This document shows, in pieces, positions 1-64,000 of a stretch of DNA of 64,000 nucleotides. This stretch comes from a virus. Under the pieces are notes generated by a model. It made no database searches. It had not been told where the DNA came from and saw nothing but the letters and a program-made list of their open reading frames with translations. The stretch spans positions 1 through 64,000 of IMG/VR virus record IMGVR_UViG_3300035670_000022, one strand, 5' to 3'. Positions within the stretch are counted from its first letter, which is position 1; the number at the start of each line of letters is the position of its first letter. A program made the position numbers and the translations under genes.

Positions 1-586
1 GTTGTACAACAACTTCAAACACGGGACCCGCATCGGGGCAGGAACTTGTTATCCAGTCGAAGGGAGCTACTGGTAAGGAATCTCCTTTAACGATGACTCC
101 CATCTGAAAACTTTCTTCGTTAGCCCAAGACATTGTGTCTGTATTTTCTACTGCCGTAGGCGTCCAGCTGCTGCGCTGATATAGAACAACGTTGCCGTCC
201 CAGGTTAGCGGGGCGTCTAACGTACCGACAAGATTGATCAGTTCTTTGTTGTTAAGCCCTGCTTCTGTACACTTACGAATAAAACGGAAGAAAGGTTCCA
301 CCGGCATATTCGCATCTTCTAACTCTTTGGCTCGCGTTGTTACATGCTCAAGCCCTTTAAGATTGTCTTTTACGCCTTTAACAATAAACTCTGCTAGTTG
401 GTTGGGCGTGTTGGTATCTAGAACATCAAGGTATTCCTCAAATTGAAGAATACCTTCTTGTTGATCTAAGACGCTGCGGAGACAGTCATATAGGATAGAG
501 TCATCTTTATGTAAGAATCGGACGCTCTTGTTTCGATAGAACGTAATATTCTTATCGCTGATTAGATATTTGATGTCTGTAGGCAT
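1..586 (-). CDS. rIIB-like protein (C-terminus cut by window edge)
   Basis: The ATG is at 586 and the frame stays open to base 1, giving about 195 residues of an incomplete protein. The middle (residues ~95-140, around EPFFRFIRK and LTWDGNVVLYQR) resembles the part of T4-type rIIB proteins where a short helical segment is followed by 'l.edG.vl.YK.v'. rIIB proteins are early phage proteins linked to superinfection and prophage exclusion; their biochemical role is unclear. The dispersed motif at 607-624 lies about 20 nt upstream of the start and may drive or regulate it. The assignment rests on a short similarity, so another early protein with the same fold remains possible. Confidence 0.45.
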   Translation of the reverse strand, partial: MPTDIKYLISDKNITFYRNKSVRFLHKDDSILYDCLRSVLDQQEGILQFEEYLDVLDTNTPNQLAEFIVKGVKDNLKGLEHVTTRAKELEDANMPVEPFFRFIRKCTEAGLNNKELINLVGTLDAPLTWDGNVVLYQRSSWTPTAVENTDTMSWANEESFQMGVIVKGDSLPVAPFDWITSSCPDAGPVFEVVVQ

Positions 587-606
587 ACTGGTTACGTGTT
601 TTGATT

Positions 607-624
607 CTTTTACTCTTCTCTGTT
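607..624 (-). promoter_or_regulatory. Dispersed motif copy (AACAGAGAAGAGTAAAAG)
   Basis: Read on the minus strand this is an exact copy of the recurring 18-mer. It overlaps the stop codon of the gene at 623-955 and ends 20 nt before the ATG at 586. Its function is unknown; a promoter or leader element is an inference. Confidence 0.5.
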
Positions 625-955
625 ATCCTTGTTGCTTTTCCAAGGATTTCTGGATATTAAAGTTATCCAGGATGAACGTGGTCAACTCTGCGATCTGTTT
701 TGGGTCGAGTTGAGACCCTTGTTGTTCTGCTATTTCTGGTAGGCATACTTCCATTAGCCAGTCCTTCATTGAATCTAGTCCTAGCTGATAGTGAGCAGGC
801 AACCACTCTTTGTCTAAGCGGTCATAGACTGCAGAGGCATATTTCAAAAGAAGTTCTTTCCCTACTTTAGTAGCGACCGGTTCTATAACTGCTTTCATGA
901 AGGCAAGACTCATGAAACCAATAAGAGTACCGCTGGCGAAAACTAGAATGTCCAT
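623..955 (-). CDS. Small protein with one N-terminal membrane segment
   Basis: This 110-residue protein starts with a hydrophobic stretch (residues ~2-24) followed by a soluble, mostly helical and acidic part. It has no recognisable enzymatic motif. A single N-terminal helix without a cleavage site suggests an inner-membrane-anchored protein. It follows a clear intrinsic terminator (960-984) and precedes the rIIB-like gene; rII proteins are membrane-associated, so a functional link is possible but not shown. I do not recognise the family. Confidence 0.6.
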   Translation of the reverse strand: MDILVFASGTLIGFMSLAFMKAVIEPVATKVGKELLLKYASAVYDRLDKEWLPAHYQLGLDSMKDWLMEVCLPEIAEQQGSQLDPKQIAELTTFILDNFNIQKSLEKQQG

Positions 956-959
956 GGTT

Positions 960-984
960 AAAAAAGAGCAGCTTTAGCTGCCCC
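960..984 (-). terminator. Intrinsic terminator
   Basis: On the minus strand a 7-bp stem (GGGCAGC / GCTGCTC with one G-U pair) with a TAAA loop is followed by seven T's. It ends the transcript of the gene at 1013-1321 and lies only 5 nt before the start at 955. Confidence 0.8.
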
Positions 985-1012
985 TGGTTATGTACGTATA
1001 TCTGCTTCCAGT

Positions 1013-1321
1013 TTACTGGGGCGCTACATCGTACTCGACTTGTACAGTCTTGTTCTTTGGGTGGGGTTTATGGGTTATAAAGTACCCTTTAGAAACATTT
1101 GGATGCATACCTGCAATGATAAGAGGTATATCTCCTTTACCCGTCAGTGTCCAAATTCTTTCTTCTGGGTGATTCTCTACAAAAGTGAGATCCAGTCCGG
1201 TGACGTCGTACATAAACGTCTTTCGCACTTTACGGAAAGGGTTCCGTATAGGGTTGTATTTTTTCTTCCATTCTAGAAAACCTAGTTTCTGGATTATTGT
1301 CATTAGGGCTGAGTAATACAT
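1013..1321 (-). CDS. Hypothetical protein, 102 aa
   Basis: The ATG is at 1321. The N-terminal 40 residues are basic and the rest is mixed alpha/beta with several His and Pro residues near the end. No known motif is visible. It lies 20 nt downstream of the SelO-like gene on the same strand and is followed by a terminator, so it probably closes that transcription unit. I cannot assign a function. Confidence 0.6.
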   Translation of the reverse strand: MYYSALMTIIQKLGFLEWKKKYNPIRNPFRKVRKTFMYDVTGLDLTFVENHPEERIWTLTGKGDIPLIIAGMHPNVSKGYFITHKPHPKNKTVQVEYDVAPQ

Positions 1322-1341
1322 TTCGCGTTATTTTAGCAAAT

Positions 1342-2202
1342 TCAAGATTTGGGTGAAATAGGTTTGACTGAGATGTAGTCTGCATATAGATCCTCGGCGG
1401 TGTAGTTATCAAGGTTCTTGATCAGGCACTTTCTAAATATGTTTAGTCCTGAGAGAATGGCGAAGTCTTGATTCTTGCGGCTATATCTCCCGTAAGGATC
1501 TATGGAAGATGTCGCCTGGTCGTTAAAACTAAATTGGGAGTGCCCAAAGTCAATCGCTTCTGGGATGGCTGACATGTTATCTGTGTTTAAGCAGCCATGC
1601 ACAAAACCAACGTCTTCCCATTGCTTCTGTAAAGCAGCGTAGTCAAGGACAATCTGTCTAAAAGACTCTAAGCGATTTTGACAGACCGGATAGTAAACAC
1701 TGAGACTATGCCACAGTTTATCAATGTCTTGGGGGTTGTGTCTGTAAACGTATTCAAACGTCCCAATACGAAAAGGACAGCTTCGACGAATGATGCTGGT
1801 TGCGTTATCTTCTCCGTGTTTATAGACTGCTATTGTGTTTTGCGTACGGATACCTAAACGCTGTAACTCTAGAGAGGTTCGAGCCTCGTTAATTGCAGAG
1901 GTAACTGAGTAGTTTCCCCTACCAAACTTTGTATAAGGTGTAGTAAAACCACCCTTCGCAATGTATACAGATTGGGCATCGTCTGCCACAGGATCTAGAC
2001 TGCAGTCATGGATGATAGCGGATCTGCCATCTCCTAAATCTTGATACTCTCCAAACTGTGTTCCACCATAGTTTAGACTCACCCCTGCTTTTAGCTGAGG
2101 GATAAAGGCAGGAGGTGGTTGGAGGTACACTAAGTTGTCCGTAGGGACGTCGAGCGTGGTTGACGTGGCAAGATTGCCGGGATAAAGACTCGGATACAGC
2201 AT
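1342..2202 (-). CDS. selO: Minimal SelO-family pseudokinase (protein AMPylase)
   Basis: SelO (YdiU/UPF0061) proteins have a kinase fold with inverted ATP orientation and transfer AMP to Ser/Thr/Tyr of target proteins. Visible SelO signatures, in order, are: YGGTQFG..LGDGR at 45-60, the KGGFTTPY segment with Lys83, a helix Glu (E106), RIGTFEY at 145-151, VGFVHG..NTDNMS at 198-211 with D208/N209, and the IDFG metal-binding motif at 217-220 (D218). The RYSRKNQ element at 239-245 matches the end of the family core. Every key position I know of is kept, so it should bind ATP. It has 286 residues against about 480 in bacterial SelO; the C-terminal region is missing. A motif copy sits 22 nt upstream. 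Family assignment is strong; the target is unknown. Confidence 0.88.
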   Translation of the reverse strand: MLYPSLYPGNLATSTTLDVPTDNLVYLQPPPAFIPQLKAGVSLNYGGTQFGEYQDLGDGRSAIIHDCSLDPVADDAQSVYIAKGGFTTPYTKFGRGNYSVTSAINEARTSLELQRLGIRTQNTIAVYKHGEDNATSIIRRSCPFRIGTFEYVYRHNPQDIDKLWHSLSVYYPVCQNRLESFRQIVLDYAALQKQWEDVGFVHGCLNTDNMSAIPEAIDFGHSQFSFNDQATSSIDPYGRYSRKNQDFAILSGLNIFRKCLIKNLDNYTAEDLYADYISVKPISPKS

Positions 2203-2224
2203 TTATGCTTTCTTCTTTTTCATG

Positions 2225-2240
2225 TACTCTTCTCTGTTTT
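2225..2240 (-). promoter_or_regulatory. Dispersed motif copy upstream of the SelO-like gene
   Basis: The core AAAACAGAGAAGAGTA is exact on the minus strand and lies 22 nt before the SelO-like ATG. Between them a 6-codon ORF (ATG AAA AAG AAG AAA GCA TAA) overlaps the start as TAAATG. A leader peptide is conceivable but unproven. Confidence 0.5.
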
Positions 2241-2265
2241 TTTTGAAACCGACTTGGACTTTTAG

Positions 2266-2284
2266 ATTCTGAACCGTTCAGAAT
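2266..2284. repeat. Palindrome ATTCTGAAC-C-GTTCAGAAT
   Basis: A perfect 9-bp inverted repeat with a one-base centre, overlapping the stop codon of the gene at 2278-2496. A second copy differing only in the centre base is at 25123-25141. No U-run follows, so an operator or DNA-protein site is more likely than a terminator. Confidence 0.6.
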
Positions 2285-2496
2285 GTCTTTTTCTTTTTGA
2301 ATTTGGCAACGTATTTTTGTAACTGCTTACCGTCCTTCAAATTATCCTTGACGCTGAATTCTTCGTTATTGAGTTTTCCGTACAGGTCTATAGACCTGTT
2401 GTTATGGATAATTGCTATCACATACCAGTTCTTTCTATAGTGCCATTCCATTTTGACACTGTCAAAATCCAGCGTAACTTCCACTAGCTTATTCAT
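2278..2496 (-). CDS. Hypothetical protein, 72 aa
   Basis: A small basic protein ending in a lysine-rich tail. The central part alternates hydrophobic and polar residues as in a small beta-sheet. The start has a plausible purine-rich site (GAGAG) upstream. Its stop lies inside the ATTCTGAAC palindrome. It belongs to a run of small early genes; I do not recognise it. Confidence 0.55.
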   Translation of the reverse strand: MNKLVEVTLDFDSVKMEWHYRKNWYVIAIIHNNRSIDLYGKLNNEEFSVKDNLKDGKQLQKYVAKFKKKKTF

Positions 2497-2510
2497 AGGA
2501 GTCTCTCTTC

Positions 2511-2699
2511 TTAGAACGGTATTTCTTCCCAGCGGTCGTAGTGGTCATCAAAATATTGATCTCTGTAGCTATAGTGTTTTGTTGGGCAGTGTCCCATATC
2601 AAACCAGCCATGTCCAATCTCATCGTAGAAGAGGTTACGCCCCCACTTCTCCATCATTAGACCCGTCCAGAGATGTAGCGCCCAGATTAACTTGTTCAT
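2511..2699 (-). CDS. Small aromatic-rich hypothetical protein
   Basis: The ORF encodes up to 62 residues rich in Trp, Tyr, His and Asp. From the first ATG (2699) it overlaps the upstream zinc-ribbon gene by 65 nt; starting at Met15/16 (about 2657/2654) would cut the overlap to ~20 nt and gives a 47-48 residue protein. The unusual composition suggests a real small early protein, but no family is recognised and the start is uncertain. Confidence 0.4.
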   Translation of the reverse strand: MNKLIWALHLWTGLMMEKWGRNLFYDEIGHGWFDMGHCPTKHYSYRDQYFDDHYDRWEEIPF

Positions 2700-3084
2700 T
2701 GTTAGATTCCAGCTTAAGTTTTGTCAATAAGTGTTGGATTTTTTCTGCCGCTTCTAGGTCTATAAAGACTAAGGGCACGTCGTTAGGGATACGAGGTCCG
2801 AAGATCTGCGCAGCCAGTTCGCGGCTGATAGACACGGATTTACCTAATCTGTAAGCCTCGTCAAGTTCAACGTAGGACTTCTTCTGTGGGAAAGAAGCCA
2901 CGACTAGATGTAAAAAGCCTCTATCTGTTAGCTTCTGATGGTCTGAACATAAAGCAAAACCGGTGACCACTTCGCCACCTACATCTGGGACCATTTTTGA
3001 ATCATACATCCACCCAGTTTCGTGGGTTACACCACACACAGGGCAGGCCTGTTTCTCTATAACTGCGTCTATTTTGTTATTCAT
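2635..3084 (-). CDS. Zinc-ribbon-like hypothetical protein, 149 aa
   Basis: The N-terminal part has CPVCG at 14-18 and a later CSDH pair at 46-49, the layout of a small zinc-binding treble clef. The rest is a mixed fold with an acidic, Gly/Asn-rich C-terminus that looks flexible. Phage early proteins of this kind often bind nucleic acid or host proteins; nothing here specifies which. It lies between a coiled-coil mini-protein (3121-3300) and small ORFs on the same strand. Confidence 0.55.
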   Translation of the reverse strand: MNNKIDAVIEKQACPVCGVTHETGWMYDSKMVPDVGGEVVTGFALCSDHQKLTDRGFLHLVVASFPQKKSYVELDEAYRLGKSVSISRELAAQIFGPRIPNDVPLVFIDLEAAEKIQHLLTKLKLESNNEQVNLGATSLDGSNDGEVGA

Positions 3085-3120
3085 GGTTTAGTTAAACGAA
3101 TACAATACTTCTAGCTTAGG

Positions 3121-3300
3121 TCAACTGCTTCGACGCTTTAGCTCTTCTTCAATCAACTGCTCGAGTTTAAGTTGTTGGACTGTTTTTGCTGCCAGGTTGA
3201 GAAGATGTTGATACTCTCTAAGTAGATCAGCATACTCTTTCCTACGCAGTCTAGAAATAACGGATGTCCAATCTGGTTTAGTCAGGTTGAAGTTTTTCAT
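3121..3300 (-). CDS. Small helical protein, 59 aa
   Basis: The ATG at 3300 overlaps the TGA of the nucleotide kinase gene (ATGA), a classic coupling arrangement. Translation gives MKNFNLTKPDW at the start, then an almost continuous amphipathic helix rich in Arg/Lys/Glu/Leu to the TGA at 3121. It fills the space between the kinase and the zinc-ribbon gene, which supports it being real. Function unknown; a small protein-binding helix is likely. Confidence 0.6.
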   Translation of the reverse strand: MKNFNLTKPDWTSVISRLRRKEYADLLREYQHLLNLAAKTVQQLKLEQLIEEELKRRSS

Positions 3301-3902
3301 CTACTCTCTGAGTTGAATATTATAGGTAGCGATTGTTTTAAAACTGAAATAGACTCTTCTATAAAATCTTCTGGGGTGTTCGCCTGATTGACTAACTTAA
3401 TGAATTTTACCCCTCTGGACTGAAAGCGCTCTACATTGAAGTAGTTTCTGCTGTCACCTTCAAAGGAGCAGTTCTTTCTGTATAGCTGTACAACGCTGAT
3501 TAGACTTGGATCGAAGTTATGTAATAGCGGCTCTAACTCTTCGTCGAAGCCACCGTCACTTACTAGAAAGACATCGTCTTCTTTCGTGTTACGTCTTTTA
3601 ATTGTCAGAATGAGTTGTAGTCCAAAGAAGTCTTTGCCGTGATTCTTCTTGATATAGTCTTCTGACATTGAGATGTATGCTTGGCGGGGGGTTAACCCTA
3701 TGAACTCACTTAGGGGCTGGTCTTTATATTTTTCGTATGCCTCTGGGTGTTTCTCTGGGGTGTCGTAAACCCGATGCACCATCTGTTTTAGGCTGTAGGC
3801 ATACTTTACGTGTTGCATATTGCCGTAGTTCTTGATCAGATAGTCGGTAAGAGTGTCTTTTCCACTCTTTGGAGGTCCATTAAAGATGACAATCTGTTTC
3901 AT
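3297..3902 (-). CDS. P-loop (deoxy)nucleoside monophosphate kinase-like
   Basis: Residues 9-17 (GPPKSGKDT) form a Walker A loop of the NMP-kinase type, directly after an initial beta strand. The 201-residue length and the later basic LID-like segment resemble T4 gp1-like deoxynucleotide kinases, which phosphorylate dNMPs for DNA synthesis. It follows the E1-like gene across a UUCG-loop terminator and is translationally coupled to the 59-residue gene. Specificity cannot be read from sequence; adenylate or guanylate kinase-like activity is also possible. Confidence 0.65.
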   Translation of the reverse strand: MKQIVIFNGPPKSGKDTLTDYLIKNYGNMQHVKYAYSLKQMVHRVYDTPEKHPEAYEKYKDQPLSEFIGLTPRQAYISMSEDYIKKNHGKDFFGLQLILTIKRRNTKEDDVFLVSDGGFDEELEPLLHNFDPSLISVVQLYRKNCSFEGDSRNYFNVERFQSRGVKFIKLVNQANTPEDFIEESISVLKQSLPIIFNSESR

Positions 3903-3920
3903 CGAAAAATCTGGTAGTTG

Positions 3921-3940
3921 AAAAGCCTGCCGAAGCAGGC
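3921..3940 (-). terminator. Intrinsic terminator with UUCG loop
   Basis: The minus strand reads GCCTGC-TTCG-GCAGGC followed by TTTTC. The UUCG tetraloop is exceptionally stable. It lies between the E1-like gene and the kinase, 18 nt before the kinase start, so it may only partly terminate. Confidence 0.75.
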
Positions 3941-3950
3941 GACATGTCCC

Positions 3951-4679
3951 TTAAAAAATTCGCGGTGGAGTCCCACACTCGTACAGCTTACCAGTCTTTG
4001 CCATAGACCAAGATGCCCCGTCATAGTCAAAGAATAGAGGTGCGGTGCCTTCTTTTAAAAGTTGATAGGCAATTTCTAGCGCCATTAAGGCTCCGGCAAA
4101 GTTAGCGTTTAATAACTGAGGTGTAGACACAGCCTCGACCCCACAGTTACCCCGGTTCTCATCTGTAGGTTCAGCATAGTTTTGGATGACATCAAAGGGA
4201 TGACACGGCGCAATTTTACCGGATATCCGCGTATACCATGAGCAGGTTGCTGTGTGATAGTCATTCCCGGGTAGAATCACGGCGTAGTTTAAGTGTGTAG
4301 GCAGGTTATCCAAAGCACGAATGATATCGTGTCGTGCTGCCTCTGAATCAACCCCTGGGATGATTAGAGAATCATAAGGAGAGTCTAAGGCGGCGGATAA
4401 CACGAAAGAGCCGAAGTTATCTTCTCGAACGTATAGCGGATAGGCTGTGGTTTTACACAGACAGCTAAGCCGCTCAGCCAACGCAACTGCTTTGTTTACG
4501 CCTAAATATTTAGGGTCAAACAGTTGTCGAGAGCTATTACTATCTTCGTACACATCACCATCGTAGATATGAACAGCGGGTTTGAATCCTTGGCTGTAGG
4601 TAACCAGTCGGATAATAGGCTCTGCCAGAATTGTGTCTAATCCACCGGCACCACAGAAAAAGATATTAGAGAATTTCAT
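3951..4679 (-). CDS. ThiF/E1-like activating enzyme (PRTRC-type)
   Basis: E1/ThiF enzymes adenylate the C-terminus of ubiquitin-like proteins. The Rossmann start has GAGG at 10-13. The segment DGDVYEDSNSSRQLF (40-54) matches the E1 signature D.D.V..SN..RQ, giving Asn48, Arg51 and Gln52, followed by Lys63. Asp111 in a strand-end 'PGVD' fits the Mg/ATP site. Cys179 in NCGVEAVSTPQLL lies where PRTRC ThiF proteins have CSLAEAL..QDLF and is the best candidate catalytic cysteine. The 242-residue length is that of a minimal E1. The ATG at 4679 has a good AGGAG site and overlaps the JAMM gene by 14 nt, so the two are co-translated. Confidence 0.85.
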   Translation of the reverse strand: MKFSNIFFCGAGGLDTILAEPIIRLVTYSQGFKPAVHIYDGDVYEDSNSSRQLFDPKYLGVNKAVALAERLSCLCKTTAYPLYVREDNFGSFVLSAALDSPYDSLIIPGVDSEAARHDIIRALDNLPTHLNYAVILPGNDYHTATCSWYTRISGKIAPCHPFDVIQNYAEPTDENRGNCGVEAVSTPQLLNANFAGALMALEIAYQLLKEGTAPLFFDYDGASWSMAKTGKLYECGTPPRIF

Positions 4680-5874
4680 TTGGACTCCTGAGTGAGTTGT
4701 ATAGGTTTAATGCGCTTTGGGGAAGATGCATCTCTAGGTCAAGTTCTTCTGCTAAAGCAGATGCGACTAGAGATACACCAGAAGGGTGACTTAACACGTC
4801 TTTTAATGCCATTTCGAAGTAGCTAAAGTCTTCACACAGTTCCATCATGTACTCTTCGTCGCCTGGCACAAGATCGTAGCAGTGGTCGACGGTAAGGTCT
4901 TTTTGACTTAGTTGTTGTTCAAGACTTTTCTTATACTTACTAACGTCGACATCTGCATTCACCGCCCAGTCAGGGTTGGCATACCAGTCAGCGTAGTCAT
5001 ACCCATCGTCCCAGTAATCAAAGTTCTTATAGGCGTGACTGCGGCGAGATACGTCACTTTGATTTGGTTTTGCAGTGTAATTGGCATAGTTGCCGTATAC
5101 ACCATAAGGGTAAGTGACTTGTCGTGCCGGCTCTTGTAATTTGATGTAGCTAAATACTTTCTCATTTAGCACGACGTCGCTAGTGTCTATATGAATGGTT
5201 TGAGCTTTAAGTTCTTTTTTGTCTACCGTCTTTAAAGAACTTAAGTCAACAATGCGACTGGGGGAGAAAACGTATCTATTCTTGTTTTGGACAATGGAGG
5301 CACATAGGTCTACGGTGTCTTCAGAGATACATCCCATGGTGCAATGGGCTCCTGAGATGTCGGTCTCATCTTTGGTATCTGTTGCAGACCAGAAAGCAGC
5401 CATAGTGTTGTGACTGTGCATTGTGCCACTTACGACCCAGTCTTCAATATCGTAGCTGTCGAATTCCTCCCCTGTAAGAATGTCTACACAGGGTACTCCT
5501 CCTGACTTAGTCCGCGCGGTGCGAACCGTTGCTGCTTGAATGATTTGCATAGGGGCTAATGCCCGCCAACGGTCAATGTGTTCTGTGTGTCGCATCAATA
5601 CGACTAGAACTTCATAGTCGGGTTCTTTAAGCGCAAAAGGCAGTTGAGTACTCTGCGCTCGATCATTACAGTAGTGTCGAAATAGGGAGACTATACCCTT
5701 AAAAAGAGTCAGCGGTATCTTTTCGAAATCTGGTTTAAGGGTAAAGTTGCTTAGCTCTTGAGGCTCATCTTCGCCTTTAGGGTCATCTACTTTTGCGTAG
5801 TAGCTCCCCCAGTAGCGGTTCTCTTTAAGAACATAGAAGCCTTTTTTACCCCGGAAGAATGGTTTTTTTTGCAT
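4666..5874 (-). CDS. JAMM/MPN+ (JAB) metalloprotease, PRTRC-A-like
   Basis: JAMM proteases cleave ubiquitin-like proteins after their C-terminus. With numbering from an in-frame GTG at 5883, MHSHNTMAAFWSATD gives the zinc motif H-x-H-x7-S-x2-D at His156, His158, Ser166 and Asp169; Glu91 at the end of an N-terminal strand is a plausible catalytic base. Residues ~200-400 are an extension with a Tyr/Asp/Trp-rich stretch near 280-310 that looks disordered. I prefer the ATG at 5874 because AGGAG lies about 9 nt upstream; the GTG overlaps the previous stop (GTGA). It is coupled to both neighbours, the E2-like gene upstream and E1 downstream. Confidence 0.85.
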   Translation of the reverse strand: MQKKPFFRGKKGFYVLKENRYWGSYYAKVDDPKGEDEPQELSNFTLKPDFEKIPLTLFKGIVSLFRHYCNDRAQSTQLPFALKEPDYEVLVVLMRHTEHIDRWRALAPMQIIQAATVRTARTKSGGVPCVDILTGEEFDSYDIEDWVVSGTMHSHNTMAAFWSATDTKDETDISGAHCTMGCISEDTVDLCASIVQNKNRYVFSPSRIVDLSSLKTVDKKELKAQTIHIDTSDVVLNEKVFSYIKLQEPARQVTYPYGVYGNYANYTAKPNQSDVSRRSHAYKNFDYWDDGYDYADWYANPDWAVNADVDVSKYKKSLEQQLSQKDLTVDHCYDLVPGDEEYMMELCEDFSYFEMALKDVLSHPSGVSLVASALAEELDLEMHLPQSALNLYNSLRSPNEIL

Positions 5875-5879
5875 AATGT

Positions 5880-7427
5880 TCACTCCTCGAAGTATGCGTC
5901 ATCGTCTTCGTCATCGTCGTCATCGTCGTCTTCGTCATCGTCGTTCTCTTCGTCATAGTCTTCGTCATAGTCGTCATCATCTTCCTCTTCCACATTTTCA
6001 GCGGAGGTTAGAATGTCTTCGTAAATAGGAGAGTAAAAGCAGCCAGTAGCTTCTCTTAGTTCTTCTAGGTCGACGTAGACTATTTCTCCCTTACTCAAAG
6101 GACTATCGATTGTTGGGAGCTTAATTGCTTTTGTCTTGGTGTTTTGTTTAGGGTATTCTAAAAGCCACAGAATATTGACTTTACTTGTTCTTTCTAGCCT
6201 GTATAGCACCAAACCGCGTAAGCATACGTCTTCGTTACCTGTGACGATGACATTCAGCGGCTCATTCACGTTCTCTAAACAAAGGTGTTTCTCTTGTGCG
6301 GTTTGCAGTCTCTGTTTGGATACGTCGGATATATCGCTGTAGTCTTTGTAGTCTAAGTAATATGCTGTTAATTCTGTTTGGGCTACATTGCACCCAAATA
6401 AGTGTTGGTGATAGTCGTACAATGGATAGGGTATCGGACACCTACTGACTTTAGAGCCATCTTCAAAGACATATTCTTTAAGTGCTTTATTTCTAGCAAC
6501 TTGGTCTTCACCAAAGACTGGATATTGAAGAAGGTTGTTGGCATTTAAGTCTATGTACTTTGTGACCTTGTTCTCTTCATGGCGAATGTCAGCATTAAAA
6601 GGAAGGCTAAAGAACAACTCAGATGCTTCTGACAACATGGTAGGGGGGTACATTGTCCCCCAACATATAGTGGCATCGCTAAACACGTTGGTGATGCGCA
6701 TTCCTTTAAGCTTTCTTTCTGACCGCGCGTCCAAAAGTCCGTAGCATTTACGTGTACATGCTTTTGGTATTGTAATATGTAAGCACGAATACCACGCATG
6801 CTTGGGTAGAGTTATCTTTGTGTATCTTGGCACAGATCTTTCTAATTTGCAGTTATCAGAAGTATATCCGGTACACCAGGGAACAGAATCTAAAATTCGT
6901 TTAACGTCCTGTCTGGTAGCAAGATGGATAGCTAGAATAACTGAGATCTTTTTTCTTATGCGGTCGGATATACCAGACTCCTGTAATGCTCTATGTAGTG
7001 GGAAGTTTGCTTTGATTTCAGGAATCATTAAACTGGCGGCGCAGCACAGCTCTTCATCTGACTTATCCTGCAACGCTGTAATAACAGCGTAATAGAGTTT
7101 ATCGAAGTAGCAATCGTATTCCTTTGGCGGGTCTATCTCTTTTTCTAGATTTATTTCGTCCCATTTTATGGATACAAAATGATAACGGATTTTTTCTGCG
7201 TAACTTAGTGTGGACTTCTTATCTAAGGTTCCACTGTATAACGGACAGTGAACGCATTCATGCTCTATAAACATTTTCTCACTCGTTTCGTCAGTGAGCT
7301 CCACCTCGATAGTTTTTTCTGGGCAAAGTGCGTAGAGGTTTAAATTTACATTCTCAGAGTCGGATGTAGGATTAATCTGTAGGTAGACTTTCTGAGTCTC
7401 TTTTGGAAGTAATTCGACTGTAAACAT
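5880..7427 (-). CDS. PRTRC-B/E2-like protein with acidic tail
   Basis: This 515-residue protein lies between the Ubl and JAMM genes where PRTRC cassettes carry protein B, regarded as an E2-like fold. The segment ITNVFSDATICWG (245-257) resembles the 'NV..dG.vC.G' strand-turn of that family, with Cys255 as a candidate thioester residue. Several Cys pairs (around 58-61, 205, 224-228) may bind metal. The last ~37 residues are almost only Asp/Glu, encoded by a trinucleotide-repeat-like stretch at 5884-5995. No promoter is visible: a strong terminator ends 11 nt before its ATG. The E2 role is inferred from position and one motif. Confidence 0.5.
   Translation of the reverse strand: MFTVELLPKETQKVYLQINPTSDSENVNLNLYALCPEKTIEVELTDETSEKMFIEHECVHCPLYSGTLDKKSTLSYAEKIRYHFVSIKWDEINLEKEIDPPKEYDCYFDKLYYAVITALQDKSDEELCCAASLMIPEIKANFPLHRALQESGISDRIRKKISVILAIHLATRQDVKRILDSVPWCTGYTSDNCKLERSVPRYTKITLPKHAWYSCLHITIPKACTRKCYGLLDARSERKLKGMRITNVFSDATICWGTMYPPTMLSEASELFFSLPFNADIRHEENKVTKYIDLNANNLLQYPVFGEDQVARNKALKEYVFEDGSKVSRCPIPYPLYDYHQHLFGCNVAQTELTAYYLDYKDYSDISDVSKQRLQTAQEKHLCLENVNEPLNVIVTGNEDVCLRGLVLYRLERTSKVNILWLLEYPKQNTKTKAIKLPTIDSPLSKGEIVYVDLEELREATGCFYSPIYEDILTSAENVEEEDDDDYDEDYDEENDDDEDDDDDDDEDDDAYFEE
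5884..5995 (-). repeat. GAY/GAR triplet tract encoding acidic tail
   Basis: On the + strand the tract is built of tcg/tca/tct triplets such as tcatcgtcgtcatcg. It encodes the Asp/Glu tail at the C-terminus of the PRTRC-B-like protein. Such tracts can change length by slippage; the tail may mimic DNA or act as a docking tail. Confidence 0.7.
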
Positions 7428-7428
7428 A

Positions 7429-7474
7429 AAATATAAAATTCAAGCTGTGTCTCCAAGTAGAGACACAGCTTGAA
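7429..7474 (-). terminator. Strong intrinsic terminator between Ubl and PRTRC-B-like genes
   Basis: A perfect 15-bp stem (7439-7453 with 7460-7474) and 6-nt loop is followed on the minus strand by TTTTATATTTT. It starts 20 nt after the Ubl stop and ends directly before the next ATG (7427). Read-through would then set the ratio of Ubl to the rest of the cassette. Confidence 0.85.
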
Positions 7475-7494
7475 CTGTGAACGGTGGATAAGGA

Positions 7495-7869
7495 TTAGGC
7501 TTTAGAGTTACCTGTAACGAGCAGGTTGTATACCTCTCCTGCTTGGGGGATCGTCGTTGAGTCTACGTATTGACCGCTGTGGCGAAAACGAATACGGGAA
7601 ACGTCGTTGATCCCGAGAGAGTCTGCGGCGCTGGAAAGAATGGAGTGTAGCTCAGTATTGTCGGCTGCAACAACGACCTCTTCGGTACCGAAGATAAGAG
7701 TTACCCCTTCTAGAGGATCAATGCTAGAAACAGCTTCTACATCGTCGCTGAAGTCTTCTTCAAACACTTCTTGGGTAACAGCAACTTCTTCTGCGGCGGG
7801 CTGCTCAACAGGGATATTGCTCAAAATAACTTGGTCTTCTGCGGAAGCGGTTTCGAAAATCGTACTCAT
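7495..7869 (-). CDS. Ubiquitin-like beta-grasp protein (PRTRC-C-like)
   Basis: The first ~52 residues are acidic and low in hydrophobics, so probably disordered. Residues 55-119 fit a beta-grasp fold: strand GVTLIFG, a second strand EVVVAA, helix TELHSILSSAADSLG, then strands RIRFRHSG and VYNLLVTG. The protein ends ...VTG-NSKA, with Gly120 four residues from the end, so exposing a glycine terminus would need trimming, plausibly by the JAMM protease. It is the first gene of the cassette (Ubl, B-like, JAMM, E1) and is followed by a strong terminator, which suggests it is made in excess. The fold is predicted by eye. Confidence 0.68.
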   Translation of the reverse strand: MSTIFETASAEDQVILSNIPVEQPAAEEVAVTQEVFEEDFSDDVEAVSSIDPLEGVTLIFGTEEVVVAADNTELHSILSSAADSLGINDVSRIRFRHSGQYVDSTTIPQAGEVYNLLVTGNSKA

Positions 7870-7908
7870 AGTTGTAAACCTGGGAATAGTGTAAATACTT
7901 GGTTGATT

Positions 7909-7971
7909 CTTTTACTCTTCTCTGTTTTTACTCTGACTCAGTCAAGCCTTAGAAACAGAGAAGAGTACAAG
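7909..7971. promoter_or_regulatory. Inverted pair of the dispersed motif
   Basis: A motif copy at 7909-7927 (minus-strand orientation) faces a second at 7953-7971 in the opposite orientation. The two pair over 19 bp with one mismatch, around a 25-nt centre that contains TGACTCAGTCA. The left copy is 40 nt upstream of the Ubl start. It could be a cruciform or RNA hairpin, a terminator for 7980-8738, or a paired protein-binding site. Confidence 0.55.
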
Positions 7972-7979
7972 GGACTGGG

Positions 7980-8738
7980 TTATACAGCTTTTTGTAGCAT
8001 CTGCTTTAGGTCTTCGGCAGTTACATACTTGCTGTTGACGCTGTGACCAATCTCGACTTGGTCGGCTTGAATATCTAAAATGTGTTTTTCTTCGAGCAGG
8101 CTCAATATATCGTCTATGTTTTCTTTTACCTGTGTAGGGCTATAGCTTCCACAATTATCAATAAAATAGGCGCATAGATCATCTACCGTATAGACAGGAT
8201 AATACTGATTCTCTTTAAGCAGCCCTGGTAGCACATTCAGTTGAAAGAACTGTGCCATCTCGGTAAGATTGACGCTAAGTTTATTGTTTAGGTCATTATT
8301 TAGGTACTGTTCTGAGAAGCGTAAGAAGCACCCTTCCGGTTCTTCTAGAATGTTCAACTCTACCAACTCTTGTCTTAGACAATAGCCGATCCAGTTCTTT
8401 TCTTTTTCAGTAAGTATCGTGTCTTTTTCAATTTCGTCTACGACTTGTTGTCTTTTGAACTGATTGCTGCCTACTTTAGCCCTAACTTGGGGCATCACTT
8501 GGTTAATCAAGTAAGTAATAATTTCGGTGCGCCCCATAGGCTCAAACCCTAACACAGACCCTATACCTACAGGGCGGGGGTCTACTTCAGCAGCAGGAAC
8601 CAAAGACAGCTTGGGGGAGTCGTCTGTTGCCTGCATGCTTTGAATAATTCTGGTTGCTTCTTGCACTAAGGACATGTCTCTTAGCTTGGCAGCTTCTTCT
8701 AGTGCTTCCCAGAGTTTGTCCTTGATTAAATTTGACAT
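7980..8738 (-). CDS. Hypothetical protein, 252 aa
   Basis: A mostly helical soluble protein. Residues 60-135 contain helices spaced as in a winged-helix or four-helix domain, and a second helical region covers 150-250. No catalytic motif, cysteine cluster or membrane segment is seen. It lies just upstream of the Ubl cassette on the same strand, separated by the inverted motif pair, so it could be a substrate, regulator or unrelated neighbour. I do not recognise the family. Confidence 0.55.
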   Translation of the reverse strand: MSNLIKDKLWEALEEAAKLRDMSLVQEATRIIQSMQATDDSPKLSLVPAAEVDPRPVGIGSVLGFEPMGRTEIITYLINQVMPQVRAKVGSNQFKRQQVVDEIEKDTILTEKEKNWIGYCLRQELVELNILEEPEGCFLRFSEQYLNNDLNNKLSVNLTEMAQFFQLNVLPGLLKENQYYPVYTVDDLCAYFIDNCGSYSPTQVKENIDDILSLLEEKHILDIQADQVEIGHSVNSKYVTAEDLKQMLQKAV

Positions 8739-8775
8739 CGCTTTATCGACCCCTAACTGTGTATATTTGCGTGTG

Positions 8776-8797
8776 AAAGGGGAGCCATGCCCCCTTT
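8776..8797 (-). terminator. Hairpin, possible terminator
   Basis: AAAGGGG pairs with CCCCTTT around an 8-nt loop in the gap between 8805-9200 and 7980-8738. The minus-strand 3' side has only three T's, so termination would be weak. Confidence 0.45.
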
Positions 8798-8804
8798 ATG
8801 AGTG

Positions 8805-9200
8805 TTAGTTTACAAACGGGTTTGCTTCTTCGTATGAGGTTCCTTTTGGAATTGTAGGTAGTTGAACGACTTCAGGGCAATTACTCATAACATAGCTCTT
8901 ACCTGTCTGGATATAGGTCTTTCGAGCCGCCCGTCGACTAGGATCTTTGAGCAGGATTTTGCCGACAGTTGTAGCCTGACCGACATTGTTAATCAAATAG
9001 TTCCAAGAGGCTTCTTCAAATACCTCTTCTTTTGTCGCTGCTCCGTTTTCATGGGCTGTACAAATAGAAGCCCCTAGGTTTTCAGCAGAGTTTATGACAA
9101 TGTTCTGAGCATCAGGTTCCGCTTTGACTAAGAAGGCAGTAGCACTCAGACCAATAACAGCAGCAGTAGCAGCGGAAGTGTATACGAGAAATTTCTTCAT
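8805..9200 (-). CDS. Secreted small protein with signal peptide
   Basis: Residues 1-27 form a clear signal peptide: Lys-Lys, then a hydrophobic Ala/Val/Leu core ending FLVKAEP with a possible cut after Ala27. The mature part is ~104 residues with two cysteines (Cys47, Cys109) that could pair in the periplasm. No enzymatic motif is seen. An exported early protein may alter the envelope, for instance in superinfection exclusion, but that is only inference. A motif copy lies 44 nt upstream of the ATG. Confidence 0.6.
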   Translation of the reverse strand: MKKFLVYTSAATAAVIGLSATAFLVKAEPDAQNIVINSAENLGASICTAHENGAATKEEVFEEASWNYLINNVGQATTVGKILLKDPSRRAARKTYIQTGKSYVMSNCPEVVQLPTIPKGTSYEEANPFVN

Positions 9201-9243
9201 AGATTTGTAATCAAGGAGAAGTGTTTTTTGACTTTTTGTTTGT

Positions 9244-9263
9244 CTTTTACTCTTCTCTGTTTT
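9244..9263 (-). promoter_or_regulatory. Dispersed motif copy
   Basis: An exact copy in minus-strand orientation, 44 nt before the ATG of the secreted protein and downstream of the integrase stop (9295). Confidence 0.5.
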
Positions 9264-9294
9264 TGCTTGACGTATTTCTTGCCGTTAAGTTCCC

Positions 9295-10422
9295 TTAGAT
9301 TATCGGGGGAACGTAGTCACGGGTAACGCCTGCATATTCAGAGAGAATAGTCTGGGGGGAGTTGCCACAGTATTTAGCAATATCAGTTAGACTCTCTCCA
9401 GATCGCATCAATAGAGTAATGCAACAATGTCTCATTTGATAGGGATTGCGATACCGGATATCCGGCAACTCCGCGAGGACGTTCTTCCAGGCGTTGGAGT
9501 TAAAGCTATCCCAGTTGAGTCTTGCTCCCCTAGAGCTATAAAAGACATAGGGGCGGGAGCCGGTCAACCGACGTTGTTCTTCTAGCGCTTCTTTAACCTT
9601 TTGGTTAATTAGGATATGTCGGCTTGCTTGAGTCTTGAGCCGTTTTGTATCTTTTCGTTGAACATACGAGTTACGAAAAGTGATGGAATCCTCACTAACG
9701 TCAGACCACTTTAGTCCTGCTGCCTCCGACGGTCGACAACCGACAAAGAACAAGAACGTGACTAAAGGAGCATATTTGCTGTAAGTCTTGCTATTCTTGA
9801 ATGCCTCTATTATTCTATCCCTCTCCTCTTTAGTAAACGGATCGGGCTCTTCATGCTCTTGGGTACGTCTAACATTTCTGCTGACCTCTGTGCTGATCTG
9901 CTTAAAGACGTTGGTCTCTATTAAGTTAGACCCTACAGCCCATTCGCAGCATTCGCTAAGGCGCATTAATATCTTTCGCGCTTGTTTAGGAGGCTTGTGT
10001 TCAAGCAGCCAGTCTCTTATCTCTAAAGCTGAATCTAACGAGGTAGATGGCAATAAAGGAAGCACGTTACCGACTCTACGCTTATAGTCAAGCTCTAGAC
10101 TGACTTTAGCCAAACCCAGTCTTGACTTATACTCAAAGAATTTTTTCCAGAGATCTATTAATGTCGGATTGGGTTTCTCTTTTTTGTTATTCTTAGCAGT
10201 GTTTTTCTTGTTGCTTTTGGGTTTGTATCTTTCTAGGGTATGATCAAAGTCTCCTTTTTCTAAGTCAAGATCGATCTGGCGTATCACGAACTCCGCGTGA
10301 CGCATGTGGGCACGATCACCATATTTACCGTTTTTTACAGGGGAAAACACATAGCGTTTTCCGTCGACTTGAATGCGGATGCGAATGCCGCCACTGTTAT
10401 TCTCCAGTTTAGGGAGAGACAT
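9295..10422 (-). CDS. int: Tyrosine recombinase / phage integrase
   Basis: The 375-residue protein has an N-terminal arm-binding-like region, a core-binding SAM-like helical domain (~85-180) and a catalytic domain (~195-375). Active-site residues are visible: Arg230 in GCRPSEAAGL, Lys263, the YQMRH box with Arg331, Asn354 in GNS (often His), and the nucleophile Tyr363 in SEYAG. This is a full-length, intact integrase. Its start overlaps one repeat pair of the putative attP, next to a tRNA-His 3' segment, so site-specific integration into a host tRNA-His gene is the likely role. Confidence 0.93.
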   Translation of the reverse strand: MSLPKLENNSGGIRIRIQVDGKRYVFSPVKNGKYGDRAHMRHAEFVIRQIDLDLEKGDFDHTLERYKPKSNKKNTAKNNKKEKPNPTLIDLWKKFFEYKSRLGLAKVSLELDYKRRVGNVLPLLPSTSLDSALEIRDWLLEHKPPKQARKILMRLSECCEWAVGSNLIETNVFKQISTEVSRNVRRTQEHEEPDPFTKEERDRIIEAFKNSKTYSKYAPLVTFLFFVGCRPSEAAGLKWSDVSEDSITFRNSYVQRKDTKRLKTQASRHILINQKVKEALEEQRRLTGSRPYVFYSSRGARLNWDSFNSNAWKNVLAELPDIRYRNPYQMRHCCITLLMRSGESLTDIAKYCGNSPQTILSEYAGVTRDYVPPII

Positions 10423-10442
10423 GGTCTGAAACTGGTCTAGAA
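10421..10442 (-). repeat. Paired 11-bp repeats (arm-type site candidate)
   Basis: Two TGGTCT units 11 bp apart overlap the integrase start codon. The 22 bases match 10741-10762 at 18 positions. Paired short direct repeats flanking an att core are typical of integrase arm sites; a third inverted unit (CTTAGACC) lies at 10453-10460. Confidence 0.5.
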
Positions 10443-10550
10443 TTTTTCCGATCTTAGACCGTTAACGTTAAAGATGCAACCCTATTTTTTAATTTTTTAT
10501 TAAGCTGGACTCCTTTGCTAGTAGGCGTTTGACACACTTTAATAAGTGAG

Positions 10551-10597
10551 GGCGAACGATGGGATTCGAACCCACGAGTGGAGGAACCACAATCCTC
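10551..10597 (-). tRNA. 3' part of tRNA-His(GTG), att core (not a complete tRNA)
   Basis: On the minus strand, from 10597: anticodon stem GAGGA, loop TTGTGGT with anticodon GTG, stem TCCTC, variable CACTC, T-stem GTGGG, loop TTCGAAT, stem CCCAT, acceptor strand CGTTCGC and discriminator C. All stems pair. The matching 5' half (acceptor GCGAACG and D-arm) is absent upstream. C73 is the hallmark of tRNA-His. A bare 3' half beside an integrase is the standard signature of attP identity with a host tRNA gene. Confidence 0.85.
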
Positions 10598-10740
10598 TGA
10601 TGTAATTCTTTTCCTACCTAGACTAGAGGCCTATCTCAATAATCTACAAAAATCGAGCTTTATCAGTTGCTGTGTTTAGAGTGCCAGATAAGCTGCAAAT
10701 GATGTAGGTGACTTTTTAAATTTGTGCACGCTTTTTTAAG

Positions 10741-10762
10741 ATGGTCTAAAAATGGTCTAAAT
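10741..10762 (-). repeat. Paired 11-bp repeats (second arm-type candidate)
   Basis: ATGGTCTAAAA is followed by ATGGTCTAAAT. It has the same unit and spacing as the pair at the integrase start, 320 bp away on the other side of the tRNA fragment. Confidence 0.5.
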
Positions 10763-10782
10763 TTTAGGTGTACACATATAAG

Positions 10783-12342
10783 CTAATTGGATTTATCTTG
10801 GGCAAAAGGCTGCCCAGTGTTGCTGCATTGAACAGCCCGTTCTAACTCCAAGGCTAAGTAAGCTAAATGCACGGCTTTTATGGTGGGATGCATAAGAGCT
10901 ATTTCTCGACATATTTGTAGAGGGTTACAGAAATTAAGTGGATAAAATTTCTGATCGAGGTAACTACCTTTTGGGCAAGTGTGAGTAACTTCTATGCCGT
11001 TTTCTTTTAAAGATATGACAAAGTTACCAACGTCATCATGTAAGACGTGTTTAAATTGATACTGCTCGTTGATTGTTTTTTTAGCTTTCTCTAAACTCCA
11101 CTCATAAATATGAGCCGCTTGAGAAATGCAGACTAGGTCACCACAAGAGAGGTAAATATTTTTATTGAGTGTTCTTATCTGTTGACATACTGTTTCTTGT
11201 ACATAACGAAGCGCTGTCAGATTACTGCAGTAGGCTGTGTATATGTCGTGGCTGCGAAAGGTAGCTGTCAATATTAATTTGCCTTTAAAGATCTTTAGGT
11301 TAATTTGGGTTAGACAGGGAGGCTGCGCTGACCCAGCGTCGTTCTGCGGAATCCATAGAGAGACGACTGCTCGGTTGCTATCAGGGTCTTCAATCAAGGT
11401 TCGAACAGCACTTTCTACTTGATTTATCGGATTAAATATTCTTTCGCCATAGGTATACTCAACATCTTTATCTTCTTTGGGGTGCAGCATATCGTAACAA
11501 TACTCTAAGATACTCTCTCGACTAGTCACAAGCCAATCAGGAGTGTATAGCTCTTCAGGCTCTGCCTTAATAACAGAAATAAGATTTAGCAACTCCCGCC
11601 GCTTGCCGACGTTTTGTCCTGTGTAGTATACGGCGTGCATCGCCTTAACCCACGTATGGGCTATTGTTTCTGCCTCTACTCTGACTCCGTTGTCCTGTCC
11701 TGTAAATACCTGAGGGCTAGACTTTTTAATCAAATAAACCTTCGGGGCTTGCTCTTTTGGTTTAGACTCTTCTTGTGGATTAGCTTCGATATGCTCGTAA
11801 AAACTTTTTAGGTCAGTCCAGTAATGAAAGCTGCTGCATAAACTTTGAAGGTCTTGTTCGGTAAAGATGCCATCTACCTCTCCTATTACTTGTTTAGAGG
11901 AGAGGATATCCCACCGCTGTTCATACTCACTCACTTTACTATATACATAATATCCCCTCAATAGCTGTTTCAGCGCCTCACTGCCTTTAGCTAGCCGATC
12001 CTGTTTAGTGCAATTCAGAATATGAATTGGGTACAAGACTGGATTGGCAACTAGGTTAGCTACCAGAGGGCTTAATCCACAGAACGGGTTGTAGAGACTA
12101 CCAATGCAACCGTAGTCTATATTGCTAGACTCTAGCTTTGTTTGCACTCTTTCTTTAGGTGTCCAGCCTGTAACAATGATGGTGTTGCCTTTGCCTAAAA
12201 GCAGATCTTCTTTGCGGTATAGCGGTTGGTAAGACATTAGAGGTGAATAATATGAACACTTGGGGGAAAGGTCGGGATGTTCTCTGCCTTGTCCGACGTT
12301 TGGACAGCCTGTAACATCGTAGGAGTTACCCACAGTAAACAC
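10783..12342 (-). CDS. thyA: Thymidylate synthase with N-terminal DUF4346-like domain
   Basis: ThyA methylates dUMP to dTMP using methylene-THF. The catalytic domain (~225-519) shows YGERIF (298-303), Arg324, the nucleophile Cys343 in PPCLTQ, the RSHD dUMP-binding motif (363-366) and Asn374. The N-terminal ~130 residues contain YGCIGSLYNPFCGLSPLVANL and resemble the domain fused to thymidylate synthase in cyanobacteria and archaea (DUF4346, MtrA-like). At 519 residues it is about twice the size of a bare ThyA. The start is GTG at 12342. It stands with the ribonucleotide reductase genes in a nucleotide-synthesis block. A dUMP/dCMP hydroxymethylase is an alternative. Confidence 0.8.
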   Translation of the reverse strand: MFTVGNSYDVTGCPNVGQGREHPDLSPKCSYYSPLMSYQPLYRKEDLLLGKGNTIIVTGWTPKERVQTKLESSNIDYGCIGSLYNPFCGLSPLVANLVANPVLYPIHILNCTKQDRLAKGSEALKQLLRGYYVYSKVSEYEQRWDILSSKQVIGEVDGIFTEQDLQSLCSSFHYWTDLKSFYEHIEANPQEESKPKEQAPKVYLIKKSSPQVFTGQDNGVRVEAETIAHTWVKAMHAVYYTGQNVGKRRELLNLISVIKAEPEELYTPDWLVTSRESILEYCYDMLHPKEDKDVEYTYGERIFNPINQVESAVRTLIEDPDSNRAVVSLWIPQNDAGSAQPPCLTQINLKIFKGKLILTATFRSHDIYTAYCSNLTALRYVQETVCQQIRTLNKNIYLSCGDLVCISQAAHIYEWSLEKAKKTINEQYQFKHVLHDDVGNFVISLKENGIEVTHTCPKGSYLDQKFYPLNFCNPLQICREIALMHPTIKAVHLAYLALELERAVQCSNTGQPFAQDKSN

Positions 12343-12372
12343 TGAAACAGAGCAGACCAGATTAAGATGTCT

Positions 12373-12900
12373 CTAATATTCTTTTTCATTAAAAGCTCCT
12401 TCGGCTATATTGCCTTGTTTGTTAATTACTAGTTTCGTAACCAAATAGTCATCGTAGGCAGCAACTAATCTGCCTTGTAGGTCTAAATACTTATCCATAC
12501 ACATTATTGTCCAGAGGGCATCTGGGGGAGTTTTTGGTAGTCGTCTTACGGTTTTGTACATTGCTTCTTCTATGGAGTCTTTCTGATGTAGGTAAGCGGC
12601 GACGCAAAAGCAAAAACTCAATATCTTTTCTGTTCTGTCTTCCACCAGTAGTAATTCGTGCTCTGGTTTTGTACAGGACAGCACGTTAAAGAAAGTCTCA
12701 ATATCTAGGAGTGTCGCTTGCTGTCCTTCTTCTCCTGGAAAAGAGTTATCTAATGACAGCACTAGTCCAAAGGGGCGGGCTTTACTATTGCGGATGAAGT
12801 TATCTATGGCTTCTTGATCAATGCTCAAGAACACGTAGCACTTTAATGAAGTAGGAATCTCTTCTCTTAAGGAAACACTGTCAAGAAAATTTATTTGCAT
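12373..12900 (-). CDS. Hypothetical protein, 175 aa
   Basis: A compact alpha/beta protein: an initial beta strand (CYVFLSID), a helix, a central region with Cys pairs in SFCFCVAAYLHQ, and a helix followed by PKTPPDALWTIMC. No known catalytic motif is recognised; the CX5R signature of tyrosine phosphatases is not present. It sits between the ribonucleotide reductase beta gene and thyA on the same strand, separated by a hairpin, so a role in nucleotide metabolism is possible by context only. Confidence 0.55.
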   Translation of the reverse strand: MQINFLDSVSLREEIPTSLKCYVFLSIDQEAIDNFIRNSKARPFGLVLSLDNSFPGEEGQQATLLDIETFFNVLSCTKPEHELLLVEDRTEKILSFCFCVAAYLHQKDSIEEAMYKTVRRLPKTPPDALWTIMCMDKYLDLQGRLVAAYDDYLVTKLVINKQGNIAEGAFNEKEY

Positions 12901-12910
12901 CTATCTATAG

Positions 12911-12931
12911 AGAGGGAGTATCACTCCCTCT
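12911..12931. terminator. Hairpin between nrdB-like gene and 12373-12900
   Basis: A perfect 9-bp stem AGAGGGAGT / ACTCCCTCT with a 3-nt loop. Only the + strand side has a T-run (TTTT); in the direction of transcription the hairpin is followed by CTATAG. A processing or stabilising hairpin is as likely as a terminator. Confidence 0.45.
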
Positions 12932-12944
12932 TTTGAGTATTGTT

Positions 12945-13694
12945 CTAGCTGTAGGCTGGTAGGTCTACTGCAGATATTTCAAAGAAAGCGGGCATACGGC
13001 TGCGTCGAGTCGGGTTTAACTCTTCTGACACACCGTTGTAAATTAGATTGTCTGATTGACGTATCCAAAAGTCTTTATCACCCCAGCGGTTATCCGGGAT
13101 GTTAAAGTCCTGAACGACCCAGCTAACAGTTGCTCGGCGTAACTTATCAACATGTTGGGTCAACTCAATACCAAGTTCTTCACAGAAGCGAGAGTTACAG
13201 GCGACATGAGTCTGTTCATCCCGGGAAATGTCAGCAGAACATGTGCGCATACCTACGTTACCTAAGAAACGGAACATCGGTAGGATCACAAAAAAAATAC
13301 CCCTCTCTAGCACCATTGCTTTAAGAATAGGGTGTTCTGTGGCTTCTTCCCAAGTTTTAACGATTTTCTTAGCTTCTTCAGTATAGTCCGGTAAGTACCC
13401 TTTGACAGAGTCTGCAACGTAGCTTAACGCTAAGTCATGTCGTTCTTCATCTACTATGTTGGATTCTAAGAGCTCCCTAGATCCGTCTGGGATGTCTTTA
13501 CGGCAGGCATCCTTAATGAACTCTCCAACCGGGATCTCCAGTAGTCGCAGAGAAAGAGCTCGAGCAAGAGCGTCTTCAGCACCTTCTACAACTAACCCAT
13601 TAGAGGGTTTTACTGGTGTCCACGATCTTTTTCTTTGGAGAAGTCTAGTATAGTATTCTTGTGACATCTTACTTAATTGATAACTAGAGAACAT
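12945..13694 (-). CDS. nrdB: Ribonucleotide reductase beta (R2-like) subunit
   Basis: Class I R2 subunits house the metal cofactor that starts the radical in the alpha subunit. The ferritin-like ligands are visible as Glu58, Glu83-x-x-His86 (DEERH), Glu129 and Glu159-x-x-His162 (RDEQTH). At 249 residues it is shorter than the usual ~330-370, lacking N- and C-terminal extensions; I cannot place the radical tyrosine. Two starts are possible: ATG at 13694, directly after a hairpin, and Met10 (13667). It lies 28 nt downstream of the alpha gene. Confidence 0.8.
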   Translation of the reverse strand: MFSSYQLSKMSQEYYTRLLQRKRSWTPVKPSNGLVVEGAEDALARALSLRLLEIPVGEFIKDACRKDIPDGSRELLESNIVDEERHDLALSYVADSVKGYLPDYTEEAKKIVKTWEEATEHPILKAMVLERGIFFVILPMFRFLGNVGMRTCSADISRDEQTHVACNSRFCEELGIELTQHVDKLRRATVSWVVQDFNIPDNRWGDKDFWIRQSDNLIYNGVSEELNPTRRSRMPAFFEISAVDLPAYS

Positions 13695-13718
13695 AATGGG
13701 CAGGCTAGCCTGCCCATT
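13695..13718 (-). other. 10-bp hairpin abutting the nrdB start codon
   Basis: AATGGGCAGG-CTAG-CCTGCCCATT is a perfect stem whose last base touches the ATG of nrdB. No U-run follows on the minus strand, whereas the + strand has TTTTATTT. Because it is adjacent to the start codon it could control translation or mark an mRNA processing site. Confidence 0.55.
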
Positions 13719-13722
13719 TTAT

Positions 13723-16143
13723 TTACTCGGCACAAGCGGAGCAGAACCCCTTGGTTTCGGAAGGAGATTCGTCTTCGGCGGTCGAGCCTAAACCCAGAAT
13801 AGAGAAGTCTTCGTCAATAAAAACGGAACTTTTATCTTGAGTTGCTGGCATTACCTGCAGACTGTAATAAAGACTCAATAGGGGAGAGTCTAACCAGCGC
13901 TCGATGAAGGCTTTATCCATCTGCACCATGTCACTCCACCAATTCATTGAAATGCTGTGAGCGAGTCCGGTGGTATTCATAAGACGTTGCCAAGCAGCAT
14001 TTAACCGGAATTGAATATCCCAACCTACCTCCGACGCGATTTCAACTTTAGGGTTGTAGTCATAGGATTGGACGCCAAAGGTGTCGCTGTCCCGGTCAAC
14101 TTGGCGATCGACAGGGGGAGCAATCTCAGGAGTAGTGGTATATCCCTCTATGTCCTGGTAGTTATAGGAGCATGAAGCAGTGGGAGCAATGGTAAATGCA
14201 CGCTGCATTTTGTATTGTCGGGCGACTTCAGCAGATTGCTTGAAGCCAGTGAACAGCATGTTAACGATAGTTTTAGCTGTGCTAGTCTCCTCTTGCAGTT
14301 CTCCTTCAGACTCCCATATGTCAAGACTGTCTTCTAGAGTTTCAACAAATTCTTTATAGGTGACCCCCGCAATGGCTAAGTGGTTGGCTAAGCCAAGAAC
14401 ACCGAGACCGACTTGTCGATCCTTTGAACTTGGGAGGTAGATACCGCTGTCGTCAGTACCGGTTTGGGCATGTAACTCACAGAGAAACTTCATACCTTCG
14501 GTGAAAGCAGTAGGGATCTCCGACGGGGAACATTCTCCCATGTTGATATGACTAAGCAGGCAGGTGCCCCGGGATTCTAAGAGAATCTCCAAGCAGTTAT
14601 GTACCCGCAGTCCATTACCATCGAACTCGTTAACTTTTGGTATGGTGCAGTCATAAACTTCTTGAACACCAGCAGACTCAATAGAGCTGACTTGAGCCTC
14701 TACATAGCGAGGGGTTTGTTTGTTGTCGCCTTTAGGTTTATAGGAGTCAGTTAACTTTTCCAATAAATACGCTTTGTTCTCCAAGCAGAATCCAATCTTG
14801 TTCTTGAAGACAAGTAGGTCTTCTCGCCCAGAGATTTCTAGCTGCGTGGTGCTCTTTCCTGCTTGAGATAAACGACAGCGGATGCCGAGGCGGGTTAACA
14901 TCTGCATGACCACTCGGGTAATGCTATAAGTTTCCCGAAAACAAATGCGTTTAGTCGCCCGTCCAATACGGTAGGCGGCGGGTAGGGTACAGCACTCTGA
15001 AAAGATGGCTTGAACAAATCCTTTATAGAACTGTGACGATGTGAAGAGCAGTTCTGTGGGAGCCTCCTTTTTGCCTGGCTCTAACCCATAGCTACTGGCA
15101 AGTTCTGTGAGTTTCGTGCTTAAGAAGAAGTTGAAGCCTTCTTTAACATCAAGTCCCAATTCCTTAGCGTATTCAACAGCCATAGGCATGGCGCTTTTTT
15201 TATTACCAGGAAAAGCAAGTCGTGTGATCTGCGGGGTAAATTGAATCCCTAAACAACACATCCAGCCTAATAACCAGCCTTCTTTGAAAGACCCTTTACC
15301 TTCCCAGTCTTTAGCATTTTGGTGACTTACGTGGAGAATGGTGTCTTTAGGGTAGAGATTCTTAATCGGCTTCCATCCTTCTGGAGTCAGCAGCTGGTGG
15401 TCTGGAGTAGCACAGAGACTATAACCTTGAGTCGTATTAAGAGTGACGGTCTCTTTGACGCCGCTCAACCACATTCCTTCTTCTGTAGACGGGTATTCTT
15501 TCCCCTCTACGATGGCTACAAATGCAGTACCTACTAAGTCTTTTGCGTATTTAGGTCCTTTATTGGTGTGCACCACAGTGTCCCCTGCTACGCAGACGTT
15601 GTGGTATAGCCGTGAACCAGACTCGCTGTGAGTCTTTTTCACTAACCATAGATCCCCTCGACGACAAGCAGCTAAAGCCGCTTCTAAATGTTTCCAGTTT
15701 AGGAAGTCATTGTCTACGTTCAGACATCGTTTAACCCAGGGTAGTTGTGCCCGATCTGCAGAGATGAACTCTAAGGCATCTGGGTGGTCGTAGTCGAGGT
15801 GGATTGTGATGGCTCCGTTTTTAAACGTGCCTCCTCGGCGCAGTACTTCATTGATCTTTGAGTAGATCGTAGAGAAAGACACCGGACCACTAGACACTAC
15901 ACCGCTCTTACTTTCTGTTCCTTTAGGACGCAACTTAGAGAGGTGGATAGCAACTCCTGCTGCGTTTCGTAGCGCTTTTGAAGCAAACAGCCAGGAGTCT
16001 TCTATCGCACTCACACCTTCCATGGAGTCCTCTACGGACAACACAGTGCAAGAGACGGGTAAGCGATTGTTTTTATCTTGTAGCCAGCTTTTAATACGCC
16101 CCGTCAGTGCTAGGTACTTTGGGACTTCAAGATTTGCAGACAT
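13723..16143 (-). CDS. nrdA: Ribonucleotide reductase alpha subunit with intein
   Basis: This enzyme makes deoxynucleotides from ribonucleotides. The extein has Cys32 in PVSCTVL (redox cysteine region), a glycyl/substrate segment (65-125), the active-site CLEI at 517-520, GTCLLSHINMGE, the PTAS phosphate-binding region and a C-terminal CSACAE redox pair. An intein occupies 184-516, so the mature protein is about 473 residues, compact compared with ~750. The thiyl-radical cysteine (E. coli Cys439, in NLCLE) is Cys517, the first residue after the intein, so activity requires splicing. A strong site (AGAGGAGA) precedes the ATG at 16143. Confidence 0.88.
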   Translation of the reverse strand: MSANLEVPKYLALTGRIKSWLQDKNNRLPVSCTVLSVEDSMEGVSAIEDSWLFASKALRNAAGVAIHLSKLRPKGTESKSGVVSSGPVSFSTIYSKINEVLRRGGTFKNGAITIHLDYDHPDALEFISADRAQLPWVKRCLNVDNDFLNWKHLEAALAACRRGDLWLVKKTHSESGSRLYHNVCVAGDTVVHTNKGPKYAKDLVGTAFVAIVEGKEYPSTEEGMWLSGVKETVTLNTTQGYSLCATPDHQLLTPEGWKPIKNLYPKDTILHVSHQNAKDWEGKGSFKEGWLLGWMCCLGIQFTPQITRLAFPGNKKSAMPMAVEYAKELGLDVKEGFNFFLSTKLTELASSYGLEPGKKEAPTELLFTSSQFYKGFVQAIFSECCTLPAAYRIGRATKRICFRETYSITRVVMQMLTRLGIRCRLSQAGKSTTQLEISGREDLLVFKNKIGFCLENKAYLLEKLTDSYKPKGDNKQTPRYVEAQVSSIESAGVQEVYDCTIPKVNEFDGNGLRVHNCLEILLESRGTCLLSHINMGECSPSEIPTAFTEGMKFLCELHAQTGTDDSGIYLPSSKDRQVGLGVLGLANHLAIAGVTYKEFVETLEDSLDIWESEGELQEETSTAKTIVNMLFTGFKQSAEVARQYKMQRAFTIAPTASCSYNYQDIEGYTTTPEIAPPVDRQVDRDSDTFGVQSYDYNPKVEIASEVGWDIQFRLNAAWQRLMNTTGLAHSISMNWWSDMVQMDKAFIERWLDSPLLSLYYSLQVMPATQDKSSVFIDEDFSILGLGSTAEDESPSETKGFCSACAE
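14596..15594 (-). other. Intein in NrdA with degenerate homing endonuclease
   Basis: Residues 184-516 start with CVAGDTVV (Cys1 and block A) and have TPDHQLLT (block B with its His), then IPKVNEFDGNGLRVHN (blocks F and G, ending His-Asn), followed by Cys+1. All splicing residues are present. The middle (~285-465) resembles a LAGLIDADG region, but the two motif helices read LLGWMCCLGIQF and FVQAIFSECC, without the usual catalytic acids. Splicing should be intact while homing is probably lost. Confidence 0.9.
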
Positions 16144-16173
16144 TAATGTCTCCTCTAAATTATGTATGTAGGT

Positions 16174-16923
16174 CTAGATAGCGTTTAGAACTTTACGTTC
16201 TGTCGGTCTTTCCGAAGGGATGGTATCGAAGAAACCAGAGAGACCTAGTCGTTGAAACTCAGCGACAATTTTGCTCCGTGCTTCTTTGTCACAGTATTCA
16301 AGCAAGATCTGCTCAATTAAGGCTGCGATCTGATTATATTTCTGAGCACTTTGATACTCTTTAAGTTGCTTGTTAGCCAAGGCTAATAGCTGACGGTACT
16401 CACTTAGGTTCTTGTTGTTAATGTCTCCGTCGAGTTCGAAGCGGGCGATCGTGCGCAGCAGCATTCCATGAAGGTTCTCCATGTTCTCCTGGATATCATA
16501 GACACTTGTTTTGGCTATGCGTGTCTTCTCTACAGGTTTAGCTTTGTCGTAGGCATCTAGGAAAGTCTTCACCGTCGGAGCGGAGATTCCGAACCGTTCA
16601 GAAATTTCTTTGATGGTGAACTTACCTTCCTCCCGCATGCTGATTATCTGAGAAGCGACCCCCATTCTTTGAATCTTGCTGGGTAGTTTCTTCGACAGAC
16701 TAGCAGAGGCTCCTAGGATGCTGGGATCAAACCCTTCATCGTCTAGCGCCTCCCGCAGCGTTTTGATTCTGGATAGGTAAAGAGTAGCTTCTATTTGATA
16801 CTCTGCTGGGAGGCAGTTGGTATACGCTGTAAAGTCTACTATTAAACTCTCGATAATTTCAATAAAGGAGAGTGCGTTAAGAGCGCTCTCTCGCGCTCTG
16901 TAGTCTTCGTTTTGATTGAGCAT
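16174..16923 (-). CDS. Helix-turn-helix DNA-binding protein
   Basis: Residues 103-124 (TIKEISERFGISAPTVKTFLD) are a textbook helix-turn-helix with the Gly turn. The N-terminal ~95 residues and C-terminal ~115 residues are helical, probably for oligomerisation. The DNA encoding the recognition turn contains ATTCCGAACCGTTCAGAAAT, a near match to the palindromes at 2266 and 25123, possibly by chance. It precedes the ribonucleotide reductase genes, so it could regulate them or act in replication or packaging. It is not a recognised repressor family. Confidence 0.6.
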   Translation of the reverse strand: MLNQNEDYRARESALNALSFIEIIESLIVDFTAYTNCLPAEYQIEATLYLSRIKTLREALDDEGFDPSILGASASLSKKLPSKIQRMGVASQIISMREEGKFTIKEISERFGISAPTVKTFLDAYDKAKPVEKTRIAKTSVYDIQENMENLHGMLLRTIARFELDGDINNKNLSEYRQLLALANKQLKEYQSAQKYNQIAALIEQILLEYCDKEARSKIVAEFQRLGLSGFFDTIPSERPTERKVLNAI

Positions 16924-16932
16924 TTTAGATTA

Positions 16933-17697
16933 CTACTTGACGTTGATGTTGAGAATCCCCAACTGGTAGTACTCTCGAGCAGCTTCTGACTCCAAGTCAT
17001 CGTAGACGATCAGAATGATGAGGCAGTCTAGAACAATTCCCAGTCTTTTCTCAAATTCTTGAAGACTGAGTTTTTCTCTAACCAGTTTCATATTCCTGTC
17101 TTTGACACTTAACCACACTGCGAATAAGCAGTCGTAGCCTTGGGGGTCGATATGACGATACATCTTGACCTTGTTGGCTATGTGCGTGGCAGAGTAGACC
17201 TTCTCGGAAGTGGGATGAACCCAGTCTAAATCATACGGGAGCTCATTCTGCAAATATGCTAGAAGATCACTACGCACCGCATCGATATGCATCTGTCTAC
17301 GCACATAATTTGGTGATCTTAATTTCGCTCCGGCGTTACGGTACGTATAACGTCCAAAGCGTTCTAGTTCGGCTTGATATATCTTCTTCTTTTTCCGATC
17401 GATAAAGTCTCGATACTGGTTTAGGACTTCGGCGAAGTCCACTTCTTTATGGGTGTAGAGTATCTTTTTAAGCCGTTGGCTAGGTTTAAAGGAGACGGTG
17501 TTAGACTTTGTTCCTTCTTCAGGAGTAAGTATTCCAACTAGAAAGAGTCCGTGCTGACTTCCCCGGCTTAGCTGCAGCATCACAAAGGTAAAGTAGGCAC
17601 GGATCACTAGGCTGATGATAGTCCGGGGTAGACCTGTAACGTCGTGGATAAAGTCTACCGAGTCCTCTAAGCATCGTTTGTCTAGCGCTTTTGACAT
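16933..17697 (-). CDS. Protein with HU/IHF-like N-terminal domain
   Basis: The first ~85 residues resemble HU-family DNA-bending proteins: two helices (VDFIHDVTGLPRTIISLVIR, FTFVMLQLSRG), a strand 'GLFLVGILTPEE', and VSFKPSQRLKKIL, which matches the end of the HU domain (V.FKP...Lk). The remaining 170 residues are basic and helical with many Arg/Lys/Tyr. A role in organising or recognising phage DNA is therefore plausible. It is one short gap upstream of the HTH protein on the same strand. The HU match is by eye and moderate. Confidence 0.45.
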   Translation of the reverse strand: MSKALDKRCLEDSVDFIHDVTGLPRTIISLVIRAYFTFVMLQLSRGSQHGLFLVGILTPEEGTKSNTVSFKPSQRLKKILYTHKEVDFAEVLNQYRDFIDRKKKKIYQAELERFGRYTYRNAGAKLRSPNYVRRQMHIDAVRSDLLAYLQNELPYDLDWVHPTSEKVYSATHIANKVKMYRHIDPQGYDCLFAVWLSVKDRNMKLVREKLSLQEFEKRLGIVLDCLIILIVYDDLESEAAREYYQLGILNINVK

Positions 17698-17700
17698 TGA

Positions 17701-18906
17701 TTAATAACCTAGGTATTCAACTAGCTCGTCGTTGATGCATGCAGCATATTCTGGCCAGCAGCGGCGGATGTACGGACAAGCACTGGTTAACACATCGTTG
17801 TATCGACGTAAGCAGGGGCTGCCGTATTTGCTAGGCCATTTCTTCATCCAAGAGTTTTCTTGCCCCTTCCGCTCTATGTCGTTTTCTATTTCAGCTTGAA
17901 TCTGTTCCAGATATTCCATGCTCATCTGCATGATCTCTGGGTCTGTGTGGGCAACGATAAAACTGTTAGAAGCCAGGTGTGTGATAGAAATATATTCTGG
18001 CAGTCTGTTAGTCTGCTCATATCTTACTGCCGCGTAGGAGTTTAGCTGCAGATCAAAGGCTACATCTTCAGAGCGGCGGCGGGCTGACTCTGTTTTGTGG
18101 TCGTTGATCACCACCGCACCGTCTGAAGCACGGTAAATAGTATCAATGAAACCATTCCAGTAAAGGTCCTTCTTCGGTCCGAAATAAACTTTCTCGTTCT
18201 CTAAAGGCAGCTCGATTGCGTCAACATGACTTATCTCCTGGGGCAGTTCAAAGTTAAAGACGTAGCAGGCCCCCCAGGCAGCAATGTTAGCTAGACTCAT
18301 TCGCTTGAATGAGAGGTTGTTCCTGGTGGCTTGATTGTCGATTTCTAGACGTAGTGAGGCAAGCCCCGCATTCTCATACTCCTGCCGGAATTTAGTAGGG
18401 GGATAGTCTAAAGGACTCTTAGGTACGGTACCGTCTTTATTGCGAATTTTATCTTCAGCGTTATAGGTAGCAGAAGCGCGGTGTAAAAGATGTCCACAGG
18501 AGAGAGCATATTCAATCACCAGATCTACAGATACCCCTTCTCCTTCTCCTGGGTTATAGGCTTCGACACTGGTCGCTTCCTCTTCTTCGATCTTGTCTTC
18601 CAAGCAGTCATAGATGCTGCTGGCTTCCTGCATCTCTTCTTTGGTTTCTTTCTTTAGAGAGCCGTGTTGAATCTGTAATTTGCAGCAGTCCACTAGCCAG
18701 TTGGTAATTGCTATTTCAATGGCAACATCTTTAGGGGCGCCTTGTAAATACTCTTCTATACAAGAGTGTGCCAGACTTCCTTTAATAAGCGGCTCTTGAA
18801 GAGGAGCTGTATATCCAGACGGTTTTACGATATACCGTAATCTATACAATTCTGGACATTCTTGATAGGCGCTGAGTCTGCTGTAACTGACGGTTTTGCT
18901 GAGCAT
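17701..18906 (-). CDS. RecB/Cas4-like PD-(D/E)XK nuclease with Fe-S cysteines
   Basis: The start SYSRLSAYQECPELYRLRY is typical of the RecB/AddB/Cas4 nuclease family (PDDEXK_1), including the first cluster cysteine Cys17. The catalytic core shows GFIDTIYR followed by VVINDHKT (D..HK) and QLNSYA. Three more cysteines at about 376, 382 and 389 (ACPYIRRCWPEYAAC) complete a Cas4-type 4Fe-4S site. It probably degrades or resects DNA ends in recombination-dependent replication or host DNA breakdown. It lies between the HU-like gene and the RuvC-fold resolvase. Confidence 0.8.
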   Translation of the reverse strand: MLSKTVSYSRLSAYQECPELYRLRYIVKPSGYTAPLQEPLIKGSLAHSCIEEYLQGAPKDVAIEIAITNWLVDCCKLQIQHGSLKKETKEEMQEASSIYDCLEDKIEEEEATSVEAYNPGEGEGVSVDLVIEYALSCGHLLHRASATYNAEDKIRNKDGTVPKSPLDYPPTKFRQEYENAGLASLRLEIDNQATRNNLSFKRMSLANIAAWGACYVFNFELPQEISHVDAIELPLENEKVYFGPKKDLYWNGFIDTIYRASDGAVVINDHKTESARRRSEDVAFDLQLNSYAAVRYEQTNRLPEYISITHLASNSFIVAHTDPEIMQMSMEYLEQIQAEIENDIERKGQENSWMKKWPSKYGSPCLRRYNDVLTSACPYIRRCWPEYAACINDELVEYLGY

Positions 18907-18948
18907 AATCTGAGTAAATTCAGTCCTTAGATTATACCAGCTTTAGCT

Positions 18949-19404
18949 TCACAGCAGGTTGTCTGTACAGTATACAGCTAGAGCAAAAGCCTGCCATGCG
19001 TGGGACTTAAGTCCGTAGGTAAAGCCTGGGTCTTGTTTTGTTCCTTTATCGCCGTATCTTGTCTTTAAGGCTTCAATAACCGTCTTGTCGTTAGCACGTT
19101 GTTTAGGGCATAAATAAGATTTAATGGCGGGGCGGTCGACTAGCATTATGGTATCGGCATTACGCCGTCCACTAAGCCAGGCTTGATAAAAACGCCCAAT
19201 CCAAATACACGTCTGATACGTGGTTCTTCCTACGGCAGAGCCGTAGTTAGTAATATTTTCTATTGCTAGATAGCTTATTCCTTCGGCGATGCCAACCTTC
19301 TGTATAAGGTTGTTGTTGTCAGTAACTCCACTTTCGAGAATGCTATTCCCGTCGTAGACTACATAACCGGACTCTGTTGTGCCGGGATCAATCGCTAGTA
19401 GCAT
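18949..19404 (-). CDS. RuvC-fold Holliday junction resolvase-like
   Basis: AIDPGTTESGYVVYDG (4-19) is the first RNase-H-fold strand with the catalytic Asp6, and AIEN supplies Glu49. DKTVIEAL resembles the RuvC helix. The last motif, normally H..DA in RuvC, reads SHAWQAFALA, so the final acid is replaced by Gln138. Either another residue (such as Asp125) takes over or activity is altered. At 151 residues it is close to bacterial RuvC in length. It should process branched DNA produced by the RecA-like protein. Confidence 0.7.
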   Translation of the reverse strand: MLLAIDPGTTESGYVVYDGNSILESGVTDNNNLIQKVGIAEGISYLAIENITNYGSAVGRTTYQTCIWIGRFYQAWLSGRRNADTIMLVDRPAIKSYLCPKQRANDKTVIEALKTRYGDKGTKQDPGFTYGLKSHAWQAFALAVYCTDNLL

Positions 19405-19759
19405 CAGCTATTTCCTCAAGAACTTCTTTGCGTGTCTCTACATAGCTGCATACCAACTCGCTAATCTTGTTGGGTGAAATCTTGTCTACTTTTTCAGAGC
19501 AGCTTAAAAGTCCATTATAGAGGAGCCCCTGTTTAAAAGACGCATTGTCTTTAAGGAAGGGATACTCTTTTAAGAAGTGATAATCAATGATGATGCAGAG
19601 TACACAAAACCAGTCAGGGGAGATGCTGTTGTTTACCTCAATCTCTGACTTCATCTCAAAGCAGGCAAAACGATCTATTCTTTTTAGGCATTCGATTAGG
19701 GTCAGGTCTTCTGGTTGACGGTCTAAGATGTCATTAAATTTCGTCGCTATCGGATCCAT
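19388..19759 (-). CDS. Hypothetical helical protein, ~123 aa
   Basis: The probable start is the ATG at 19759; an upstream TTG adds one residue. The protein is helical, acidic and contains five cysteines without a clear metal motif. It overlaps the resolvase by 17 nt and the upstream gene by 26 nt, so it is tightly embedded in the replication/recombination operon. No family recognised. Confidence 0.55.
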   Translation of the reverse strand: MDPIATKFNDILDRQPEDLTLIECLKRIDRFACFEMKSEIEVNNSISPDWFCVLCIIIDYHFLKEYPFLKDNASFKQGLLYNGLLSCSEKVDKISPNKISELVCSYVETRKEVLEEIADATSD

Positions 19760-20522
19760 CAAATTTTAGGGGTTTGTAAAAGGAGTATATCGGGTGTGGT
19801 AGCGCGGTCTCTACGGTGTGAGTTGCTCGGCTTCGTTCTTCTGGAGTCATAAATATAAAGAAGTCTTTGGACTCAAAGAGTCTTTGCCACCAAAAGGGAG
19901 CCTGTCGACTGTAGTCAGAACCCCATAGGCACTCTTTCTCTCTTTGTTTAATTAACCTTACCCACTGAAACGGAATCTGTTTAAGTCCTTCTATATAGTG
20001 GTGGGTTAGAGTGATGCCATGTTCTAAACAAGCAAGGGTGTGGGTCTTATCCAGTCTGCCTAAGTTTCGTTTCCACCCGTATACCGGATGGAGCGGTTGC
20101 CAAATATCTTTGACTTCCCCTTTTTTAAGAGAAAGACCTATCAGCTTGGCAATGTTGTTTTCTTTAACTTTATGATTTTTTATGTAGGCACTAGGGTAAT
20201 AAAAAGACATAGGGGTGCCGTGGGGGGCTAACACTTCTGTCGGCAACACTTTTGCCTTAAGACTTAATTTTGGTAGAACTCTATCGACAACATGACGGCA
20301 GGCAGTTCTATATCCCATTTTGTTAACCATGCGGGGTGTAACCCAGTCATGTTCGAAGAGGATTTTGCCTTCGTCATATAGTTGGTCTATTAGGCTGAAG
20401 TTAGCTTGAGTATCGTAGATAGATACGTAGGGTGGTGGCTCTACAAAATAGACGGCTGTCACTGAGAGGGGCAGAGCAGCCGGCATCATTTCAACGTGCA
20501 GATAAAAGTTAGAGTTACTCAT
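19734..20522 (-). CDS. Hypothetical protein, 262 aa
   Basis: An alpha/beta protein with many aromatic and His residues. The segment PLHPVYGWKRNLGRLDKTHTLACLEHGITLTHHY looks structured and potentially metal- or nucleotide-binding. It overlaps the primase gene by 8 nt and the next gene by 26 nt, so it is part of the replication operon. A primosome accessory role is possible from context, but nothing in the sequence proves it. Confidence 0.5.
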   Translation of the reverse strand: MSNSNFYLHVEMMPAALPLSVTAVYFVEPPPYVSIYDTQANFSLIDQLYDEGKILFEHDWVTPRMVNKMGYRTACRHVVDRVLPKLSLKAKVLPTEVLAPHGTPMSFYYPSAYIKNHKVKENNIAKLIGLSLKKGEVKDIWQPLHPVYGWKRNLGRLDKTHTLACLEHGITLTHHYIEGLKQIPFQWVRLIKQREKECLWGSDYSRQAPFWWQRLFESKDFFIFMTPEERSRATHTVETALPHPIYSFYKPLKFDGSDSDEI

Positions 20523-21714
20523 GGCACTTCAGTAGGTAGTTCTCTAGGCTGCCGTACTTGGCAACGAGTTTGTTCTTCCAAAGACTAATCTTTTCTTGGT
20601 CTTGGTCTACAGCAAGACAGCTCCATATGTAGTTATGGCTTTTGATATCCTGTTCGTAAAGTTCTATAGCAAGGTCTACTAGAGGCTTCAGGTGTTCTTT
20701 TCCATATTGGGCATAGACTACTTGAGAGTAGTCGATACTCACCAGCCAGTCATTAATGTCCGTGATCCCCTCTTCATCTGGCGGCATTAAATAATAAATC
20801 GGCGTTTTACTTAGGGACATCAAGTCAACTAGGTTAGGTAACATAGACCCCCACGATTTGTAGTCGTTAGACTTCTTTGAACCTATGGCGTGTTTATCAC
20901 AGTCATAGACAGCAATGATGCCATCGAAGTGTGAGAAGGCTTCTTGGTGTGGCACCAGGTTGACGTTGACACCAAACTGCCCAATAGCTGGGATGTCTAA
21001 CTGCAACAGCGATAGACAGTCACTAACCCCTTCGCAGATAACAATATAAGAAGATTGTCTTTGATACAGCGCCTTACTGTTGTAGAAATACCGATTGCTT
21101 CCTGGAGTGCCGCCAGAGGATAACCAACGGAGCGACGCATTTTTGTCTAGATTTCTGGCATGGAAATGGACTAGGTTACCCAGAGCGTCGTATATAGGGA
21201 AGATGATGTGATTGTTAAAGTACTCGTCCCCATTACGGGACAGTAGTCCTGCCTTGTCGAGTTGTGCTTCTGATAGTCGATTAGAGCGCAGAAAGTTTCC
21301 GTTAACAGATAGACCTATTTCCGGTACTCTCTTCCAGCCCCTAGACTGACAGTAGGACTCTACGATGGGGAGGTTGTTATGAGCGCAAGTCTGGTAGAGA
21401 TCCCATGCTTTTTGCTTTGTCTTCTGGGCACGGCTAAAGTCTTTTAGACCAACGGAAATGTCCAGGCTGCTAGAAATTAGAGATAAAGACTCACTTAGTC
21501 CTATACCCTTTTGCTCCATGACAAAGTCTAGAACACTGCCGTGGCGATCACATTTGTAGCAGCGATAATATCTATCGTTCCAGATTCTAAATTGCTTGTC
21601 GCTTTGGCAATCTGTAAACGGACACCGACCTCGACCGTTAGTGTTAATAGCAGGTAACTGCAGTAGGTTAGCAGCTTTAGATATCCCGACTAGTTCTTTG
21701 ATTTCATTAATCAT
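20515..21714 (-). CDS. DnaG-like DNA primase
   Basis: It synthesises RNA primers for DNA replication. The N-terminal zinc-binding domain has Cys31, Cys36, Cys52 and Cys55 (CPFTDC...CYKC). It is followed by the RNA polymerase basic domain and a TOPRIM domain with CEGVSD (Glu228) and YDCDKH (Asp271, Asp273). At 399 residues it lacks the DnaB-binding C-terminal domain of bacterial DnaG. Its ATG overlaps the TGA of the upstream gene. No DnaB-type helicase is seen in the window. Confidence 0.85.
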   Translation of the reverse strand: MINEIKELVGISKAANLLQLPAINTNGRGRCPFTDCQSDKQFRIWNDRYYRCYKCDRHGSVLDFVMEQKGIGLSESLSLISSSLDISVGLKDFSRAQKTKQKAWDLYQTCAHNNLPIVESYCQSRGWKRVPEIGLSVNGNFLRSNRLSEAQLDKAGLLSRNGDEYFNNHIIFPIYDALGNLVHFHARNLDKNASLRWLSSGGTPGSNRYFYNSKALYQRQSSYIVICEGVSDCLSLLQLDIPAIGQFGVNVNLVPHQEAFSHFDGIIAVYDCDKHAIGSKKSNDYKSWGSMLPNLVDLMSLSKTPIYYLMPPDEEGITDINDWLVSIDYSQVVYAQYGKEHLKPLVDLAIELYEQDIKSHNYIWSCLAVDQDQEKISLWKNKLVAKYGSLENYLLKCHE

Positions 21715-22217
21715 TTTCTCCTCCCGCTTTTTGCTTGCAGGAGCCAGTCTGTGTCAAGTGATAAAAGAGCTTCGTTAGTGTTTGAGCAGGTGGGACTAAC
21801 TAATCCTGTTTCAATTAGCAGTTCTAATAACATCTGGTCGACCCCAGATGAGCTGACGTCTTTTATGTAAACAGCTTTGGGCGATATACTTGAGTCTGGC
21901 GCGTTTTTAGTCGTGGCTCCTTGAGATATCTTTTCTTGAGCCACTGAGCATACTGTTCCAAAGAACGGTAGGCTCTTTTTATAGTTACCCAACCACTCCC
22001 GCTTGGCTCTGCAGAATTCCGAAGGCTTCTTCTGGGGAGATGATTTCAACGGTTCCTGGGTGTCGTTCTGTGATGTTCTTGATTCTAGATCGGCTGTTAC
22101 TGGTGAGATAGTGTGTTTCATTGTCGTAAAAGTCAATGATGATTGCTTGTCGCTTTCTACCGCTAGCGTCTTTTCGGAGTCCCCGTCCTGTTTTCTGAAT
22201 AATTCCTCGTTTCCCAC
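21711..22217 (-). CDS. Small gene overlapping helicase 3' end (start uncertain)
   Basis: The frame is open from a GTG at 22217 (168 residues), but the first ~77 codons lie inside the UvsW-like helicase gene. The non-overlapped part reads like a real protein (SLPFFGTVCSVAQEK..., then GVDQMLLELLIETGLVSP). Its TGA overlaps the primase ATG (ATGA). A short version starting near the helicase stop, for example from the TTG at 21992, is as likely as a long overlapping one. Function unknown. Confidence 0.4.
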   Translation of the reverse strand: MGNEELFRKQDGDSEKTLAVESDKQSSLTFTTMKHTISPVTADLESRTSQNDTQEPLKSSPQKKPSEFCRAKREWLGNYKKSLPFFGTVCSVAQEKISQGATTKNAPDSSISPKAVYIKDVSSSGVDQMLLELLIETGLVSPTCSNTNEALLSLDTDWLLQAKSGRRK

Positions 22218-23469
22218 TACCCCCTGCGGCGTTAATGACGAGTTCGAGCATAGGAACGTCTTCCCCTTCGTTAAGAATCTTACTAGCTATTAGGCACTCT
22301 AGCTCCCCAGACTTGAATTTAGCGACTGCTTCTTCACGTTCTCTACCTGACTCCCCCCAGATAAACGGCACTTCCATCTTTCTGTCTTGAAAGAGTTTGT
22401 TTAGGATTCTACCGTGTTCAACTCTTTCTACTAACACCAACACAACTCCACGGGGACCGCTGCGGCGTAGGAAATGTTCGGCAAAGGAGACAATTAACTC
22501 ATTGCGATACTCATTGTATACAAGTCCCTCTTCGTAGACTTTATGGCGCTCTGGTTTTAACTCCCCTTTGGGGACAGGAATCTTTACTTTGATGCGCGGC
22601 AGTTTAACGAACAGTAGCTGGGGTCTATGGATAACTTTAAGATCCACCATCACTGTTTCTGAGATGCTTAGCGCCCTAGGACCAATAACACCCTCTAGAA
22701 CAATGTCTGATCCGTCTTCTCGGGTTAAAGTGGCGGAAACGCCGACTCGATAACTTGTGTTTTTACACGCAACACTAATACTGTTACCGGTTTTATTGCC
22801 GAAGTTATGACACTCGTCAAAGACGAGCACGTTAATAGACTCCATCTGCTCCTTATACTTGGTAGCTGCGTAAAGGGATAAGGATCGTCCAGTGGCAACA
22901 GTAATTCTCTCCCACGTTTCTTTTCCCCCTCCTATTCTGCCGATGGGTTCATCTAGTCCTTGGCTTAAACTTTTATGGAGGTTGTTAACTAAGTTGACAG
23001 AAGGGACGGCGACAAGGCACTTGGCTGTGGGAAACTGCTGCAAGATAAAGATAATAGAAGAGGTCTTACCGCTCGCTGTTGGAGACTCGATCAGACAACG
23101 TCGCCAATCTAAAACGGTTTTAACTATCTCGACTTGGTGATCCCATGCCCAATCTGGTAGGGGATACTTTGTAGGCGTCACCCAGTTGTCTACCCAACTG
23201 TCTTCTGGGTGTAGGGTGTAGTCTACTTTGTGGGTTTCTAAGGTTCTTAAAACATAGGGAAGTAGTCCTGTAGGGAAGGTTTTATCCTGCCGACTGTAAC
23301 AGTAGCGTCTAGAGTCTTGAGGTTGATACTGTCCTTTCCAACTATTCTTTACGTTTATATACTCAATGTTTCTGTCTCTCCAACTCAGTACCCGTTCTAT
23401 TTCTTCTTCTACAGTAGGAGAGATGGGAGCTTTTAGCTGGGCAAGGCCAGCATTGTATTTAATCTGCAT
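21985..23469 (-). CDS. UvsW-like SF2 DNA helicase
   Basis: Superfamily 2 helicase motifs appear in order: a Q-like WDHQ, Walker A SPTASGKT (129-136), DECH box (218-221), SAT (~244-246), and C-terminal RecA domain motifs including ASKILNEGEDVPMLE and QKTGRGLRK. The 494-residue length and arrangement fit T4 UvsW, which unwinds R-loops and branched intermediates and helps switch from origin- to recombination-dependent replication. It is preceded by a strong terminator and followed by the primase region. Confidence 0.85.
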   Translation of the reverse strand: MQIKYNAGLAQLKAPISPTVEEEIERVLSWRDRNIEYINVKNSWKGQYQPQDSRRYCYSRQDKTFPTGLLPYVLRTLETHKVDYTLHPEDSWVDNWVTPTKYPLPDWAWDHQVEIVKTVLDWRRCLIESPTASGKTSSIIFILQQFPTAKCLVAVPSVNLVNNLHKSLSQGLDEPIGRIGGGKETWERITVATGRSLSLYAATKYKEQMESINVLVFDECHNFGNKTGNSISVACKNTSYRVGVSATLTREDGSDIVLEGVIGPRALSISETVMVDLKVIHRPQLLFVKLPRIKVKIPVPKGELKPERHKVYEEGLVYNEYRNELIVSFAEHFLRRSGPRGVVLVLVERVEHGRILNKLFQDRKMEVPFIWGESGREREEAVAKFKSGELECLIASKILNEGEDVPMLELVINAAGGSGKRGIIQKTGRGLRKDASGRKRQAIIIDFYDNETHYLTSNSRSRIKNITERHPGTVEIISPEEAFGILQSQAGVVG

Positions 23470-23481
23470 GGCGTGATGTAT

Positions 23482-23508
23482 AAAAAAGGCGGTCTTATTA
23501 AGACCGCC
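23482..23508 (-). terminator. Strong intrinsic terminator
   Basis: On the minus strand GGCGGTCTT-AAT-AAGACCGCC is followed by six T's. It ends the transcript of the gene at 23529-25019, 13 nt before the helicase start. Confidence 0.85.
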
Positions 23509-23528
23509 ACTTATGGGTTAAGTATGTT

Positions 23529-25019
23529 CTACTCAGCTTCAACTTCTAGATCGTCTTCATCTGAGGCTGTTTTAGGTTTAACACTAAATGCTGCTTCAGA
23601 CAGATTCTTGAAAGTCGAAGTCGTTTTAGCTTCGGTAGCTGGTGCTGCAGGAGTTTCTTTACTCTCAGCTAACGCAGCGGAAGCGGGGGCACTTGGCATC
23701 GCTAAAGAACTAAAGTCGACCGGTTTTCCGTTAGCAGCTCTTGCTTCTTGTTGTGCTACAAGTAAAGCGGTGTTAACAAAGTAGTCAATGTGAACGCCAT
23801 TAAAGCAGCCATTGTCGTCTAACGGCATCGGATTAAACACAGGCGCATAGTCTTTTGAGTACTTGCTCTGCTTCAACTTAGCGCTGTATAACTCTGTCAT
23901 TACAGGATAGAGAGGGAAACCCATTTTATGCATGCGCACCCGCTCGTTACCTGTGCCTTTAGCGTGTAACCACTTGTAGTAGTCACCAGGGAGCATAACA
24001 GCATCGTTGGGTAAGTAGTAGGATTTCCGACGAGTACCACTGAAGTCTTTTGGTAACTTAACAGGAATATCCCATTTACCGTCACCGATACTGCTGAGTA
24101 GGGATTTAGTAATCCGATCAATTCGAACAATAAACGGACGATTCAGAGGACGACCCTGGTAGTCTGTAATTCCTGCATCGGCTACGTTGACCCAGTCAAT
24201 GTCGATGGGGTGTTCAAACTGTCCTTCGTTATGACGAGTGGGGTCTTTTCGTCCTAACTGGAAGACCGCCATCAAAATGTACCCTTTGGGGCTGCATTCG
24301 GTCTCTTCACTGTTCCCCTCAAAGGTGTGCTTGTAATCACGGTTCTTGATGCAGTCGAAGCAAGAACGGATTTCTGAAGACTTGTAATACTCTTTGTAGG
24401 GATTCTCGTTTGCAAGGTCAAAGTTGTTCAAATCATACCGCTTAGCATAAGGAGTGATATGCGGATTAGAAGTGAAGAAGTAACTGGGAGTCGTCGGCTC
24501 TTTTGCAGAGCGACTCATACGATTGAAGGGCTGTTTGATGGGAAACGCTCCCGACGTACGACGCTTCTTCGTAGGTAACTCTTCAACGATACTTTCTGTT
24601 TCACACAGCTTCACGAACTTGCCTTTATACATACCTTCAAGACTGGCTCCCCAGTTATAGCTGAGGATAATACCCCGGACAGCAACAAATTTATGCGCGT
24701 CGTTATTGAGGTTAAGCTCTTCTCCGGTTAGTCCTTGGGATTGTTCTTCTTTTGTAGGGGTGGCAAACCACTCTAAGTATTCTTTCTTGTCGATGCGTAG
24801 GGTTCGGTGGTAAGACCAACTCTTGTCAAAGGTGCTTTGTTCACCGGCGCCCTGCTTAAGCAGAAACTCCTGGCCAATCTGCCCCTCTTTAATGAGATTC
24901 TCTGCATCTTGCTTTGTTGCGTACAACTCGTTGATGTCTTCACTAACATCAATGTCGTACATGTTTAGCGCTGAAGATTCTTCAAACGCCTCGTTGTTGC
25001 CGTGAGTGATTTCGTCCAT
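23529..25019 (-). CDS. Abundant replication protein, possible ssDNA-binding protein
   Basis: This 496-residue protein is not recognised by name. A central cysteine cluster (CFDC...EC, about 218-241) could bind zinc, as in T4 gp32-like ssDNA-binding proteins. The last ~75 residues are Ala/Ser/Pro/Lys-rich and end DEDDLEVEAE, an acidic tail typical of ssDNA-binding proteins that dock replication partners. It is bounded by its own motif-containing leader and a strong terminator, suggesting separate, strong expression. It lies between the clamp-loader region and the helicase. The SSB role is inference. Confidence 0.4.
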   Translation of the reverse strand: MDEITHGNNEAFEESSALNMYDIDVSEDINELYATKQDAENLIKEGQIGQEFLLKQGAGEQSTFDKSWSYHRTLRIDKKEYLEWFATPTKEEQSQGLTGEELNLNNDAHKFVAVRGIILSYNWGASLEGMYKGKFVKLCETESIVEELPTKKRRTSGAFPIKQPFNRMSRSAKEPTTPSYFFTSNPHITPYAKRYDLNNFDLANENPYKEYYKSSEIRSCFDCIKNRDYKHTFEGNSEETECSPKGYILMAVFQLGRKDPTRHNEGQFEHPIDIDWVNVADAGITDYQGRPLNRPFIVRIDRITKSLLSSIGDGKWDIPVKLPKDFSGTRRKSYYLPNDAVMLPGDYYKWLHAKGTGNERVRMHKMGFPLYPVMTELYSAKLKQSKYSKDYAPVFNPMPLDDNGCFNGVHIDYFVNTALLVAQQEARAANGKPVDFSSLAMPSAPASAALAESKETPAAPATEAKTTSTFKNLSEAAFSVKPKTASDEDDLEVEAE

Positions 25020-25065
25020 TTTGGTAACTTTAATTTTGGGCTGCTTTTTGAGATTTGTTTTTTTG

Positions 25066-25085
25066 CTTTTACTCTTCTCTGTTTT
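25066..25085 (-). promoter_or_regulatory. Dispersed motif copy
   Basis: An exact 18-mer in minus-strand orientation, 47 nt upstream of the ATG at 25019, directly downstream of the structured element at 25112-25185. Confidence 0.5.
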
Positions 25086-25111
25086 TTTGCTCGGTGTTGT
25101 TCTTTGGCGGC

Positions 25112-25185
25112 CGGCTGGTCAGATTCTGAACAGTTCAGAATGTGGGTCTTTGATTCGTCAGCGAACTATCATATCTGACCAGCCG
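25112..25185. repeat. Nested inverted repeats (multi-stem element)
   Basis: An outer perfect 13-bp stem (CGGCTGGTCAGAT at 25112-25124 with its complement at 25173-25185) encloses the palindrome ATTCTGAAC-A-GTTCAGAAT (25123-25141) and a small TTCG/CGAA hairpin (25154-25165). The stems share two bases, so a three-way junction is possible in RNA or DNA. It lies in the only sizeable gap (25020-25193) of this replication region. Confidence 0.65.
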
Positions 25186-25193
25186 TGTACTTA

Positions 25194-26138
25194 CTATAGC
25201 ACATTCCTCCCTCTAATCATATCTAGCCAGTGGCACTGAGCGAGATGTGAAGGCTTGAATATGTAGGCTTTCTTGACGTTACGGTCTTTCTTTTTCCCGC
25301 GTTTAGGGGTGTATGCCATAAGTCCACTGTGGGTGGTATCCGCCCAGTATCTATGTGTGAAGTAGCACCAAAGTGCGAATTGAGCCAAAGGAGACTTAAA
25401 GGCCAGAGACGTGCCAGCACTAAGTACTCGTTCAAGAAAGGGTTGAAGATACGTAGAGAGTCCAGACACCTCTCCTTTGTAGAAGAGGTGATACTCGCTA
25501 TAACTACGTCCGAAAAAGTCATACATATCAGAGTCGCTAATCTGACCCCAGCGTTTATAGCCTTCTGGTTCGTTTAAAGACTCTATCAAGTCTTTATGGA
25601 TAGAAGAGAAGGTCCACTCATCAGCGGTGACTAGAGGTAGATCCATGCGCACTTTGTAGTGGTATGACAGCGGAGCAGCTCGATAGAAGTTTTGGATGTT
25701 CTTTTCTTGCTGTGTGTCTGCTTCTGGGAAGCCGTAGTCTAACTTGGTTAGGTCTAGAATCACATAAGGCTTGCCAGAGAGTTTTTTAGCAACTTCTTTT
25801 TGGTCTTCTTTGGTGCCGTCCGTGAGTTCTAGTTTGACGTCCCCACAGGGGAGAGCACAAATAAAGAAGTAAAAGTGCATATCACTGATGACTAGGTTTT
25901 TATCCCTGGGGATACCGTATTCAGTGTTTACTTTGAAGTCTTTTAGGTGGATGATGTACGCCCTAGGGCTGTCGTCAAACGGATCCTCGAACTCTAAGGC
26001 GGTACGTATTTCATGGTTGGTAGGATGATAGAGGTGATGCAAGTTGTGCGGCACCTCTTTCAGAATCCATTGCACTTGTTGGACAGAACCTAAAGTTAAG
26101 TAGGGTACACCACTTGAGAAATTTAGGTTAGATTGCAT
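25194..26138 (-). CDS. Hypothetical protein, 314 aa
   Basis: An alpha/beta protein with many Tyr, His and Trp residues. The segment KPYVILDLTKLDYGFPE and a C-terminal basic stretch (PKRGKKKDRNVKKAY) suggest nucleic-acid contact. Its start overlaps the clamp loader gene by 11 nt, so it is co-translated with it. It could be a second clamp-loader subunit or another replisome part by position, but I see no diagnostic motif. Confidence 0.5.
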   Translation of the reverse strand: MQSNLNFSSGVPYLTLGSVQQVQWILKEVPHNLHHLYHPTNHEIRTALEFEDPFDDSPRAYIIHLKDFKVNTEYGIPRDKNLVISDMHFYFFICALPCGDVKLELTDGTKEDQKEVAKKLSGKPYVILDLTKLDYGFPEADTQQEKNIQNFYRAAPLSYHYKVRMDLPLVTADEWTFSSIHKDLIESLNEPEGYKRWGQISDSDMYDFFGRSYSEYHLFYKGEVSGLSTYLQPFLERVLSAGTSLAFKSPLAQFALWCYFTHRYWADTTHSGLMAYTPKRGKKKDRNVKKAYIFKPSHLAQCHWLDMIRGRNVL

Positions 26139-27234
26139 ACTTTAACGCTTTAGTTCGGTCGCTTATAGACTTGTTGTCTACAATGCGTTTACCGTACAGA
26201 GTAGAAAGATAGGAAAGCAGACTTAGCTGCCCGTAGTTCTGTAGGAACTGGTTGATTTTCTCTATGGCAAATAGCTGGTCTTCGGTTGGGGCTCCTTTAA
26301 TCGAGACAAGAATATCTTCAATAAACTGTGTAGCAAGGTTTAAAGGAGACGTATAAGACTGTATCGCCTTGATACTATCCATTAGGTTATAGAAGTCCAC
26401 CTCTTTTTCTAAACACTCCCAGATATGGAGTCGTTGGGTCGGGGAAGCCATCTGTAGAATATGTCCAGCAATATCTGGCAGCATACTCTCGTCTTCTTGT
26501 TTGATTCGCTCTAAATAGGCCAGCCCTAATCCAAGAGAGTTACGAGACGCTTTAGAAACCAGATCTATGGTCTCTTGGGGGGCGTCTGGATACTTGTTAG
26601 TTAGATAGTTGCTGATCTGCTCGACGGTAAACGGTAGAAACTGAATAGGACAGCCCCGGCGAATCAATGCGATTAGATCCTGCACATTGATCTTGTCTTC
26701 CCGCATACTGATAAAGACGAAGCAGACGTTGTTGTTTGGTGCTTCAACCTCTGACTTTAATAAAACCTGTTGACGGATAGCGGGACCAAACGCCTGAAAC
26801 TCATCGAAGACAATCCAGAGGACATCACGATCAGGTCTTCCAGTATGGGTATGTCCAGCCGCAGCCTGAGCTAACGCTTCATTAACCTGAGACTGGTCTG
26901 TCCCTTGTTCCCGACGCCCTGGCTGTAACCAGATGGTATCGCCATAGGCTCTTCCTCCCAGTCGTTCATCTTCAGTGCGGGTGCAATTCAAGCAGACACC
27001 ACATGGCTCATATTCTCCCTGTTTACGTCCTAGACAGCGGAAGGAGCGCATCAGCAGTCGCACAAATGCTGTCTTACCCACACCGCTGGGTCCGCTGATA
27101 TAGATTGATCGGGGCAGCCCCTTGTCTTCATCTAACCCATTAATAATGAACTTTTTTGCAAGGTTTACCGCTGCCTCTTGCCCGTAATACTCGTCCCAGC
27201 GCATGGGGTTAGATAGATAAGCAATATTTTTCAT
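26128..27234 (-). CDS. AAA+ clamp loader (DNA polymerase III gamma/tau-like)
   Basis: This enzyme loads the sliding clamp onto primed DNA. From the ATG at 27234, Walker A GPSGVGKT is at 48-55, zinc cysteines at about 67, 78, 81 and 84 (CGVCLNC, as in DnaX), and a Walker B-like VFDEFQAF follows. A sensor-1-like FISMRE and an arginine-finger region (RRGCPIQFLPF) come next. The ATG at 27234 is preferred over an upstream in-frame TTG because a 9-bp hairpin directly precedes it. An overlapping unknown gene follows downstream. Confidence 0.85.
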   Translation of the reverse strand: MKNIAYLSNPMRWDEYYGQEAAVNLAKKFIINGLDEDKGLPRSIYISGPSGVGKTAFVRLLMRSFRCLGRKQGEYEPCGVCLNCTRTEDERLGGRAYGDTIWLQPGRREQGTDQSQVNEALAQAAAGHTHTGRPDRDVLWIVFDEFQAFGPAIRQQVLLKSEVEAPNNNVCFVFISMREDKINVQDLIALIRRGCPIQFLPFTVEQISNYLTNKYPDAPQETIDLVSKASRNSLGLGLAYLERIKQEDESMLPDIAGHILQMASPTQRLHIWECLEKEVDFYNLMDSIKAIQSYTSPLNLATQFIEDILVSIKGAPTEDQLFAIEKINQFLQNYGQLSLLSYLSTLYGKRIVDNKSISDRTKALKYAI

Positions 27235-27255
27235 GGTTAATTGACTCAATTAACC
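27235..27255 (-). other. 9-bp hairpin abutting the clamp-loader start
   Basis: GGTTAATTG-AGT-CAATTAACC is a perfect stem with its last base touching the ATG at 27234. No U-run follows. The position matches the hairpin before nrdB, suggesting a shared control or processing role. Confidence 0.5.
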
Positions 27256-27261
27256 TTGGGC

Positions 27262-27462
27262 TTAATAGTGAATCTTAACTGTTTGACCCAAGGTGTTTAC
27301 TCTAATTTCTGGAGGCTCGTCGCCTTCGGTTGTATTTGTTCTTTCACTCTTCTCTGTTTTCAGTATCTCTTCCAGGGCCTCCTTAGGGTCTTGTGGGTCT
27401 AGTCCTGGGATTTGGTAGTTCAGAGTTTGTTTAACAAACTCTGTTAGGATAGGGTCTGCCAT
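27262..27462 (-). CDS. Small hypothetical protein, 66 aa
   Basis: An acidic small protein with a helical first half and a C-terminal strand (IRVNTLGQTVKIHY). A copy of the dispersed motif (27341-27360, one mismatch) is embedded in its coding sequence, encoding KTEKSERTN. It lies 6 nt downstream of the 94-residue gene and precedes the clamp loader. Function unknown. Confidence 0.5.
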   Translation of the reverse strand: MADPILTEFVKQTLNYQIPGLDPQDPKEALEEILKTEKSERTNTTEGDEPPEIRVNTLGQTVKIHY

Positions 27463-27468
27463 TAGAAG

Positions 27469-27753
27469 TTAAACGCAAAGGGTCTCCATCAGGTTACCGT
27501 AGCGTTCCATCGTATCGCTGCATTTACCGTAGAGATCGAGCAGTTTCTCTTCGTTATTGAAGCCAAAAGTCTCCAGTAGTTGCTGTACCCATAGGGCGAA
27601 AATAGTTTCGTCCCAGTCAAATTCTTGAGACTCTAAAATACCTTCATGGATGCAATAGCCCGCTTCTTGGGGAAGACCTAGGGCCACTGCTTCTTGACCG
27701 CACATTAAAATGCAACGATCCGAAAAGTTTTTGACAAGGGTGTGATTAATCAT
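27469..27753 (-). CDS. Small hypothetical protein, 94 aa
   Basis: A helical protein with five cysteines and an acidic surface. It follows the SNF2-like helicase by 6 nt and precedes another small gene by 6 nt, a typical tightly packed operon. No recognised domain. Confidence 0.5.
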   Translation of the reverse strand: MINHTLVKNFSDRCILMCGQEAVALGLPQEAGYCIHEGILESQEFDWDETIFALWVQQLLETFGFNNEEKLLDLYGKCSDTMERYGNLMETLCV

Positions 27754-27759
27754 TAGCTG

Positions 27760-29424
27760 TTAATGAAACATAAGGGATAGGGCGTCGGACGGCGTCAGAT
27801 CAGATTCTGTCTCTTCTGCTTCGAAGTCGACTTCGTAGTCTAGCATCAGCTTTGAGCAACGAATCTTTTCTAATGCCAGTTTAGTCTGGTATTCGTCAAT
27901 CATCCCAGTCTGATACAGATAATGTAGTTTGACTTCTGGATAGGTATTACCTGAGCGAACCACACGGCTGATAGACTGTTGGATCTTGATAGAGCTCCAG
28001 GGCAGACAATAGTAAATAACGTCACTTGCTTTCGTTAAGTCAATAGACTGTCCCGCCAGAGTGATAGAGAAGACTCCTGCTTTGATATTGGGATTGTATT
28101 GAAATTCTGTAACTGCTTCAATACGCTGTTCCATGTTCATCTCTGGGGGCTCGGCATTGGGGTCTTTTGAGTAGAGACGAATCGTCTCAACTTTCAAGGT
28201 ATTTCTTAGATGGTGCGTACATAACCAGGCAGAAGCGACTCGATCACAGAAGATAACCACTTTACCTTCAGCCCTTTGGACAAGGTCTAATAGATACTTG
28301 ATTTTAGGGGTAGGTCTAGTGCCGTCGCCTGGAAAGTTAGCGATTTTGATAAGCGGGTTAATTAGCTGAAGAGCCTCTGCTTGCTGCTGTTTTGTAATAC
28401 CGTCTGATACTCGTCGTAGTTGTTCTAAATGGGAGGCGACGTAGAGGTCATAGATATCTTTTTGTTCTTGATCTGGTTCAACAGCGTGCATTACGTGTTC
28501 TGCTTCGGGAAGCGTCATGCAGCGCCTGATTTGCGGCTCATCTATACGAACACGGTGGATAAACCGCCGCATCATATGATAGTAATCCGCCATCTTAGCT
28601 GGCTCAAGTCGTTGCAGATACTTCTCTGGGGCATCTTCCTTTTGGATATAGCTCGTAGATATCCGCTGCTTGCTGCCGAAGTCTTTACTAAAAGACTGAG
28701 CAGAACGGTATAGCCAGTTGTCGCCATATACAAAAGTAAGAATGCTGTGTAGTTCTTTAAGGTTCCCTTCGGAGGGTGTGCCTGTAAGGGCTAAGCACCG
28801 CCGACTCTTCTCTCTTATCTTCTTTAGGTGTGCTGTGCGGGCTGTATTAGATCGTAACCCATGAACTTCGTCTACCACAAGTAGAGTTGGTTTGAGTTTC
28901 CGAAGACGTTTAGACAGAGTCGTCTTCGAAGAATACTTTCTTCCGGATGCCCGCCTTTTGGGAAAGTCTTGAGAGTAAATGATGATTGGACATTGGGTCT
29001 TCTCTAAGTCAGCTAGGGAGTTTACAACTTGGTATAGTCCTTTGAACATCGAGATCTTAGAGAAGTCTTCTAGCCACCGCTCGGCGGCTAACAGGTTCAA
29101 CACAACAATGTGGATGCTACCCTTTCGTAATTGCTGTAGTCGCTCTTTGTATAGTCCTAGAATTGTCACAATGGTAGAAGTGGTTTTTCCTACCGACATT
29201 GACCAACCCATGATATTAAATCGGCGGCAGCACATTACCGCTGCATATTGATATTGATAGGGTCTATCGTCTGCATGGGGGTTTTCTTTCAGAAAAGAGT
29301 TAAATCCGTCTTTGGTTCGCTCTAGAAAGAACGAGTATGCTGACAGCCCCGCAAGTTGATTTACTTCTAGGGGGAGAAATGCGTCGAGCTCCTCTGCGGT
29401 AGAGAGGACAATCTTGTTAGTCAT
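27760..29424 (-). CDS. SNF2-family (SF2) helicase/translocase
   Basis: The 554-residue protein has an SNF2-type N-terminal core: Walker A MSVGKTT (GKT at 79-81), motif Ia (VVLNLLAAERW), DEVH box at 185-188, motif III (ALTGTPSEGN), then a C-terminal RecA domain with VVIFCDRVASAW, LAGQSIDLTKA and QSISRVVRSG. Such phage proteins remodel DNA-protein complexes or restart stalled forks. Its start overlaps the uracil-DNA glycosylase gene by 8 nt. It is the second SF2 enzyme in the window, distinct from the UvsW-like one. Confidence 0.85.
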   Translation of the reverse strand: MTNKIVLSTAEELDAFLPLEVNQLAGLSAYSFFLERTKDGFNSFLKENPHADDRPYQYQYAAVMCCRRFNIMGWSMSVGKTTSTIVTILGLYKERLQQLRKGSIHIVVLNLLAAERWLEDFSKISMFKGLYQVVNSLADLEKTQCPIIIYSQDFPKRRASGRKYSSKTTLSKRLRKLKPTLLVVDEVHGLRSNTARTAHLKKIREKSRRCLALTGTPSEGNLKELHSILTFVYGDNWLYRSAQSFSKDFGSKQRISTSYIQKEDAPEKYLQRLEPAKMADYYHMMRRFIHRVRIDEPQIRRCMTLPEAEHVMHAVEPDQEQKDIYDLYVASHLEQLRRVSDGITKQQQAEALQLINPLIKIANFPGDGTRPTPKIKYLLDLVQRAEGKVVIFCDRVASAWLCTHHLRNTLKVETIRLYSKDPNAEPPEMNMEQRIEAVTEFQYNPNIKAGVFSITLAGQSIDLTKASDVIYYCLPWSSIKIQQSISRVVRSGNTYPEVKLHYLYQTGMIDEYQTKLALEKIRCSKLMLDYEVDFEAEETESDLTPSDALSLMFH

Positions 29425-30205
29425 GAATATAATCTGCTAGAAGGCGTAGGTCTTTGATGAATTTATCAATAGGTGAACCGGGCAGCGGCGGGTAAAGCCA
29501 GTCTGTGGTAGATATATAGGTTCCTTTACTCGTTTGTTTAACAGCAGTCTCTATGCGCGGTTCGCTTCGGGCTGCTATGGCTGGGTTGAAGGAAAAGACA
29601 AACGGTCGACCATTGATTATATGAACCTTACGGCGACTACCTATAACTCCCTGAGCATCAAGCTGGGCGCTGGTTGATTTATATAGGTGCTTTATTGCTC
29701 GAAAGGCGTGAGTACCTACAACGAGTGTTGGAGCCTGGGGGCAGTGTAGGTCTAATAATTGAAACTCAGAGGTTAACCACTTATTCGTACAGGGTTTAAT
29801 GTGAGCTCCTTCTATAACACTGACTTTGTTTGGAGAACATTTAACAGCATTAGTTATCCAACAGTCTGTATATGTATCTAAGCCGTACATAAGGTGAAGT
29901 GCCCGTCGTAGGAAGTTACCTGCGTTTCTAGGTTGAACCTTACCCCGATAGACTTCCGGGCGGTCTCGAAATTTATCTACCATGGGATACCCTTCTTTGA
30001 CTTCGTAAGCACCCGGATAATCAGAAATAACAATCAGCTTTACCTTTGATAGATCTTCAGGACCATTCCCGTGGACACACCACTGCGGCGATTCTTCTCT
30101 AGCTATAGCCCGTACGTTATGTTCACGCCGCAGGTCCCCTAGGCTACAGGCAGCGCAATCTAAGTCACTTTCTATAATTGGGTGCGTTTTACAGGGGTAG
30201 GTCAT
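29417..30205 (-). CDS. Uracil-DNA glycosylase family 4-like protein
   Basis: Family-4 uracil-DNA glycosylases remove uracil from DNA and bind a 4Fe-4S cluster. Candidate cluster cysteines are the CAAC pair near residues 17-20, VKCSPN (~124) and KPCTNKW (~140). The active-site segment reads VISDYPGAYEVKEGYP and NAGNFLRRAL, and TNAVKCSPNKV matches the family core. A catalytic change is possible: the usual GEAPG is SDYPG here, so activity may differ from classical enzymes. It is co-translated with the SNF2-like helicase. Confidence 0.7.
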   Translation of the reverse strand: MTYPCKTHPIIESDLDCAACSLGDLRREHNVRAIAREESPQWCVHGNGPEDLSKVKLIVISDYPGAYEVKEGYPMVDKFRDRPEVYRGKVQPRNAGNFLRRALHLMYGLDTYTDCWITNAVKCSPNKVSVIEGAHIKPCTNKWLTSEFQLLDLHCPQAPTLVVGTHAFRAIKHLYKSTSAQLDAQGVIGSRRKVHIINGRPFVFSFNPAIAARSEPRIETAVKQTSKGTYISTTDWLYPPLPGSPIDKFIKDLRLLADYIHD

Positions 30206-30413
30206 GCTCGTCCTCGTTAAAATCTAACGGTTCTAGAACCAATCTTGGCTTTACGCCTTTAATAACAGGTCGTACAATTTGTACAACTTTGTAGACAGTG
30301 CCATTGCGTCTTAGAAGATCTCCTTCGCTAGTAACCCACTGTCGTGTATGGGACTGTAAATAGGAGGGGTACTCCAGACAGTAGCGGTTCTTATCTGTTG
30401 CTTTATTAGGCAT
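30189..30413 (-). CDS. Small hypothetical protein, 74 aa
   Basis: A small, basic-then-acidic protein with a beta-rich centre (GTVYKVVQIVRP). It overlaps the UDG gene by 17 nt and the upstream 441-residue gene by 8 nt, so it is embedded in the replication operon. No family recognised. Confidence 0.5.
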   Translation of the reverse strand: MPNKATDKNRYCLEYPSYLQSHTRQWVTSEGDLLRRNGTVYKVVQIVRPVIKGVKPRLVLEPLDFNEDEHDLPL

Positions 30414-31731
30414 CGTCTTCCTCTTTATCCACAGATTTTTCTAGAGAATTACACATCAACATGATGCGGCAGTCGGCGTAGGTAGGGCTCTCAATAAAGA
30501 GAACTACCACTTCTCGCTTAACAACCTTAACGCTCACTAACTTCAACTCAACGATGTTAGGTTCGAAGTCTTCTGAGTCTTGGATCTTAGCAGAGATAAA
30601 CTTCTCGATTGTGGTTAACGACTGGGCTAATAACTCGTGCTTAACTACCACAGGTATCCAATCTCCTACACCCTCTAGCCCCCATACCGATACCAGAGAG
30701 CGCTCCTTTTTAGTATTGTCTTGACGCTTCGAGATGATCAGTTTATTCTTCTGCATCTCTAAAAGTATGTCTGGAGTCTGGTCCGGTCGGGGCGTTTGTA
30801 GGTCTACAAAGCCTCGTATAGTGCTGGTGATAAAGTGCCGGGTGCAAAGTTCGGTGTAACCCTGACGATTAATCCCGTAAAAATAACACAGGGCACCAAT
30901 GCTTAGGGCTGTACAACTGTATGTGGGGACAACAGGCATATCTATGTAACCTTCACAGCCGACAAACTTCACGCGATTGGGTTCTTCAGTGTTGTCCAAT
31001 AGGACTTGAATCATGCTGTTATCTTTGCCATAGACATCGGCGACTTTGTTTAAGTGTCTTCCTCGAATGGCTATGGTGAATGGATTTTGGAAGAAGCAGT
31101 CTACTTCTGTGACAATCATGTTGCTACCGTTTAGGGCACCTCCTTTTTCAGCGGAGATAATAGCGACCATGTTGTCTTCAAAGCGAAGTAGAACAGGAGC
31201 GCTTTCCTTTTCAGACACGTTTTTGTTTAGGTCGGATTGGTCTTGGTTAAGTCTGGCAGCCCGACGGAAAGCCCACCCATCAACAATTTGTGCTGCTAAC
31301 TGCCACTCTGTGGTTGGGGGGTTAAAGTCAGATATGTCACCTGCATAGACGGAGACTTCAGTGATTCCTTCATCGCTCGACTTTGTGTCTCCAGCTGCCA
31401 AGGAACGAAATCTAGCCTTTTGTCTTTTAGTGGTTGATAAGATAAGAGAGAAGTCATTAAAAAAGTCTAGAGTCCCTAGTGCGCAAACCTGATCACCCTT
31501 CAGGAGATATTCTGTGTCGATGACTCCAGTGCTAGGGCACCGCCGACTTAGCCAAATGTCTCCTTTACCGTAAGCAGTAGCAACTGCTTCTTCTGCTGTT
31601 ACTTGCTTAAAGTGAACGAAGGTGCGTGGAGAGCCCGCGGGCAATCCTTTTACGTCTTGTGTATTTAACGCTACCCACTTGATTGCTTCGACCAGTTCGG
31701 AGCCTTGTTGGAAATATATTTCGTTGTTCAT
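30406..31731 (-). CDS. Possible sliding clamp (DnaN-like), 441 aa
   Basis: This beta-rich protein sits directly after the polymerase genes. Its middle (PFTIAIRGRHLNKVADVYGKDNS then IQVLLDN...RVKFVG and YIDMPVVPT) resembles a clamp repeat: a helix with 'L..v..v', then strands ending in a 'G..g.i.mp' element. The three-part length (~440) fits a DnaN-type clamp with extra loops. A clamp is needed by the clamp loader in this window and none other is seen. The similarity is weak, so this remains a hypothesis. Confidence 0.35.
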   Translation of the reverse strand: MNNEIYFQQGSELVEAIKWVALNTQDVKGLPAGSPRTFVHFKQVTAEEAVATAYGKGDIWLSRRCPSTGVIDTEYLLKGDQVCALGTLDFFNDFSLILSTTKRQKARFRSLAAGDTKSSDEGITEVSVYAGDISDFNPPTTEWQLAAQIVDGWAFRRAARLNQDQSDLNKNVSEKESAPVLLRFEDNMVAIISAEKGGALNGSNMIVTEVDCFFQNPFTIAIRGRHLNKVADVYGKDNSMIQVLLDNTEEPNRVKFVGCEGYIDMPVVPTYSCTALSIGALCYFYGINRQGYTELCTRHFITSTIRGFVDLQTPRPDQTPDILLEMQKNKLIISKRQDNTKKERSLVSVWGLEGVGDWIPVVVKHELLAQSLTTIEKFISAKIQDSEDFEPNIVELKLVSVKVVKREVVVLFIESPTYADCRIMLMCNSLEKSVDKEEDDA

Positions 31732-31734
31732 ATT

Positions 31735-32643
31735 TTAGTGTGACCAATAAGGAGCAATATCAATACCGGCTCGACCCTTAACTTTGGAGCCAAACGTTTT
31801 ATATACCTCTGTCTCGACTTGGCACATGATTTGGCTAGCTTGTTCTAAAATGTTCATCGTTTCTGGTTGTGTCTGCCATACCAGCTTAGTCCAGCAGCCG
31901 TCTTTGTTCTTTTTACTCTTCTCTGTGTTAATTTCTAAAGATCCAGGCAGTTCTATCAAAATTTCGTCGTGAATGACACCCACAATAAAGATGTTAGTGT
32001 CTTTAAACGTCTTACGAATGCGGATAGCAGCGTCTTTAGTAATAGAAGAAGCCAATCCTTGTACAGCGTGGTTCACTGCGCTTCTAGCTGGAGACTCTCC
32101 GGACCCTTTTGCATTTGACTCATCTACGTAGCGCCAAGCACCGTAATAGGGAGTGATAGCATATCCTCTAGCAGCCGCGATGTTACCAAAGTTTTGAGCC
32201 CAGCCGTGGAAGTTAGCGTAGGTTTTTTTGTGGTTTTCGACCCAGCCTTTGGCGACCTCTTCTTTGACGTAGTTGTTCTGGGAGATGGCAAGAGCGGTTG
32301 CCATAAAAATGATAGAGAAGTTTAACCCCTTCGCAAGTTTTCTATCACCACTGTTATCCGCTAACTCTCGCCACTGGTCTTCAGGTACGTCTTTATATCG
32401 TTCTGGATTGATACAATATACGGCACTTAAAGTGTGCATATCTGAGTATGGGTTGACATACTTTGTGCCATCAGGGCGAGTTAGGGTACTTTTCACCAGA
32501 AACACTTCTGACATAGATTTGTCAGCAGATATGACAGAAGCAATCTGCGCTTCTTGGTTAGAGAAGTCTAGACTCGCAAGAATTTTACCCTTAGGTGCTA
32601 CAAGTCCCATCCTCGGGCTTGCTAGCATTTTGATGTATCCCAC
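31735..32643 (-). CDS. Family A DNA polymerase, C-terminal palm/fingers part
   Basis: This ORF carries the polymerase active site: motif A as DFSNQEAQ (usually DYSQIELR), motif B as RKLAKGLNFSIIFM, and motif C as HDEILIE. It starts at GTG 32643 or ATG 32628 and lacks the exonuclease and thumb, which are encoded by the ORF at 32848-34257 in the same frame. The two must work as a two-subunit polymerase unless joined at RNA or protein level. A copy of the dispersed motif (31909-31929) lies inside it. Confidence 0.85.
   Translation of the reverse strand: MGYIKMLASPRMGLVAPKGKILASLDFSNQEAQIASVISADKSMSEVFLVKSTLTRPDGTKYVNPYSDMHTLSAVYCINPERYKDVPEDQWRELADNSGDRKLAKGLNFSIIFMATALAISQNNYVKEEVAKGWVENHKKTYANFHGWAQNFGNIAAARGYAITPYYGAWRYVDESNAKGSGESPARSAVNHAVQGLASSITKDAAIRIRKTFKDTNIFIVGVIHDEILIELPGSLEINTEKSKKNKDGCWTKLVWQTQPETMNILEQASQIMCQVETEVYKTFGSKVKGRAGIDIAPYWSH
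31909..31929 (-). promoter_or_regulatory. Dispersed motif copy inside polymerase gene
   Basis: AACACAGAGAAGAGTAAAAAG, two changes from the consensus, encodes NTEKSKK in the polymerase. It lies 178 nt upstream of the next gene start (31731), so it could serve the possible clamp gene. Confidence 0.35.
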
Positions 32644-32851
32644 GATTTAGCTCCTTTAGTCCTTTTTTTGTTAGTCGATAAGGCGCGCGTCCAACTATGC
32701 AGTCCTTGCGTCTCAGACTTTCTAGTAGAGCCACGGTCTTTTCATGGGAAAAGCCGCAGTCTACAGGAAAGCCTAGTTCTTTATCCTGGGGAAAGGCGCT
32801 AAGAACGAGATACTCTTCTTCACTTAGAGTGCTGAATCCGTATCCTTTCAA
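32591..32851 (-). CDS. Small winged-helix-like ORF between polymerase halves
   Basis: No ATG is present; a TTG at 32851 overlaps the TGA of the upstream polymerase ORF (TTGA), and another TTG lies at 32881. The protein (about 86 residues) has a helix, then FSHEKTVALLESLRRKDCIVGRAPYRLTKKG, the helix-turn-helix and wing pattern of winged-helix proteins. Its last 17 codons overlap the C-terminal polymerase ORF in another frame. It may be a real coupled gene or an insertion remnant. Confidence 0.5.
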   Translation of the reverse strand: MKGYGFSTLSEEEYLVLSAFPQDKELGFPVDCGFSHEKTVALLESLRRKDCIVGRAPYRLTKKGLKELNRGIHQNASKPEDGTCST

Positions 32852-34257
32852 AGCAGCACCTCCACACAAGTTGGATGCCAAGCATCCTCTTCTTTAATCT
32901 CTATCTCAACCGTGCTCCGTCCTGTGACCTGTTGAAGGTTCGGGCGCTGGCAGCTTGACCGCGAAGTAGCGGCTCCAATAGTCGTTAGAGAGTAATGAAT
33001 ACGACCAGTGACTGGATTGATATACTTCAGCAGATTCATTCCTTCTTGCTTGGTGTATTTTTTAAAGTCAACGATTTTAGCAATGATAGGAGATATCTCT
33101 TTAAGTCTTCCCATCTCAAACATCTCTAATTCGGAAAACAGGTCTTGTTCGTCTTCGTTAATCAGGATCTCTCCTAGACGTTCTTTACCAACGATGTTTC
33201 CTTCTTTATCTTCGCTTTGGTCTACGAAGAGTCTATCAATGATGTCTAGCAGTCGAGTTAGAGTCGCTTTCTGGGTGTTGTCAATTTGTTTCAGTTTAAG
33301 AGCGCGATTAACCGCTTCTAGGAGACCAGAGCTGCTTCTTAGCTTCTTTAGAGTATCAGGCGTAGGGACTAACTCTCCTGTCCAGTCTAAAATCGGCTCT
33401 TCAATCCCTAAGTCTATACAGAGTTCTGCGCCGAGTTGTTTAACTCGTTGGGATACTTCTTGTTGATAAGCCTCTAGCATCGGTTTAGAAACGCCGATGC
33501 CGCGATACTCTATCTCAGCGGCGACGACTACATACTGCAATTCTATCTCTAACAACCTTTCTGCCCCTAGCCCCCATTCTGCTTCGTTATTATTTGAACC
33601 TAGTAATGGGCTGTTAGGGAGCGGATTAGTAATGGCTGGGCGGAGAATGTTCTCTAAAGGGAACAGGTACTTTACGTCATTAGCGGCGTAGGTTACCTTC
33701 TCTGCCCACCACTCATTGTCTAGATTGCGGTGGCTTACAGGCAGATACCAGGTACTCTCCCTTAAGTCTTTTTTACCGCTAATGTGAACATTAAGATGTT
33801 CACGGCATAGGTCTGCGTAGGCATGCCCTGTAAACTGTGCCGCTTTCGACCCAGTCGCATTGCCTAACATCTTGCTATAAATCATCGTGTCTCGAATGTT
33901 CTCTGGCATAAAGCCGAAGGTTGATTGTAAAAACTTTAAATCATACCTGGCATTGTGCCAGAGAGTGTACTCGATGTTTAATAGCAGCTGCTTTAGCGGT
34001 TCAAAGTCAACTTGGTGCTCTTCGAGCCACAGAATGTCTAGCACATAGGGGATTGTCTTTTTTCCTTTTAGAATCAGAAGACTGATCTTAGCTGTGTGGG
34101 GGTCTAGAGCAGACCCCCCTTTACCCTCCCATTCAGGAAGACAATAAGTTTCGGTATCAGCAGCTAGGCAGGTTGACTGCCCTAAGACTCGCAGACAATC
34201 AAGATACTGTTGAGGTGTTGTTACATACTCAAACTTCAGTTTTTGATTAGTCGTCAT
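32848..34257 (-). CDS. Family A DNA polymerase, exonuclease and thumb part
   Basis: Residues 1-220 form a DEDDy proofreading exonuclease: ADTETY (motif I), LWHNARYDLKFLQ (II) and YAANDVKY (III with Tyr...Asp). The thumb and the start of the palm follow, ending with GRIHYSLTTIGAATSRSSCQRPNLQQV, the strand/loop that in intact enzymes leads directly to motif A. After PNLQQV about 25 unrelated residues precede the stop. The split therefore falls between the thumb and motif A. It overlaps the RecA-like gene by 11 nt. Confidence 0.88.
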   Translation of the reverse strand: MTTNQKLKFEYVTTPQQYLDCLRVLGQSTCLAADTETYCLPEWEGKGGSALDPHTAKISLLILKGKKTIPYVLDILWLEEHQVDFEPLKQLLLNIEYTLWHNARYDLKFLQSTFGFMPENIRDTMIYSKMLGNATGSKAAQFTGHAYADLCREHLNVHISGKKDLRESTWYLPVSHRNLDNEWWAEKVTYAANDVKYLFPLENILRPAITNPLPNSPLLGSNNNEAEWGLGAERLLEIELQYVVVAAEIEYRGIGVSKPMLEAYQQEVSQRVKQLGAELCIDLGIEEPILDWTGELVPTPDTLKKLRSSSGLLEAVNRALKLKQIDNTQKATLTRLLDIIDRLFVDQSEDKEGNIVGKERLGEILINEDEQDLFSELEMFEMGRLKEISPIIAKIVDFKKYTKQEGMNLLKYINPVTGRIHYSLTTIGAATSRSSCQRPNLQQVTGRSTVEIEIKEEDAWHPTCVEVLL

Positions 34258-35290
34258 ACAAACTTGCTGCCTCCTCTTCTTCTTCTTTGTCTACGGTTTC
34301 GGCGCTATCTTTACCTAATTTGATACTTTCTAAGACTTGTTGATACAAGTACTCAAACAACGCAGCTTCTTCATTTAGATGCGCGGCGGACTTATCTAGG
34401 GTTCTTGGTAAAGCAGGTTCTATTTGTAGTGCCTCTGCCACTTCGGCTGCCAGCGTAAGATAGCCTCCAGCTTTCTGATGAATCAGACCCAGTTGAATAC
34501 AAGCATCTAAGAGAGACCGTCCGCGATCAACTTCTCTGTTATTTAGAATCAGAGAGGTTTTTTTAAGCGGGGTATAAGTCTTATTCTTGGATGTGATGAT
34601 GTTCTGCGTAATGCACTCTGGATTGTTCTTGTCTTTTTTAGCGCCGGTGACGTGTACAGAAATAGACTGCATAAACTTCAGAGCCGAACCACCTGGGTGG
34701 CTAGGAAGAGAATACATATCTTTAGAGGGGCGTTGTTGATTGATAAAGATGAGAACGCCTTCACACTGCTCTAATGTGATAATGATTTTTGACTGAAGTC
34801 TTTCTAACAGCCCGGCGATGCTAGAGACGTCTCTGTACGTAGAGTCTTTTAGCATTTCGTCTAGGACTTTCTTCGGGCGTAAATAGGGGACTGAATCAAT
34901 AACAGCAATTTCTGCACCTTCCATTAAGGCATCTAGGGCGGTGTCGATTGCATCTTCGCCTCCAACTGGACGATAGAAAACCAGTCGGTCTTTGTCTATT
35001 TGGTGGACATCTAGATCCTCTTGGGTGATAGTCATCTCCGCATCTACGTATAGATAATTTCCTTCTGGATTACGAAGTTGACGTCCTTTAATGATAGATA
35101 GACTTAGAGCTGACTTTCCTGTGGACTCAGGCCCCCAGATTTGCATAACTCGTCCAATGGGCAAACCGCCCCCTAGAATACTGTCTAATCCTGCGATACC
35201 TGTCGGTAGACGCTCTAAATACCCCAATTCAGCGCCAGAGACTAGACCTCTTTTACAGCGTTTCAGTAGACGTTTTTTGAATTCGCTCAT
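34247..35290 (-). CDS. RecA/UvsX-like recombinase
   Basis: It forms filaments on ssDNA and drives strand exchange. RecA features include LPTGIAGLDSILGGGLPIGRVMQIWGPESTGKS with Walker A at 53-60, a Glu (YVDAEMT) in the ATPase site, AVIDSVP (Walker B) and FINQQRP (L1/sensor Gln). The C-terminal ~35 residues are acidic (KEEEEEAASLYDD), as in many RecA proteins. It overlaps the upstream nuclease-like gene by 38 nt and the polymerase ORF by 11 nt. Confidence 0.88.
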   Translation of the reverse strand: MSEFKKRLLKRCKRGLVSGAELGYLERLPTGIAGLDSILGGGLPIGRVMQIWGPESTGKSALSLSIIKGRQLRNPEGNYLYVDAEMTITQEDLDVHQIDKDRLVFYRPVGGEDAIDTALDALMEGAEIAVIDSVPYLRPKKVLDEMLKDSTYRDVSSIAGLLERLQSKIIITLEQCEGVLIFINQQRPSKDMYSLPSHPGGSALKFMQSISVHVTGAKKDKNNPECITQNIITSKNKTYTPLKKTSLILNNREVDRGRSLLDACIQLGLIHQKAGGYLTLAAEVAEALQIEPALPRTLDKSAAHLNEEAALFEYLYQQVLESIKLGKDSAETVDKEEEEEAASLYDD

Positions 35291-35780
35291 TTTTGTGTAG
35301 TGAAATTTTTAATCTGGCTAGTATGTCTGTGAATGTTCCTTCTTCAAGCATATAGACGGTTTGTCGTGTGCCTAAAGGGGTCTCTATCTCTATAGCGTAG
35401 ACGTCTATACCTTGTTTCTTACCTTTGGTTAGTTCTTCCCAAGTCAGGTTCCAGCTCTTTCTGCTGCCCCGACGTTTAACCTCTACTCGTAGATCTTCTA
35501 ACACGCATAGATCTCCGTCTCCCAGAGCGGCGCCGCTTCTTAATGTCTGTTTTGCGATTTGCCTCTCTACTGTTTTTTCTGTTTGTTTAGCTTGTCGCTG
35601 AAGACGCCGATTGGTTCTAACTCTGTCCTCACAGGGATGGGTAGCCAAGTGTTGCTCTTCGTTTATAGGGTCATAGTGTAACGTCTTTGCCCTAGGAACC
35701 ATAGCTTTGCACCGTCTACAACGGATCATAGCATGGGAACAATTATTGTAAAACTCATCGGGACAGGATGCTAACGACAT
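35253..35780 (-). CDS. Zinc-ribbon PD-(D/E)XK nuclease-like protein
   Basis: The N-terminal part has Cys pairs (CSH...CRRCKAMV) as in a zinc ribbon. A helical basic linker follows, then the GDGDLCVLEDLRVEVKRRG segment, which has the D...ExK pattern of PD-(D/E)XK nucleases (Glu and Lys in VEVKRR), followed by TWEELTKGKKQGIDVYAIE. It is probably a small endonuclease or junction nuclease acting with the RecA-like protein. It is the first gene of the leftward block, starting 30 bp from the divergent rightward gene at 35811. Confidence 0.6.
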   Translation of the reverse strand: MSLASCPDEFYNNCSHAMIRCRRCKAMVPRAKTLHYDPINEEQHLATHPCEDRVRTNRRLQRQAKQTEKTVERQIAKQTLRSGAALGDGDLCVLEDLRVEVKRRGSRKSWNLTWEELTKGKKQGIDVYAIEIETPLGTRQTVYMLEEGTFTDILARLKISLHKNERIQKTSTETL

Positions 35781-35810
35781 TAGACTTGGTTTAGAATTTG
35801 GAGTTTGTAA

Positions 35811-36239
35811 ATGACTTACACTGTTGTAGCTTCATCTCGGATTTATAGCTCCGATGATATCAATACGCAAAGAACAGACTTTAAGCTACCGTTGACGGAG
35901 TTTAGAGACGTTAGGACTGTTCAGCTGCCTAACGTTTTAAACTTTAACCTCGAAGAGAATACTACGTTTACGGTGGACTTGACGCAACACGGAACCTATC
36001 TGCGGATTCTAGCTTTGAAGTCCACTCGTCCAGTCGGATTGGAGTTGGTAACTGCTCAGGCTACCTACACTTATCCACCTATGACGTATTTTCAACAACT
36101 TTATGACAGTCCAGAACCTATGAGTGTCTCTCCTACTGCTTTGAACATTATTGTTCCGGCAGCGGCGACTGCTTCCATAAGTCCAGCCCCACCGAGATAC
36201 CCTAGGGCGCTGGTGGAGCTGTTTGTCTTTGCGGAGTAG
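35811..36239 (+). CDS. Small beta-rich protein, probable virion component
   Basis: The 142-residue protein is beta-rich (TVVASSRIYSSDD, TFTVDLTQHGTYLRILALKS) with a Pro/Ala-rich C-terminus, like small phage tail or head-decoration proteins. It is the first rightward gene, after a 30-bp divergent gap, and its TAG abuts the stop of the convergent gene at 36240 with no gap. Structural role inferred from composition. Confidence 0.45.
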   Translation: MTYTVVASSRIYSSDDINTQRTDFKLPLTEFRDVRTVQLPNVLNFNLEENTTFTVDLTQHGTYLRILALKSTRPVGLELVTAQATYTYPPMTYFQQLYDSPEPMSVSPTALNIIVPAAATASISPAPPRYPRALVELFVFAE

Positions 36240-36818
36240 TTACCACTTAAACTTCATCACCATATCGAAGACGTCGTCTTTCGTTAGGTTTAAGAATCTT
36301 AGGTGCTTAAGTTGCTCGTAAGTGTCTTCGACAGCGGAGATGCCTGCTTCGTTTAAAACATCGGCGGGGATGTAGTCTCTTTCCTCATCATAGGTAAATC
36401 CTGATAGGAAACAAGTCATTCTCATTACTGGTTGGTAATACTGAAGCACAAGTCCGTAAGCAAGATCGTCAGGCAGCGTTTTATCTTTAGGGTAAAGAAG
36501 ATCTAACCTGTCTTTATCTCCTTCTGTACACAGCCAACTATACGCAGCTGCTTCTAGAAATACTCGGTTCCAATCTTCCTCGATAGTGTGACCAAAATAC
36601 TCATTAAAATCCTCCTTTAGACCTAAAATCTCAAATTGGTGTTCAGCCATACGGTACATTACAGTCTTGTACCAGTTTCTTTTTGCAACATACTCCACGT
36701 TAGGAAGATACTTGTCAAAAGGTAGCCCTGATTTTTTGTGTTCTACGCAAACTTTAAGAAGTCGTTCTTTAATTAAAGATACAGGGATTTTAACGTAGGA
36801 AAAGTCGAGTGTCTGCAT
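36240..36818 (-). CDS. Hypothetical helical protein, 192 aa
   Basis: A soluble, helical, aromatic-rich protein, last in a leftward mini-operon with two coiled-coil genes upstream. Its stop codon directly abuts that of 35811-36239. No motif is recognised; being between structural genes does not prove a virion role. Confidence 0.5.
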   Translation of the reverse strand: MQTLDFSYVKIPVSLIKERLLKVCVEHKKSGLPFDKYLPNVEYVAKRNWYKTVMYRMAEHQFEILGLKEDFNEYFGHTIEEDWNRVFLEAAAYSWLCTEGDKDRLDLLYPKDKTLPDDLAYGLVLQYYQPVMRMTCFLSGFTYDEERDYIPADVLNEAGISAVEDTYEQLKHLRFLNLTKDDVFDMVMKFKW

Positions 36819-36833
36819 ATGTGTCCGCCACCC

Positions 36834-37241
36834 TTAGTAATTGATAGCAGCGTAACACAGATCGTACACCTTCTTCAATGTATGCAGACTCAACTCTAAC
36901 CGTTCAATTTCATGTCTTACAGTAGGCAGCTCTTTGTTATTAAGCTGTCGCCATTCTTCACTTTCAATCTTTAATGAATTGATAGCAGCTTTTCTTTGAG
37001 TTTCATTAGTAAGTCGTTTATCTTGAACTACTAATAGCTGCATAGAATTCTCTATTTCTGTGAGTTCTTGTTCTAAATCAACCTGCTGGCGCTTCATCTC
37101 TTGTTGTTCATGCTGCAGTTCTATCATTTTCTTTAGGCTTATAGCAGCTTGCTTCCAGTAGTATTCTTTCTTTAGAAGAGAGTCAGTCTCGCTTAGCTTC
37201 AGACTCTCTTCTATAAACGTCTGCATGTCTTCGTAACCCAT
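36834..37241 (-). CDS. Coiled-coil protein, 135 aa
   Basis: Nearly the whole protein is charged heptad-like helix (Glu/Lys/Gln with Leu/Ile spacing), with a predicted antiparallel or dimeric coiled coil from ~10 to ~125. It is 2 nt downstream of another coiled-coil gene, so the two may pair. Possible roles are scaffolding, tail chaperone or assembly factor; none is proven. Confidence 0.55.
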   Translation of the reverse strand: MGYEDMQTFIEESLKLSETDSLLKKEYYWKQAAISLKKMIELQHEQQEMKRQQVDLEQELTEIENSMQLLVVQDKRLTNETQRKAAINSLKIESEEWRQLNNKELPTVRHEIERLELSLHTLKKVYDLCYAAINY

Positions 37242-37243
37242 AG

Positions 37244-37633
37244 TTAGTCGGATAGTAAAGTGGATACTTGACTAAGGACGGCACTAAGACTTTCAAGAGT
37301 GTCTTTATATTCTCCCAACTCTTCGAAACTACTAAACAGCGCAGTGCGCTTCTTCAGTAACTGTTCGAGGTTGTACTCTATACCTTCAGCGGATTCTTTT
37401 TCAGCTTCTAGTTGCTCTTTTAAACCCGGAAGGGAGTTGGTCAACTCTTGAATTTGGCGTTCAGTGTCGCTTAGTTTAGCCTCGATACCTTCAACTACTT
37501 GTAGTTGCTCTTCGTAGGCTGCCTCAAACGACGCGATGGATGTGTCTATCTCCTCTCTTTCTGGACTAGACAGGACTTTCTGCTGTATCTCAAGCAGTTT
37601 TTGAACAGCTTCTAAGGTTTTGGTTGTTTCCAT
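37244..37633 (-). CDS. Coiled-coil protein, 129 aa
   Basis: The protein is a long coiled coil (residues ~5-125) with strongly acidic surface and a central break near SLPGLKEQ. It is the first gene of the leftward trio (37244-37633, 36834-37241, 36240-36818). A motif copy sits 18 nt upstream of its ATG. A partner role with the next gene is likely. Confidence 0.55.
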   Translation of the reverse strand: METTKTLEAVQKLLEIQQKVLSSPEREEIDTSIASFEAAYEEQLQVVEGIEAKLSDTERQIQELTNSLPGLKEQLEAEKESAEGIEYNLEQLLKKRTALFSSFEELGEYKDTLESLSAVLSQVSTLLSD

Positions 37634-37651
37634 AGTTAAGTGTTTTTTTGT

Positions 37652-37671
37652 CTTTTACTCTTCTCTGTTTT
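37652..37671 (-). promoter_or_regulatory. Dispersed motif copy
   Basis: An exact 18-mer in minus-strand orientation, 18 nt upstream of the coiled-coil ATG (37633), in a 138-bp divergent gap. The same gap carries CCAAGCTAGGCTTAGG at 37734-37749 upstream of the rightward gene. Confidence 0.5.
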
Positions 37672-37771
37672 GTCTAAACACAGTATTGCCCATAGAAGAG
37701 AGAATGTATTCGCTGATAGCACAGCGAACTATGCCAAGCTAGGCTTAGGTTCCAAGCAGCGGCAATAGCGA

Positions 37772-38314
37772 ATGTTTAGAAATCCAATTCCCCAACCTAA
37801 CGGTTTGGAGCTGGTCTACAAAGGAGAGTTCGAGCAGGATCCAGCGTCTGATTTTGTCGTCGACTTTGTTGATAAGCATAACCACAACATGGAGCATCTC
37901 GATAATGCTCTAGGGGACATCGCTGTTTTGAGAGCAGAGATGGCAATACTCGCTGCTCGGGGGTTGTTAAGTGGCTTCGTTAATGGCGGGTTAGCTGGAA
38001 CACCGCCTTCTGTAGAGGAAGAAAATCCGTTGAGTATTTCAAAGATGTATGTCACGCCGATTACTTACAAGGATACGTTGCCGGTTTTATCAGATGGCGA
38101 CTCAGACCCTGGGCTGCCTTCCGATCCCTGTCGCTCTTCTGTTAATCCTTATATGGTTCTTTATGGTGGCATAGACCCACCTCATTTACAGTTTGAAGAC
38201 CTAGACACTTCTAGTGATCCAGAAGACCCGTGTCCACATGGAGATGACTTTGCTGATCCTAATGACCAACCTGTTGAGGATGAAGGACATAATCCGGATG
38301 GGGGTGTTTACTAA
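37772..38314 (+). CDS. Probable virion protein, acidic Pro/Asp-rich tail
   Basis: The first ~75 residues include a helix (HNMEHLDNALGDIAVLRAEMAIL); the rest is Pro/Asp/Gly-rich and looks disordered, with repeated DPxxP-like elements. It lies directly upstream of the giant fibre gene. Short helical N-terminus plus a flexible acidic arm would suit a connector or fibre adaptor. Not recognised by family. Confidence 0.5.
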   Translation: MFRNPIPQPNGLELVYKGEFEQDPASDFVVDFVDKHNHNMEHLDNALGDIAVLRAEMAILAARGLLSGFVNGGLAGTPPSVEEENPLSISKMYVTPITYKDTLPVLSDGDSDPGLPSDPCRSSVNPYMVLYGGIDPPHLQFEDLDTSSDPEDPCPHGDDFADPNDQPVEDEGHNPDGGVY

Positions 38315-38381
38315 TAGGTTGATAAAGACGTAGTCAGAATAGTGCGACACTTGATTTAGATTTCAAATCCGTTTTTGCGAT

Positions 38382-41300
38382 ATGAACTGCCCTACAGGAT
38401 TTCTTTGGTATCAGAAAGAAGAGAATCGGTTCCTTCTTAACGAGTCACAAACGCCAGATGGCTGGGCGCCTCTACCAGTCTCTGTTCATCCTAAGGACTT
38501 GAGTAAGGAAGATTTAGAGGCGTTAGCGGAGTCTATCAGCCGAGGAAGTCAATATACTATCCACGTTGACAAGAATTGTCCGTACGCTTCAGACGCTAAG
38601 GACAATAGAGGCAACTCTAGGTTTAGACCTTTTCGCTCTATTGAGCGGGCTTTAATAGAAGCGGCGCGGCGATCGTTCGTCGTCGGTAACACTGCTTCTG
38701 GTGGAGCGGATATAACCCAACGAATTTCTATTCATGTAGCTGCTGGAGAATATGAAGTTGAGAATGGCTACGGCGGACAAATATTTCAATCTGACTTTGA
38801 TCAACGCCAGGACGCAGCGAAGCTGTTAATTGCTAACCGCGACTATCTGGTAGAAGTTGCTTACACTTCCTATCAATCTGACCCGTTGTTTGCCCAAGTG
38901 TTGACAGAGGCTGAAGTGCTAGCCTGCAAGCGGGATTTAAGCTTCTTTGTTGATGCAGTCGCTAAAGACATTGCCGACACTGGCAACTTCTTTATGGTTC
39001 AGGCGGCTCGGACTCTTTTTACCACGCCGGGTGCGTTCATTCCTGCTTACTCTTCTTCTCCTAAACGGCAGAGTACTTTGGAGGCTATTCGGGTATTAAG
39101 AGAAGTATCTCGAGTTGTTATTAAGAATCAAGCGGAAGAGAGTAAAGGTGGGATTAGACTGCGGCATATCACTCCTGACCCGACTTCACTTACGAATCCG
39201 TATCAGGAGATTCAACTAGTCTCAGACAGTCTTTATGACATTCTGATTGATACTTTAAGTGGCTCAGTTGACCCGTTTGCTCTAGAGGTTAATCCAGGAA
39301 GCGATACAGCGAACTTCCCTAATGAGGGAGAGCCTGACGACAGAACACTGCGAGCATACAACAGCGTATACACCCCAGGAATTATTCTTCCTAGAGGTGT
39401 CTCTATTATTGGCTCTGACTTACGTAAAGTCATCATCCGTCCCAAGTATGTGCCTGCGGCCCATGATACGACAGTTGGTCGATCAGCAATCTTTAGGATG
39501 ACTGGCGGGAACTTCATATCTGGGCTCACTATCATGGATAAGAGTGGGCTATCGGAGTCGCATCACAAACTTTCCTGTTTTGAGTTCTGCACTAACGGTG
39601 ATCTTGTTTCCTATTACAACAAGGTTGCTTTAGCCTTCCAAGATAGCTCTAAGTTTAACCGTCTTCAAGATGCTGCTGGCTTGATCAAGGCAAACATCAG
39701 TTGGATTCAGAAGAAGACGTTTAAGTCTTTTGTGGCAGAGACTAGTAATCAGAAGAAATATCTAAACATATTTGAGGCTGAGATACCTGGGTTGTTAGCA
39801 GCTATTGCTATTAACTGCACCAAATTCGGTAACGAAGCAGTCTTAGACTTTGCTGACCGCTTTAAGAGATATCATATCGATCCTATTGAAGATCAGGCTG
39901 CTCTAGACAATGCTTTGGTCTTTTACTCTTCTCTGTTTTCACAGTTAGAGTTATATCTGCGTAAGGCTGTGACTAATGAGGCTAATCCGGCAGAGGGTGG
40001 TTATATCGACGAACGCATTAAAACCGACGCGGCTAGTCCGTCTAACCCATGTCAGGATGTGCAGTCTATTATTAACACCTTTATAGATATCATCCTTAAT
40101 ACTCTTAGAGGGGCAACTATTCCCAGAGTTGGTTTCTTTCCTTGGACGGTATTTGATGTTGGTCCTACGGCTTCTGAAAACCAAATTGTAGGTGCTGCTG
40201 GTCAGAATCCGATTGAAGGCGCTTCTCCTTATGTCTACTCAGTCACCCTCCGCAGCCGCTGGGGGATGTGCGGCATCGATGGGGATGGGAGTATTGTCAC
40301 CGGGCTTAAGTCTTTTCTTGCGGCTCAGTTTACTGTTATCTCGATGCAGTCTGATACTCGGTGTTTCACTGCGCTAGACGTTTTAGGAGAGGTAGAAAAA
40401 CGTTATATAGGGACTCGCGCTGCGGATGCGTCTGACTATCGCCACTTTGGCTATAGAGCGACCAATGGAGCCTACGCGCAGTTGGTTAGTTGCTTCTGTA
40501 TTGCTCCTGCAATCCATTTTTGGACAGCTAGTGGTGGTGAGATGTCCATTACAAATAGCACCAGTAACTTTGGGGATGTAGCTCTCTATGCTGAAGGGTT
40601 CTTAAAGAACGGAGAGGGCGGGGGAGCCTATCCTCAAGACCAGGGACACCGTCTTCTGGGTATTAAGAAGCCTAAGGCAGTTAGCCTCATTGAACGGATT
40701 TTTGTCCTGGGTTATCTAAAAGCAGGGGGCACTACGGTAGACCCTTCTGATAGCGCCAAGGGGACGATTACTATTACAGGCGAGGCTAATACCCACGGTT
40801 ATAACATTACTAACCCTGAGTACCCAACTCGTATTTACGCTCGGGTCTCTGGGGGTGTAGTAGCCGCAGAAGTTATTTCTCACAGTCTTAATTCTAATAA
40901 TGAGACAGTCTTTGAAGTAAAGTATATCGATAACTACGCGCTGAACTGGGTGGCTTCTGAGTACGACGTTAATTACCGTCGTGGATTAATTGGGTCTGCC
41001 ATCTATTTTGAGCGCTATGTCGATGTCCGCAGCTATGAAGATACTCTTTATCATTTAATTATTGAAAAGGCACAATCTTCTACAGAGAAGCGTCGGGAGC
41101 CTGTTTCAAAATACATTTTGCGGCTTTCTAGCGTAGCTAGTGCTCTTGACCAGCCTTTTCGCTCTATGTGGGATCCTACTAGAGGGCGGGCTCCGCTGTA
41201 TTTTATTAATAGTGCGACTGAGACTACTGCGATTCAGCCCTTCGAAGGCAAGACGAACTACGAGTTAACACCTTTATCTGCTTACTCTAATATTGAGCGG

Positions 41301-44300
41301 CAAATGGAGTCTATTGAAGATGCATATGTTACTGCTTCCTTAGACACAATGCTTGATCGGGATCCTCGCCACGGCGTTGTTGTTGATCGAGCCGACAACG
41401 TGACCCGCATTGCTGTCGAGCACATACTTGAACTTTTAGGGCTGTCTACCTACATAAGCTCTCTTAGTTTATCGACCAATAACGTTATTTCTTTTACTCC
41501 TTCTGATCGAAAACTGGTTGATTTTAACAAACCTAGTTTGATTCGCTGCTCCGGACATACTTGGGAGTATGTTGGCTATTACAACTATGACACCGCCATT
41601 CCTTCTGTACAGCCTAAGCAGTTAGGCGAAGGGTTATCTGCGGTTAGACGTGAACAGATGCGTTTCAGCAAGCTACAGACTCAAGTCGATGGAGGGCGTA
41701 TTTACGCCACTGGGATGGACGAAGAGGGAAATCTGTATGCAGGCAGCCGTGTTACAGACTTGAAAAATGGCAATCAGCGTCGGGTAAACTTAGGCACCAC
41801 CCCAGAGGTGGATGAGATGTTTCCCACAGACTTTGACATCTTACGCGTGCGTCTTCTCTACGCAGGTGACGTTTTTGTCTCTGGGGATCTCACTGTAGGA
41901 GGAACAATTTATTGCACTAACCTGATCGCGTCAGACCTGGTACGGGGCTATACCGGAGAGTTTGACATTCTCAAAACGCGAGGGGATTGCATCACCTTAA
42001 ACTCAGATGCTCTAGAAGCCAACAACGACTGGCTCTTCCGACTGTGCCGCTCTTTACTTCAAACACAGAATATTACAATTACCTTCCCGCCTAATAACGG
42101 TTTACCCGGACAGACTTTAATCACTGACGGTACCGGAGTCCTTTCCTGGGGAGACGTATCAAATGTGCCAGAAGGATATATTGCCTTTCCAGGTATTAGC
42201 CCACTAATTCCCATCAACGTGCTGCCTAGGGAGACTCCTGGCTGGAATAACGGAGCAATGAATTTAACGTCTAATGGCTGTTTAGAGATAAGTGTTAATG
42301 CAGCTGAAGGACCTTACAGTCTGGGGCCTGTTGCAATTGAAAATGGAGATAGCCTGTGGGTAAATTGGGCTCCGGGCGTATCCTGCGCTGGGGCTGCTCA
42401 TAATACTCCTATTGTGGGAGAGATTATTAGTGACGGCAATCATAAAGTAGACGGCTTGTTGTTGTTGGATAAACTCCCTTATACATTCACGTTCAACAAC
42501 CTAGGGGATCAAGTTAGAAGCAGTGTTGTTACTTCTAATATTGTCACTCTTGGCGGTATAAACGCACACACTCAACTCTGGGCAACAGGGGCTAACACTT
42601 CTAGCCTTGAGGTCAAAATTAACGGAGGCGACTGGACACCCTTGCCTAACGATGGCGAGACGGTTTTAGATATTCTGTTAATCGCCTCTGGGTCCACGTT
42701 GCAATTACGCATGACTAACAGCAGTAGTTATGCCACGGCTACTAATGTTGATATCGCCGTAGGCGATCGGGCGCTTAACCAATATGTCCCTGCTTCTTGG
42801 ACGTCGACTACGCAACAGGAGCTTATTAACGGACCTGCTATTACTAAACAGCCTGTATCTCAAACTGTTGTAGAAGGACAAAGTGCTACTTTTACCATCG
42901 AAGCTACTGGAACAGACATCACGTATCAGTGGCGTCGAGATAATCAGAATATAGCTGGAGCCACTGCTGACTCGTATACGGTATTCGATGCTACTTTGGA
43001 TTCAGCAGCTGCTTATACATGTACGGTTAGCAATGTTGCGGGAAGTGTTACCTCCAGCTCAGCAACGCTAACAGTAACTCTACGCGCTCCTGTAATAACT
43101 TCTCATCCACAAAGTGCCTTTGTGGTAGAGGGAGACCCAGCCAGCTTTAACGTCGCTGCTACCGGAACTAATCTTTCCTATCAGTGGCAGAAGAACTCAG
43201 TCAATATTTCTGGTGCTACAGCGACTTCTTACTCTATTACTGAGACTACACGACTCGATCAAGCTTCTTACCGTGTCATTGTCAGTAACTCTGGAGGCGC
43301 CGTCACCAGTTTAGGGGCTAACTTGACTGTTGAGCCAGCTTTACCTGACCCTCCGGTTATTGTTCAGCACCCGCAGTCTTTGAGTCTTGCAGAAGGAACT
43401 AATGCGACCTTTAGCGTCGTTGCTACTGGCTCCAACTTAAACTATCAGTGGCAGAAAAACAGCAGTAATATTTCAGGAGCTACTAACTCTACCCTTGATA
43501 TTTATAGTATTGATACCGGTGATGCTGCTAATTATCGTGTTGTCGTAAGTAATACAGGGGGTTCTGTCACTAGTAATCAAGCCTCGCTGTCTGTTACTCT
43601 AGCGGCTCCTGTCATTACTCAGCAGCCTCAAAGTATATCTATTAATGAAGGACAGAGCGCTACGTTTACTGTTGTCGCGGTCGGGGCGAGTCTAACCTAT
43701 CAGTGGCAAAGAAACAACACTCCCATTTCTGGAGCGACTTCGTCGTCGTATACCATTTCAAATGCAACCACGTCTTCTGCCGCGAACTATCGAGTTGTGG
43801 TAACCAACGCAGGTGGCGCTGTCACCAGTAATAATGCTACCTTGACGGTTACTATTCCAGCTCCTGTCATTACACAACATCCAGTGTCTCAAAACGTTGA
43901 GCTGGGTAATTCTGCTACTTTCTCTGTAACAGCTACAGGAGCCGCGCTTACGTATCAATGGCAAAAAGACGGAGCGAATATTAGTGGGGCGACATCTTCT
44001 TCGTACAGTATTCCTAGCACTACTAATGGTAATAGCGGATCTTACCGAGTACGGGTTCAAAACTCTGGAGGAAGTGTCTTTAGTAACTATGCAGAGCTGA
44101 GTGTTTATGAGGCGTATATTCCTTTACGAATAGTTACTCAGCCACAGGATGTGTCTGGTGACCCTAATACTCTTGTCACACTTTCTGTTGTAGTAGCCGA
44201 TGGAGATCAACCCTACTCTTATAAATGGTACAAAGTCGGCAGCTCTACTGTATTAGGTACTCAGCCATCGTTTAGCGTCTCTATTACCCCGCAAAACGTG

Positions 44301-45272
44301 GGTGAGTACCAATGCCGAATCGTGGACTATTATCAACAAGGCAACGTACTCACTCGAAGAGCTGTCGTTTCAGTAACTCCTAGGTTAAAACCTGAAGTTC
44401 TTTATAGTGGACCCTCTGTCATTTATAGTGATCTAAATACTGTCAATACTATTGGGTTTGCTGTCTACGATGAGAGCCCAGGAGGCAGTGGTCCGTATAC
44501 TGCACAATTAAGGCGAGTAACAACAACTTTACCTTATCCTATTATTGCGACTTCTGTAGATACTGGGCTTCTTACGTTTACTACGCAAAGTGCCCACTAC
44601 GGACAAACTTTTCAAATTGTTGTTACTAGCGCGTGGGGCGATAGCAATGTCTTCATACCTACTTTTCGCTTAGAGCCCCCACTACCGACTATCACTCAGC
44701 AACCTGCTGATATTGAGGCGTATTATGGAGGTACAGCGACGTTTAACGTAGTCGCTACTGGATCTAATCTTAGCTATCAATGGCTTAAAGGCACAACTCC
44801 TATTGCTGGTAAAACCAGTCCTACTTTATCTCTTTCTAATCTGGAGGCAGACGACGCGGCCTTCTATCAAGTCAGAGTAAGTAATCCATATGGTGAAGTA
44901 GTCAGTCGAAGCGCAAAGCTTACTCTTGTTTACGGACCTCCTATTGTTCTTACCCTAATTACGAATAAAAGTTTGCAGATAGGAAGTGGAGCTCTCATTC
45001 AGGTCAGCATCTCAGCTCTAGGACAGCAACCATTAAGCTACCAGTGGTATGAAAATTTGAATACTACCACTGCTAACGATACGTCTAAGTATGTAGCGAG
45101 TACGCAAATTTATGCTCCGACTTTAGTCCCTAGTGCTACCAGTACCGGAGGTCCTCGTTCTCCTGTTTACTACTTAGTTGACGTTCCCTCTGACCGTGCC
45201 TACAGGTGCAAAGTCTCCAATAGTTTAGGGACTGCATGGAGTGATCCCATCTTCCTCGACGTATATACTTAG
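38382..45272 (+). CDS. Giant tail fibre / adsorption protein with Ig-like domains
   Basis: At 2,296 residues it is the largest gene here. Residues ~1-800 resemble the large virion proteins of T4-like cyanophages: FRPFRSIERALIEAA, RGVSIIGSDLRKVIIRPKYVP, AIFRMTGGNF and RSRWGMCGIDGDG suggest a right-handed beta-helix-like fold, shared with the gene at 48155-51871. A middle part (~1,100-1,480) is fibre-like. From ~1,484 to the end come about eight or nine tandem Ig-like domains, recognisable by the YQWQ(K/R) strand and the AxYRVVVSN strand. Such Ig domains occur on phage surfaces and often bind carbohydrates. It likely contacts the host surface. Confidence 0.8.
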   Translation: MNCPTGFLWYQKEENRFLLNESQTPDGWAPLPVSVHPKDLSKEDLEALAESISRGSQYTIHVDKNCPYASDAKDNRGNSRFRPFRSIERALIEAARRSFVVGNTASGGADITQRISIHVAAGEYEVENGYGGQIFQSDFDQRQDAAKLLIANRDYLVEVAYTSYQSDPLFAQVLTEAEVLACKRDLSFFVDAVAKDIADTGNFFMVQAARTLFTTPGAFIPAYSSSPKRQSTLEAIRVLREVSRVVIKNQAEESKGGIRLRHITPDPTSLTNPYQEIQLVSDSLYDILIDTLSGSVDPFALEVNPGSDTANFPNEGEPDDRTLRAYNSVYTPGIILPRGVSIIGSDLRKVIIRPKYVPAAHDTTVGRSAIFRMTGGNFISGLTIMDKSGLSESHHKLSCFEFCTNGDLVSYYNKVALAFQDSSKFNRLQDAAGLIKANISWIQKKTFKSFVAETSNQKKYLNIFEAEIPGLLAAIAINCTKFGNEAVLDFADRFKRYHIDPIEDQAALDNALVFYSSLFSQLELYLRKAVTNEANPAEGGYIDERIKTDAASPSNPCQDVQSIINTFIDIILNTLRGATIPRVGFFPWTVFDVGPTASENQIVGAAGQNPIEGASPYVYSVTLRSRWGMCGIDGDGSIVTGLKSFLAAQFTVISMQSDTRCFTALDVLGEVEKRYIGTRAADASDYRHFGYRATNGAYAQLVSCFCIAPAIHFWTASGGEMSITNSTSNFGDVALYAEGFLKNGEGGGAYPQDQGHRLLGIKKPKAVSLIERIFVLGYLKAGGTTVDPSDSAKGTITITGEANTHGYNITNPEYPTRIYARVSGGVVAAEVISHSLNSNNETVFEVKYIDNYALNWVASEYDVNYRRGLIGSAIYFERYVDVRSYEDTLYHLIIEKAQSSTEKRREPVSKYILRLSSVASALDQPFRSMWDPTRGRAPLYFINSATETTAIQPFEGKTNYELTPLSAYSNIERQMESIEDAYVTASLDTMLDRDPRHGVVVDRADNVTRIAVEHILELLGLSTYISSLSLSTNNVISFTPSDRKLVDFNKPSLIRCSGHTWEYVGYYNYDTAIPSVQPKQLGEGLSAVRREQMRFSKLQTQVDGGRIYATGMDEEGNLYAGSRVTDLKNGNQRRVNLGTTPEVDEMFPTDFDILRVRLLYAGDVFVSGDLTVGGTIYCTNLIASDLVRGYTGEFDILKTRGDCITLNSDALEANNDWLFRLCRSLLQTQNITITFPPNNGLPGQTLITDGTGVLSWGDVSNVPEGYIAFPGISPLIPINVLPRETPGWNNGAMNLTSNGCLEISVNAAEGPYSLGPVAIENGDSLWVNWAPGVSCAGAAHNTPIVGEIISDGNHKVDGLLLLDKLPYTFTFNNLGDQVRSSVVTSNIVTLGGINAHTQLWATGANTSSLEVKINGGDWTPLPNDGETVLDILLIASGSTLQLRMTNSSSYATATNVDIAVGDRALNQYVPASWTSTTQQELINGPAITKQPVSQTVVEGQSATFTIEATGTDITYQWRRDNQNIAGATADSYTVFDATLDSAAAYTCTVSNVAGSVTSSSATLTVTLRAPVITSHPQSAFVVEGDPASFNVAATGTNLSYQWQKNSVNISGATATSYSITETTRLDQASYRVIVSNSGGAVTSLGANLTVEPALPDPPVIVQHPQSLSLAEGTNATFSVVATGSNLNYQWQKNSSNISGATNSTLDIYSIDTGDAANYRVVVSNTGGSVTSNQASLSVTLAAPVITQQPQSISINEGQSATFTVVAVGASLTYQWQRNNTPISGATSSSYTISNATTSSAANYRVVVTNAGGAVTSNNATLTVTIPAPVITQHPVSQNVELGNSATFSVTATGAALTYQWQKDGANISGATSSSYSIPSTTNGNSGSYRVRVQNSGGSVFSNYAELSVYEAYIPLRIVTQPQDVSGDPNTLVTLSVVVADGDQPYSYKWYKVGSSTVLGTQPSFSVSITPQNVGEYQCRIVDYYQQGNVLTRRAVVSVTPRLKPEVLYSGPSVIYSDLNTVNTIGFAVYDESPGGSGPYTAQLRRVTTTLPYPIIATSVDTGLLTFTTQSAHYGQTFQIVVTSAWGDSNVFIPTFRLEPPLPTITQQPADIEAYYGGTATFNVVATGSNLSYQWLKGTTPIAGKTSPTLSLSNLEADDAAFYQVRVSNPYGEVVSRSAKLTLVYGPPIVLTLITNKSLQIGSGALIQVSISALGQQPLSYQWYENLNTTTANDTSKYVASTQIYAPTLVPSATSTGGPRSPVYYLVDVPSDRAYRCKVSNSLGTAWSDPIFLDVYT
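39920..39940 (-). promoter_or_regulatory. Dispersed motif copy antisense inside fibre gene
   Basis: An exact motif in minus-strand orientation lies inside the rightward fibre gene (encoding VFYSSLFS). No minus-strand gene follows. It may be an antisense start, a non-transcriptional site or a chance match. Confidence 0.35.
42831..45269 (+). repeat. Tandem Ig-like domain array
   Basis: Units of about 84-90 codons recur: each opens with PxIxxxPxS, has a TYQWQ-type strand and a YRVxVSN strand, and ends in xVTSxxAxLxV. Units 1-5 are most alike; units 6, 8 and 9 are divergent and unit 7 is a different beta-sandwich. The conserved codon-level pattern suggests duplication followed by drift. Confidence 0.75.
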
Positions 45273-45459
45273 TGAAACAGCGACAAAATAAACAATTTGC
45301 GCTAAGTAGGCGGTATAATTTTTGGACACTCTTTGCACATAAACATAGCTAATCCCTGTATTTATACGGATTTTAGGTGTTTTAAATACCTTTTCTTCAT
45401 TGCTTTGGCAATAAGCTATTTCTTGCTGTAACAGATCACTGAAACCCCTTCTTACTTTA

Positions 45460-45696
45460 ATGCTTAGCTCTACTTCTACTCTTGAAATTCAGCCTTCGGT
45501 TCTAGACGAGGACAAAGCTCTGCTACGTATGTATACCTACGAGTTATCAGAAGGGTTTATTTATCAGACCAAGTCACAAGCTAGAGATGTTGTTAAGAGC
45601 TACTTACGACTTTTGGGGGCAGATATTCTCTATGACCCTGAGTTTCTAGCTATATTCAATCTCTTAGGTAAGCTTATATCAACACTTGATGACTAA
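45460..45696 (+). CDS. Small hypothetical protein, 78 aa
   Basis: An acidic helical protein. It lies downstream of the fibre gene after a 187-bp gap that holds an A/T-rich segment and a weak AGGTG/TACCT hairpin with TTTT (45375-45395). No family recognised. Confidence 0.5.
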   Translation: MLSSTSTLEIQPSVLDEDKALLRMYTYELSEGFIYQTKSQARDVVKSYLRLLGADILYDPEFLAIFNLLGKLISTLDD

Positions 45697-45805
45697 ACTA
45701 AGCTAAATCCTTCTTTAAATCCTGCTTAAGTTCGATATCCTACTTACGCATTCGGGATTTTAGTGCTAATTTAGGCATATTCCCTATGCAGGTTTTAATA
45801 AAGGT

Positions 45806-47086
45806 ATGAGTCAAGTAACTGAAGTCACTCAAGTTGAGAAGGAACTTACTCTAGACCAATTTCAGAAGCTAGACAGCTATGCTTCTGAAATAAATGGTTT
45901 ATTGCGCTCTACGCTTCTGTCAGCGGTGCGCATAGGTGAAATTCTCAAAGATGTCCGGGATAACATCTTACCGTATGGTGAGTGGATTCCTTGGGTAGAA
46001 TCCCAATTTGAGAGTTCTATCACCTGTAACACGGCTACCAACTTTATCAATCTATACAACTTACACAGTAAGTATGCAGACAAGTATGCTCGGGGATTAG
46101 AGGCTCTCTCGTTGAGTTCTCTTTATATTATTTCTCGGCACAACGTAGATGAAGAAATACAACAGGCTGTGCTTGAGATAGCTGAAGAGCAAGAGGAAGC
46201 CCCCCCATCTCGGGAAGAAGTTCGTAATCTTGTGCAGTCTTACCGCCAAATTAAGATGTCTGAGGCGGGACTGTCTGATGAGATTCAAACGGCGCTGTTA
46301 GAGTCACCTGTAGTAGAAGACCCTAAAGAGGTCAATGCTCTAAAGCGATTGTCAAAGGCAAGACAACTAGAGGTAGCTGAACGGTTAGCAGTTGGTGTAG
46401 CATCAACCACAAAAGAGGCCGTGAAGCAGATCTACCAAGAAAAGAAAGCAGCATCTGATGTAAGTGAGTCTACAAAAAAAGAGCAGTCTGTCGAAGTCGT
46501 CTATGAAAAGATGAAACGACAGACCTTTCGGCAACTTTCAGACGTTCCATCTGAGTCCGTTGACCTAGCTTTCGTAGAGGCACCTTTAAAACTAGCTTAT
46601 ACACAAAATGATCTGCACTCTCTTTGTATAGAGCTGGAAAGAGTCCTTGTCCCTAGCGCCTTTGCTGTCATTACAGTGGGGCATAAAGCAGCTATGTTTG
46701 CTGGTCCCCTGATAGACCCACTAAAACCGGTTCATCTGCTTTGCCTTAGACGCCAGCCGGGGCAGACCCGTTCTATTGTCGGGTTAAATATAATGTCTGC
46801 CTCTGTCTTCGCTCTTTTTTGCTACAAGGCTCCCTATTCTCCTCCTGGAAAGATGTTAGCCGACTTACATACATACGAAGTGACCACTAACAGCGAGGCG
46901 ATCGCTGGATTAGACGAAGTCTATTCTGGATTGGAGAAGTGTATCGAGCGGATCTTTACTCCGCTAATTGCCCCGGGCGGCACGTTATTACACGCTTTAG
47001 TTAGTCCCATGCACTTCAATCTGTCTTCTAGTGTTCACGAAACAGCTGAAAAATTAAGTGTGGGCACTGTCTATACAGTGCGCTAA
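45806..47086 (+). CDS. DUF3102-like plus degenerate DNA methyltransferase-like protein
   Basis: Residues ~15-110 (ALLS-VRIGEILKDVRD... YGEWIPWVESQF...TATNFINLY) match the DUF3102-type domain. The C-terminal ~210 residues follow the order of an N6/N4 DNA methyltransferase: a PS-SVDLAFVEAPL strand where D-P-P-Y would be, a helix, a VITVGHKA strand and PGGTLLHAL where PG..VLD.F.GSG would be. Both catalytic and SAM motifs are altered, so it probably does not methylate DNA. It may act as a decoy, regulator or DNA-binding protein. A strong terminator follows. Confidence 0.55.
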   Translation: MSQVTEVTQVEKELTLDQFQKLDSYASEINGLLRSTLLSAVRIGEILKDVRDNILPYGEWIPWVESQFESSITCNTATNFINLYNLHSKYADKYARGLEALSLSSLYIISRHNVDEEIQQAVLEIAEEQEEAPPSREEVRNLVQSYRQIKMSEAGLSDEIQTALLESPVVEDPKEVNALKRLSKARQLEVAERLAVGVASTTKEAVKQIYQEKKAASDVSESTKKEQSVEVVYEKMKRQTFRQLSDVPSESVDLAFVEAPLKLAYTQNDLHSLCIELERVLVPSAFAVITVGHKAAMFAGPLIDPLKPVHLLCLRRQPGQTRSIVGLNIMSASVFALFCYKAPYSPPGKMLADLHTYEVTTNSEAIAGLDEVYSGLEKCIERIFTPLIAPGGTLLHALVSPMHFNLSSSVHETAEKLSVGTVYTVR

Positions 47087-47125
47087 ACAGCTTACTCTTA
47101 CTGGCTGCAGTCGTTGCTTGTCTAA

Positions 47126-47146
47126 TTTCTGAACCGTTTACAATTT
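47126..47146. repeat. Imperfect copy of TTCTGAAC palindrome
   Basis: TTTCTGAACCGTTTACAATTT keeps the left half-site of the palindromes at 2266 and 25123 with changes in the right half. It lies just before the terminator upstream of the sigma gene and may be a weak operator. Confidence 0.35.
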
Positions 47147-47148
47147 GA

Positions 47149-47186
47149 AGCAGTGGATTCCCCTCCACTGCTTTATTATTTTTTTG
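47149..47186 (+). terminator. Strong intrinsic terminator before sigma gene
   Basis: AGCAGTGGA-TTCCCC-TCCACTGCT (9-bp stem, 47149-47172) is followed by TTATTATTTTTTT. It leaves only ~20 nt before the sigma-factor ATG (47207), so sigma expression must come from read-through or a promoter overlapping the hairpin. Confidence 0.85.
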
Positions 47187-47206
47187 TGTCGTTTGGTATT
47201 TCAACT

Positions 47207-48154
47207 ATGAGCAGCTACTACATCACCTCTAAGCGCGATGGATTTGGACAGTATCTTAATGAGATAGGTATGTATCCGACTCTAACTAAAGAGCAGGAGC
47301 AAGAGTACGGCAAGAAAATTCAAAAGATGATGCTTTTTAATAAGCTGCTAGAGTCAATACCTCTAGATAGCGCAGTGCAGCTAAAGGCTCAAGCCTGTGC
47401 GTGCTCTGTGCAGGAGTTTAATCTTGTTTATCGACATGGTGCTATCTCTCGAGACCGGATGTTAAAACACAACCTAAAGCTGGTTGTGCATATTGCTCGT
47501 CGGTATAACAACAGGGGTGTTGATTTGGAGGATCTTGTGCAAGAAGGTAGCGTTGGGCTGATGCGGGCGGTAGAGAAGTTTAACCCAGACCTAGGGTTTA
47601 AGTTTAGTACCTACGCTGGGTGGTGGATAAAACAATCAATTATTCGAGCTATTGCTAATACCTGTCGATCTATTCGTCTTCCTGTTCATATACATGATCT
47701 TCTAAATAAGATTCGTCGAGTTGAGCGGGATTTTTTTCAACAAACAGGAAGGACGCCTAAGTTGTCAGAAGTTGCTGACATCATTGGTGTACCTGCGGGT
47801 AAGATCAGTCGAGTCCAGCAACATTCTAAAAATGTGTGGAGTTTAGATATAGAGAGTTATGACTCAGATGACTCACCTTCGATTGAGGAGTCGTTTGTTA
47901 ATACGGTTGCTACTCAACAAGCTGAATATCTATTTGATATCCAGCATCTTACTGAGTCGATGTTACAGGAGTTGGACGAGTTGGAGCTGGCAGTAATGGT
48001 TCGTCGTTACGGATTAAACACCGGAATTAATCTGTCTTACCAGTCCATAGCTGATGAATTGGGTTTAAATACCCAAACAGTCAGAAAGATCAGTCTTGGC
48101 GCCTTTGAAAAGTTAAAGAACCACGTGGTTCAGTCTGGTATCTCCATGTTCTAA
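47207..48154 (+). CDS. Sigma-70 family RNA polymerase sigma factor (group 2-like)
   Basis: The ATG at 47207 is chosen because an in-frame GTG at 47153 lies inside the terminator. The 315-residue protein has region 1.2 (YLNEIGMYPTLTKEQEQEYGKKI), region 2 with NLKLVVHIARRYNNRGVDLEDLVQEG..GLMRAVEKFNPDLGFKFSTYAGWWIKQSIIRAI (2.1-2.4), region 3 and region 4 with SYQSIADELGLNTQTVRKISLGAFEKLK as helix-turn-helix. It resembles cyanobacterial group 2 sigma factors, but region 4.2 differs from primary sigmas. It could redirect host RNA polymerase to phage promoters. Its TAA directly abuts the stop of the convergent fibre gene. Confidence 0.92.
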   Translation: MSSYYITSKRDGFGQYLNEIGMYPTLTKEQEQEYGKKIQKMMLFNKLLESIPLDSAVQLKAQACACSVQEFNLVYRHGAISRDRMLKHNLKLVVHIARRYNNRGVDLEDLVQEGSVGLMRAVEKFNPDLGFKFSTYAGWWIKQSIIRAIANTCRSIRLPVHIHDLLNKIRRVERDFFQQTGRTPKLSEVADIIGVPAGKISRVQQHSKNVWSLDIESYDSDDSPSIEESFVNTVATQQAEYLFDIQHLTESMLQELDELELAVMVRRYGLNTGINLSYQSIADELGLNTQTVRKISLGAFEKLKNHVVQSGISMF

Positions 48155-51100
48155 TTATGCATAGCGCATAATATAGGCTAATGCATAGTAGGGAGGAAGG
48201 TTAGTTATCGGCTCATTCTCCCCTTCAGTCTCAGTTATGACTGTGACCGCTTCTTCTGTATCTAAGCTAGGTACTTGTAGACTTGCCACCAGCGCTAAGG
48301 TCTGTCCTGCGGGAACTTGCGATAAATCTCCCGGCGCGAATGACTCTGGATACTTGACGCCTACAACGTACTCTTGAGCGATATCCAGTTCATGCCCATG
48401 GGAAGGTAGGTGTGACTTTGTTAATCTGGTCTCTTGCTCTCCTCCTGTTGCTGTCAGTCCGTATGATCCGCCAGCACCGATAATAAAGCGATTTCTTAAG
48501 TCTGGAGTGTTGTTTTCTCCATCGCATAAGTAATACCCTACGGGGATCGCGTCGATATCACCACTCCACATGATGATCCCCCCAATAGGTACGGCACCTC
48601 CTGTGCTAACTTGACTCTCAGGGAGTCCGCCAACACCAACTAGCTCATCAATACGGGCGCTTAACGCTTGAAGTAACTCTTCTGCATAGAGATGTCTCTG
48701 TTCCGCTAACTCTGTGTAAAGGTCTTTAATTGTTTTTACCTGCGCCGGAGTCGCTGCCAGGTTACTAGAGTCGAAGTCGGTTGGCTCTGCTATTTGGATA
48801 AACCCAGGTTGAGTAACGGAAGCGTAGGTCTGTGCAGTCTTTGGAATTGGATAGGAGAATCGCGTCTCATTATCTATTAATATTGTTGACCGAGACAGAT
48901 CTAGAGTCGCATTAGCGGCAACATCTAGTCCACTAGAGACCACCATTTTGTTGAAGCGCTGCGTGGCAATCGATCCATCATTAGATAGTGACTCCTCTTC
49001 CCCGGTCAATAGGTTGATGTATTTATCTCCCATGATGTACGTACCGTTATGGTTCATACCTGTGTGATAAATCTTGCCACCCTTAGTCTCTCGTTTTAAT
49101 TTGACTCTTTCTTCTTCTTTTGTCAGAGATACGTCTTGATACTTGAGCAGCCCAGTGTCGTAGTTACCGTAGCCTATCCACTCCGTAGTGGTATTAAATG
49201 CTCGAATGGTAGACGGTTTTGTAAAAGATACCCGTAGAGTAACACTCTCTCCCTGTAAGTTTTTAATCGTTTGTGGCTCTGTCTGAGGAGTCGTATAGGT
49301 AACAGATGTCTCTTCATTGACACCGATCGCCTGCAGAATGGCTTTTACAGCTAAATACGTCAGACTATTCGGAGGGTTGTCATCTGGCTCGTTTGGGTCT
49401 GAGTTTGGATAAAGACTAACCGGCTTCTCTACTATGCTGGAGGCTTTCATTACCCCCAGATAGCAACTGCCACTTGGAGCTGCACTTCCGTCGGGGGCTG
49501 TGCTGGTAACCTCTACTATTGAAATAGGCTCTAAGTTGCTGTAATCGTCCAATCTTAAAACATAACTTTGCGGCGGCAGTCTTTTTGAAGATGTAATACC
49601 AGATAGTTCAAGCCAGAAGATTTTTTGCTGGTTGTTACGCTGATCTGGGAGTCGTTTAAAGTAGACCCGTTTACCCGCCAGGTTTTGAATTTGGCCTGCA
49701 ATCAGATTTTCTTCTGTTTCTACTTGAGCGTAATGAGTGCCGTCAGACTCTACACCAAAGTTTCCTGTCGCTGTGGCTGTGTAAACTGCGCCGTCATCTC
49801 CGTCTACGTATAATTTATCTCCACTCTCTACGATATAGGGAGATAAAGAGGATAGATTAAGTGCTTCAGAGAACAGCAGGCGGAGAGTCCCGTTTACTCC
49901 AGCTAAGGTGCCTAACGTATATTTCACCTCGTTTGTGTCTAGAGGGAGTGGGGGTATAAACCTGGAGATGGTGAACCCAGTATCCTGGGGCATCGGGTTA
50001 AGGCTATGACCCTCTGCACTAAAAGCCGTTTCTCCAAAGTTGGTAAAGCAGTTGGCTAAAGATAATTCCCCGCCTGATTTAACTCTGTAGTGTTCAGCAG
50101 CGCAAACAGTAAACGAGGATAGAATCTGTCCAAAGCCATCATTGGTTGCTTCTATACCTGTATGTCGCCAAGCCTCTTTATAGATGCGAATATCCTGTGC
50201 GGTGGTAGCTTCTAGAAAGGCCCTTTCATCTTCTTGAGTAGAGATGTTGGTGTATTTCTCTATCGTCATTGACTTAAAGCCTTCGACCAAGGCGCCATCT
50301 ATCTTTAGTCCACAGGCGCCAAATCTTGATACCAGAGAGCAGTTAGATAAATAAGGACTTGTGCCAACTATGTTATTTACGTTTAAGAATCCGTCTGAGT
50401 CTCTGTCTTCTTTACCTGCTTCTAAAACAGCAATGCTGGTCTCTAACGCTACAGATGTAAAAGAGGCAGCATCAAAGTCTGGAGAAATCGTTCTTCCTAA
50501 ACCCGCTCCTACTTTGGAGTAGTAACCGTAGTCTGGGTTGCTCAAGTCGGAGGTAGAAGCAAAACTAAAGCCGACACAGAGGTGGTGAGTTTCTCTTTTT
50601 AGAGGATTGTCTTTGAGCGTTATGTTAGCAATGTAGCTAGACCCCGTTAGTTTAAACCGCGACGTAGTTCCCTCTTCGCTACAAGAGCATGGTCCTAAAC
50701 TCTCTTCCCATTTCTCAAAGTCTCCTAGATAACGGGGGCGGACACTACACTTGGCTAAGTCTTGTCCAATAATAGATACACCACGAGGGACTATAACACC
50801 CCCTGTTGGTGGATTAAAAACAGAGTAGTCACTGTAAATAACTGCATCGCCGTTACCCCAGGCTCCTCTAACGCTGCGAACAATGATGACGTTATCTTCT
50901 TCAAAGGCATCAATAATTGCAGAGCCTCCGCTGGTGTTATATATCTGAGTATGACGAAAGACTTGCCCAACGACACTCGTGCTCAAAGTGACTCGCCCCG
51001 TCTGCGGTTCGATCGCCGTGACTGTCGCTTCGCTATCTATAGGATTAATAGGACCTACATTACCAAAATCATGTTTAAAGAGATTCTCTAAGTTAGGAGC

Positions 51101-51871
51101 CCCAGGGCGATTATCTAAGAAGTAATCTCCTGGACGCAGCAGTATAGAGACTTCTTGAAACCGGTCATTATCTTCGTCTTCTTGAGTATCAGCAACATAG
51201 GAGCTAAGAGCCGCTTCGAGGAGCGCACGTTCAATAGTCAAGAAAGGATATCTGGGATCTCTTCCGTCGTTCTCTAGACTGTCGTCACCAATAGCTTGAT
51301 CCACATAGATGGTCGTGCCACTGTGATTCCGAGAGACAAGTTCTCGTTCGTTCTTCCAACTTTCTAGGTAGGACGGAGTCACCGCTGTTAGTTTGCTGGT
51401 CGCACTTAAGACTTCATTCTCTGTAGCGATGCGAATAGTTCCGTCTACTTCTTCTGTTGCCTCTAGCGGCGTTACTCTTAAATACTTGGTGCCATCATGG
51501 ACAAAGAAGGCCTGATCCGTGGTCCGTAACCACATCTCTCCTGTCTCTAGGAGCTTAGCCCGACCTGGACCTTGTCTATGGGGAACAGTGGGAGATGTTG
51601 TCCCCGACGTGTCGTTGGTGACGATTACTTTACCGATACGAATAACTTCGTCTTCCAACGCTTCTTTAGACTCTTCTCCGACGCGGAGATAGATACCCGG
51701 CGCGCTGTTCAATCCTCCCTGTTTACTAAACGAGTTAACTGTAATCTCATTTTTATACATCGCATCGTCGCCGGCGGATCGTGGGATGCCCACGGCGGGG
51801 ACGACATCCTCTTCGGAGGTGCGGCGGAGGATAATTCGCGTCGTATCGTATTCTTGAGGATGCTGCGCCAT
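48155..51871 (-). CDS. Large tail-fibre protein with collar domain (paralogue of 38382-45272)
   Basis: The 1,238-residue protein shares its central module with the giant fibre: YPFLTIERALLEAAL, RGVSIIGQDLAKCSVRPRYL, RFKLTGSSYI, SRFGACGLKIDG and GGELSLANCFTNFGETAFSAEGH. The C-terminal ~170 residues are a phage tail collar domain: PVGGIIMWSGDIDAIPVGYYLCDG, TPDLRNRFIIGAG and the SHGHE and NLPPYYALAYIMR ends. Collar domains form fibre tips that contact receptors. It lies on the minus strand between rightward genes, so these two fibres are expressed from opposite directions. Confidence 0.85.
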   Translation of the reverse strand: MAQHPQEYDTTRIILRRTSEEDVVPAVGIPRSAGDDAMYKNEITVNSFSKQGGLNSAPGIYLRVGEESKEALEDEVIRIGKVIVTNDTSGTTSPTVPHRQGPGRAKLLETGEMWLRTTDQAFFVHDGTKYLRVTPLEATEEVDGTIRIATENEVLSATSKLTAVTPSYLESWKNERELVSRNHSGTTIYVDQAIGDDSLENDGRDPRYPFLTIERALLEAALSSYVADTQEDEDNDRFQEVSILLRPGDYFLDNRPGAPNLENLFKHDFGNVGPINPIDSEATVTAIEPQTGRVTLSTSVVGQVFRHTQIYNTSGGSAIIDAFEEDNVIIVRSVRGAWGNGDAVIYSDYSVFNPPTGGVIVPRGVSIIGQDLAKCSVRPRYLGDFEKWEESLGPCSCSEEGTTSRFKLTGSSYIANITLKDNPLKRETHHLCVGFSFASTSDLSNPDYGYYSKVGAGLGRTISPDFDAASFTSVALETSIAVLEAGKEDRDSDGFLNVNNIVGTSPYLSNCSLVSRFGACGLKIDGALVEGFKSMTIEKYTNISTQEDERAFLEATTAQDIRIYKEAWRHTGIEATNDGFGQILSSFTVCAAEHYRVKSGGELSLANCFTNFGETAFSAEGHSLNPMPQDTGFTISRFIPPLPLDTNEVKYTLGTLAGVNGTLRLLFSEALNLSSLSPYIVESGDKLYVDGDDGAVYTATATGNFGVESDGTHYAQVETEENLIAGQIQNLAGKRVYFKRLPDQRNNQQKIFWLELSGITSSKRLPPQSYVLRLDDYSNLEPISIVEVTSTAPDGSAAPSGSCYLGVMKASSIVEKPVSLYPNSDPNEPDDNPPNSLTYLAVKAILQAIGVNEETSVTYTTPQTEPQTIKNLQGESVTLRVSFTKPSTIRAFNTTTEWIGYGNYDTGLLKYQDVSLTKEEERVKLKRETKGGKIYHTGMNHNGTYIMGDKYINLLTGEEESLSNDGSIATQRFNKMVVSSGLDVAANATLDLSRSTILIDNETRFSYPIPKTAQTYASVTQPGFIQIAEPTDFDSSNLAATPAQVKTIKDLYTELAEQRHLYAEELLQALSARIDELVGVGGLPESQVSTGGAVPIGGIIMWSGDIDAIPVGYYLCDGENNTPDLRNRFIIGAGGSYGLTATGGEQETRLTKSHLPSHGHELDIAQEYVVGVKYPESFAPGDLSQVPAGQTLALVASLQVPSLDTEEAVTVITETEGENEPITNLPPYYALAYIMRYA

Positions 51872-51901
51872 AATAAAAAGTTAGATTAAGTCTAAGTTGT
51901 C

Positions 51902-52264
51902 TTAAGCGGTGAATTGAAAGTCTAAGAAGCTATTGTCGTCTAAATACCAGGATGGATAGCCTTGTATAAAGGACACCACGACATCTCCATCTGATTCCAC
52001 ACTTTCCGGCTTAAGAATACTGTTAAAGGTAGCTAACACCCAACTATTGTTAATATACTGCCACCACTCTCCTGTAGCTCTTACATAAACTAATGGCTCT
52101 CCATTGCCGAGTCGAAGAGCTGACAAGGATGAAAGACTCTCTACTGTGTCAACTGCTAGAAGTCCCCCCGCACCGTATTGGGAGAAATGAGTTGGGTAGG
52201 TATCTCGATCATCTAGAGGCGCGATGGGGCCTGTTAGTCCAATGGAGTTAGGTATATTAGCCAT
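51902..52264 (-). CDS. Small virion-associated protein, 120 aa
   Basis: PTHFSQYGAGGLLAVDTVESLSSL and MVYV-like GEPLVYVRATGEWWQYINNSW resemble short phage baseplate or fibre proteins with a Trp-rich beta-sheet. It precedes the collar fibre gene on the same strand by 30 nt. Likely a fibre-associated or chaperone protein. Confidence 0.5.
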   Translation of the reverse strand: MANIPNSIGLTGPIAPLDDRDTYPTHFSQYGAGGLLAVDTVESLSSLSALRLGNGEPLVYVRATGEWWQYINNSWVLATFNSILKPESVESDGDVVVSFIQGYPSWYLDDNSFLDFQFTA

Positions 52265-52353
52265 TACTCATTTGCTTCAGTTCTTAATCTAGCTTAGTCG
52301 AGCTATTGGATAAGCTGAGTTTAGGTTCCCTGCTGTTGTTAAATGGTACTTTT

Positions 52354-54792
52354 ATGACTGACTACACTTCATACAAGATAGAGATTATTGAAGGAATCAA
52401 TGATGATCCGGTTCCTGCCAATTTTAACAATAACGGTCGGGGACCTAATGGCTCATACTTTATCCAGAAGTACAACGCATTCCTAGATGCAGCTAGTGCC
52501 ACAGTTGATGCGGATGAAACTGTTAAAACCTCAGCGACTGACACCACAGCTGGCTTTTTACAGGACAAGTTAGTTGCTGGCGATAATATTACGATTACAC
52601 TGACTGCTCCGGGAGAGAACGAGTCTTTAACTATTGCTGGGGCTGAACCCCATGCTATTAAGAATGGATTAAGTGAAGCCGGCTTTTTTACGGTGGATGG
52701 GTTGTTTGAAGTGACTATCGCCGGAGCAACCTATGCACGCTGGGATTTAGGTAATCCAGTAGGATCTACCGGCTGTATAGCTATTGGTGAAGATGCTCTC
52801 TTAACACCAGATGTTGCTGCCTATAACATTGCTATTGGTACCGAGTGCTTAAGATTAACGACTGAGGGAACAGATAATGTAGCCCTTGGGAGTTATGCTT
52901 TATCGGCTAATACTACAGGCTGGCAGAATACTGCCGTAGGATCCTACTCGCTTTTACTCAACACCTCTGGTAGTGATAATGTGGCGATCGGTTGCTTTAG
53001 CCTATGGAATAATACTGTGGGCGTAAAGAATATCGCTTTGGGCGACTATGCTCTGCGGGACGCAGTAAGTGCCAGCGCTAACGTGTGTGTCGGACACTCT
53101 ACAGGATTAAAAACAACTGGTGAGACAAACACTTATGTTGGGTCTGAGTGTGCGATGGCGAATACATCAGGAGGAGCCAACACTGCTCTTGGTTATTATG
53201 CTTTAGCTAACAGCGAAACAGGCAATTGGAATGTAGCTGTTGGTAGGGACGCAGCGTTTGGAACGGCAGGCGTAAGTGTCGGCGGGCTTGTTGCTGTCGG
53301 TGCGCAAGCTCTTAAAGTTACAGCTGCTTCCGACAACACTGCAGTGGGGTATCAAGCACTAACAGATACCACTACTGGGGTTAATAATGTGGCTGTTGGG
53401 CACACCGCTGCTTCAACTTTGACCACAGGCAGCAATGTTATATGTATCGGACAAAACGCTCAGCCCTCAGCGACTACGGTTTCTAACGAGATAACGTTAG
53501 GTAACGCGTCTATCGCTTCTTTAAGAGTGCCTGGACTTGGCTTTGAATTAGGGAATTGCTCTGCTGCTACAGATGGGCAGATTTTAACTTACGATGACGT
53601 GTCTGGTAATTGGATTCCAGGGACAGCAGCGAGCGGTGGAGGAACAGCGGTGCCTCCTGGTTATCTGCAAGTTTACGCTGCAGGTGATGTTATAGGTCTG
53701 ACTAGTAGTAACGAGTGGTACGGTGGAATAGTTGAGCTTGGCTATAACGCATCATTCGAAAGTAACGTATTTTTTGGGCACAATTCTCTAAAAGAAGCGT
53801 ATAACAACATAGATGGTCCGCTTTTCACGTCTGTTGTTAATAGTGTGTCTATTGGACGTGATTGCAATACTCAACCTCTAGCTGATGGATACATCGCTAA
53901 TAGCGTGTCTATTGGTTATTTAGCTGGTACTAGCTACAGTATGCTTAACGGTTGTGTATTTGTAGGTAACACTGTTGGACCGCAGCAAACGGCTGAAGAA
54001 AACGGAATCTGGCTTCAGGGTTCTGTAGTAATCGGTGCAGGCAGTGCTACTAATGCGACTGCGTTGGATGGTTCAGTTATTATTGGCAAATCCGCTGCAA
54101 ACTATTTAACAGACGGTTTAAGTTGGAATACTGTCGCAATAGGCTCTTCTGCTCTTCAAAATACAACAAGTTCAGCAGATGCAGTAGCTATTGGGTCTGC
54201 AGCCGGACAGTATACAACCTCAGGTACCCAAAATGTTTTTGTTGGACGCTGGGCTGGACAAAGATGCACCACAGGTTCTTACAACGTCTATGTAGGTCCA
54301 GAGTCGGGACTTTATGCTTTAGGCACAACTACGAATACAACAGGAAGCAACAATATCTGTATAGGTAGACGAGCCTATTTATCGGCTGCTGATGTCAGTA
54401 ACGAGATAACTTTGGGTAACACATCTATTACTTCTTTACGCTGCGCTGTTACTTCTATTACGTCTCTCTCTGATGTTAGAGATAAAAAGGATATACAAAC
54501 GCTGCCTGTAGGGCTTGACTTTGTTAATACTTTGAATCCCGTCCAATTTACCTGGAACACTCGTGACGGGGCTAAAGTCGGACAGCAGGCAGCTGGGTTT
54601 ATTGCTCAAGATTTACAAGAGGCTCAATCAGGCAATGAGTATCTCAATCTTGTTCTTGATAACAACCCTGATCGGTTAGAAGCCACACCCGGTAACCTGA
54701 TTCCTGTCTTAGTCAAAGCAATACAAGAGCTGGCTGAAAAGGTCGAGCAGCAGTCTTTAGAGATCGAAGCGCTAAAAGCACAAGTTGCTTAG
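52354..54792 (+). CDS. Tail fibre with YadA-like repeats and S74 chaperone domain
   Basis: I choose the ATG at 52354 over an in-frame TTG at 52306. After an N-terminal attachment region, residues ~130-650 carry many ~14-28 residue repeats of the NVAIGxxAL...NTTG type, as in trimeric YadA-head beta-rolls. The C-terminal ~100 residues (SDVRDKKDIQTLPVGLDFVN, FTWN, AGFIAQDLQ, ending in a coiled coil) are an endosialidase-type intramolecular chaperone (peptidase S74). The Ser of SDVRDKKDI and the Lys pair would perform self-cleavage after trimer folding. It is probably a host-binding fibre. Confidence 0.85.
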   Translation: MTDYTSYKIEIIEGINDDPVPANFNNNGRGPNGSYFIQKYNAFLDAASATVDADETVKTSATDTTAGFLQDKLVAGDNITITLTAPGENESLTIAGAEPHAIKNGLSEAGFFTVDGLFEVTIAGATYARWDLGNPVGSTGCIAIGEDALLTPDVAAYNIAIGTECLRLTTEGTDNVALGSYALSANTTGWQNTAVGSYSLLLNTSGSDNVAIGCFSLWNNTVGVKNIALGDYALRDAVSASANVCVGHSTGLKTTGETNTYVGSECAMANTSGGANTALGYYALANSETGNWNVAVGRDAAFGTAGVSVGGLVAVGAQALKVTAASDNTAVGYQALTDTTTGVNNVAVGHTAASTLTTGSNVICIGQNAQPSATTVSNEITLGNASIASLRVPGLGFELGNCSAATDGQILTYDDVSGNWIPGTAASGGGTAVPPGYLQVYAAGDVIGLTSSNEWYGGIVELGYNASFESNVFFGHNSLKEAYNNIDGPLFTSVVNSVSIGRDCNTQPLADGYIANSVSIGYLAGTSYSMLNGCVFVGNTVGPQQTAEENGIWLQGSVVIGAGSATNATALDGSVIIGKSAANYLTDGLSWNTVAIGSSALQNTTSSADAVAIGSAAGQYTTSGTQNVFVGRWAGQRCTTGSYNVYVGPESGLYALGTTTNTTGSNNICIGRRAYLSAADVSNEITLGNTSITSLRCAVTSITSLSDVRDKKDIQTLPVGLDFVNTLNPVQFTWNTRDGAKVGQQAAGFIAQDLQEAQSGNEYLNLVLDNNPDRLEATPGNLIPVLVKAIQELAEKVEQQSLEIEALKAQVA

Positions 54793-54844
54793 GCTTAGGA
54801 CATAGCTAAACTGTATTTATTCCCGTAGGTAAAACTATTATCTT

Positions 54845-55111
54845 ATGCCTCTACATAGCGAACGAACCCCGGAAGAGATTTTGGCGCAAGACATTGCTGG
54901 CATGGACGACAGCAAACTGCTTCTTGAGCAGCTCTTAGCAAATTCAGTAACTGAACAGGACGACTTAGACACTATTTACCGCAATTATAGACATCTTGAG
55001 ATTCTATTACAGCGTGAGAATATTGTCGCTAGTGCCTTAGACGCTGCGCCTTACCAAGTTGTTATTGATTCATCGTCTGCCTATTTGACTTCTCTTAACT
55101 ATGCACCTTAA
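54845..55111 (+). CDS. Small helical protein, 88 aa
   Basis: A helical acidic protein following the S74 fibre. Its last 11 nt overlap the start of the 38-residue ORF at 55101. Could be a fibre assembly helper by position; no motif is recognised. Confidence 0.5.
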   Translation: MPLHSERTPEEILAQDIAGMDDSKLLLEQLLANSVTEQDDLDTIYRNYRHLEILLQRENIVASALDAAPYQVVIDSSSAYLTSLNYAP

Positions 55112-55217
55112 TGTGGAAACAGAGAGTAGTACAAAAGCAAACGACCCAGTTCTCGCCTCTGTTACTCTGGGTTTAGGCGTGCTCACAGCCATACCAAGTC
55201 GAGGCGGGAATAAATAA
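55101..55217 (+). CDS. Small ORF, 38 aa
   Basis: ATG at 55101 (overlapping the previous TAA by 11 nt) encodes 38 residues with a hydrophobic centre (PVLASVTLGLGVLTAIP) and a basic end; it stops 1 nt before the next ATG (55219). The exact fit between two genes argues that it is translated. It could be a small membrane protein, perhaps a holin-like or lysis accessory protein. No Shine-Dalgarno is visible. Confidence 0.5.
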   Translation: MHLNVETESSTKANDPVLASVTLGLGVLTAIPSRGGNK

Positions 55218-55218
55218 A

Positions 55219-55977
55219 ATGCCTACTGTGTGGAAAGACTTAGCAGGTACTCTGCAGACGATGTTGAAGTTTGGCTCTCATCGTCTGTTTTCGAATGCGG
55301 ATAATAACGCCGTCGAGGTACAGAGCCGCTTTGGGACACAGACTTTGATGACAGTGGGAGTAGACAGCTATGTTTTAGCTGGGGTTAACTTCTACGCAGC
55401 AACTGAACCTCCGACGACTGGAGACTACACAGAAGGTTCTATTGTCTGGAATAAAGAACCAAGTGCTACAGGAATTATTGCTTGGTATTGTCAGGCATCT
55501 GGGACCCCAGGTAGTTGGCTGCCTATCAACTCTTCAGGGCAGTTGTCTGTACAGACTCACGCAGACTTATTAGCTATTAATCCGCTGCTACTTAAGCAAG
55601 GGTACATCGCCTACGTTATAGACGAGGGGCTGCGCTACGAGTATTTAGACGGTAATTGGGTAGTTTTAAATACTGCTGGGAACTTAATCAACTATCAAGT
55701 TATTACGACGGCGAGCATCACCTTAGGTGCTAACTCTTCTTATATTCATCATTTAGACCCTAACGGAGAATCTAGAGATATTTTGATAGATACCGGCTCG
55801 AGCAGAGAGTTTAAGATACTGAATTTAGACGGAGCATATCCTTTAAGAATTATGGATGGAGAGACTGCGGTTTTTGAACTCAGTACTTTATCAAACGTCC
55901 TAGAGGCAACAGTTAGTTTCTCTAATAACACAATACGAGTCTCAACCTATCCAGGGGCGCTATTAACCCTGGGCTAA
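55219..55977 (+). CDS. Structural protein, 252 aa
   Basis: Beta-rich, with the FYAATEPPTTGDYTEGSIVWNKEPSATGIIAWYCQASGTPGSWLPI segment typical of phage tail proteins with a carbohydrate-binding-like module. It starts the series 55219-58196 of medium structural genes, likely baseplate or fibre parts. No catalytic motif. Confidence 0.55.
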   Translation: MPTVWKDLAGTLQTMLKFGSHRLFSNADNNAVEVQSRFGTQTLMTVGVDSYVLAGVNFYAATEPPTTGDYTEGSIVWNKEPSATGIIAWYCQASGTPGSWLPINSSGQLSVQTHADLLAINPLLLKQGYIAYVIDEGLRYEYLDGNWVVLNTAGNLINYQVITTASITLGANSSYIHHLDPNGESRDILIDTGSSREFKILNLDGAYPLRIMDGETAVFELSTLSNVLEATVSFSNNTIRVSTYPGALLTLG

Positions 55978-56003
55978 GCTAGTTTTATCTGAACCCTAAT
56001 TGT

Positions 56004-56588
56004 ATGCCTCTAGTTGCTGTCTTATCACCTGACGACGAGAACCGTATCCTACGCTTTAGTGATACGGACGAAGTGTTGTTTAATGTGCCACTAAACGAGG
56101 GTCTATTTCCTATGGGCTTCACTGTATTTTTGGTCTCTTCTGGAGCAACTACGATCGACGTTGTTCCTGAAGAACCTGGCGTTAGTCTTCCTGTTTATAC
56201 GCCTCAACTGAATAACCCTAATGACTTAGGCGTGCTTCGCAATGTAGACGGCTCAAACTCATGGTCTTACGTGGTAGCCAGACCGTATACCGGGGGTGAT
56301 ATCAACGAAGAGTCTATGACTGGAAACTTAGTCCTCGATGATAGTGCTTCTATGTGGCAGGTGCTTAAGTGTAATGGCAGCAGCCGCGTTGTTAATATTA
56401 CAGCTACGATTCGGAGCAAAGAGTTCTTAATCATCAACGACGATGATAGCGGCGATAACACCTTAACTCTTCAAGACGCGGGAGTCCCGTTTGATACGTT
56501 ACGCCCCGGAGAATCTCTCTGGTGTAAGCGGTTGACCACTAAATGGATAGCATTGAGGTTTGCACAGCATGGCATTTCAAGTACTTGA
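56004..56588 (+). CDS. Structural protein, 194 aa
   Basis: A beta-rich protein of alternating hydrophobics (LVAVLSPDDENRILRFSD, SKEFLIINDDDSGDNTLTLQDAG). The next gene's ATG (56569) lies inside its end, so the two are coupled. Its neighbours and composition indicate a virion component; not further assignable. Confidence 0.5.
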   Translation: MPLVAVLSPDDENRILRFSDTDEVLFNVPLNEGLFPMGFTVFLVSSGATTIDVVPEEPGVSLPVYTPQLNNPNDLGVLRNVDGSNSWSYVVARPYTGGDINEESMTGNLVLDDSASMWQVLKCNGSSRVVNITATIRSKEFLIINDDDSGDNTLTLQDAGVPFDTLRPGESLWCKRLTTKWIALRFAQHGISST

Positions 56589-57318
56589 TCGCAGGATTAC
56601 TTACCGAACTAAAGAGATAGCCTATTCAGATACAGTGGGTGGGACTTACGTGTTGACCCAAGAGGATTACGCGTATTGGCTAAAAGTTGATACTTCCTTA
56701 GGGCAGATCAACCTGAGTCTCCCCTCAGATTTACAGTCCGGCTATTACAACATTGTCGAAAATGTTGGTCCTTATTATGTCATGTTTGTCACTGATGCCG
56801 GGCAGACTCTACAAGCCACTCATAACTACATAGGCGTTACAAATTGCACGGGTCACGTCTTCTATGAAGGAGACAATATGTGGCGGCTGCAGGGAGCGTT
56901 AGGAAATCTTGATAGCAGTTCTCTAACAGACGTTGTTATTCCTGTTGGGGCTAGACAGGACCGGTCAGTAATGACCTATAACCAGACCGTCGACAAAATT
57001 ATTTTATCTTCTGGTGTACCCCGGCGTTTTCACCGCTTTGAATATAATAACTACACTACAGCGAACAACGACTTCGGCTATGTCTTGTTATTTGACTCTA
57101 CGTCAGCGGGGTCAGATATCACTGTATATCTAGAAGACGGTCTTGAATTTCTGATTGACTATAATATTACCTTTCATAACCTAGGACCCCATAACGTTCT
57201 GATCACTACCAGCGGCTTAATCTTGGGAAGTTCTTCTACTACTATTCCAGTAAACGGACGGGTAGAAGCGGAGCTAGTAGACACAGGTAAATGGGTCATT
57301 TGGGGGGATCTAGTGTAA
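56569..57318 (+). CDS. Structural protein, ~249 aa
   Basis: The ATG at 56569 is preferred to a TTG at 56560. Its pattern of VENVGPYYVMFVTDAGQTLQ and LIDYNITFHNLGPHNVLITTSG resembles the 56004 protein, suggesting a related fold. The TAA at 57316 overlaps the next ATG as TAATG. Likely part of the same baseplate or fibre complex. Confidence 0.5.
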   Translation: MAFQVLDRRITYRTKEIAYSDTVGGTYVLTQEDYAYWLKVDTSLGQINLSLPSDLQSGYYNIVENVGPYYVMFVTDAGQTLQATHNYIGVTNCTGHVFYEGDNMWRLQGALGNLDSSSLTDVVIPVGARQDRSVMTYNQTVDKIILSSGVPRRFHRFEYNNYTTANNDFGYVLLFDSTSAGSDITVYLEDGLEFLIDYNITFHNLGPHNVLITTSGLILGSSSTTIPVNGRVEAELVDTGKWVIWGDLV

Positions 57319-58196
57319 TGTTCTCCTTTCCTACAGTATTTAAGCAAGGATCCGTTGGGGACCCTGAAGTTTACATCTGGTTCTATGACGGTGAAGGTGG
57401 TTGGTCCTATGGTTATACCTTTGATGGTGTTAACTACACTCCGGCCAGTGAGACCGTTCCTAAGCTGTCAGACTATAATCCTGTGCCTAAACGCCCAGTT
57501 ATAAAACCGCGTAACGTCACAGGAGGCGGAGGCGGAGGCGGAGGCGGAGGGGCGCCCACCAGCACGTTTTCTCCATCTATATCTGTTCCAGATGGGACTA
57601 TAGTTTCTTACTTTCCTCCTGTCAGCTATACCGTTACCTGTGAGGAAGTAACTGTATCCGGAGGGCAAGAAGAGACTCTATATAACTTAGACTTCATTGT
57701 CTCGATGAAAGTTATAGATCCAAACACCCCTAACTACACGAACCCAACTCTGAATGGGCAGGTCATATTAGACGCTTACTCTTCTATAAGAATGTCTTGT
57801 GCTGGACCTATTTGGGGGTACGGTGTCTTTGCAGATAACACAACGCATCCCAGTAGAGTTTATCTCTTCGCTAAACACCAAACAGGAACAACAGTGGATG
57901 AAAACGGAGTAGAGTCTCCTGTGTTGGCGGAGCAAAGAACTTACGTTACCAGCCCTTTTTTAACATCTGATCCTAGGGACGGTGTTAGTCCTGTCGCCTT
58001 TCTTTCTGGAGACTATGAGATATACGACGTTAAGGTCCTTTCTAGTTCTATAAAACGTGCCGATGGACTTGAAGATCCAGTAGGTGTAACTCTCACGGCT
58101 AAAATATGCACTCTAATTATTCGAGATCGAAGCGGTGTGCTCTTTGAAAGGCAATACTACGGTGAGCCCCGTGTAGGATTTGGCTCTTGGCTGTAA
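57318..58196 (+). CDS. Structural protein with polyglycine linker, ~292 aa
   Basis: The start at 57318 (TAATG overlap) is favoured. An N-terminal beta domain is followed by a run of ~11 Gly (about residue 70) encoded by ggaggcgga triplets at 57523-57551, then a beta-rich domain to the end. Polyglycine acts as a flexible hinge between virion domains. The triplet repeat can vary in length. Confidence 0.55.
   Translation: MFSFPTVFKQGSVGDPEVYIWFYDGEGGWSYGYTFDGVNYTPASETVPKLSDYNPVPKRPVIKPRNVTGGGGGGGGGGAPTSTFSPSISVPDGTIVSYFPPVSYTVTCEEVTVSGGQEETLYNLDFIVSMKVIDPNTPNYTNPTLNGQVILDAYSSIRMSCAGPIWGYGVFADNTTHPSRVYLFAKHQTGTTVDENGVESPVLAEQRTYVTSPFLTSDPRDGVSPVAFLSGDYEIYDVKVLSSSIKRADGLEDPVGVTLTAKICTLIIRDRSGVLFERQYYGEPRVGFGSWL
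57523..57551 (+). repeat. GGAGGC triplet tract (polyglycine linker)
   Basis: About ten GGN codons in near-perfect ggaggcgga repeats encode a polyglycine linker. It is a short microsatellite in a coding region. Confidence 0.7.
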
Positions 58197-58239
58197 GCGA
58201 TTAAGCTTGGTGTAGGTCCGGTTCAGGTTGTATTCGAAC

Positions 58240-58252
58240 AAAAAAAAAAAAA
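58240..58252 (+). repeat. A13 homopolymer before start codon
   Basis: Thirteen A's precede CA-ATG at 58255. The A-run replaces a ribosome-binding site and could modulate initiation or mutate by slippage. Confidence 0.6.
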
Positions 58253-58254
58253 CA

Positions 58255-58593
58255 ATGACTACTAAAGTTATCCAAGCGTCCTCCGGCGACTTACCCTACG
58301 GGGGTTTTATTGAGTCTATAGCTAATCGGACCTACCCACTTTTTAAACCAGATAAAACCTATATCATTAAGTCTCTACGCGTAAAAAGTGGGAGCGGCAC
58401 TTGTACATGGTCGATTCAAATTGATGACGTTGATGTAACTGGCTTAAGCGCTATTGCTGTTTCAAGTGTTGAGCAGGTATTAACTGCAACAGCAGCCAAC
58501 CTGATCTCCCCTGGACAAAGAGTCACTATTGTCTCCATCAACAACGATAAAGCAATCGATGTTGAGTTCACCATTATGTTAGAGACAGCGTGA
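58255..58593 (+). CDS. Virion-associated protein, 112 aa
   Basis: The start at 58255 is favoured over an upstream TTG in the same frame. The sequence (YIIKSLRVKSGSGTCTWSIQIDDVDVTGLSAIAVSS then NLISPGQRVTIVSIN) resembles a small beta-sandwich protein found in many T4-like cyanophage tail clusters. The next ATG overlaps its stop (GTGATG). It is probably a tail fibre or baseplate subunit. Confidence 0.55.
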   Translation: MTTKVIQASSGDLPYGGFIESIANRTYPLFKPDKTYIIKSLRVKSGSGTCTWSIQIDDVDVTGLSAIAVSSVEQVLTATAANLISPGQRVTIVSINNDKAIDVEFTIMLETA

Positions 58594-59021
58594 TGCGATG
58601 GTACTTTATCCAAAATCTGATCCAACCTGATTGGCCTTTTTACTGCCCTCAGGAAATTCCTGATTACTTAGTAGACTTTAATATAGTCTATAGTTTTACA
58701 GACACTAATTATTGTCTGCAAACACTGCCTGACTATGAGATTTCTGGTGTAGGGGTTATTCAGACTCAAACCGATACAGATTATTGTCCACAGGATACGA
58801 CTGGGTTTTTTGATATTGATTACGAACTTATAACAGAAGTGCAAGCAGATACAGACTACTGTCCACAAAACACTAATCTATTCTTTAATATAGACTTAAC
58901 TTATTGTGCTCAGGACTTAACGGTATTAAATCGGGACATCATAGGTGCGCCGCCTTACAATATGGCTAGTGAATTGGTCTATTGTCAACAAGATTTAACT
59001 GTATTAAATAGGACTCCTTAA
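58593..59021 (+). CDS. Cysteine repeat protein, 142 aa
   Basis: The ATG is at 58593 (GTGATG overlap with the previous stop). The motif YC(P/A/Q/L)Q recurs about five to six times (YCPQE-like, NYCLQ, DYCPQD, DYCPQN, TYCAQD, VYCQQD), with LTVLNR at the ends. The repeat looks like a short beta/loop unit with possible metal- or disulfide-linked cysteines. Not recognised by family; a small fibre or decoration protein is possible. Confidence 0.5.
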   Translation: MRWYFIQNLIQPDWPFYCPQEIPDYLVDFNIVYSFTDTNYCLQTLPDYEISGVGVIQTQTDTDYCPQDTTGFFDIDYELITEVQADTDYCPQNTNLFFNIDLTYCAQDLTVLNRDIIGAPPYNMASELVYCQQDLTVLNRTP

Positions 59022-59023
59022 TT

Positions 59024-59956
59024 ATGCCTTTACCTGATTATTCTCCCCGTTCCGACAGCTTTGGCAATTGGTATTTTGGTGGGTTCCAACTGGATAGTCA
59101 GGTGGAAGCTGGTTATGGGGCAAATATAAATTTAGTTGCAACCGTATCCGATTGGGAAACTTATCTGGATGCTGCTTTAGGATCAACCAATTGGACAAAT
59201 ATTGCTCCTACGACTACTACTGCTAATTGGTATTTCAGGTTTGCTAACCCGTGGGAACCATCTACTGATACAATGAGCCATCTTAATTACAGGTTTTGGC
59301 ATAGTGTCCAGTACAATAGAAACTATTTGAATACCAAACTGTCAGGAACGCCCAATGGAGGCACTTATGGAGGGTCTGGGTTTGCTCCTTATGGGACTGG
59401 CTTTTGTATATTTGCTGTGGCTAACCTGTATGGCCTGTGGATAGTCCGCGCCCAAAATTCAACCAATTTAGGACAGTTGACCTCCAGCGTAAATTCCACT
59501 TACTATGGGTGGGTAAAAGATCCTGTATTCCCCACAAATACCAGCGACAGAATTAGAAACTGCGTGACAGGGCAAGGAATTGGTAACTCAGGCGGAGTCA
59601 GCAGTTCATTTTTAAGCTGCAGCGGTGAAGGCACAGTCGCACTTACACCTGTAGTGACAAACTCAGTAATTACCTGTCAAACATCGACGCCTAACGCAAA
59701 CGTCACTGACCTTTGTGTTCTTGATCCTGCCGTTTCTTACCTAAATATAGGGTCTTTACACAACTCTCTATTCTATCCTGGCACCGGCTTAACCGTTGGG
59801 CAGATTTATCGTATCCCCCCAGCGTCAGACCCCGACGGAAATACCGAACAAAATATATGGCTTTGTGCTGGACAGGTTTATGGATGGAATGGTAGTGCGG
59901 GGACCACTAATGCTGGTTATAAGCTAATCCGTGTCTGGTCTAATAACATCACTTAG
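59024..59956 (+). CDS. Structural/adsorption protein, 310 aa
   Basis: A beta-rich protein with many Trp, Tyr and Gly residues. It starts like the next two genes in length and order but is divergent in sequence; only faint similarity to them is visible (tract ...IYRIPPASDPDG...). Located in a three-gene cassette at the end of the rightward block, likely a receptor-binding or decoration protein. Confidence 0.5.
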   Translation: MPLPDYSPRSDSFGNWYFGGFQLDSQVEAGYGANINLVATVSDWETYLDAALGSTNWTNIAPTTTTANWYFRFANPWEPSTDTMSHLNYRFWHSVQYNRNYLNTKLSGTPNGGTYGGSGFAPYGTGFCIFAVANLYGLWIVRAQNSTNLGQLTSSVNSTYYGWVKDPVFPTNTSDRIRNCVTGQGIGNSGGVSSSFLSCSGEGTVALTPVVTNSVITCQTSTPNANVTDLCVLDPAVSYLNIGSLHNSLFYPGTGLTVGQIYRIPPASDPDGNTEQNIWLCAGQVYGWNGSAGTTNAGYKLIRVWSNNIT

Positions 59957-59969
59957 GAGGTAACTAACC

Positions 59970-60893
59970 ATGACCGTGTATTCCGACGCACTCAACAATA
60001 AGTTTCTGGGTAATTGTAAGTGGGGTAATCATGATATTAATTACTCCACTGCGAACTACCCAAAATTCGTATCTGAAAGGGTTTGGTACACAGATTGGTA
60101 TCAAGATATGATAGACTTATTTTCAGCGGCGAGTTATACAAATATATCTTCTATTGTTCCTACGAGTCGAAATGGGTCTGGTGAATGGAGAGCGACACCT
60201 CCCGACGTCTCTAGCGAGTATTTTTACTACGGTCAAAGTAGTTACAATCTCACAACACTAGGTATTTCAAATAAGTTGATAAAAACTGGACATTACCATT
60301 TTTATGAGAATGGTGGCGGTTCTCCAGGTATTGACTACGCTGCTTGTATTAACAGTAAGTCTTTAGCTTTACAGACACTAACTGTTTCAGACAACAGAAG
60401 TAACACTTTAAGTGCTAGTGCCCGGTTTACTTATATGGGAAAGCTGGAAGACGTCAATAACAATTTTAATTACTATTCTGCAGGTGTTATAAATCATTGT
60501 ATTCTTATTTATCTATACATGAATAATAACCTGTCGTTTTCGTCGGCATCTCTAGTCGGCATCGACTCAAGTCGTAGTAAGCAGAGCCATTATATTGTTA
60601 GTGCCCAAAAAGAGCTACTTCAAACAGGCGATGCCATCTACCCCATAGCTTGTTCTAACGGTGCTACCCCCACAGGGCAATGGGCAACAGATATGTACGT
60701 CTTCGACAATAACCCCGACTTAGGTTATCCCTGTATCGGTCGTGTTCCTAATATGCTATTAGGGGTCGGGACGTTTACTTACCTCAAACCTGTTGAGTTG
60801 ATTACCGCACCCGATGCCGGTAGTAACCTGTGGTTGCCTGTGGGAAGCTGGGGTGGGAGTCGTACATTATTAATGCGCTGTTATTCCGAATAA
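59970..60893 (+). CDS. Paralogue 1 of tandem structural pair, 307 aa
   Basis: The leader GGAGGTAACTAACC-ATG is strong. The start MTVYSDALNNKFLGNCKWGNHDINY and the end IGRVPNMLLGVGTFTYLKPVE...LLMRCYSE are nearly shared with the next gene, while the middle (~60-230) is divergent. Conserved ends with variable centres suggest a receptor-binding or diversifying protein. Confidence 0.65.
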   Translation: MTVYSDALNNKFLGNCKWGNHDINYSTANYPKFVSERVWYTDWYQDMIDLFSAASYTNISSIVPTSRNGSGEWRATPPDVSSEYFYYGQSSYNLTTLGISNKLIKTGHYHFYENGGGSPGIDYAACINSKSLALQTLTVSDNRSNTLSASARFTYMGKLEDVNNNFNYYSAGVINHCILIYLYMNNNLSFSSASLVGIDSSRSKQSHYIVSAQKELLQTGDAIYPIACSNGATPTGQWATDMYVFDNNPDLGYPCIGRVPNMLLGVGTFTYLKPVELITAPDAGSNLWLPVGSWGGSRTLLMRCYSE

Positions 60894-60906
60894 GAGGTAA
60901 CTAACT

Positions 60907-61866
60907 ATGACCGTGTATTCCGATGCCGCTGGAAACAAATACCTGGGCGATTGCCGCTGGGGTAATCATGATATTAATTATCCGACGACTAATTGGTTGA
61001 AGTCTAGAGAATATGAAGTTGGAGATGAATTGTGGTTAACAGAGTTGACTCAATTGGTTATGGCAGCAGGATTTACCAACACAACATATACTATGCCCTA
61101 TATACATGGTAGTCCTAGTAGCTCTTCTATTACGCCTTTCTTTACCTCTACTCCTCCGTTTGTTGGAGCTACTTCTTTTACTTTAGGAAGAGGATGGGCT
61201 CAACGTGCTGTTACTTTTCAGAATAGTATTATAGGCAGTTTTCCAAACACATCACAAAATGATGCTTCGGCTTTTTTAGGGACTCATTTTTACTTTAGTG
61301 GTTGCGCTAGTGAGTATGGGCTTCATTTTATATTGCATTCAATAAATACAAATAAAACCCCTAGAACTTTAGGGATTATGACTTTTACTAAATTATTGGA
61401 TGTCAACCCTAACTTTAATTACTATAATGCCACTGTCAACAATCATATTATTTGGATAAGTTTTACGCATGGAACTACTTATGGCGGAATTTTAAGAGAT
61501 ATATCTCTTGACGTAGGAGGAGGTGGGGGTACAGGAACTCTTGGTTATTATCGTCATTACATAGTAAATACCTCAAAAAGTTTATTGCTGACGGATGCAG
61601 CCGCATACACCATTTCTTGTTCCGATGGACAAACCCCTGGCAGTCAATGGGCGACAGATATGTGGGTATATGACAACAACGTCACTTTTGGTTATCCGGT
61701 AATCGGTAGGGTTCCTAACATGCTGTTGGGAGTTGGAGACTATACCTACTTAAAGCCAGTTAAGATTCAAGGAACTGCGTTCCCAGACAACGGTAGCCCT
61801 TGGTATCTCCCGGTAGGCACCTTTAGTGGTAAAGTATTATTGATGCGCTGTTATTCTTCGATGTAG
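60907..61866 (+). CDS. Paralogue 2 of tandem structural pair, 319 aa
   Basis: It starts MTVYSDAAGNKYLGDCRWGNHDINY and ends IGRVPNMLLGVGDYTYLKPVK...LLMRCYSS, matching paralogue 1, and it shares the GAGGTAACTAAC leader. The middle differs strongly. Recent duplication followed by divergence of the core is likely. Confidence 0.65.
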   Translation: MTVYSDAAGNKYLGDCRWGNHDINYPTTNWLKSREYEVGDELWLTELTQLVMAAGFTNTTYTMPYIHGSPSSSSITPFFTSTPPFVGATSFTLGRGWAQRAVTFQNSIIGSFPNTSQNDASAFLGTHFYFSGCASEYGLHFILHSINTNKTPRTLGIMTFTKLLDVNPNFNYYNATVNNHIIWISFTHGTTYGGILRDISLDVGGGGGTGTLGYYRHYIVNTSKSLLLTDAAAYTISCSDGQTPGSQWATDMWVYDNNVTFGYPVIGRVPNMLLGVGDYTYLKPVKIQGTAFPDNGSPWYLPVGTFSGKVLLMRCYSSM

Positions 61867-61879
61867 CTGAAGCTATTGT

Positions 61880-62431
61880 TTAGCTCTTGTCATTCTTGTT
61901 AGCCCGGCAAAATAGATTCACTCTAACTGGGTCTTTTAGATACGCAGTCAAGATGGAAGACACTTCTGCGTTGATACTTTCTATGATTGACTCTAACTTT
62001 GTCTCTTGAACTTCAATGCGCGTGTTGATTTTTCCTATCTCTTCTGTAATATAATCTAGCTCCTGTTTTAGTTCTTTGTCTTCTAACTTACCCTGCTTCA
62101 GCTCGTTTACTAGGGTCTGCAGCGCGTATTGAAGTGGCTTTAGACGCTCGTCTATCATTTCTCGACGTTCTAGCTCTATCTCTCTAATTGTGTTGTTTAA
62201 TGAGTCGACGATCTCTTCTTTGAAGAGTCTTCTGCCTAGTTCTTGGTCTTTACGCACGTAGTCTTTTAAAATCCAGGCTAACGCCCCTCCTATGGGAATA
62301 CCTAAAGTGACTATAACTTCCGGCGTATTGAATCTGTTTAACCAGCTGTTCTGGCTGCTTTTAGACTCTTGAGAAAGAATAACGGTCGGGAAGATTAGCG
62401 CTAAAACAATAGACAGTAGCAGGATACGCAT
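61880..62431 (-). CDS. Exported membrane/coiled-coil protein (spanin- or holin-like?)
   Basis: From ATG 62431 (AAGGA 8 nt upstream; a TTG at 62449 is less likely) residues 1-22 form a hydrophobic signal (MRILLLSIVLALIFPTVILS). A second hydrophobic stretch follows at ~40-55 (VIVTLGIPIGGALAWIL), then a long charged coiled coil. This resembles i-spanin-like or membrane tether proteins. It is convergent with the tandem pair across a 13-bp gap. Lysis role is inference only. Confidence 0.45.
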   Translation of the reverse strand: MRILLLSIVLALIFPTVILSQESKSSQNSWLNRFNTPEVIVTLGIPIGGALAWILKDYVRKDQELGRRLFKEEIVDSLNNTIREIELERREMIDERLKPLQYALQTLVNELKQGKLEDKELKQELDYITEEIGKINTRIEVQETKLESIIESINAEVSSILTAYLKDPVRVNLFCRANKNDKS

Positions 62432-62484
62432 TGTAAGAGTCCTTAGCAAGATGTTCTTAATCCAGCTTAGGTGTTTAGCGACTA

Positions 62485-63639
62485 TTAGCTGAGAGTCAGA
62501 GTAAAGGCTCCGCTGGTGGCAAACTGCATTCTATAGATTCTGTACGTAACAGACGCCCCTAAACGTGTCTCTGTCGTCTCTGTAACCGATGCCATTACTG
62601 CGTCAATGTTGTTGACTTTGAAGGTGTTGTAGGCGCTGTAAGATGTGGGTAGAAAAATGTGTAAGTACGCGTCGTTATCCGTGATAGGTTTTGTCACTGA
62701 TGTAGGTCTATATAAACCATCTCCTATAAGAGTCAACTCAGCAACAGATGTGACAGGAGCGTCCGCCCAACCCCAAAACGCTCTATGGGCCCACTTCACA
62801 GTGTGAGTATCCCCCAGGTATTCATCCCCGTTAGTGTTTCTTACCACTGCAGACCACGTGCGGGTGGCAGGTGTCAAATAAATATTCGGCTCGGCTGTGT
62901 AGGAAGAGAGTTGATACGCAAAAGTCGTTCCTAACGTTATCTGCGAAGACACTGCTACATTGTCTTCTTCGAAGACACAATAAGATAGATTGTTTGAGAA
63001 CGTAGAGGTGAAACTTAACTCCACATCTGTGTCTACTTCTAGAGCAGCGGCGCCTACTTCTACTGTTGTCGGTAGATTCGTTATCAGCGTGACAACTGGG
63101 TTCACATACGGATAAAGCAGTTTATCTAACACTTCCGTAATCGGAATGTTGTCGAAGGTCTCCCCTGCGCTTATACCCCCTACAGGTAAAGGTACCTCGT
63201 CCGTATTATTATACGTCTCCTGGACAAGTTCGAATAAAGCAGTCCAGGTGCCACTTTGTCTGTTATTAGAGACGTATATGCCTCCCTTGCGGAGACTTAG
63301 TCCTTCAATGTTAAGAGTGAGTTCGTGCCCGTCAGGCGTGGTTAAACTCTCACTGATTCCCGTGTTGTCTTGAATGTGTATCTTGTAGTCTTTTGTCGTA
63401 AACGCTGTGGCAAACGGTACTTCTCTGTTTAGACGCGCTTTTATCTGCGTGTACAACACATCTAGCAACTCTAGAAATTCAGATACAGTCTCTACCCGTA
63501 GGTACTCCTCCGCTTCTAGGGCAGATTCGACAATATCTAACAGCAGCGTCTGCATTACGCTGGCAGTAATCAGATGTTTCTTATTGTCTAAAACCTGCCG
63601 AACGATGGTCAGCTGTAGGTCATTAAGCGGTCTAAGCAT
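62485..63639 (-). CDS. Structural/baseplate protein, 384 aa
   Basis: The N-terminal half is helical; the segment PVGGISAGETFDNIPITEVLDKLLYPYVNPVVT is typical of cyanophage virion proteins with a beta-sandwich after it. The C-terminal half is beta-rich with Ig-like alternation. It is the main gene of a short leftward group at the window end. Baseplate or fibre component is likely. Confidence 0.6.
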   Translation of the reverse strand: MLRPLNDLQLTIVRQVLDNKKHLITASVMQTLLLDIVESALEAEEYLRVETVSEFLELLDVLYTQIKARLNREVPFATAFTTKDYKIHIQDNTGISESLTTPDGHELTLNIEGLSLRKGGIYVSNNRQSGTWTALFELVQETYNNTDEVPLPVGGISAGETFDNIPITEVLDKLLYPYVNPVVTLITNLPTTVEVGAAALEVDTDVELSFTSTFSNNLSYCVFEEDNVAVSSQITLGTTFAYQLSSYTAEPNIYLTPATRTWSAVVRNTNGDEYLGDTHTVKWAHRAFWGWADAPVTSVAELTLIGDGLYRPTSVTKPITDNDAYLHIFLPTSYSAYNTFKVNNIDAVMASVTETTETRLGASVTYRIYRMQFATSGAFTLTLS

Positions 63640-63661
63640 AAGAGTAAAAGAGAGGGCTAAG

Positions 63662-64000
63662 TTAGATTCTGTGTCGTTTACGCATCAGACCTGTTAATTC
63701 TTTGTCCCATAGATACTCCAATAGACGTTTGGAGAGCTCCGGCGACAGGGGAATCTTATCTAGGCTGCGATAAGTCACAATTTCATACAGATCCTGGAAG
63801 GTATAACTGGGTGACTTATCTTCGTAAATTATCTCTTCTGTCTCCGGTAGCCCCTCAAAAGATACCTCGTCTAAGTCCTCTTTAGTGTCCTCGACGTAAC
63901 ACTCTAAATAGTCGATCGTGTCGTCGATGGTCTCTTGACTGAGATGCTCCCCATTTACAGCAACGAAAAATAGATAGTTAGCTCCCAAGGCATAGCGCGC
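63662..64000 (-). CDS. Hypothetical protein, N-terminus beyond window edge
   Basis: The frame is open to base 64000 with no stop, so the true start may lie outside. The visible part (108 residues from a TTG at 63988) is acidic with a C-terminal basic end (LMRKRHRI). It stops 22 nt before the structural gene at 62485-63639. No family recognised. Confidence 0.5.
   Translation of the reverse strand, partial: ARYALGANYLFFVAVNGEHLSQETIDDTIDYLECYVEDTKEDLDEVSFEGLPETEEIIYEDKSPSYTFQDLYEIVTYRSLDKIPLSPELSKRLLEYLWDKELTGLMRKRHRI

Follow-up and report, generated by a model that had tools for sequence, protein, structure and literature searches.

The locus and its genes

The window considered here is a stretch of 64,000 nucleotides of viral DNA (IMG/VR record IMGVR_UViG_3300035670_000022, positions 1 to 64,000). 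A preliminary description had placed on one strand genes for a ubiquitin-like protein (Ubl), an E2-like protein, a JAMM protease, a ThiF/E1 and a SelO-like protein; all five were confirmed, each in its place on the minus strand (Table 1). The first four form a cassette transcribed in the order Ubl, E2-like, JAMM, ThiF/E1, in which the JAMM and E2-like genes overlap by 4 nt and the ThiF and JAMM genes by 14 nt. The terminator-like hairpin between the first two genes may cause Ubl to be made in excess. SelO lies three genes downstream of the cassette, behind a deoxynucleoside monophosphate kinase gene and ORFs of 149 and 72 aa. As to the "early" character attributed to this region, the genes do belong to a co-directional block of replication and nucleotide metabolism; the scan for promoters, on the other side, scored no better than shuffled sequences.

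Table 1. Features of the cassette and of its neighbourhood (positions in the window)
Feature	Position	Strand	Remarks
Ubl gene	7495..7869	-	124 aa
Terminator-like hairpin between Ubl and E2 genes	7437..7476	-	18-bp stem, then TTTATATTTTA
E2-like gene (Prok-E2_D / PRTRC_B related)	5880..7427	-	515 aa
JAMM (JAB/MPN) metalloprotease gene	4666..5883	-	405 aa, HSHNTMAAFWSATD
ThiF/E1-like adenylyltransferase gene	3951..4679	-	242 aa
Deoxynucleoside monophosphate kinase	3297..3902	-	phrog_139; neighbour outside the cassette
Protein without assigned function	2635..3084	-	149 aa; phrog_11852; neighbour
SelO-like gene	1342..2202	-	286 aa

Conservation of the cassette proteins

Here, I show that the phage cassette is real and PRTRC-related, with intact catalytic positions as far as these are visible in the sequence; an explanation by chance is untenable, because the gene set is syntenic in many other viral loci. 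ThiF matches the Pfam ThiF family (E 5e-8) and, below the curated cut-off, PRTRC_ThiF (E 9e-11), and it retains the adenylation motifs, its key positions being GAGG, DGD, R51, Q52, K63, D111 and Cys179; among relatives, the cysteine and D111 are each found in 89/89 sequences, and the R, Q and K positions in 87-88/89. The JAMM protein keeps the motif HSHx7SATD and matches Prok-JAB (E 3e-4) and PRTRC_A (E 4e-5), both below the curated cut-off; the motif is intact in 83 of 90 aligned rows.

The proposal that the 515-aa protein is related to PRTRC-B and E2 is supported by an HMM built without the window: out of 463 phage ORFs it matches this protein only, with E 5.4e-9 and with Cys255 at the centre of the match; alone, it reaches E 0.08 against Pfam Prok-E2_D. 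It carries the motif NVFSDATIC255WG...FNAD and an acidic C-terminal tail. Its homologues match Prok-E2_D, some of them above the cut-off (L032:9070-10014 passes that of Pfam), and keep the cysteine in 109/114 and the asparagine in 111/114 cases. The AlphaFold2 (AF2) model, computed from a divergent alignment, has a mean pLDDT of 34.6 and a fold without confidence; the putative E2 assignment is based on about 50 residues around the cysteine. A downstream histidine is absolutely conserved in the E2s of operon type 6d (Iyer et al. 2006, PMC1779556), at the position of which the phage proteins have Asn/Asp (FNxD) instead, the window protein reading FNAD.

The window Ubl consists of an acidic disordered N-terminus and a beta-grasp domain (approximately residues 50-119), and the AF2 model indeed displays the expected beta-grasp core at residues 55-118, with pLDDT of about 79-91 for this block. 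Compared with the PDB by Foldseek, the model matched SUMO, ubiquitin and TtuB, the probability being 1.00 for SUMO and ubiquitin. Profile searches with the single sequence gave no family match; an HMM built without the window recovers it with E 5e-8, the next ORF being at 0.43. Four other matches to the Ubl HMM were discarded as false, being acidic or unrelated ORFs (L012:5115, L079:6102, L080:6028 and L097:6027).

The C-terminus of the window Ubl, ...LLVTGNSKA, has Ala as its last residue and lacks a Lys-Gly end, which could mean an altered or lost activity. Nearly all relatives have Lys-Gly at the end or close to it, 73 of them no more than five residues away; many of these carry one or two residues beyond it, which would have to be trimmed off. 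It is unlikely that the cassette is decaying and, its Ubl having lost the Gly end, no longer conjugates in this phage. Such decay would agree with the tail lacking KG, as does that of only one other clear Ubl (L052, DSKQA), and with the Asp that replaces the third Gly of GxGGxG in the window ThiF (GAGGLD; Gly in 85/89 relatives); yet all four frames are open, with their overlaps, and ThiF, JAMM and E2 each retain their catalytic positions. Moreover, the Ubl of the closest relatives is also Ala-ended (KGA), and in CBASS conjugation takes place naturally through a C-terminal Ala: cGAS ends in Gly or Ala, and a change of the terminal Gly to Ala lowers conjugation without abolishing it (PMC10097602).

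Relation to known conjugation systems

The plasmid PRTRC system (NCBIfam TIGR03735-03738, ThiF being TIGR03736) corresponds to the type 6d operon described by Iyer et al. (2006, PMC1779556). Its annotated order on plasmids of Ahniella and Cupriavidus, C-(F)-B-A-ThiF, is the same as that of the window cassette, the E2 cysteine motif is common to both, and the window proteins show weak matches to PRTRC_ThiF and PRTRC_A, missing the NCBIfam cut-offs (41.6 versus 144.75 bits and 23.1 versus 101.8 bits, respectively). The B and C models are matched by none of the window proteins, Ubl not being recognisable as PRTRC_C, and ParB, E and F have no match among the window neighbours scanned; F could be fused to the N-terminus of E2. 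Besides the residue replacing the E2 histidine, the window cassette differs from type 6d by the absence of the conserved C-terminal Gly of Ubl (GNSKA), by being viral, and by a mostly separate ThiF clade.

Two further comparisons concern viruses. Vibrio phage D69 (OZ195729, L007) carries the order E2-JAMM-ThiF, and all three proteins match PRTRC models; its ThiF is about 27% identical to that of the window, and its candidate Ubl gene is made of three repeats ending in TGTKG. The cassette proteins of this phage are annotated as hypothetical. IMG/VR records 3300035670_000008 (L032) and 3300047551_002099 (L033) share with the window the order Ubl-E2-JAMM-ThiF, an E2 of similar length and a ThiF that is 47-49% identical; they differ by an extra E2-like gene between JAMM and ThiF, by a Ubl ending in TKGA, and in that SelO was not found.

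BilABCD and the Cap2/Cap3 proteins of type II CBASS follow the same Ubl-type E1/E2/JAB logic, whereas in the window E1 and E2 are separate genes, not fused as in type II CBASS, and the phage itself carries the cassette. PADLOC gave no Bil match for the window proteins, the ThiF of one other locus (L011) alone weakly matching BilD, and neither a CD-NTase nor an effector was recognised in the neighbourhood of the cassette. The phage Ubl, E2 or JAMM might also act as a decoy or isopeptidase against the CBASS Cap2/Cap3 or BilABCD of the host, given that hosts employ ubiquitin-like conjugation in anti-phage CBASS (PMC10097602) and that viral ThiF proteins partially match the E1-E2 models of PADLOC. 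I regard such counter-defence as improbable: Ubl or JAMM alone would suffice as decoy, yet the phage also retains E1 and E2 with all their catalytic residues, and none of the JAMM, E2 and Ubl proteins scanned is recognised by a PADLOC model.

SelO as a neighbour of the cassette

The statement that SelO keeps its catalytic motifs holds for the core, with K83, E106, D208, N209 and D218, and fails for the C-terminal region, which is absent. The protein matches Pfam PF02696 (E 1.4e-33) over profile positions 68-314 of 466, and no match to the domain beyond position 314 was found anywhere in the record. It has the catalytic core and motif positions in common with the pseudokinase AMPylase SelO/YdiU (PDB 6eac), and differs in having 286 instead of about 480 aa, some 150 C-terminal profile positions being missing.

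The suggestion of the preliminary description that a single operon or programme comprises both SelO and the cassette is not supported: SelO is absent from 60 (13 + 47) other cassette-bearing viral records, as well as from Vibrio phage D69, and three genes intervene. None of the genes flanking the cassette in the window, SelO included, recurs near other cassettes; reciprocally, Microcystis phages, which have a clear full-length SelO, show no match to the window ThiF or JAMM. The retained catalytic core and the common co-directional block would be in keeping with SelO-mediated AMPylation and Ubl tagging acting together in the phage; set against these absences, and against the truncation of SelO, such joint action is highly improbable, and SelO seems to be a separate accessory gene, an apparently unrelated neighbour of the cassette. 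A further candidate for a phage SelO, MT835602, was rejected because its surroundings resemble bacterial DNA.

Distribution and descent among viruses

The cassette is not rare: about 84 viral loci, from IMG/VR scans and Vibrio phages, carry it in a few fixed gene orders, a count which takes in related contigs, the loci thus not being independent. All four parts are recognised by HMM in at least 72 of them, and an E2-like gene with the conserved cysteine is present in nearly every cassette, in two copies in the closest relatives. The gene set is conserved across large-phage lineages. The IMG/VR relatives came from alignment-based scans; patterns derived from the window ThiF or SelO as single sequence matched nothing in IMG/VR. 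In the ThiF tree (midpoint root only) most viral cassettes group with the window, apart from the plasmid PRTRC. Similarity of UvsX to the relatives declines in the same order as that of ThiF, and because of this the cassette looks old in the lineage of the window. A scan of genome contigs returned weak ThiF relatives only, mostly from Acetobacterium and other Clostridia, and gave no clue to the host. No description of a phage-borne 6d/PRTRC cassette was found in the openly accessible journal papers searched.

Possible function

The four genes quite probably constitute a Ubl conjugation system owned by the phage, PRTRC-like (type 6d), with SelO apart from it, and most likely the phage would, in the course of infection, attach this Ubl to proteins as a tag. 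Judging from the sequences, ThiF would adenylate the C-terminus of Ubl and probably take it as a thioester on Cys179; Ubl would move on to Cys255 of the E2-like protein, which would join it to lysines of target proteins, while JAMM would trim the Ubl precursor and/or take the tag off. The chemistry, the direction of transfer and the use during infection are all predicted in this scheme. As no ClpP or Lon is recognisable in the record, I favour a tag that does not lead to degradation, placed on proteins of the phage or the host.

Alternatively, Ubl might be a sulfur carrier, its ThiF-activated thiocarboxylate donating sulfur for tRNA thiolation or the synthesis of cysteine or cofactors, and JAMM removing a C-terminal extension. 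JAMM and ThiS sets of sulfur metabolism have been described (Iyer et al. 2006, PMC1779556), some relatives of the window Ubl are recognised by the Pfam families ThiS (best E-value 3e-4) and TGS, TtuB is among the structural matches, and a gene of the PAPS-reductase family lies downstream of one plasmid PRTRC-type ThiF. Against it speak the near-constant E2-like gene with its cysteine, the lack of a rhodanese in 13 records, and the lack of any sulfur gene among the recurrent neighbours of the cassette; a role in sulfur transfer is rather unlikely.

Bacterial ubiquitin-like conjugation is so far known mainly as anti-phage defence. A conjugation system kept by phages, in several lineages and with almost invariant catalytic residues, would mean that bacterial viruses use that chemistry for themselves. 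It is somewhat more likely than not that large tailed phages commonly encode a complete Ubl-conjugation pathway, an anciently separate branch of 6d/PRTRC with a Lys-Gly tail. In an ordinary lytic cycle this pathway would tag proteins of the phage or of its host, and in some lineages it would be coupled to an AAA ATPase or to a locus for a phage RNA polymerase. Being small and cloneable (four genes, with a Ubl of 70-120 aa), the cassettes lend themselves to the study of minimal E1-E2-JAMM cascades and of phage targets.

Split JAMM genes

Seven of the 90 aligned JAMM rows are without the full motif, one being cut at a contig end and six being halves of genes split by group I introns. Joining the JAMM exons of L014-L016 at the Rfam boundaries yielded no open motif; when the frames of these genes are read directly, the break falls immediately after HSH.

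Cassette layout and phage record

By its gene content, the IMG/VR record (155,913 bp, the window being its initial 64 kb) is a tailed phage: a long minus-strand block carrying primase, helicase, DNA polymerase, UvsX-like recombinase, thymidylate synthase and ribonucleotide reductase genes is followed by virion structural and tail genes. The SelO, ThiF, JAMM, E2-like and Ubl genes lie where the preliminary description had placed them. The JAMM gene overlaps its neighbours on both sides, by 4 nt with the E2-like gene and by 14 nt with ThiF, an arrangement resembling translationally coupled operons; a 67-nt gap holding a strong terminator-like hairpin separates the Ubl gene from the enzymes, and this predicted hairpin could let Ubl exceed enzyme in amount.

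Features of the window and of other cassette-bearing loci
Record	Positions (strand)	Feature
Window	1342-2202 (-)	SelO-like
Window	3951-4679 (-)	ThiF/E1
Window	4666-5883 (-)	JAMM
Window	5880-7427 (-)	E2-like
Window	7476-7437	terminator-like hairpin
Window	7495-7869 (-)	Ubl
Window	9295-10422	tyrosine recombinase (Phage_integrase, E 4e-14)
Window	10783-12342	thymidylate synthase domain fused to C-terminal PterinBD-DUF4346 domain
Window	13723-16143	ribonucleotide reductase with intein (Intein_splicing, E 3.5e-10; LAGLIDADG weak)
L007 (Vibrio phage D69)	4394-5185	candidate Ubl, three repeats, each with a TGTKG end; annotated hypothetical
L014	814-866	glutamine riboswitch (glnA leader, RF01739)
L014, L015	8354-8594	group I intron (RF00028) in JAMM gene
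L016	8354-8590	group I intron (RF00028) in JAMM gene
L020 (316-kb virus record)	607-2925	Lon protease, ~2 kb upstream of PRTRC-like cassette
L032	9070-10014	additional E2-like gene, flanked by JAMM and ThiF; none in window
L033	5954-6898	as L032
L074	11138-12742	AAA + AAA_lid_3 ATPase, downstream of Ubl; 20 similar loci

Components and predicted activity

Taken alone, the window Ubl matches no family model. AF2 modelling that drew on eleven relatives from viruses gives it a confident beta-beta-alpha-beta core (blocks at pLDDT 79-91) behind an acidic, disordered N-terminus; the structures it matches in the PDB, SUMO, ubiquitin and TtuB (probability 1.00), bear out the proposed beta-grasp fold; an HMM made without the window sequence recovers it at E 5e-8 (next ORF 0.43), and its relatives match ThiS (E 3e-4). 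Lys-Gly plus 0-5 further residues ends 73 real Ubls; the window copy (GNSKA) and that of locus L052 (DSKQA) lack this tail, and the former may differ in behaviour from its relatives. In CBASS, cGAS ends in Gly or Ala, and replacing Gly by Ala lowered conjugation yet did not abolish it (PMC10097602); by analogy, the Ala end would not exclude function.

The JAMM protease and ThiF/E1 assignments stand, catalytic motifs being kept in both: HxHx7SxxD in JAMM, and GxGG, DGD, R, Q, K and D in ThiF. Thioester-forming E1 enzymes require an invariant Cys, and ThiF Cys179, present in 89/89 aligned relatives (5 from plasmids), may be the residue bearing the thioester. The JAMM intron of L014-L016 lies directly 3' of the two catalytic histidines (...GSSHSH / NTMQAFFS); because phage introns frequently occupy conserved codons of important genes, its position is a hint that JAMM is of importance to these phages.

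The E2-like member is upheld by homology, while structure prediction gave its fold no support. Prok-E2_D matches the window protein weakly (E 0.08) and 5 of 12 relatives (best 8.7e-9), two relatives passing its cut-off, and an HMM of relatives and plasmid PRTRC_B has the window protein as sole match (E 5.4e-9, ~50 residues around C255); the case for an E2 assignment is good from homology, not from fold.

Most likely, ThiF would activate the Ubl and hand it to the E2-like protein, the Ubl would become attached to proteins, and JAMM would trim it and remove it from them. Pure sulfur transfer instead of conjugation is disfavoured because the cassette has an E2-like gene, and the failure to find rhodanese in 13 records is consistent with this. 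A phage-run degradation route for tagged proteins is weakly disfavoured, for the phage record has no recognisable ClpP or Lon.

SelO and known systems

The preliminary description had joined SelO and the cassette as two protein-modification activities of one early phage region. The SelO catalytic core is real (Lys, Glu, Asp-Asn and Asp positions present), but the pairing did not recur: SelO was not found in 60 other cassette-bearing viral records, many of them fragments, or in D69, the best signal being one sub-threshold match to the C-terminal part of the profile. As far as these data go, the pairing appears confined to this phage. The window SelO ends after the core, its C-terminal part having no match elsewhere in the whole record, whereas the nearest phage SelO, from Microcystis phages, is full-length.

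The plasmid operon type 6d/PRTRC (PMC1779556) has the same gene order and way of working, the latter predicted from genes; I do not class the cassette as PRTRC, because its scores do not reach the curated thresholds and ParB and E are absent. By the tests made it also differs from CBASS and from BilABCD, whose profiles the preliminary description had named for comparison. No description of phage-borne 6d/PRTRC-like sets was found in the open literature searched, limited evidence that the set is new.

Distribution and ThiF phylogeny

Alignment-based scans yielded loci L010-L023 and L032-L111. ThiF-bearing loci number 89 after overlap removal (84 viral, 5 plasmid); the contigs being partly related, the counts do not represent independent events. 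All four parts are found by HMM in 72, every one viral; in a few more (D69, L020, L022), Ubl-like genes were recognised solely by eye. Gene orders (U, Ubl; E, E2-like; J, JAMM; T, ThiF) follow few patterns: UEJT (window), UEJET (L032, L033), UJET, EJTUT and (E)JTUEE. Loci of the EJTUT group encode a second ThiF and a Ubl fused to SAP/Rho_N, along with the beta and beta' subunits of phage RNA polymerase, and often have a radical SAM gene as well; in 34 loci (L012, L013, L017, L023 and the L054-L111 group) the cassette adjoins the polymerase genes, often with radical SAM/SPASM, second ThiF and SAP/Rho_N-Ubl. In the JTUEE groups a classical AAA ATPase lies 3' of Ubl, and the ATPase of L074 and 20 similar loci is a possible tag-directed unfoldase.

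In the ThiF tree, rooted by midpoint only, the window groups with L032/L033, its closest relatives, and most viral cassettes form a clade separate from plasmid PRTRC, Bacillota plasmids and L020 (95/89, 100/94). UvsX similarity to the relatives' records declines in the same order as that of ThiF, which suggests that the cassette has long been resident in the lineage. The ThiF of D69 seems to be without an ATG start. Glutamine riboswitches are common in cyanobacteria and cyanophages, and the one on L014, a cassette-bearing viral contig, gives a hint of the host.

Follow-up and report, generated by a model that had tools for sequence, protein, structure and literature searches.

Two lines of work describe how cyanophages may enter host chromosomes. 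In T7-like cyanophages, an integrase and an attP site are required for integration at tRNA-Leu, yet no stable lysogens form (PMC8776855). For phages of the Ma-LMM01 type, lysogeny has been hypothesised, is unseen in the laboratory, and has been tied to an IS607-type serine recombinase (PMC5584929; PMC12642866). The genes proposed to serve lysogeny in Ma-LMM01 are this recombinase, transposases, and anti-repressors (PMC5584929), and field studies have sought the ability to form large prophages of this type through serine recombinase and transposase transcripts (PMC5584929, PMC12642866). Here, we analyzed 64,000 bases of viral DNA (the window; bases 1–64000 of a 155,913-base IMG/VR virus record) together with the remaining 91,913 bases of the record. 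We conclude with high confidence that one locus in the window is the attP site of a large myovirus-like cyanophage, with a functional tyrosine integrase acting at the host tRNA-His gene. All positions are those of the record, whose first base is also the first base of the window.

Results

Kind of phage and gene content

Among 50,697 phage records, the major capsid protein matched only Ma-LMM01-like Microcystis phages and the Microcoleus phage My-WqHQDG (27.7–28.7% identity). The sole phage-record matches of the tail sheath protein were again these phages, and capsid and sheath identities together span 23–29%. The presence of a contractile-tail sheath gene indicates a myovirus-like phage. Megablast of 25 kb against the phage records gave no match to any of them. 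The DNA polymerase belongs to family A (PF00476, DNA_pol_A), with the exonuclease domain in a neighbouring ORF, and the phage also encodes an RNR, a primase, helicases, a UvsX-like recombinase, and a sigma factor:

47153–48154, plus strand: sigma-70 factor of the phage, with regions 1.2, 2, 3, and 4

An earlier note on this DNA had credited the phage with its own polymerase, primase, RNR, and sigma factor, all of which were confirmed, and had treated it as a T4-like cyanophage. The latter assignment (Kyanoviridae) is ruled out because the capsid and sheath match the Ma-LMM01 group and My-WqHQDG and because the polymerase is of family A, not of the family B gp43 type. Judged by its capsid and sheath sequences, the phage is a distant relative of Microcystis phage Ma-LMM01, the homology of the two proteins supporting distant kinship and nothing closer. 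Close genome-wide kinship to the Ma-LMM01 group (Fukuivirus) is ruled out by the megablast result and by a capsid identity of 28%.

The record is a fragment whose right end lies inside an ORF, and no terminal repeat was found in it. Three giant ORFs are present, at 75453–88001 (4182 aa), 99630–111599 (3989 aa), and 145337–155911 (3,525 aa or more, cut off by the end of the contig). An alternative genetic code, considered for the ORF-poor right end, was ruled out because that region is the single last-named ORF. The family A polymerase is split across two ORFs, an exonuclease part and a palm part with a small ORF between them (31735–34257, minus strand), and matches to all three pieces keep their order in two relatives. 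Other genes of the window include one for a SelO-like protein adenylyltransferase (1342–2202, minus strand) and a ThiF (E1-like) gene adjoining a weakly JAB-peptidase-like gene (3951–5883, minus strand). Both members of this pair have homologues in three related records, and together they resemble the ubiquitin-like modification pairs of CBASS-type defence or counter-defence.

A tRNA-His 3' part beside a complete integrase gene

The locus comprises the following features:

9295–10422, minus strand: complete tyrosine integrase gene (int), 375 aa, with PF00589 and phrog_1 matches
10423–10782, no strand: attP intergenic segment of 360 bases, enclosing the core and almost the whole of the two arm pairs
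10549–10599, minus strand: attP core, 51/51 nt identical to the tRNA-His(GTG) gene of Arthrospira sp. PCC 9108 (CP066886.1) in its 3' part

The earlier note had described here 47 nt of a tRNA-His 3' half, from the anticodon stem to C73, a complete tyrosine integrase beside it, and two flanking pairs of 11-bp TGGTCT units. Each of these is real. The tRNA part is slightly longer than claimed: it starts two bases ahead of the anticodon stem, reaches C73 (position 10551), and extends 2 nt past it. Chance could not plausibly produce a 51-nt identity with a tRNA gene. When 84,980 species genomes were scanned for an exact 41-mer of the core, a single match was obtained, in Arthrospira sp. PCC 9108. 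In a second collection, three of 291 genomes from the same order contained an exact 50-mer, and matches with at most 3 mismatches were found in 32 genomes. Because the exact and near matches fall within one cyanobacterial order, the core is a cyanobacterial tRNA-His of that order. The comparison with cyanobacterial tRNA-His genes, which the note had proposed as a check, thus yields an Arthrospira-type cyanobacterium as a candidate host rather than an identification.

A partial tRNA was reported by cmscan at 10558–10617 (19.5 bits, below the gathering score). According to ARAGORN, neither the window nor the remaining 91.9 kb contains a complete tRNA, which excludes for this record the alternative of a complete tRNA elsewhere in the phage. 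The tRNA-His 3'-half pattern was absent from 2.9 million viral contigs, a set that may not include the phage's own record. When the 5' half of the Arthrospira tRNA-His was joined in silico to the phage core, ARAGORN recognised a complete tRNA-His, indicating that the tRNA would survive insertion.

Paired repeats on both sides of the core

Tyrosine integrases have arm-binding domains, and a site spacing near one helical turn is therefore expected. Three features of the segment may be such sites:

10421–10445, plus strand: predicted arm-type site pair 1, on the side of int, ATGGTCTGAAACTGGTCTAGAATTT, which overlaps the start codon and leader of that gene
10741–10765, plus strand: predicted arm-type site pair 2 (far side), ATGGTCTAAAAATGGTCTAAATTTT
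10454–10460, minus strand: single inverted GGTCTAA half-site between the core and arm 1, a weak candidate for a third arm site

The paired units TGGTCTnnnnnTGGTCT (TGGTCT-N5-TGGTCT) start at 10422 and 10742, and these are their sole two occurrences on either strand of the 155,913 bases. They bracket the tRNA-His core, one pair on each side. The two arm repeats are 25 nt each and 84% alike, so the earlier description needs the small correction that the arms reach 10445 and 10765. With a slightly longer pattern and one mismatch allowed, the window held 2 matches where 0.09 would be expected by chance, and none of 100 shuffles yielded as many. At the level of sequence, the TGGTCT pairs are thus putative arm-type binding sites flanking the core, and the spacing of their units, about one helical turn, is what arm-binding domains would be expected to need. 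Since the int-side pair lies over the start codon, it would allow the integrase to limit its own expression.

The integrase and its chromosomal relatives

Residues R230, K263, R331, and Y363 of the integrase are invariant in 31/31 aligned family members. A Tyr (Y328) occupies the position of the usual HxxR histidine and an Asn (N354) that of the usual His/Trp, and both substitutions are typical of the family in the sequences displayed. The int start codon lies 128 nt from the tRNA-His 3' half, on the same strand and with the tRNA part upstream. No close relatives of the integrase were found in IMG/VR. The best phage-borne matches are in Planktothrix phage PaV-LD and Leptolyngbya phages Lsp-JY17 and Lbo402-yong5 (30–33% identity, 89–96% coverage). 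Downstream of int, a 22-nt inverted repeat is present at 7909–7971, with its arm repeated (25 nt, 96%) at 9243–9267, just beyond the gene; these repeats are possible terminators or regulatory hairpins of the block described below.

We examined 30 of the best chromosomal integrase relatives, drawn from 388 genomes searched. In 22 of the 30, a complete tRNA gene (Phe, Thr, Arg, Cys, or Met) lies directly upstream of int, on the same strand in 22/22 and at an estimated distance of 169–292 nt. Exact 6-mers repeated 11 bp apart occurred at 23.6 per kb in these 22 gaps versus 0.72 in flanking control DNA (33-fold), and those 10 bp apart at 7.4 versus 0.62 per kb. Other spacings were nearly all near background, with smaller excesses at 9 and 20. 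The 11-bp enrichment indicates that the two unit pairs of the phage match the arm-site signature of the whole integrase family. It also offers a simple rule for recognising members of this family in cyanobacteria: the 3' end of a tRNA leads into tandem 11-bp arm units, after which int follows.

The phage integrase falls in a supported sub-clade with the integrases of two genomes, G291 and G008. Each lies in an element with an intact tRNA-Phe at one end and an identical, partial copy of it at the other; the element is 20.7 kb long with a direct repeat of 75 nt in G291 and 24.7 kb long with a direct repeat of 43 nt in G008. These repeats have the appearance of genuine attL/attR pairs, produced by enzymes closely related to the phage integrase. 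In both elements int adjoins the partial tRNA copy and not the intact tRNA, an orientation unlike that of the 22 others and one that varies within the sub-clade. Integrases located 30–86 kb from tRNA-His in G291, G008, G162, and G198 were considered as tRNA-His elements and rejected, their sites being tRNA-Phe or tRNA-Thr. The elements (L148 in G291, L152 in G008) encode large unknown proteins, with a DUF5906 gene in the G291 one, and with their exact att repeats they may be satellites or small prophages.

Altogether, the reading of the segment as attP, also made in the earlier note, is well supported because the core is an exact host-type tRNA 3' half, repeats flank it, the integrase is intact and in the proper geometry, and its close relatives are integrated at tRNA genes. 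From these sequence features, the attP–int module is very probably canonical and functional.

A lineage-specific block in a clade with few integrases

Capsid relatives are encoded on 39 IMG/VR contigs. A PF00589 search of 36 clade records (this record, 33 other virus records, Ma-LMM01, and My-WqHQDG) found a tyrosine integrase in 1/36, the record of this phage alone; many of the records are fragmentary, so integrases may be missed. The earlier note had held such equipment to be rare for T4-like cyanophages; the frame falls with the T4-like assignment, and the rarity stands within the phage's own clade. It is well supported that the phage appears equipped for insertion at the host tRNA-His gene, unlike the 35 related virus records checked. 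One related phage (L087, IMGVR_UViG_3300035681_000001; 189.8 kb) is syntenic and without a tyrosine integrase. Three clade capsid relatives (L101, L119, and L121) lie on contigs with IMG numbers like those of isolate genomes (2786546530, 2909739949, and 2515154092, respectively) and are possible proviruses of distant relatives.

The module lies in a block that differs from the surrounding genome in its distribution:

5880–12342, minus strand: lineage-specific block, genes 9–14, with int, attP, and the thymidylate synthase fusion; no match in three syntenic relatives (E 1e-6)
10783–12342, minus strand: thymidylate synthase + PterinBD-DUF4346 fusion gene, the next gene on the far side of attP, within the block

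The three relatives are syntenic with the phage across replication and structural genes, and because the block has no matches in them the module appears to have been acquired by this lineage alone, with small tRNA-targeting elements as a plausible source. The thymidylate synthase part matches the methanogen-type TIGR03283 below its cut-off. A DNA similarity of 5897–5990 to many genomes was set aside as a low-complexity repeat encoding an acidic tail.

This distribution bears on three other explanations. As the integrase is present in 1/36 clade records, the clade can do without the module, and the position of the module in a lineage-specific block would also suit a relic, that is, an integrase and attP inherited from an acquired element and now out of use. 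Disuse is expected to erode the ORF, the core, and the arms, and here all catalytic residues are present in an unbroken ORF, the core agrees at 51/51 positions with the tRNA of a living host, and neither arm pair is damaged; we therefore consider a relic very unlikely. The lack of the block in the syntenic relatives and the residence of the nearest integrases in 21–25 kb elements could further suggest that a smaller mobile element carrying int and attP was inserted into the phage, in which case attP would be the element's and not the phage's. However, the core and both arms are contiguous and unsplit and the record holds no second copy of the segment, which indicates that no element has integrated through this site. 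Gene direction and G+C (0.43) are also continuous between the block and the flanking phage genes, and we judge such an insertion highly improbable. An assembly chimera joining DNA of a cyanobacterial element to a phage contig would likewise explain a block missing from relatives and known from a single record. It would need two breakpoints around a complete module in DNA of uniform G+C and strand, and chromosomal DNA would be expected to show attL/attR, whereas attP is intact here; this explanation, too, we regard as highly improbable.

We thus retain the reading of a phage attP served by a functional integrase. In the mechanism that we propose, the integrase would bind the paired 11-bp arm sites that flank the core, and strand exchange would occur within the 51 bp shared with the 3' part of the host tRNA-His gene. 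One product, attL, would contain a tRNA restored by the 3' half that the phage brings, followed after 128 nt by int, and the other, attR, the leftover tRNA 3' half. The module would have been acquired within a Ma-LMM01-related clade that otherwise appears to be without tyrosine integrases. The analysis itself establishes the tRNA identity, the arm-like repeats, the intact catalytic residues, the in-silico restoration of the tRNA, and the behaviour of the integrase family; integration by this phage, arm binding, excision, and origin by acquisition are what we infer.

Lysogeny or transient integration

The genomes searched yielded neither an integrated copy of this phage nor its attL or attR, so the host junctions flanking the phage that the earlier note had suggested looking for did not appear there. 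Its statement that the phage can also integrate therefore holds for the equipment, integration itself being the step that we infer. No prophage was found with the capsid as query (291 genomes) or with the integrase as query (388 genomes of one order, a set that the exact-host strains possibly lie outside). Likewise, 20 kb of structural genes had no DNA match in 61 Arthrospira-family genomes (4 candidates per genome scored). Two weak capsid hits in cyanobacterial genomes (G090 and G145) had no run of phage genes nearby. Two candidates for a partial tRNA-His acting as attR were also rejected, the second tRNA-His in G296 being a complete divergent gene and that in G369 an ordinary tRNA-His. No repressor or excisionase was recognised by Pfam, PHROGs, or NCBIfam among the genes scanned, the scan being partial and most genes being of unknown function.

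An attP site and an integrase do not imply lysogeny, because T7-like cyanophages integrate without it (PMC8776855). The phage genome may be inserted transiently during an essentially lytic infection, with no stable prophage, a possibility that qualifies the attP reading and does not replace it. The T7-like precedent at tRNA-Leu (PMC8776855), the failure to recognise a repressor or to find a prophage in the genomes searched, and the fact that Ma-LMM01 lysogeny is unseen in the laboratory (PMC5584929) all point this way. Conversely, close relatives of the integrase do form integrated elements, though these are of 21–25 kb and not large phages, and a repressor may escape recognition among so many genes of unknown function. 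We give transient insertion without lysogeny a chance just short of even, and we see as possible, on balance doubtful, a Ma-LMM01-related lineage with a true regulated temperate cycle and a >155-kb prophage at tRNA-His; true lysogeny and transient integration come out about equally likely.

If the phage is truly temperate, this would be the first defined attP/attB for the Ma-LMM01-related clade, in which lysogeny has so far been inferred from expression of the IS607-type recombinase. The record supplies a sequence-defined attP, integrase, and attB in the wider clade, which makes integration testable by junction PCR or read searches in Arthrospira/Limnospira, Microcoleus, and related blooms.

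Comparison with known systems

P-SSP7 and S-TIP37 (T7-like; PMC8776855) resemble this phage in being cyanophages that look virulent and carry an integrase, together with an attP whose sequence is identical to part of a host tRNA gene. Their integration has been demonstrated, whereas that of this phage is predicted from sequence. They are podoviruses of marine unicellular hosts and use tRNA-Leu, whereas this phage exceeds 155 kb, has a sheath gene, and combines a tRNA-His core with paired 11-bp arm sites. The Ma-LMM01/MaMV-DC group (Fukuivirus) is similar in genome size, with capsid identities of 27.7–28.2% over 92% and a sheath identity of 24%; unlike this phage, Ma-LMM01 has no PF00589 match. 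The best capsid match (28.7%) is that of Microcoleus phage My-WqHQDG (OR578706), whose host group is filamentous, as is Arthrospira, and in whose 163-kb partial genome no integrase was found. PaV-LD, Lsp-JY17, and Lbo402-yong5 have records of 42–95 kb, versus 155.9 kb here, and the likeness to them concerns the integrase. The G291 and G008 elements are small (21–25 kb), sit at tRNA-Phe, and hold no homologues of the phage's other genes, but they have demonstrable attL/attR and share with the phage closely related integrases (39–43%), a tRNA 3'-half core, and arm units spaced by 10–11 bp.
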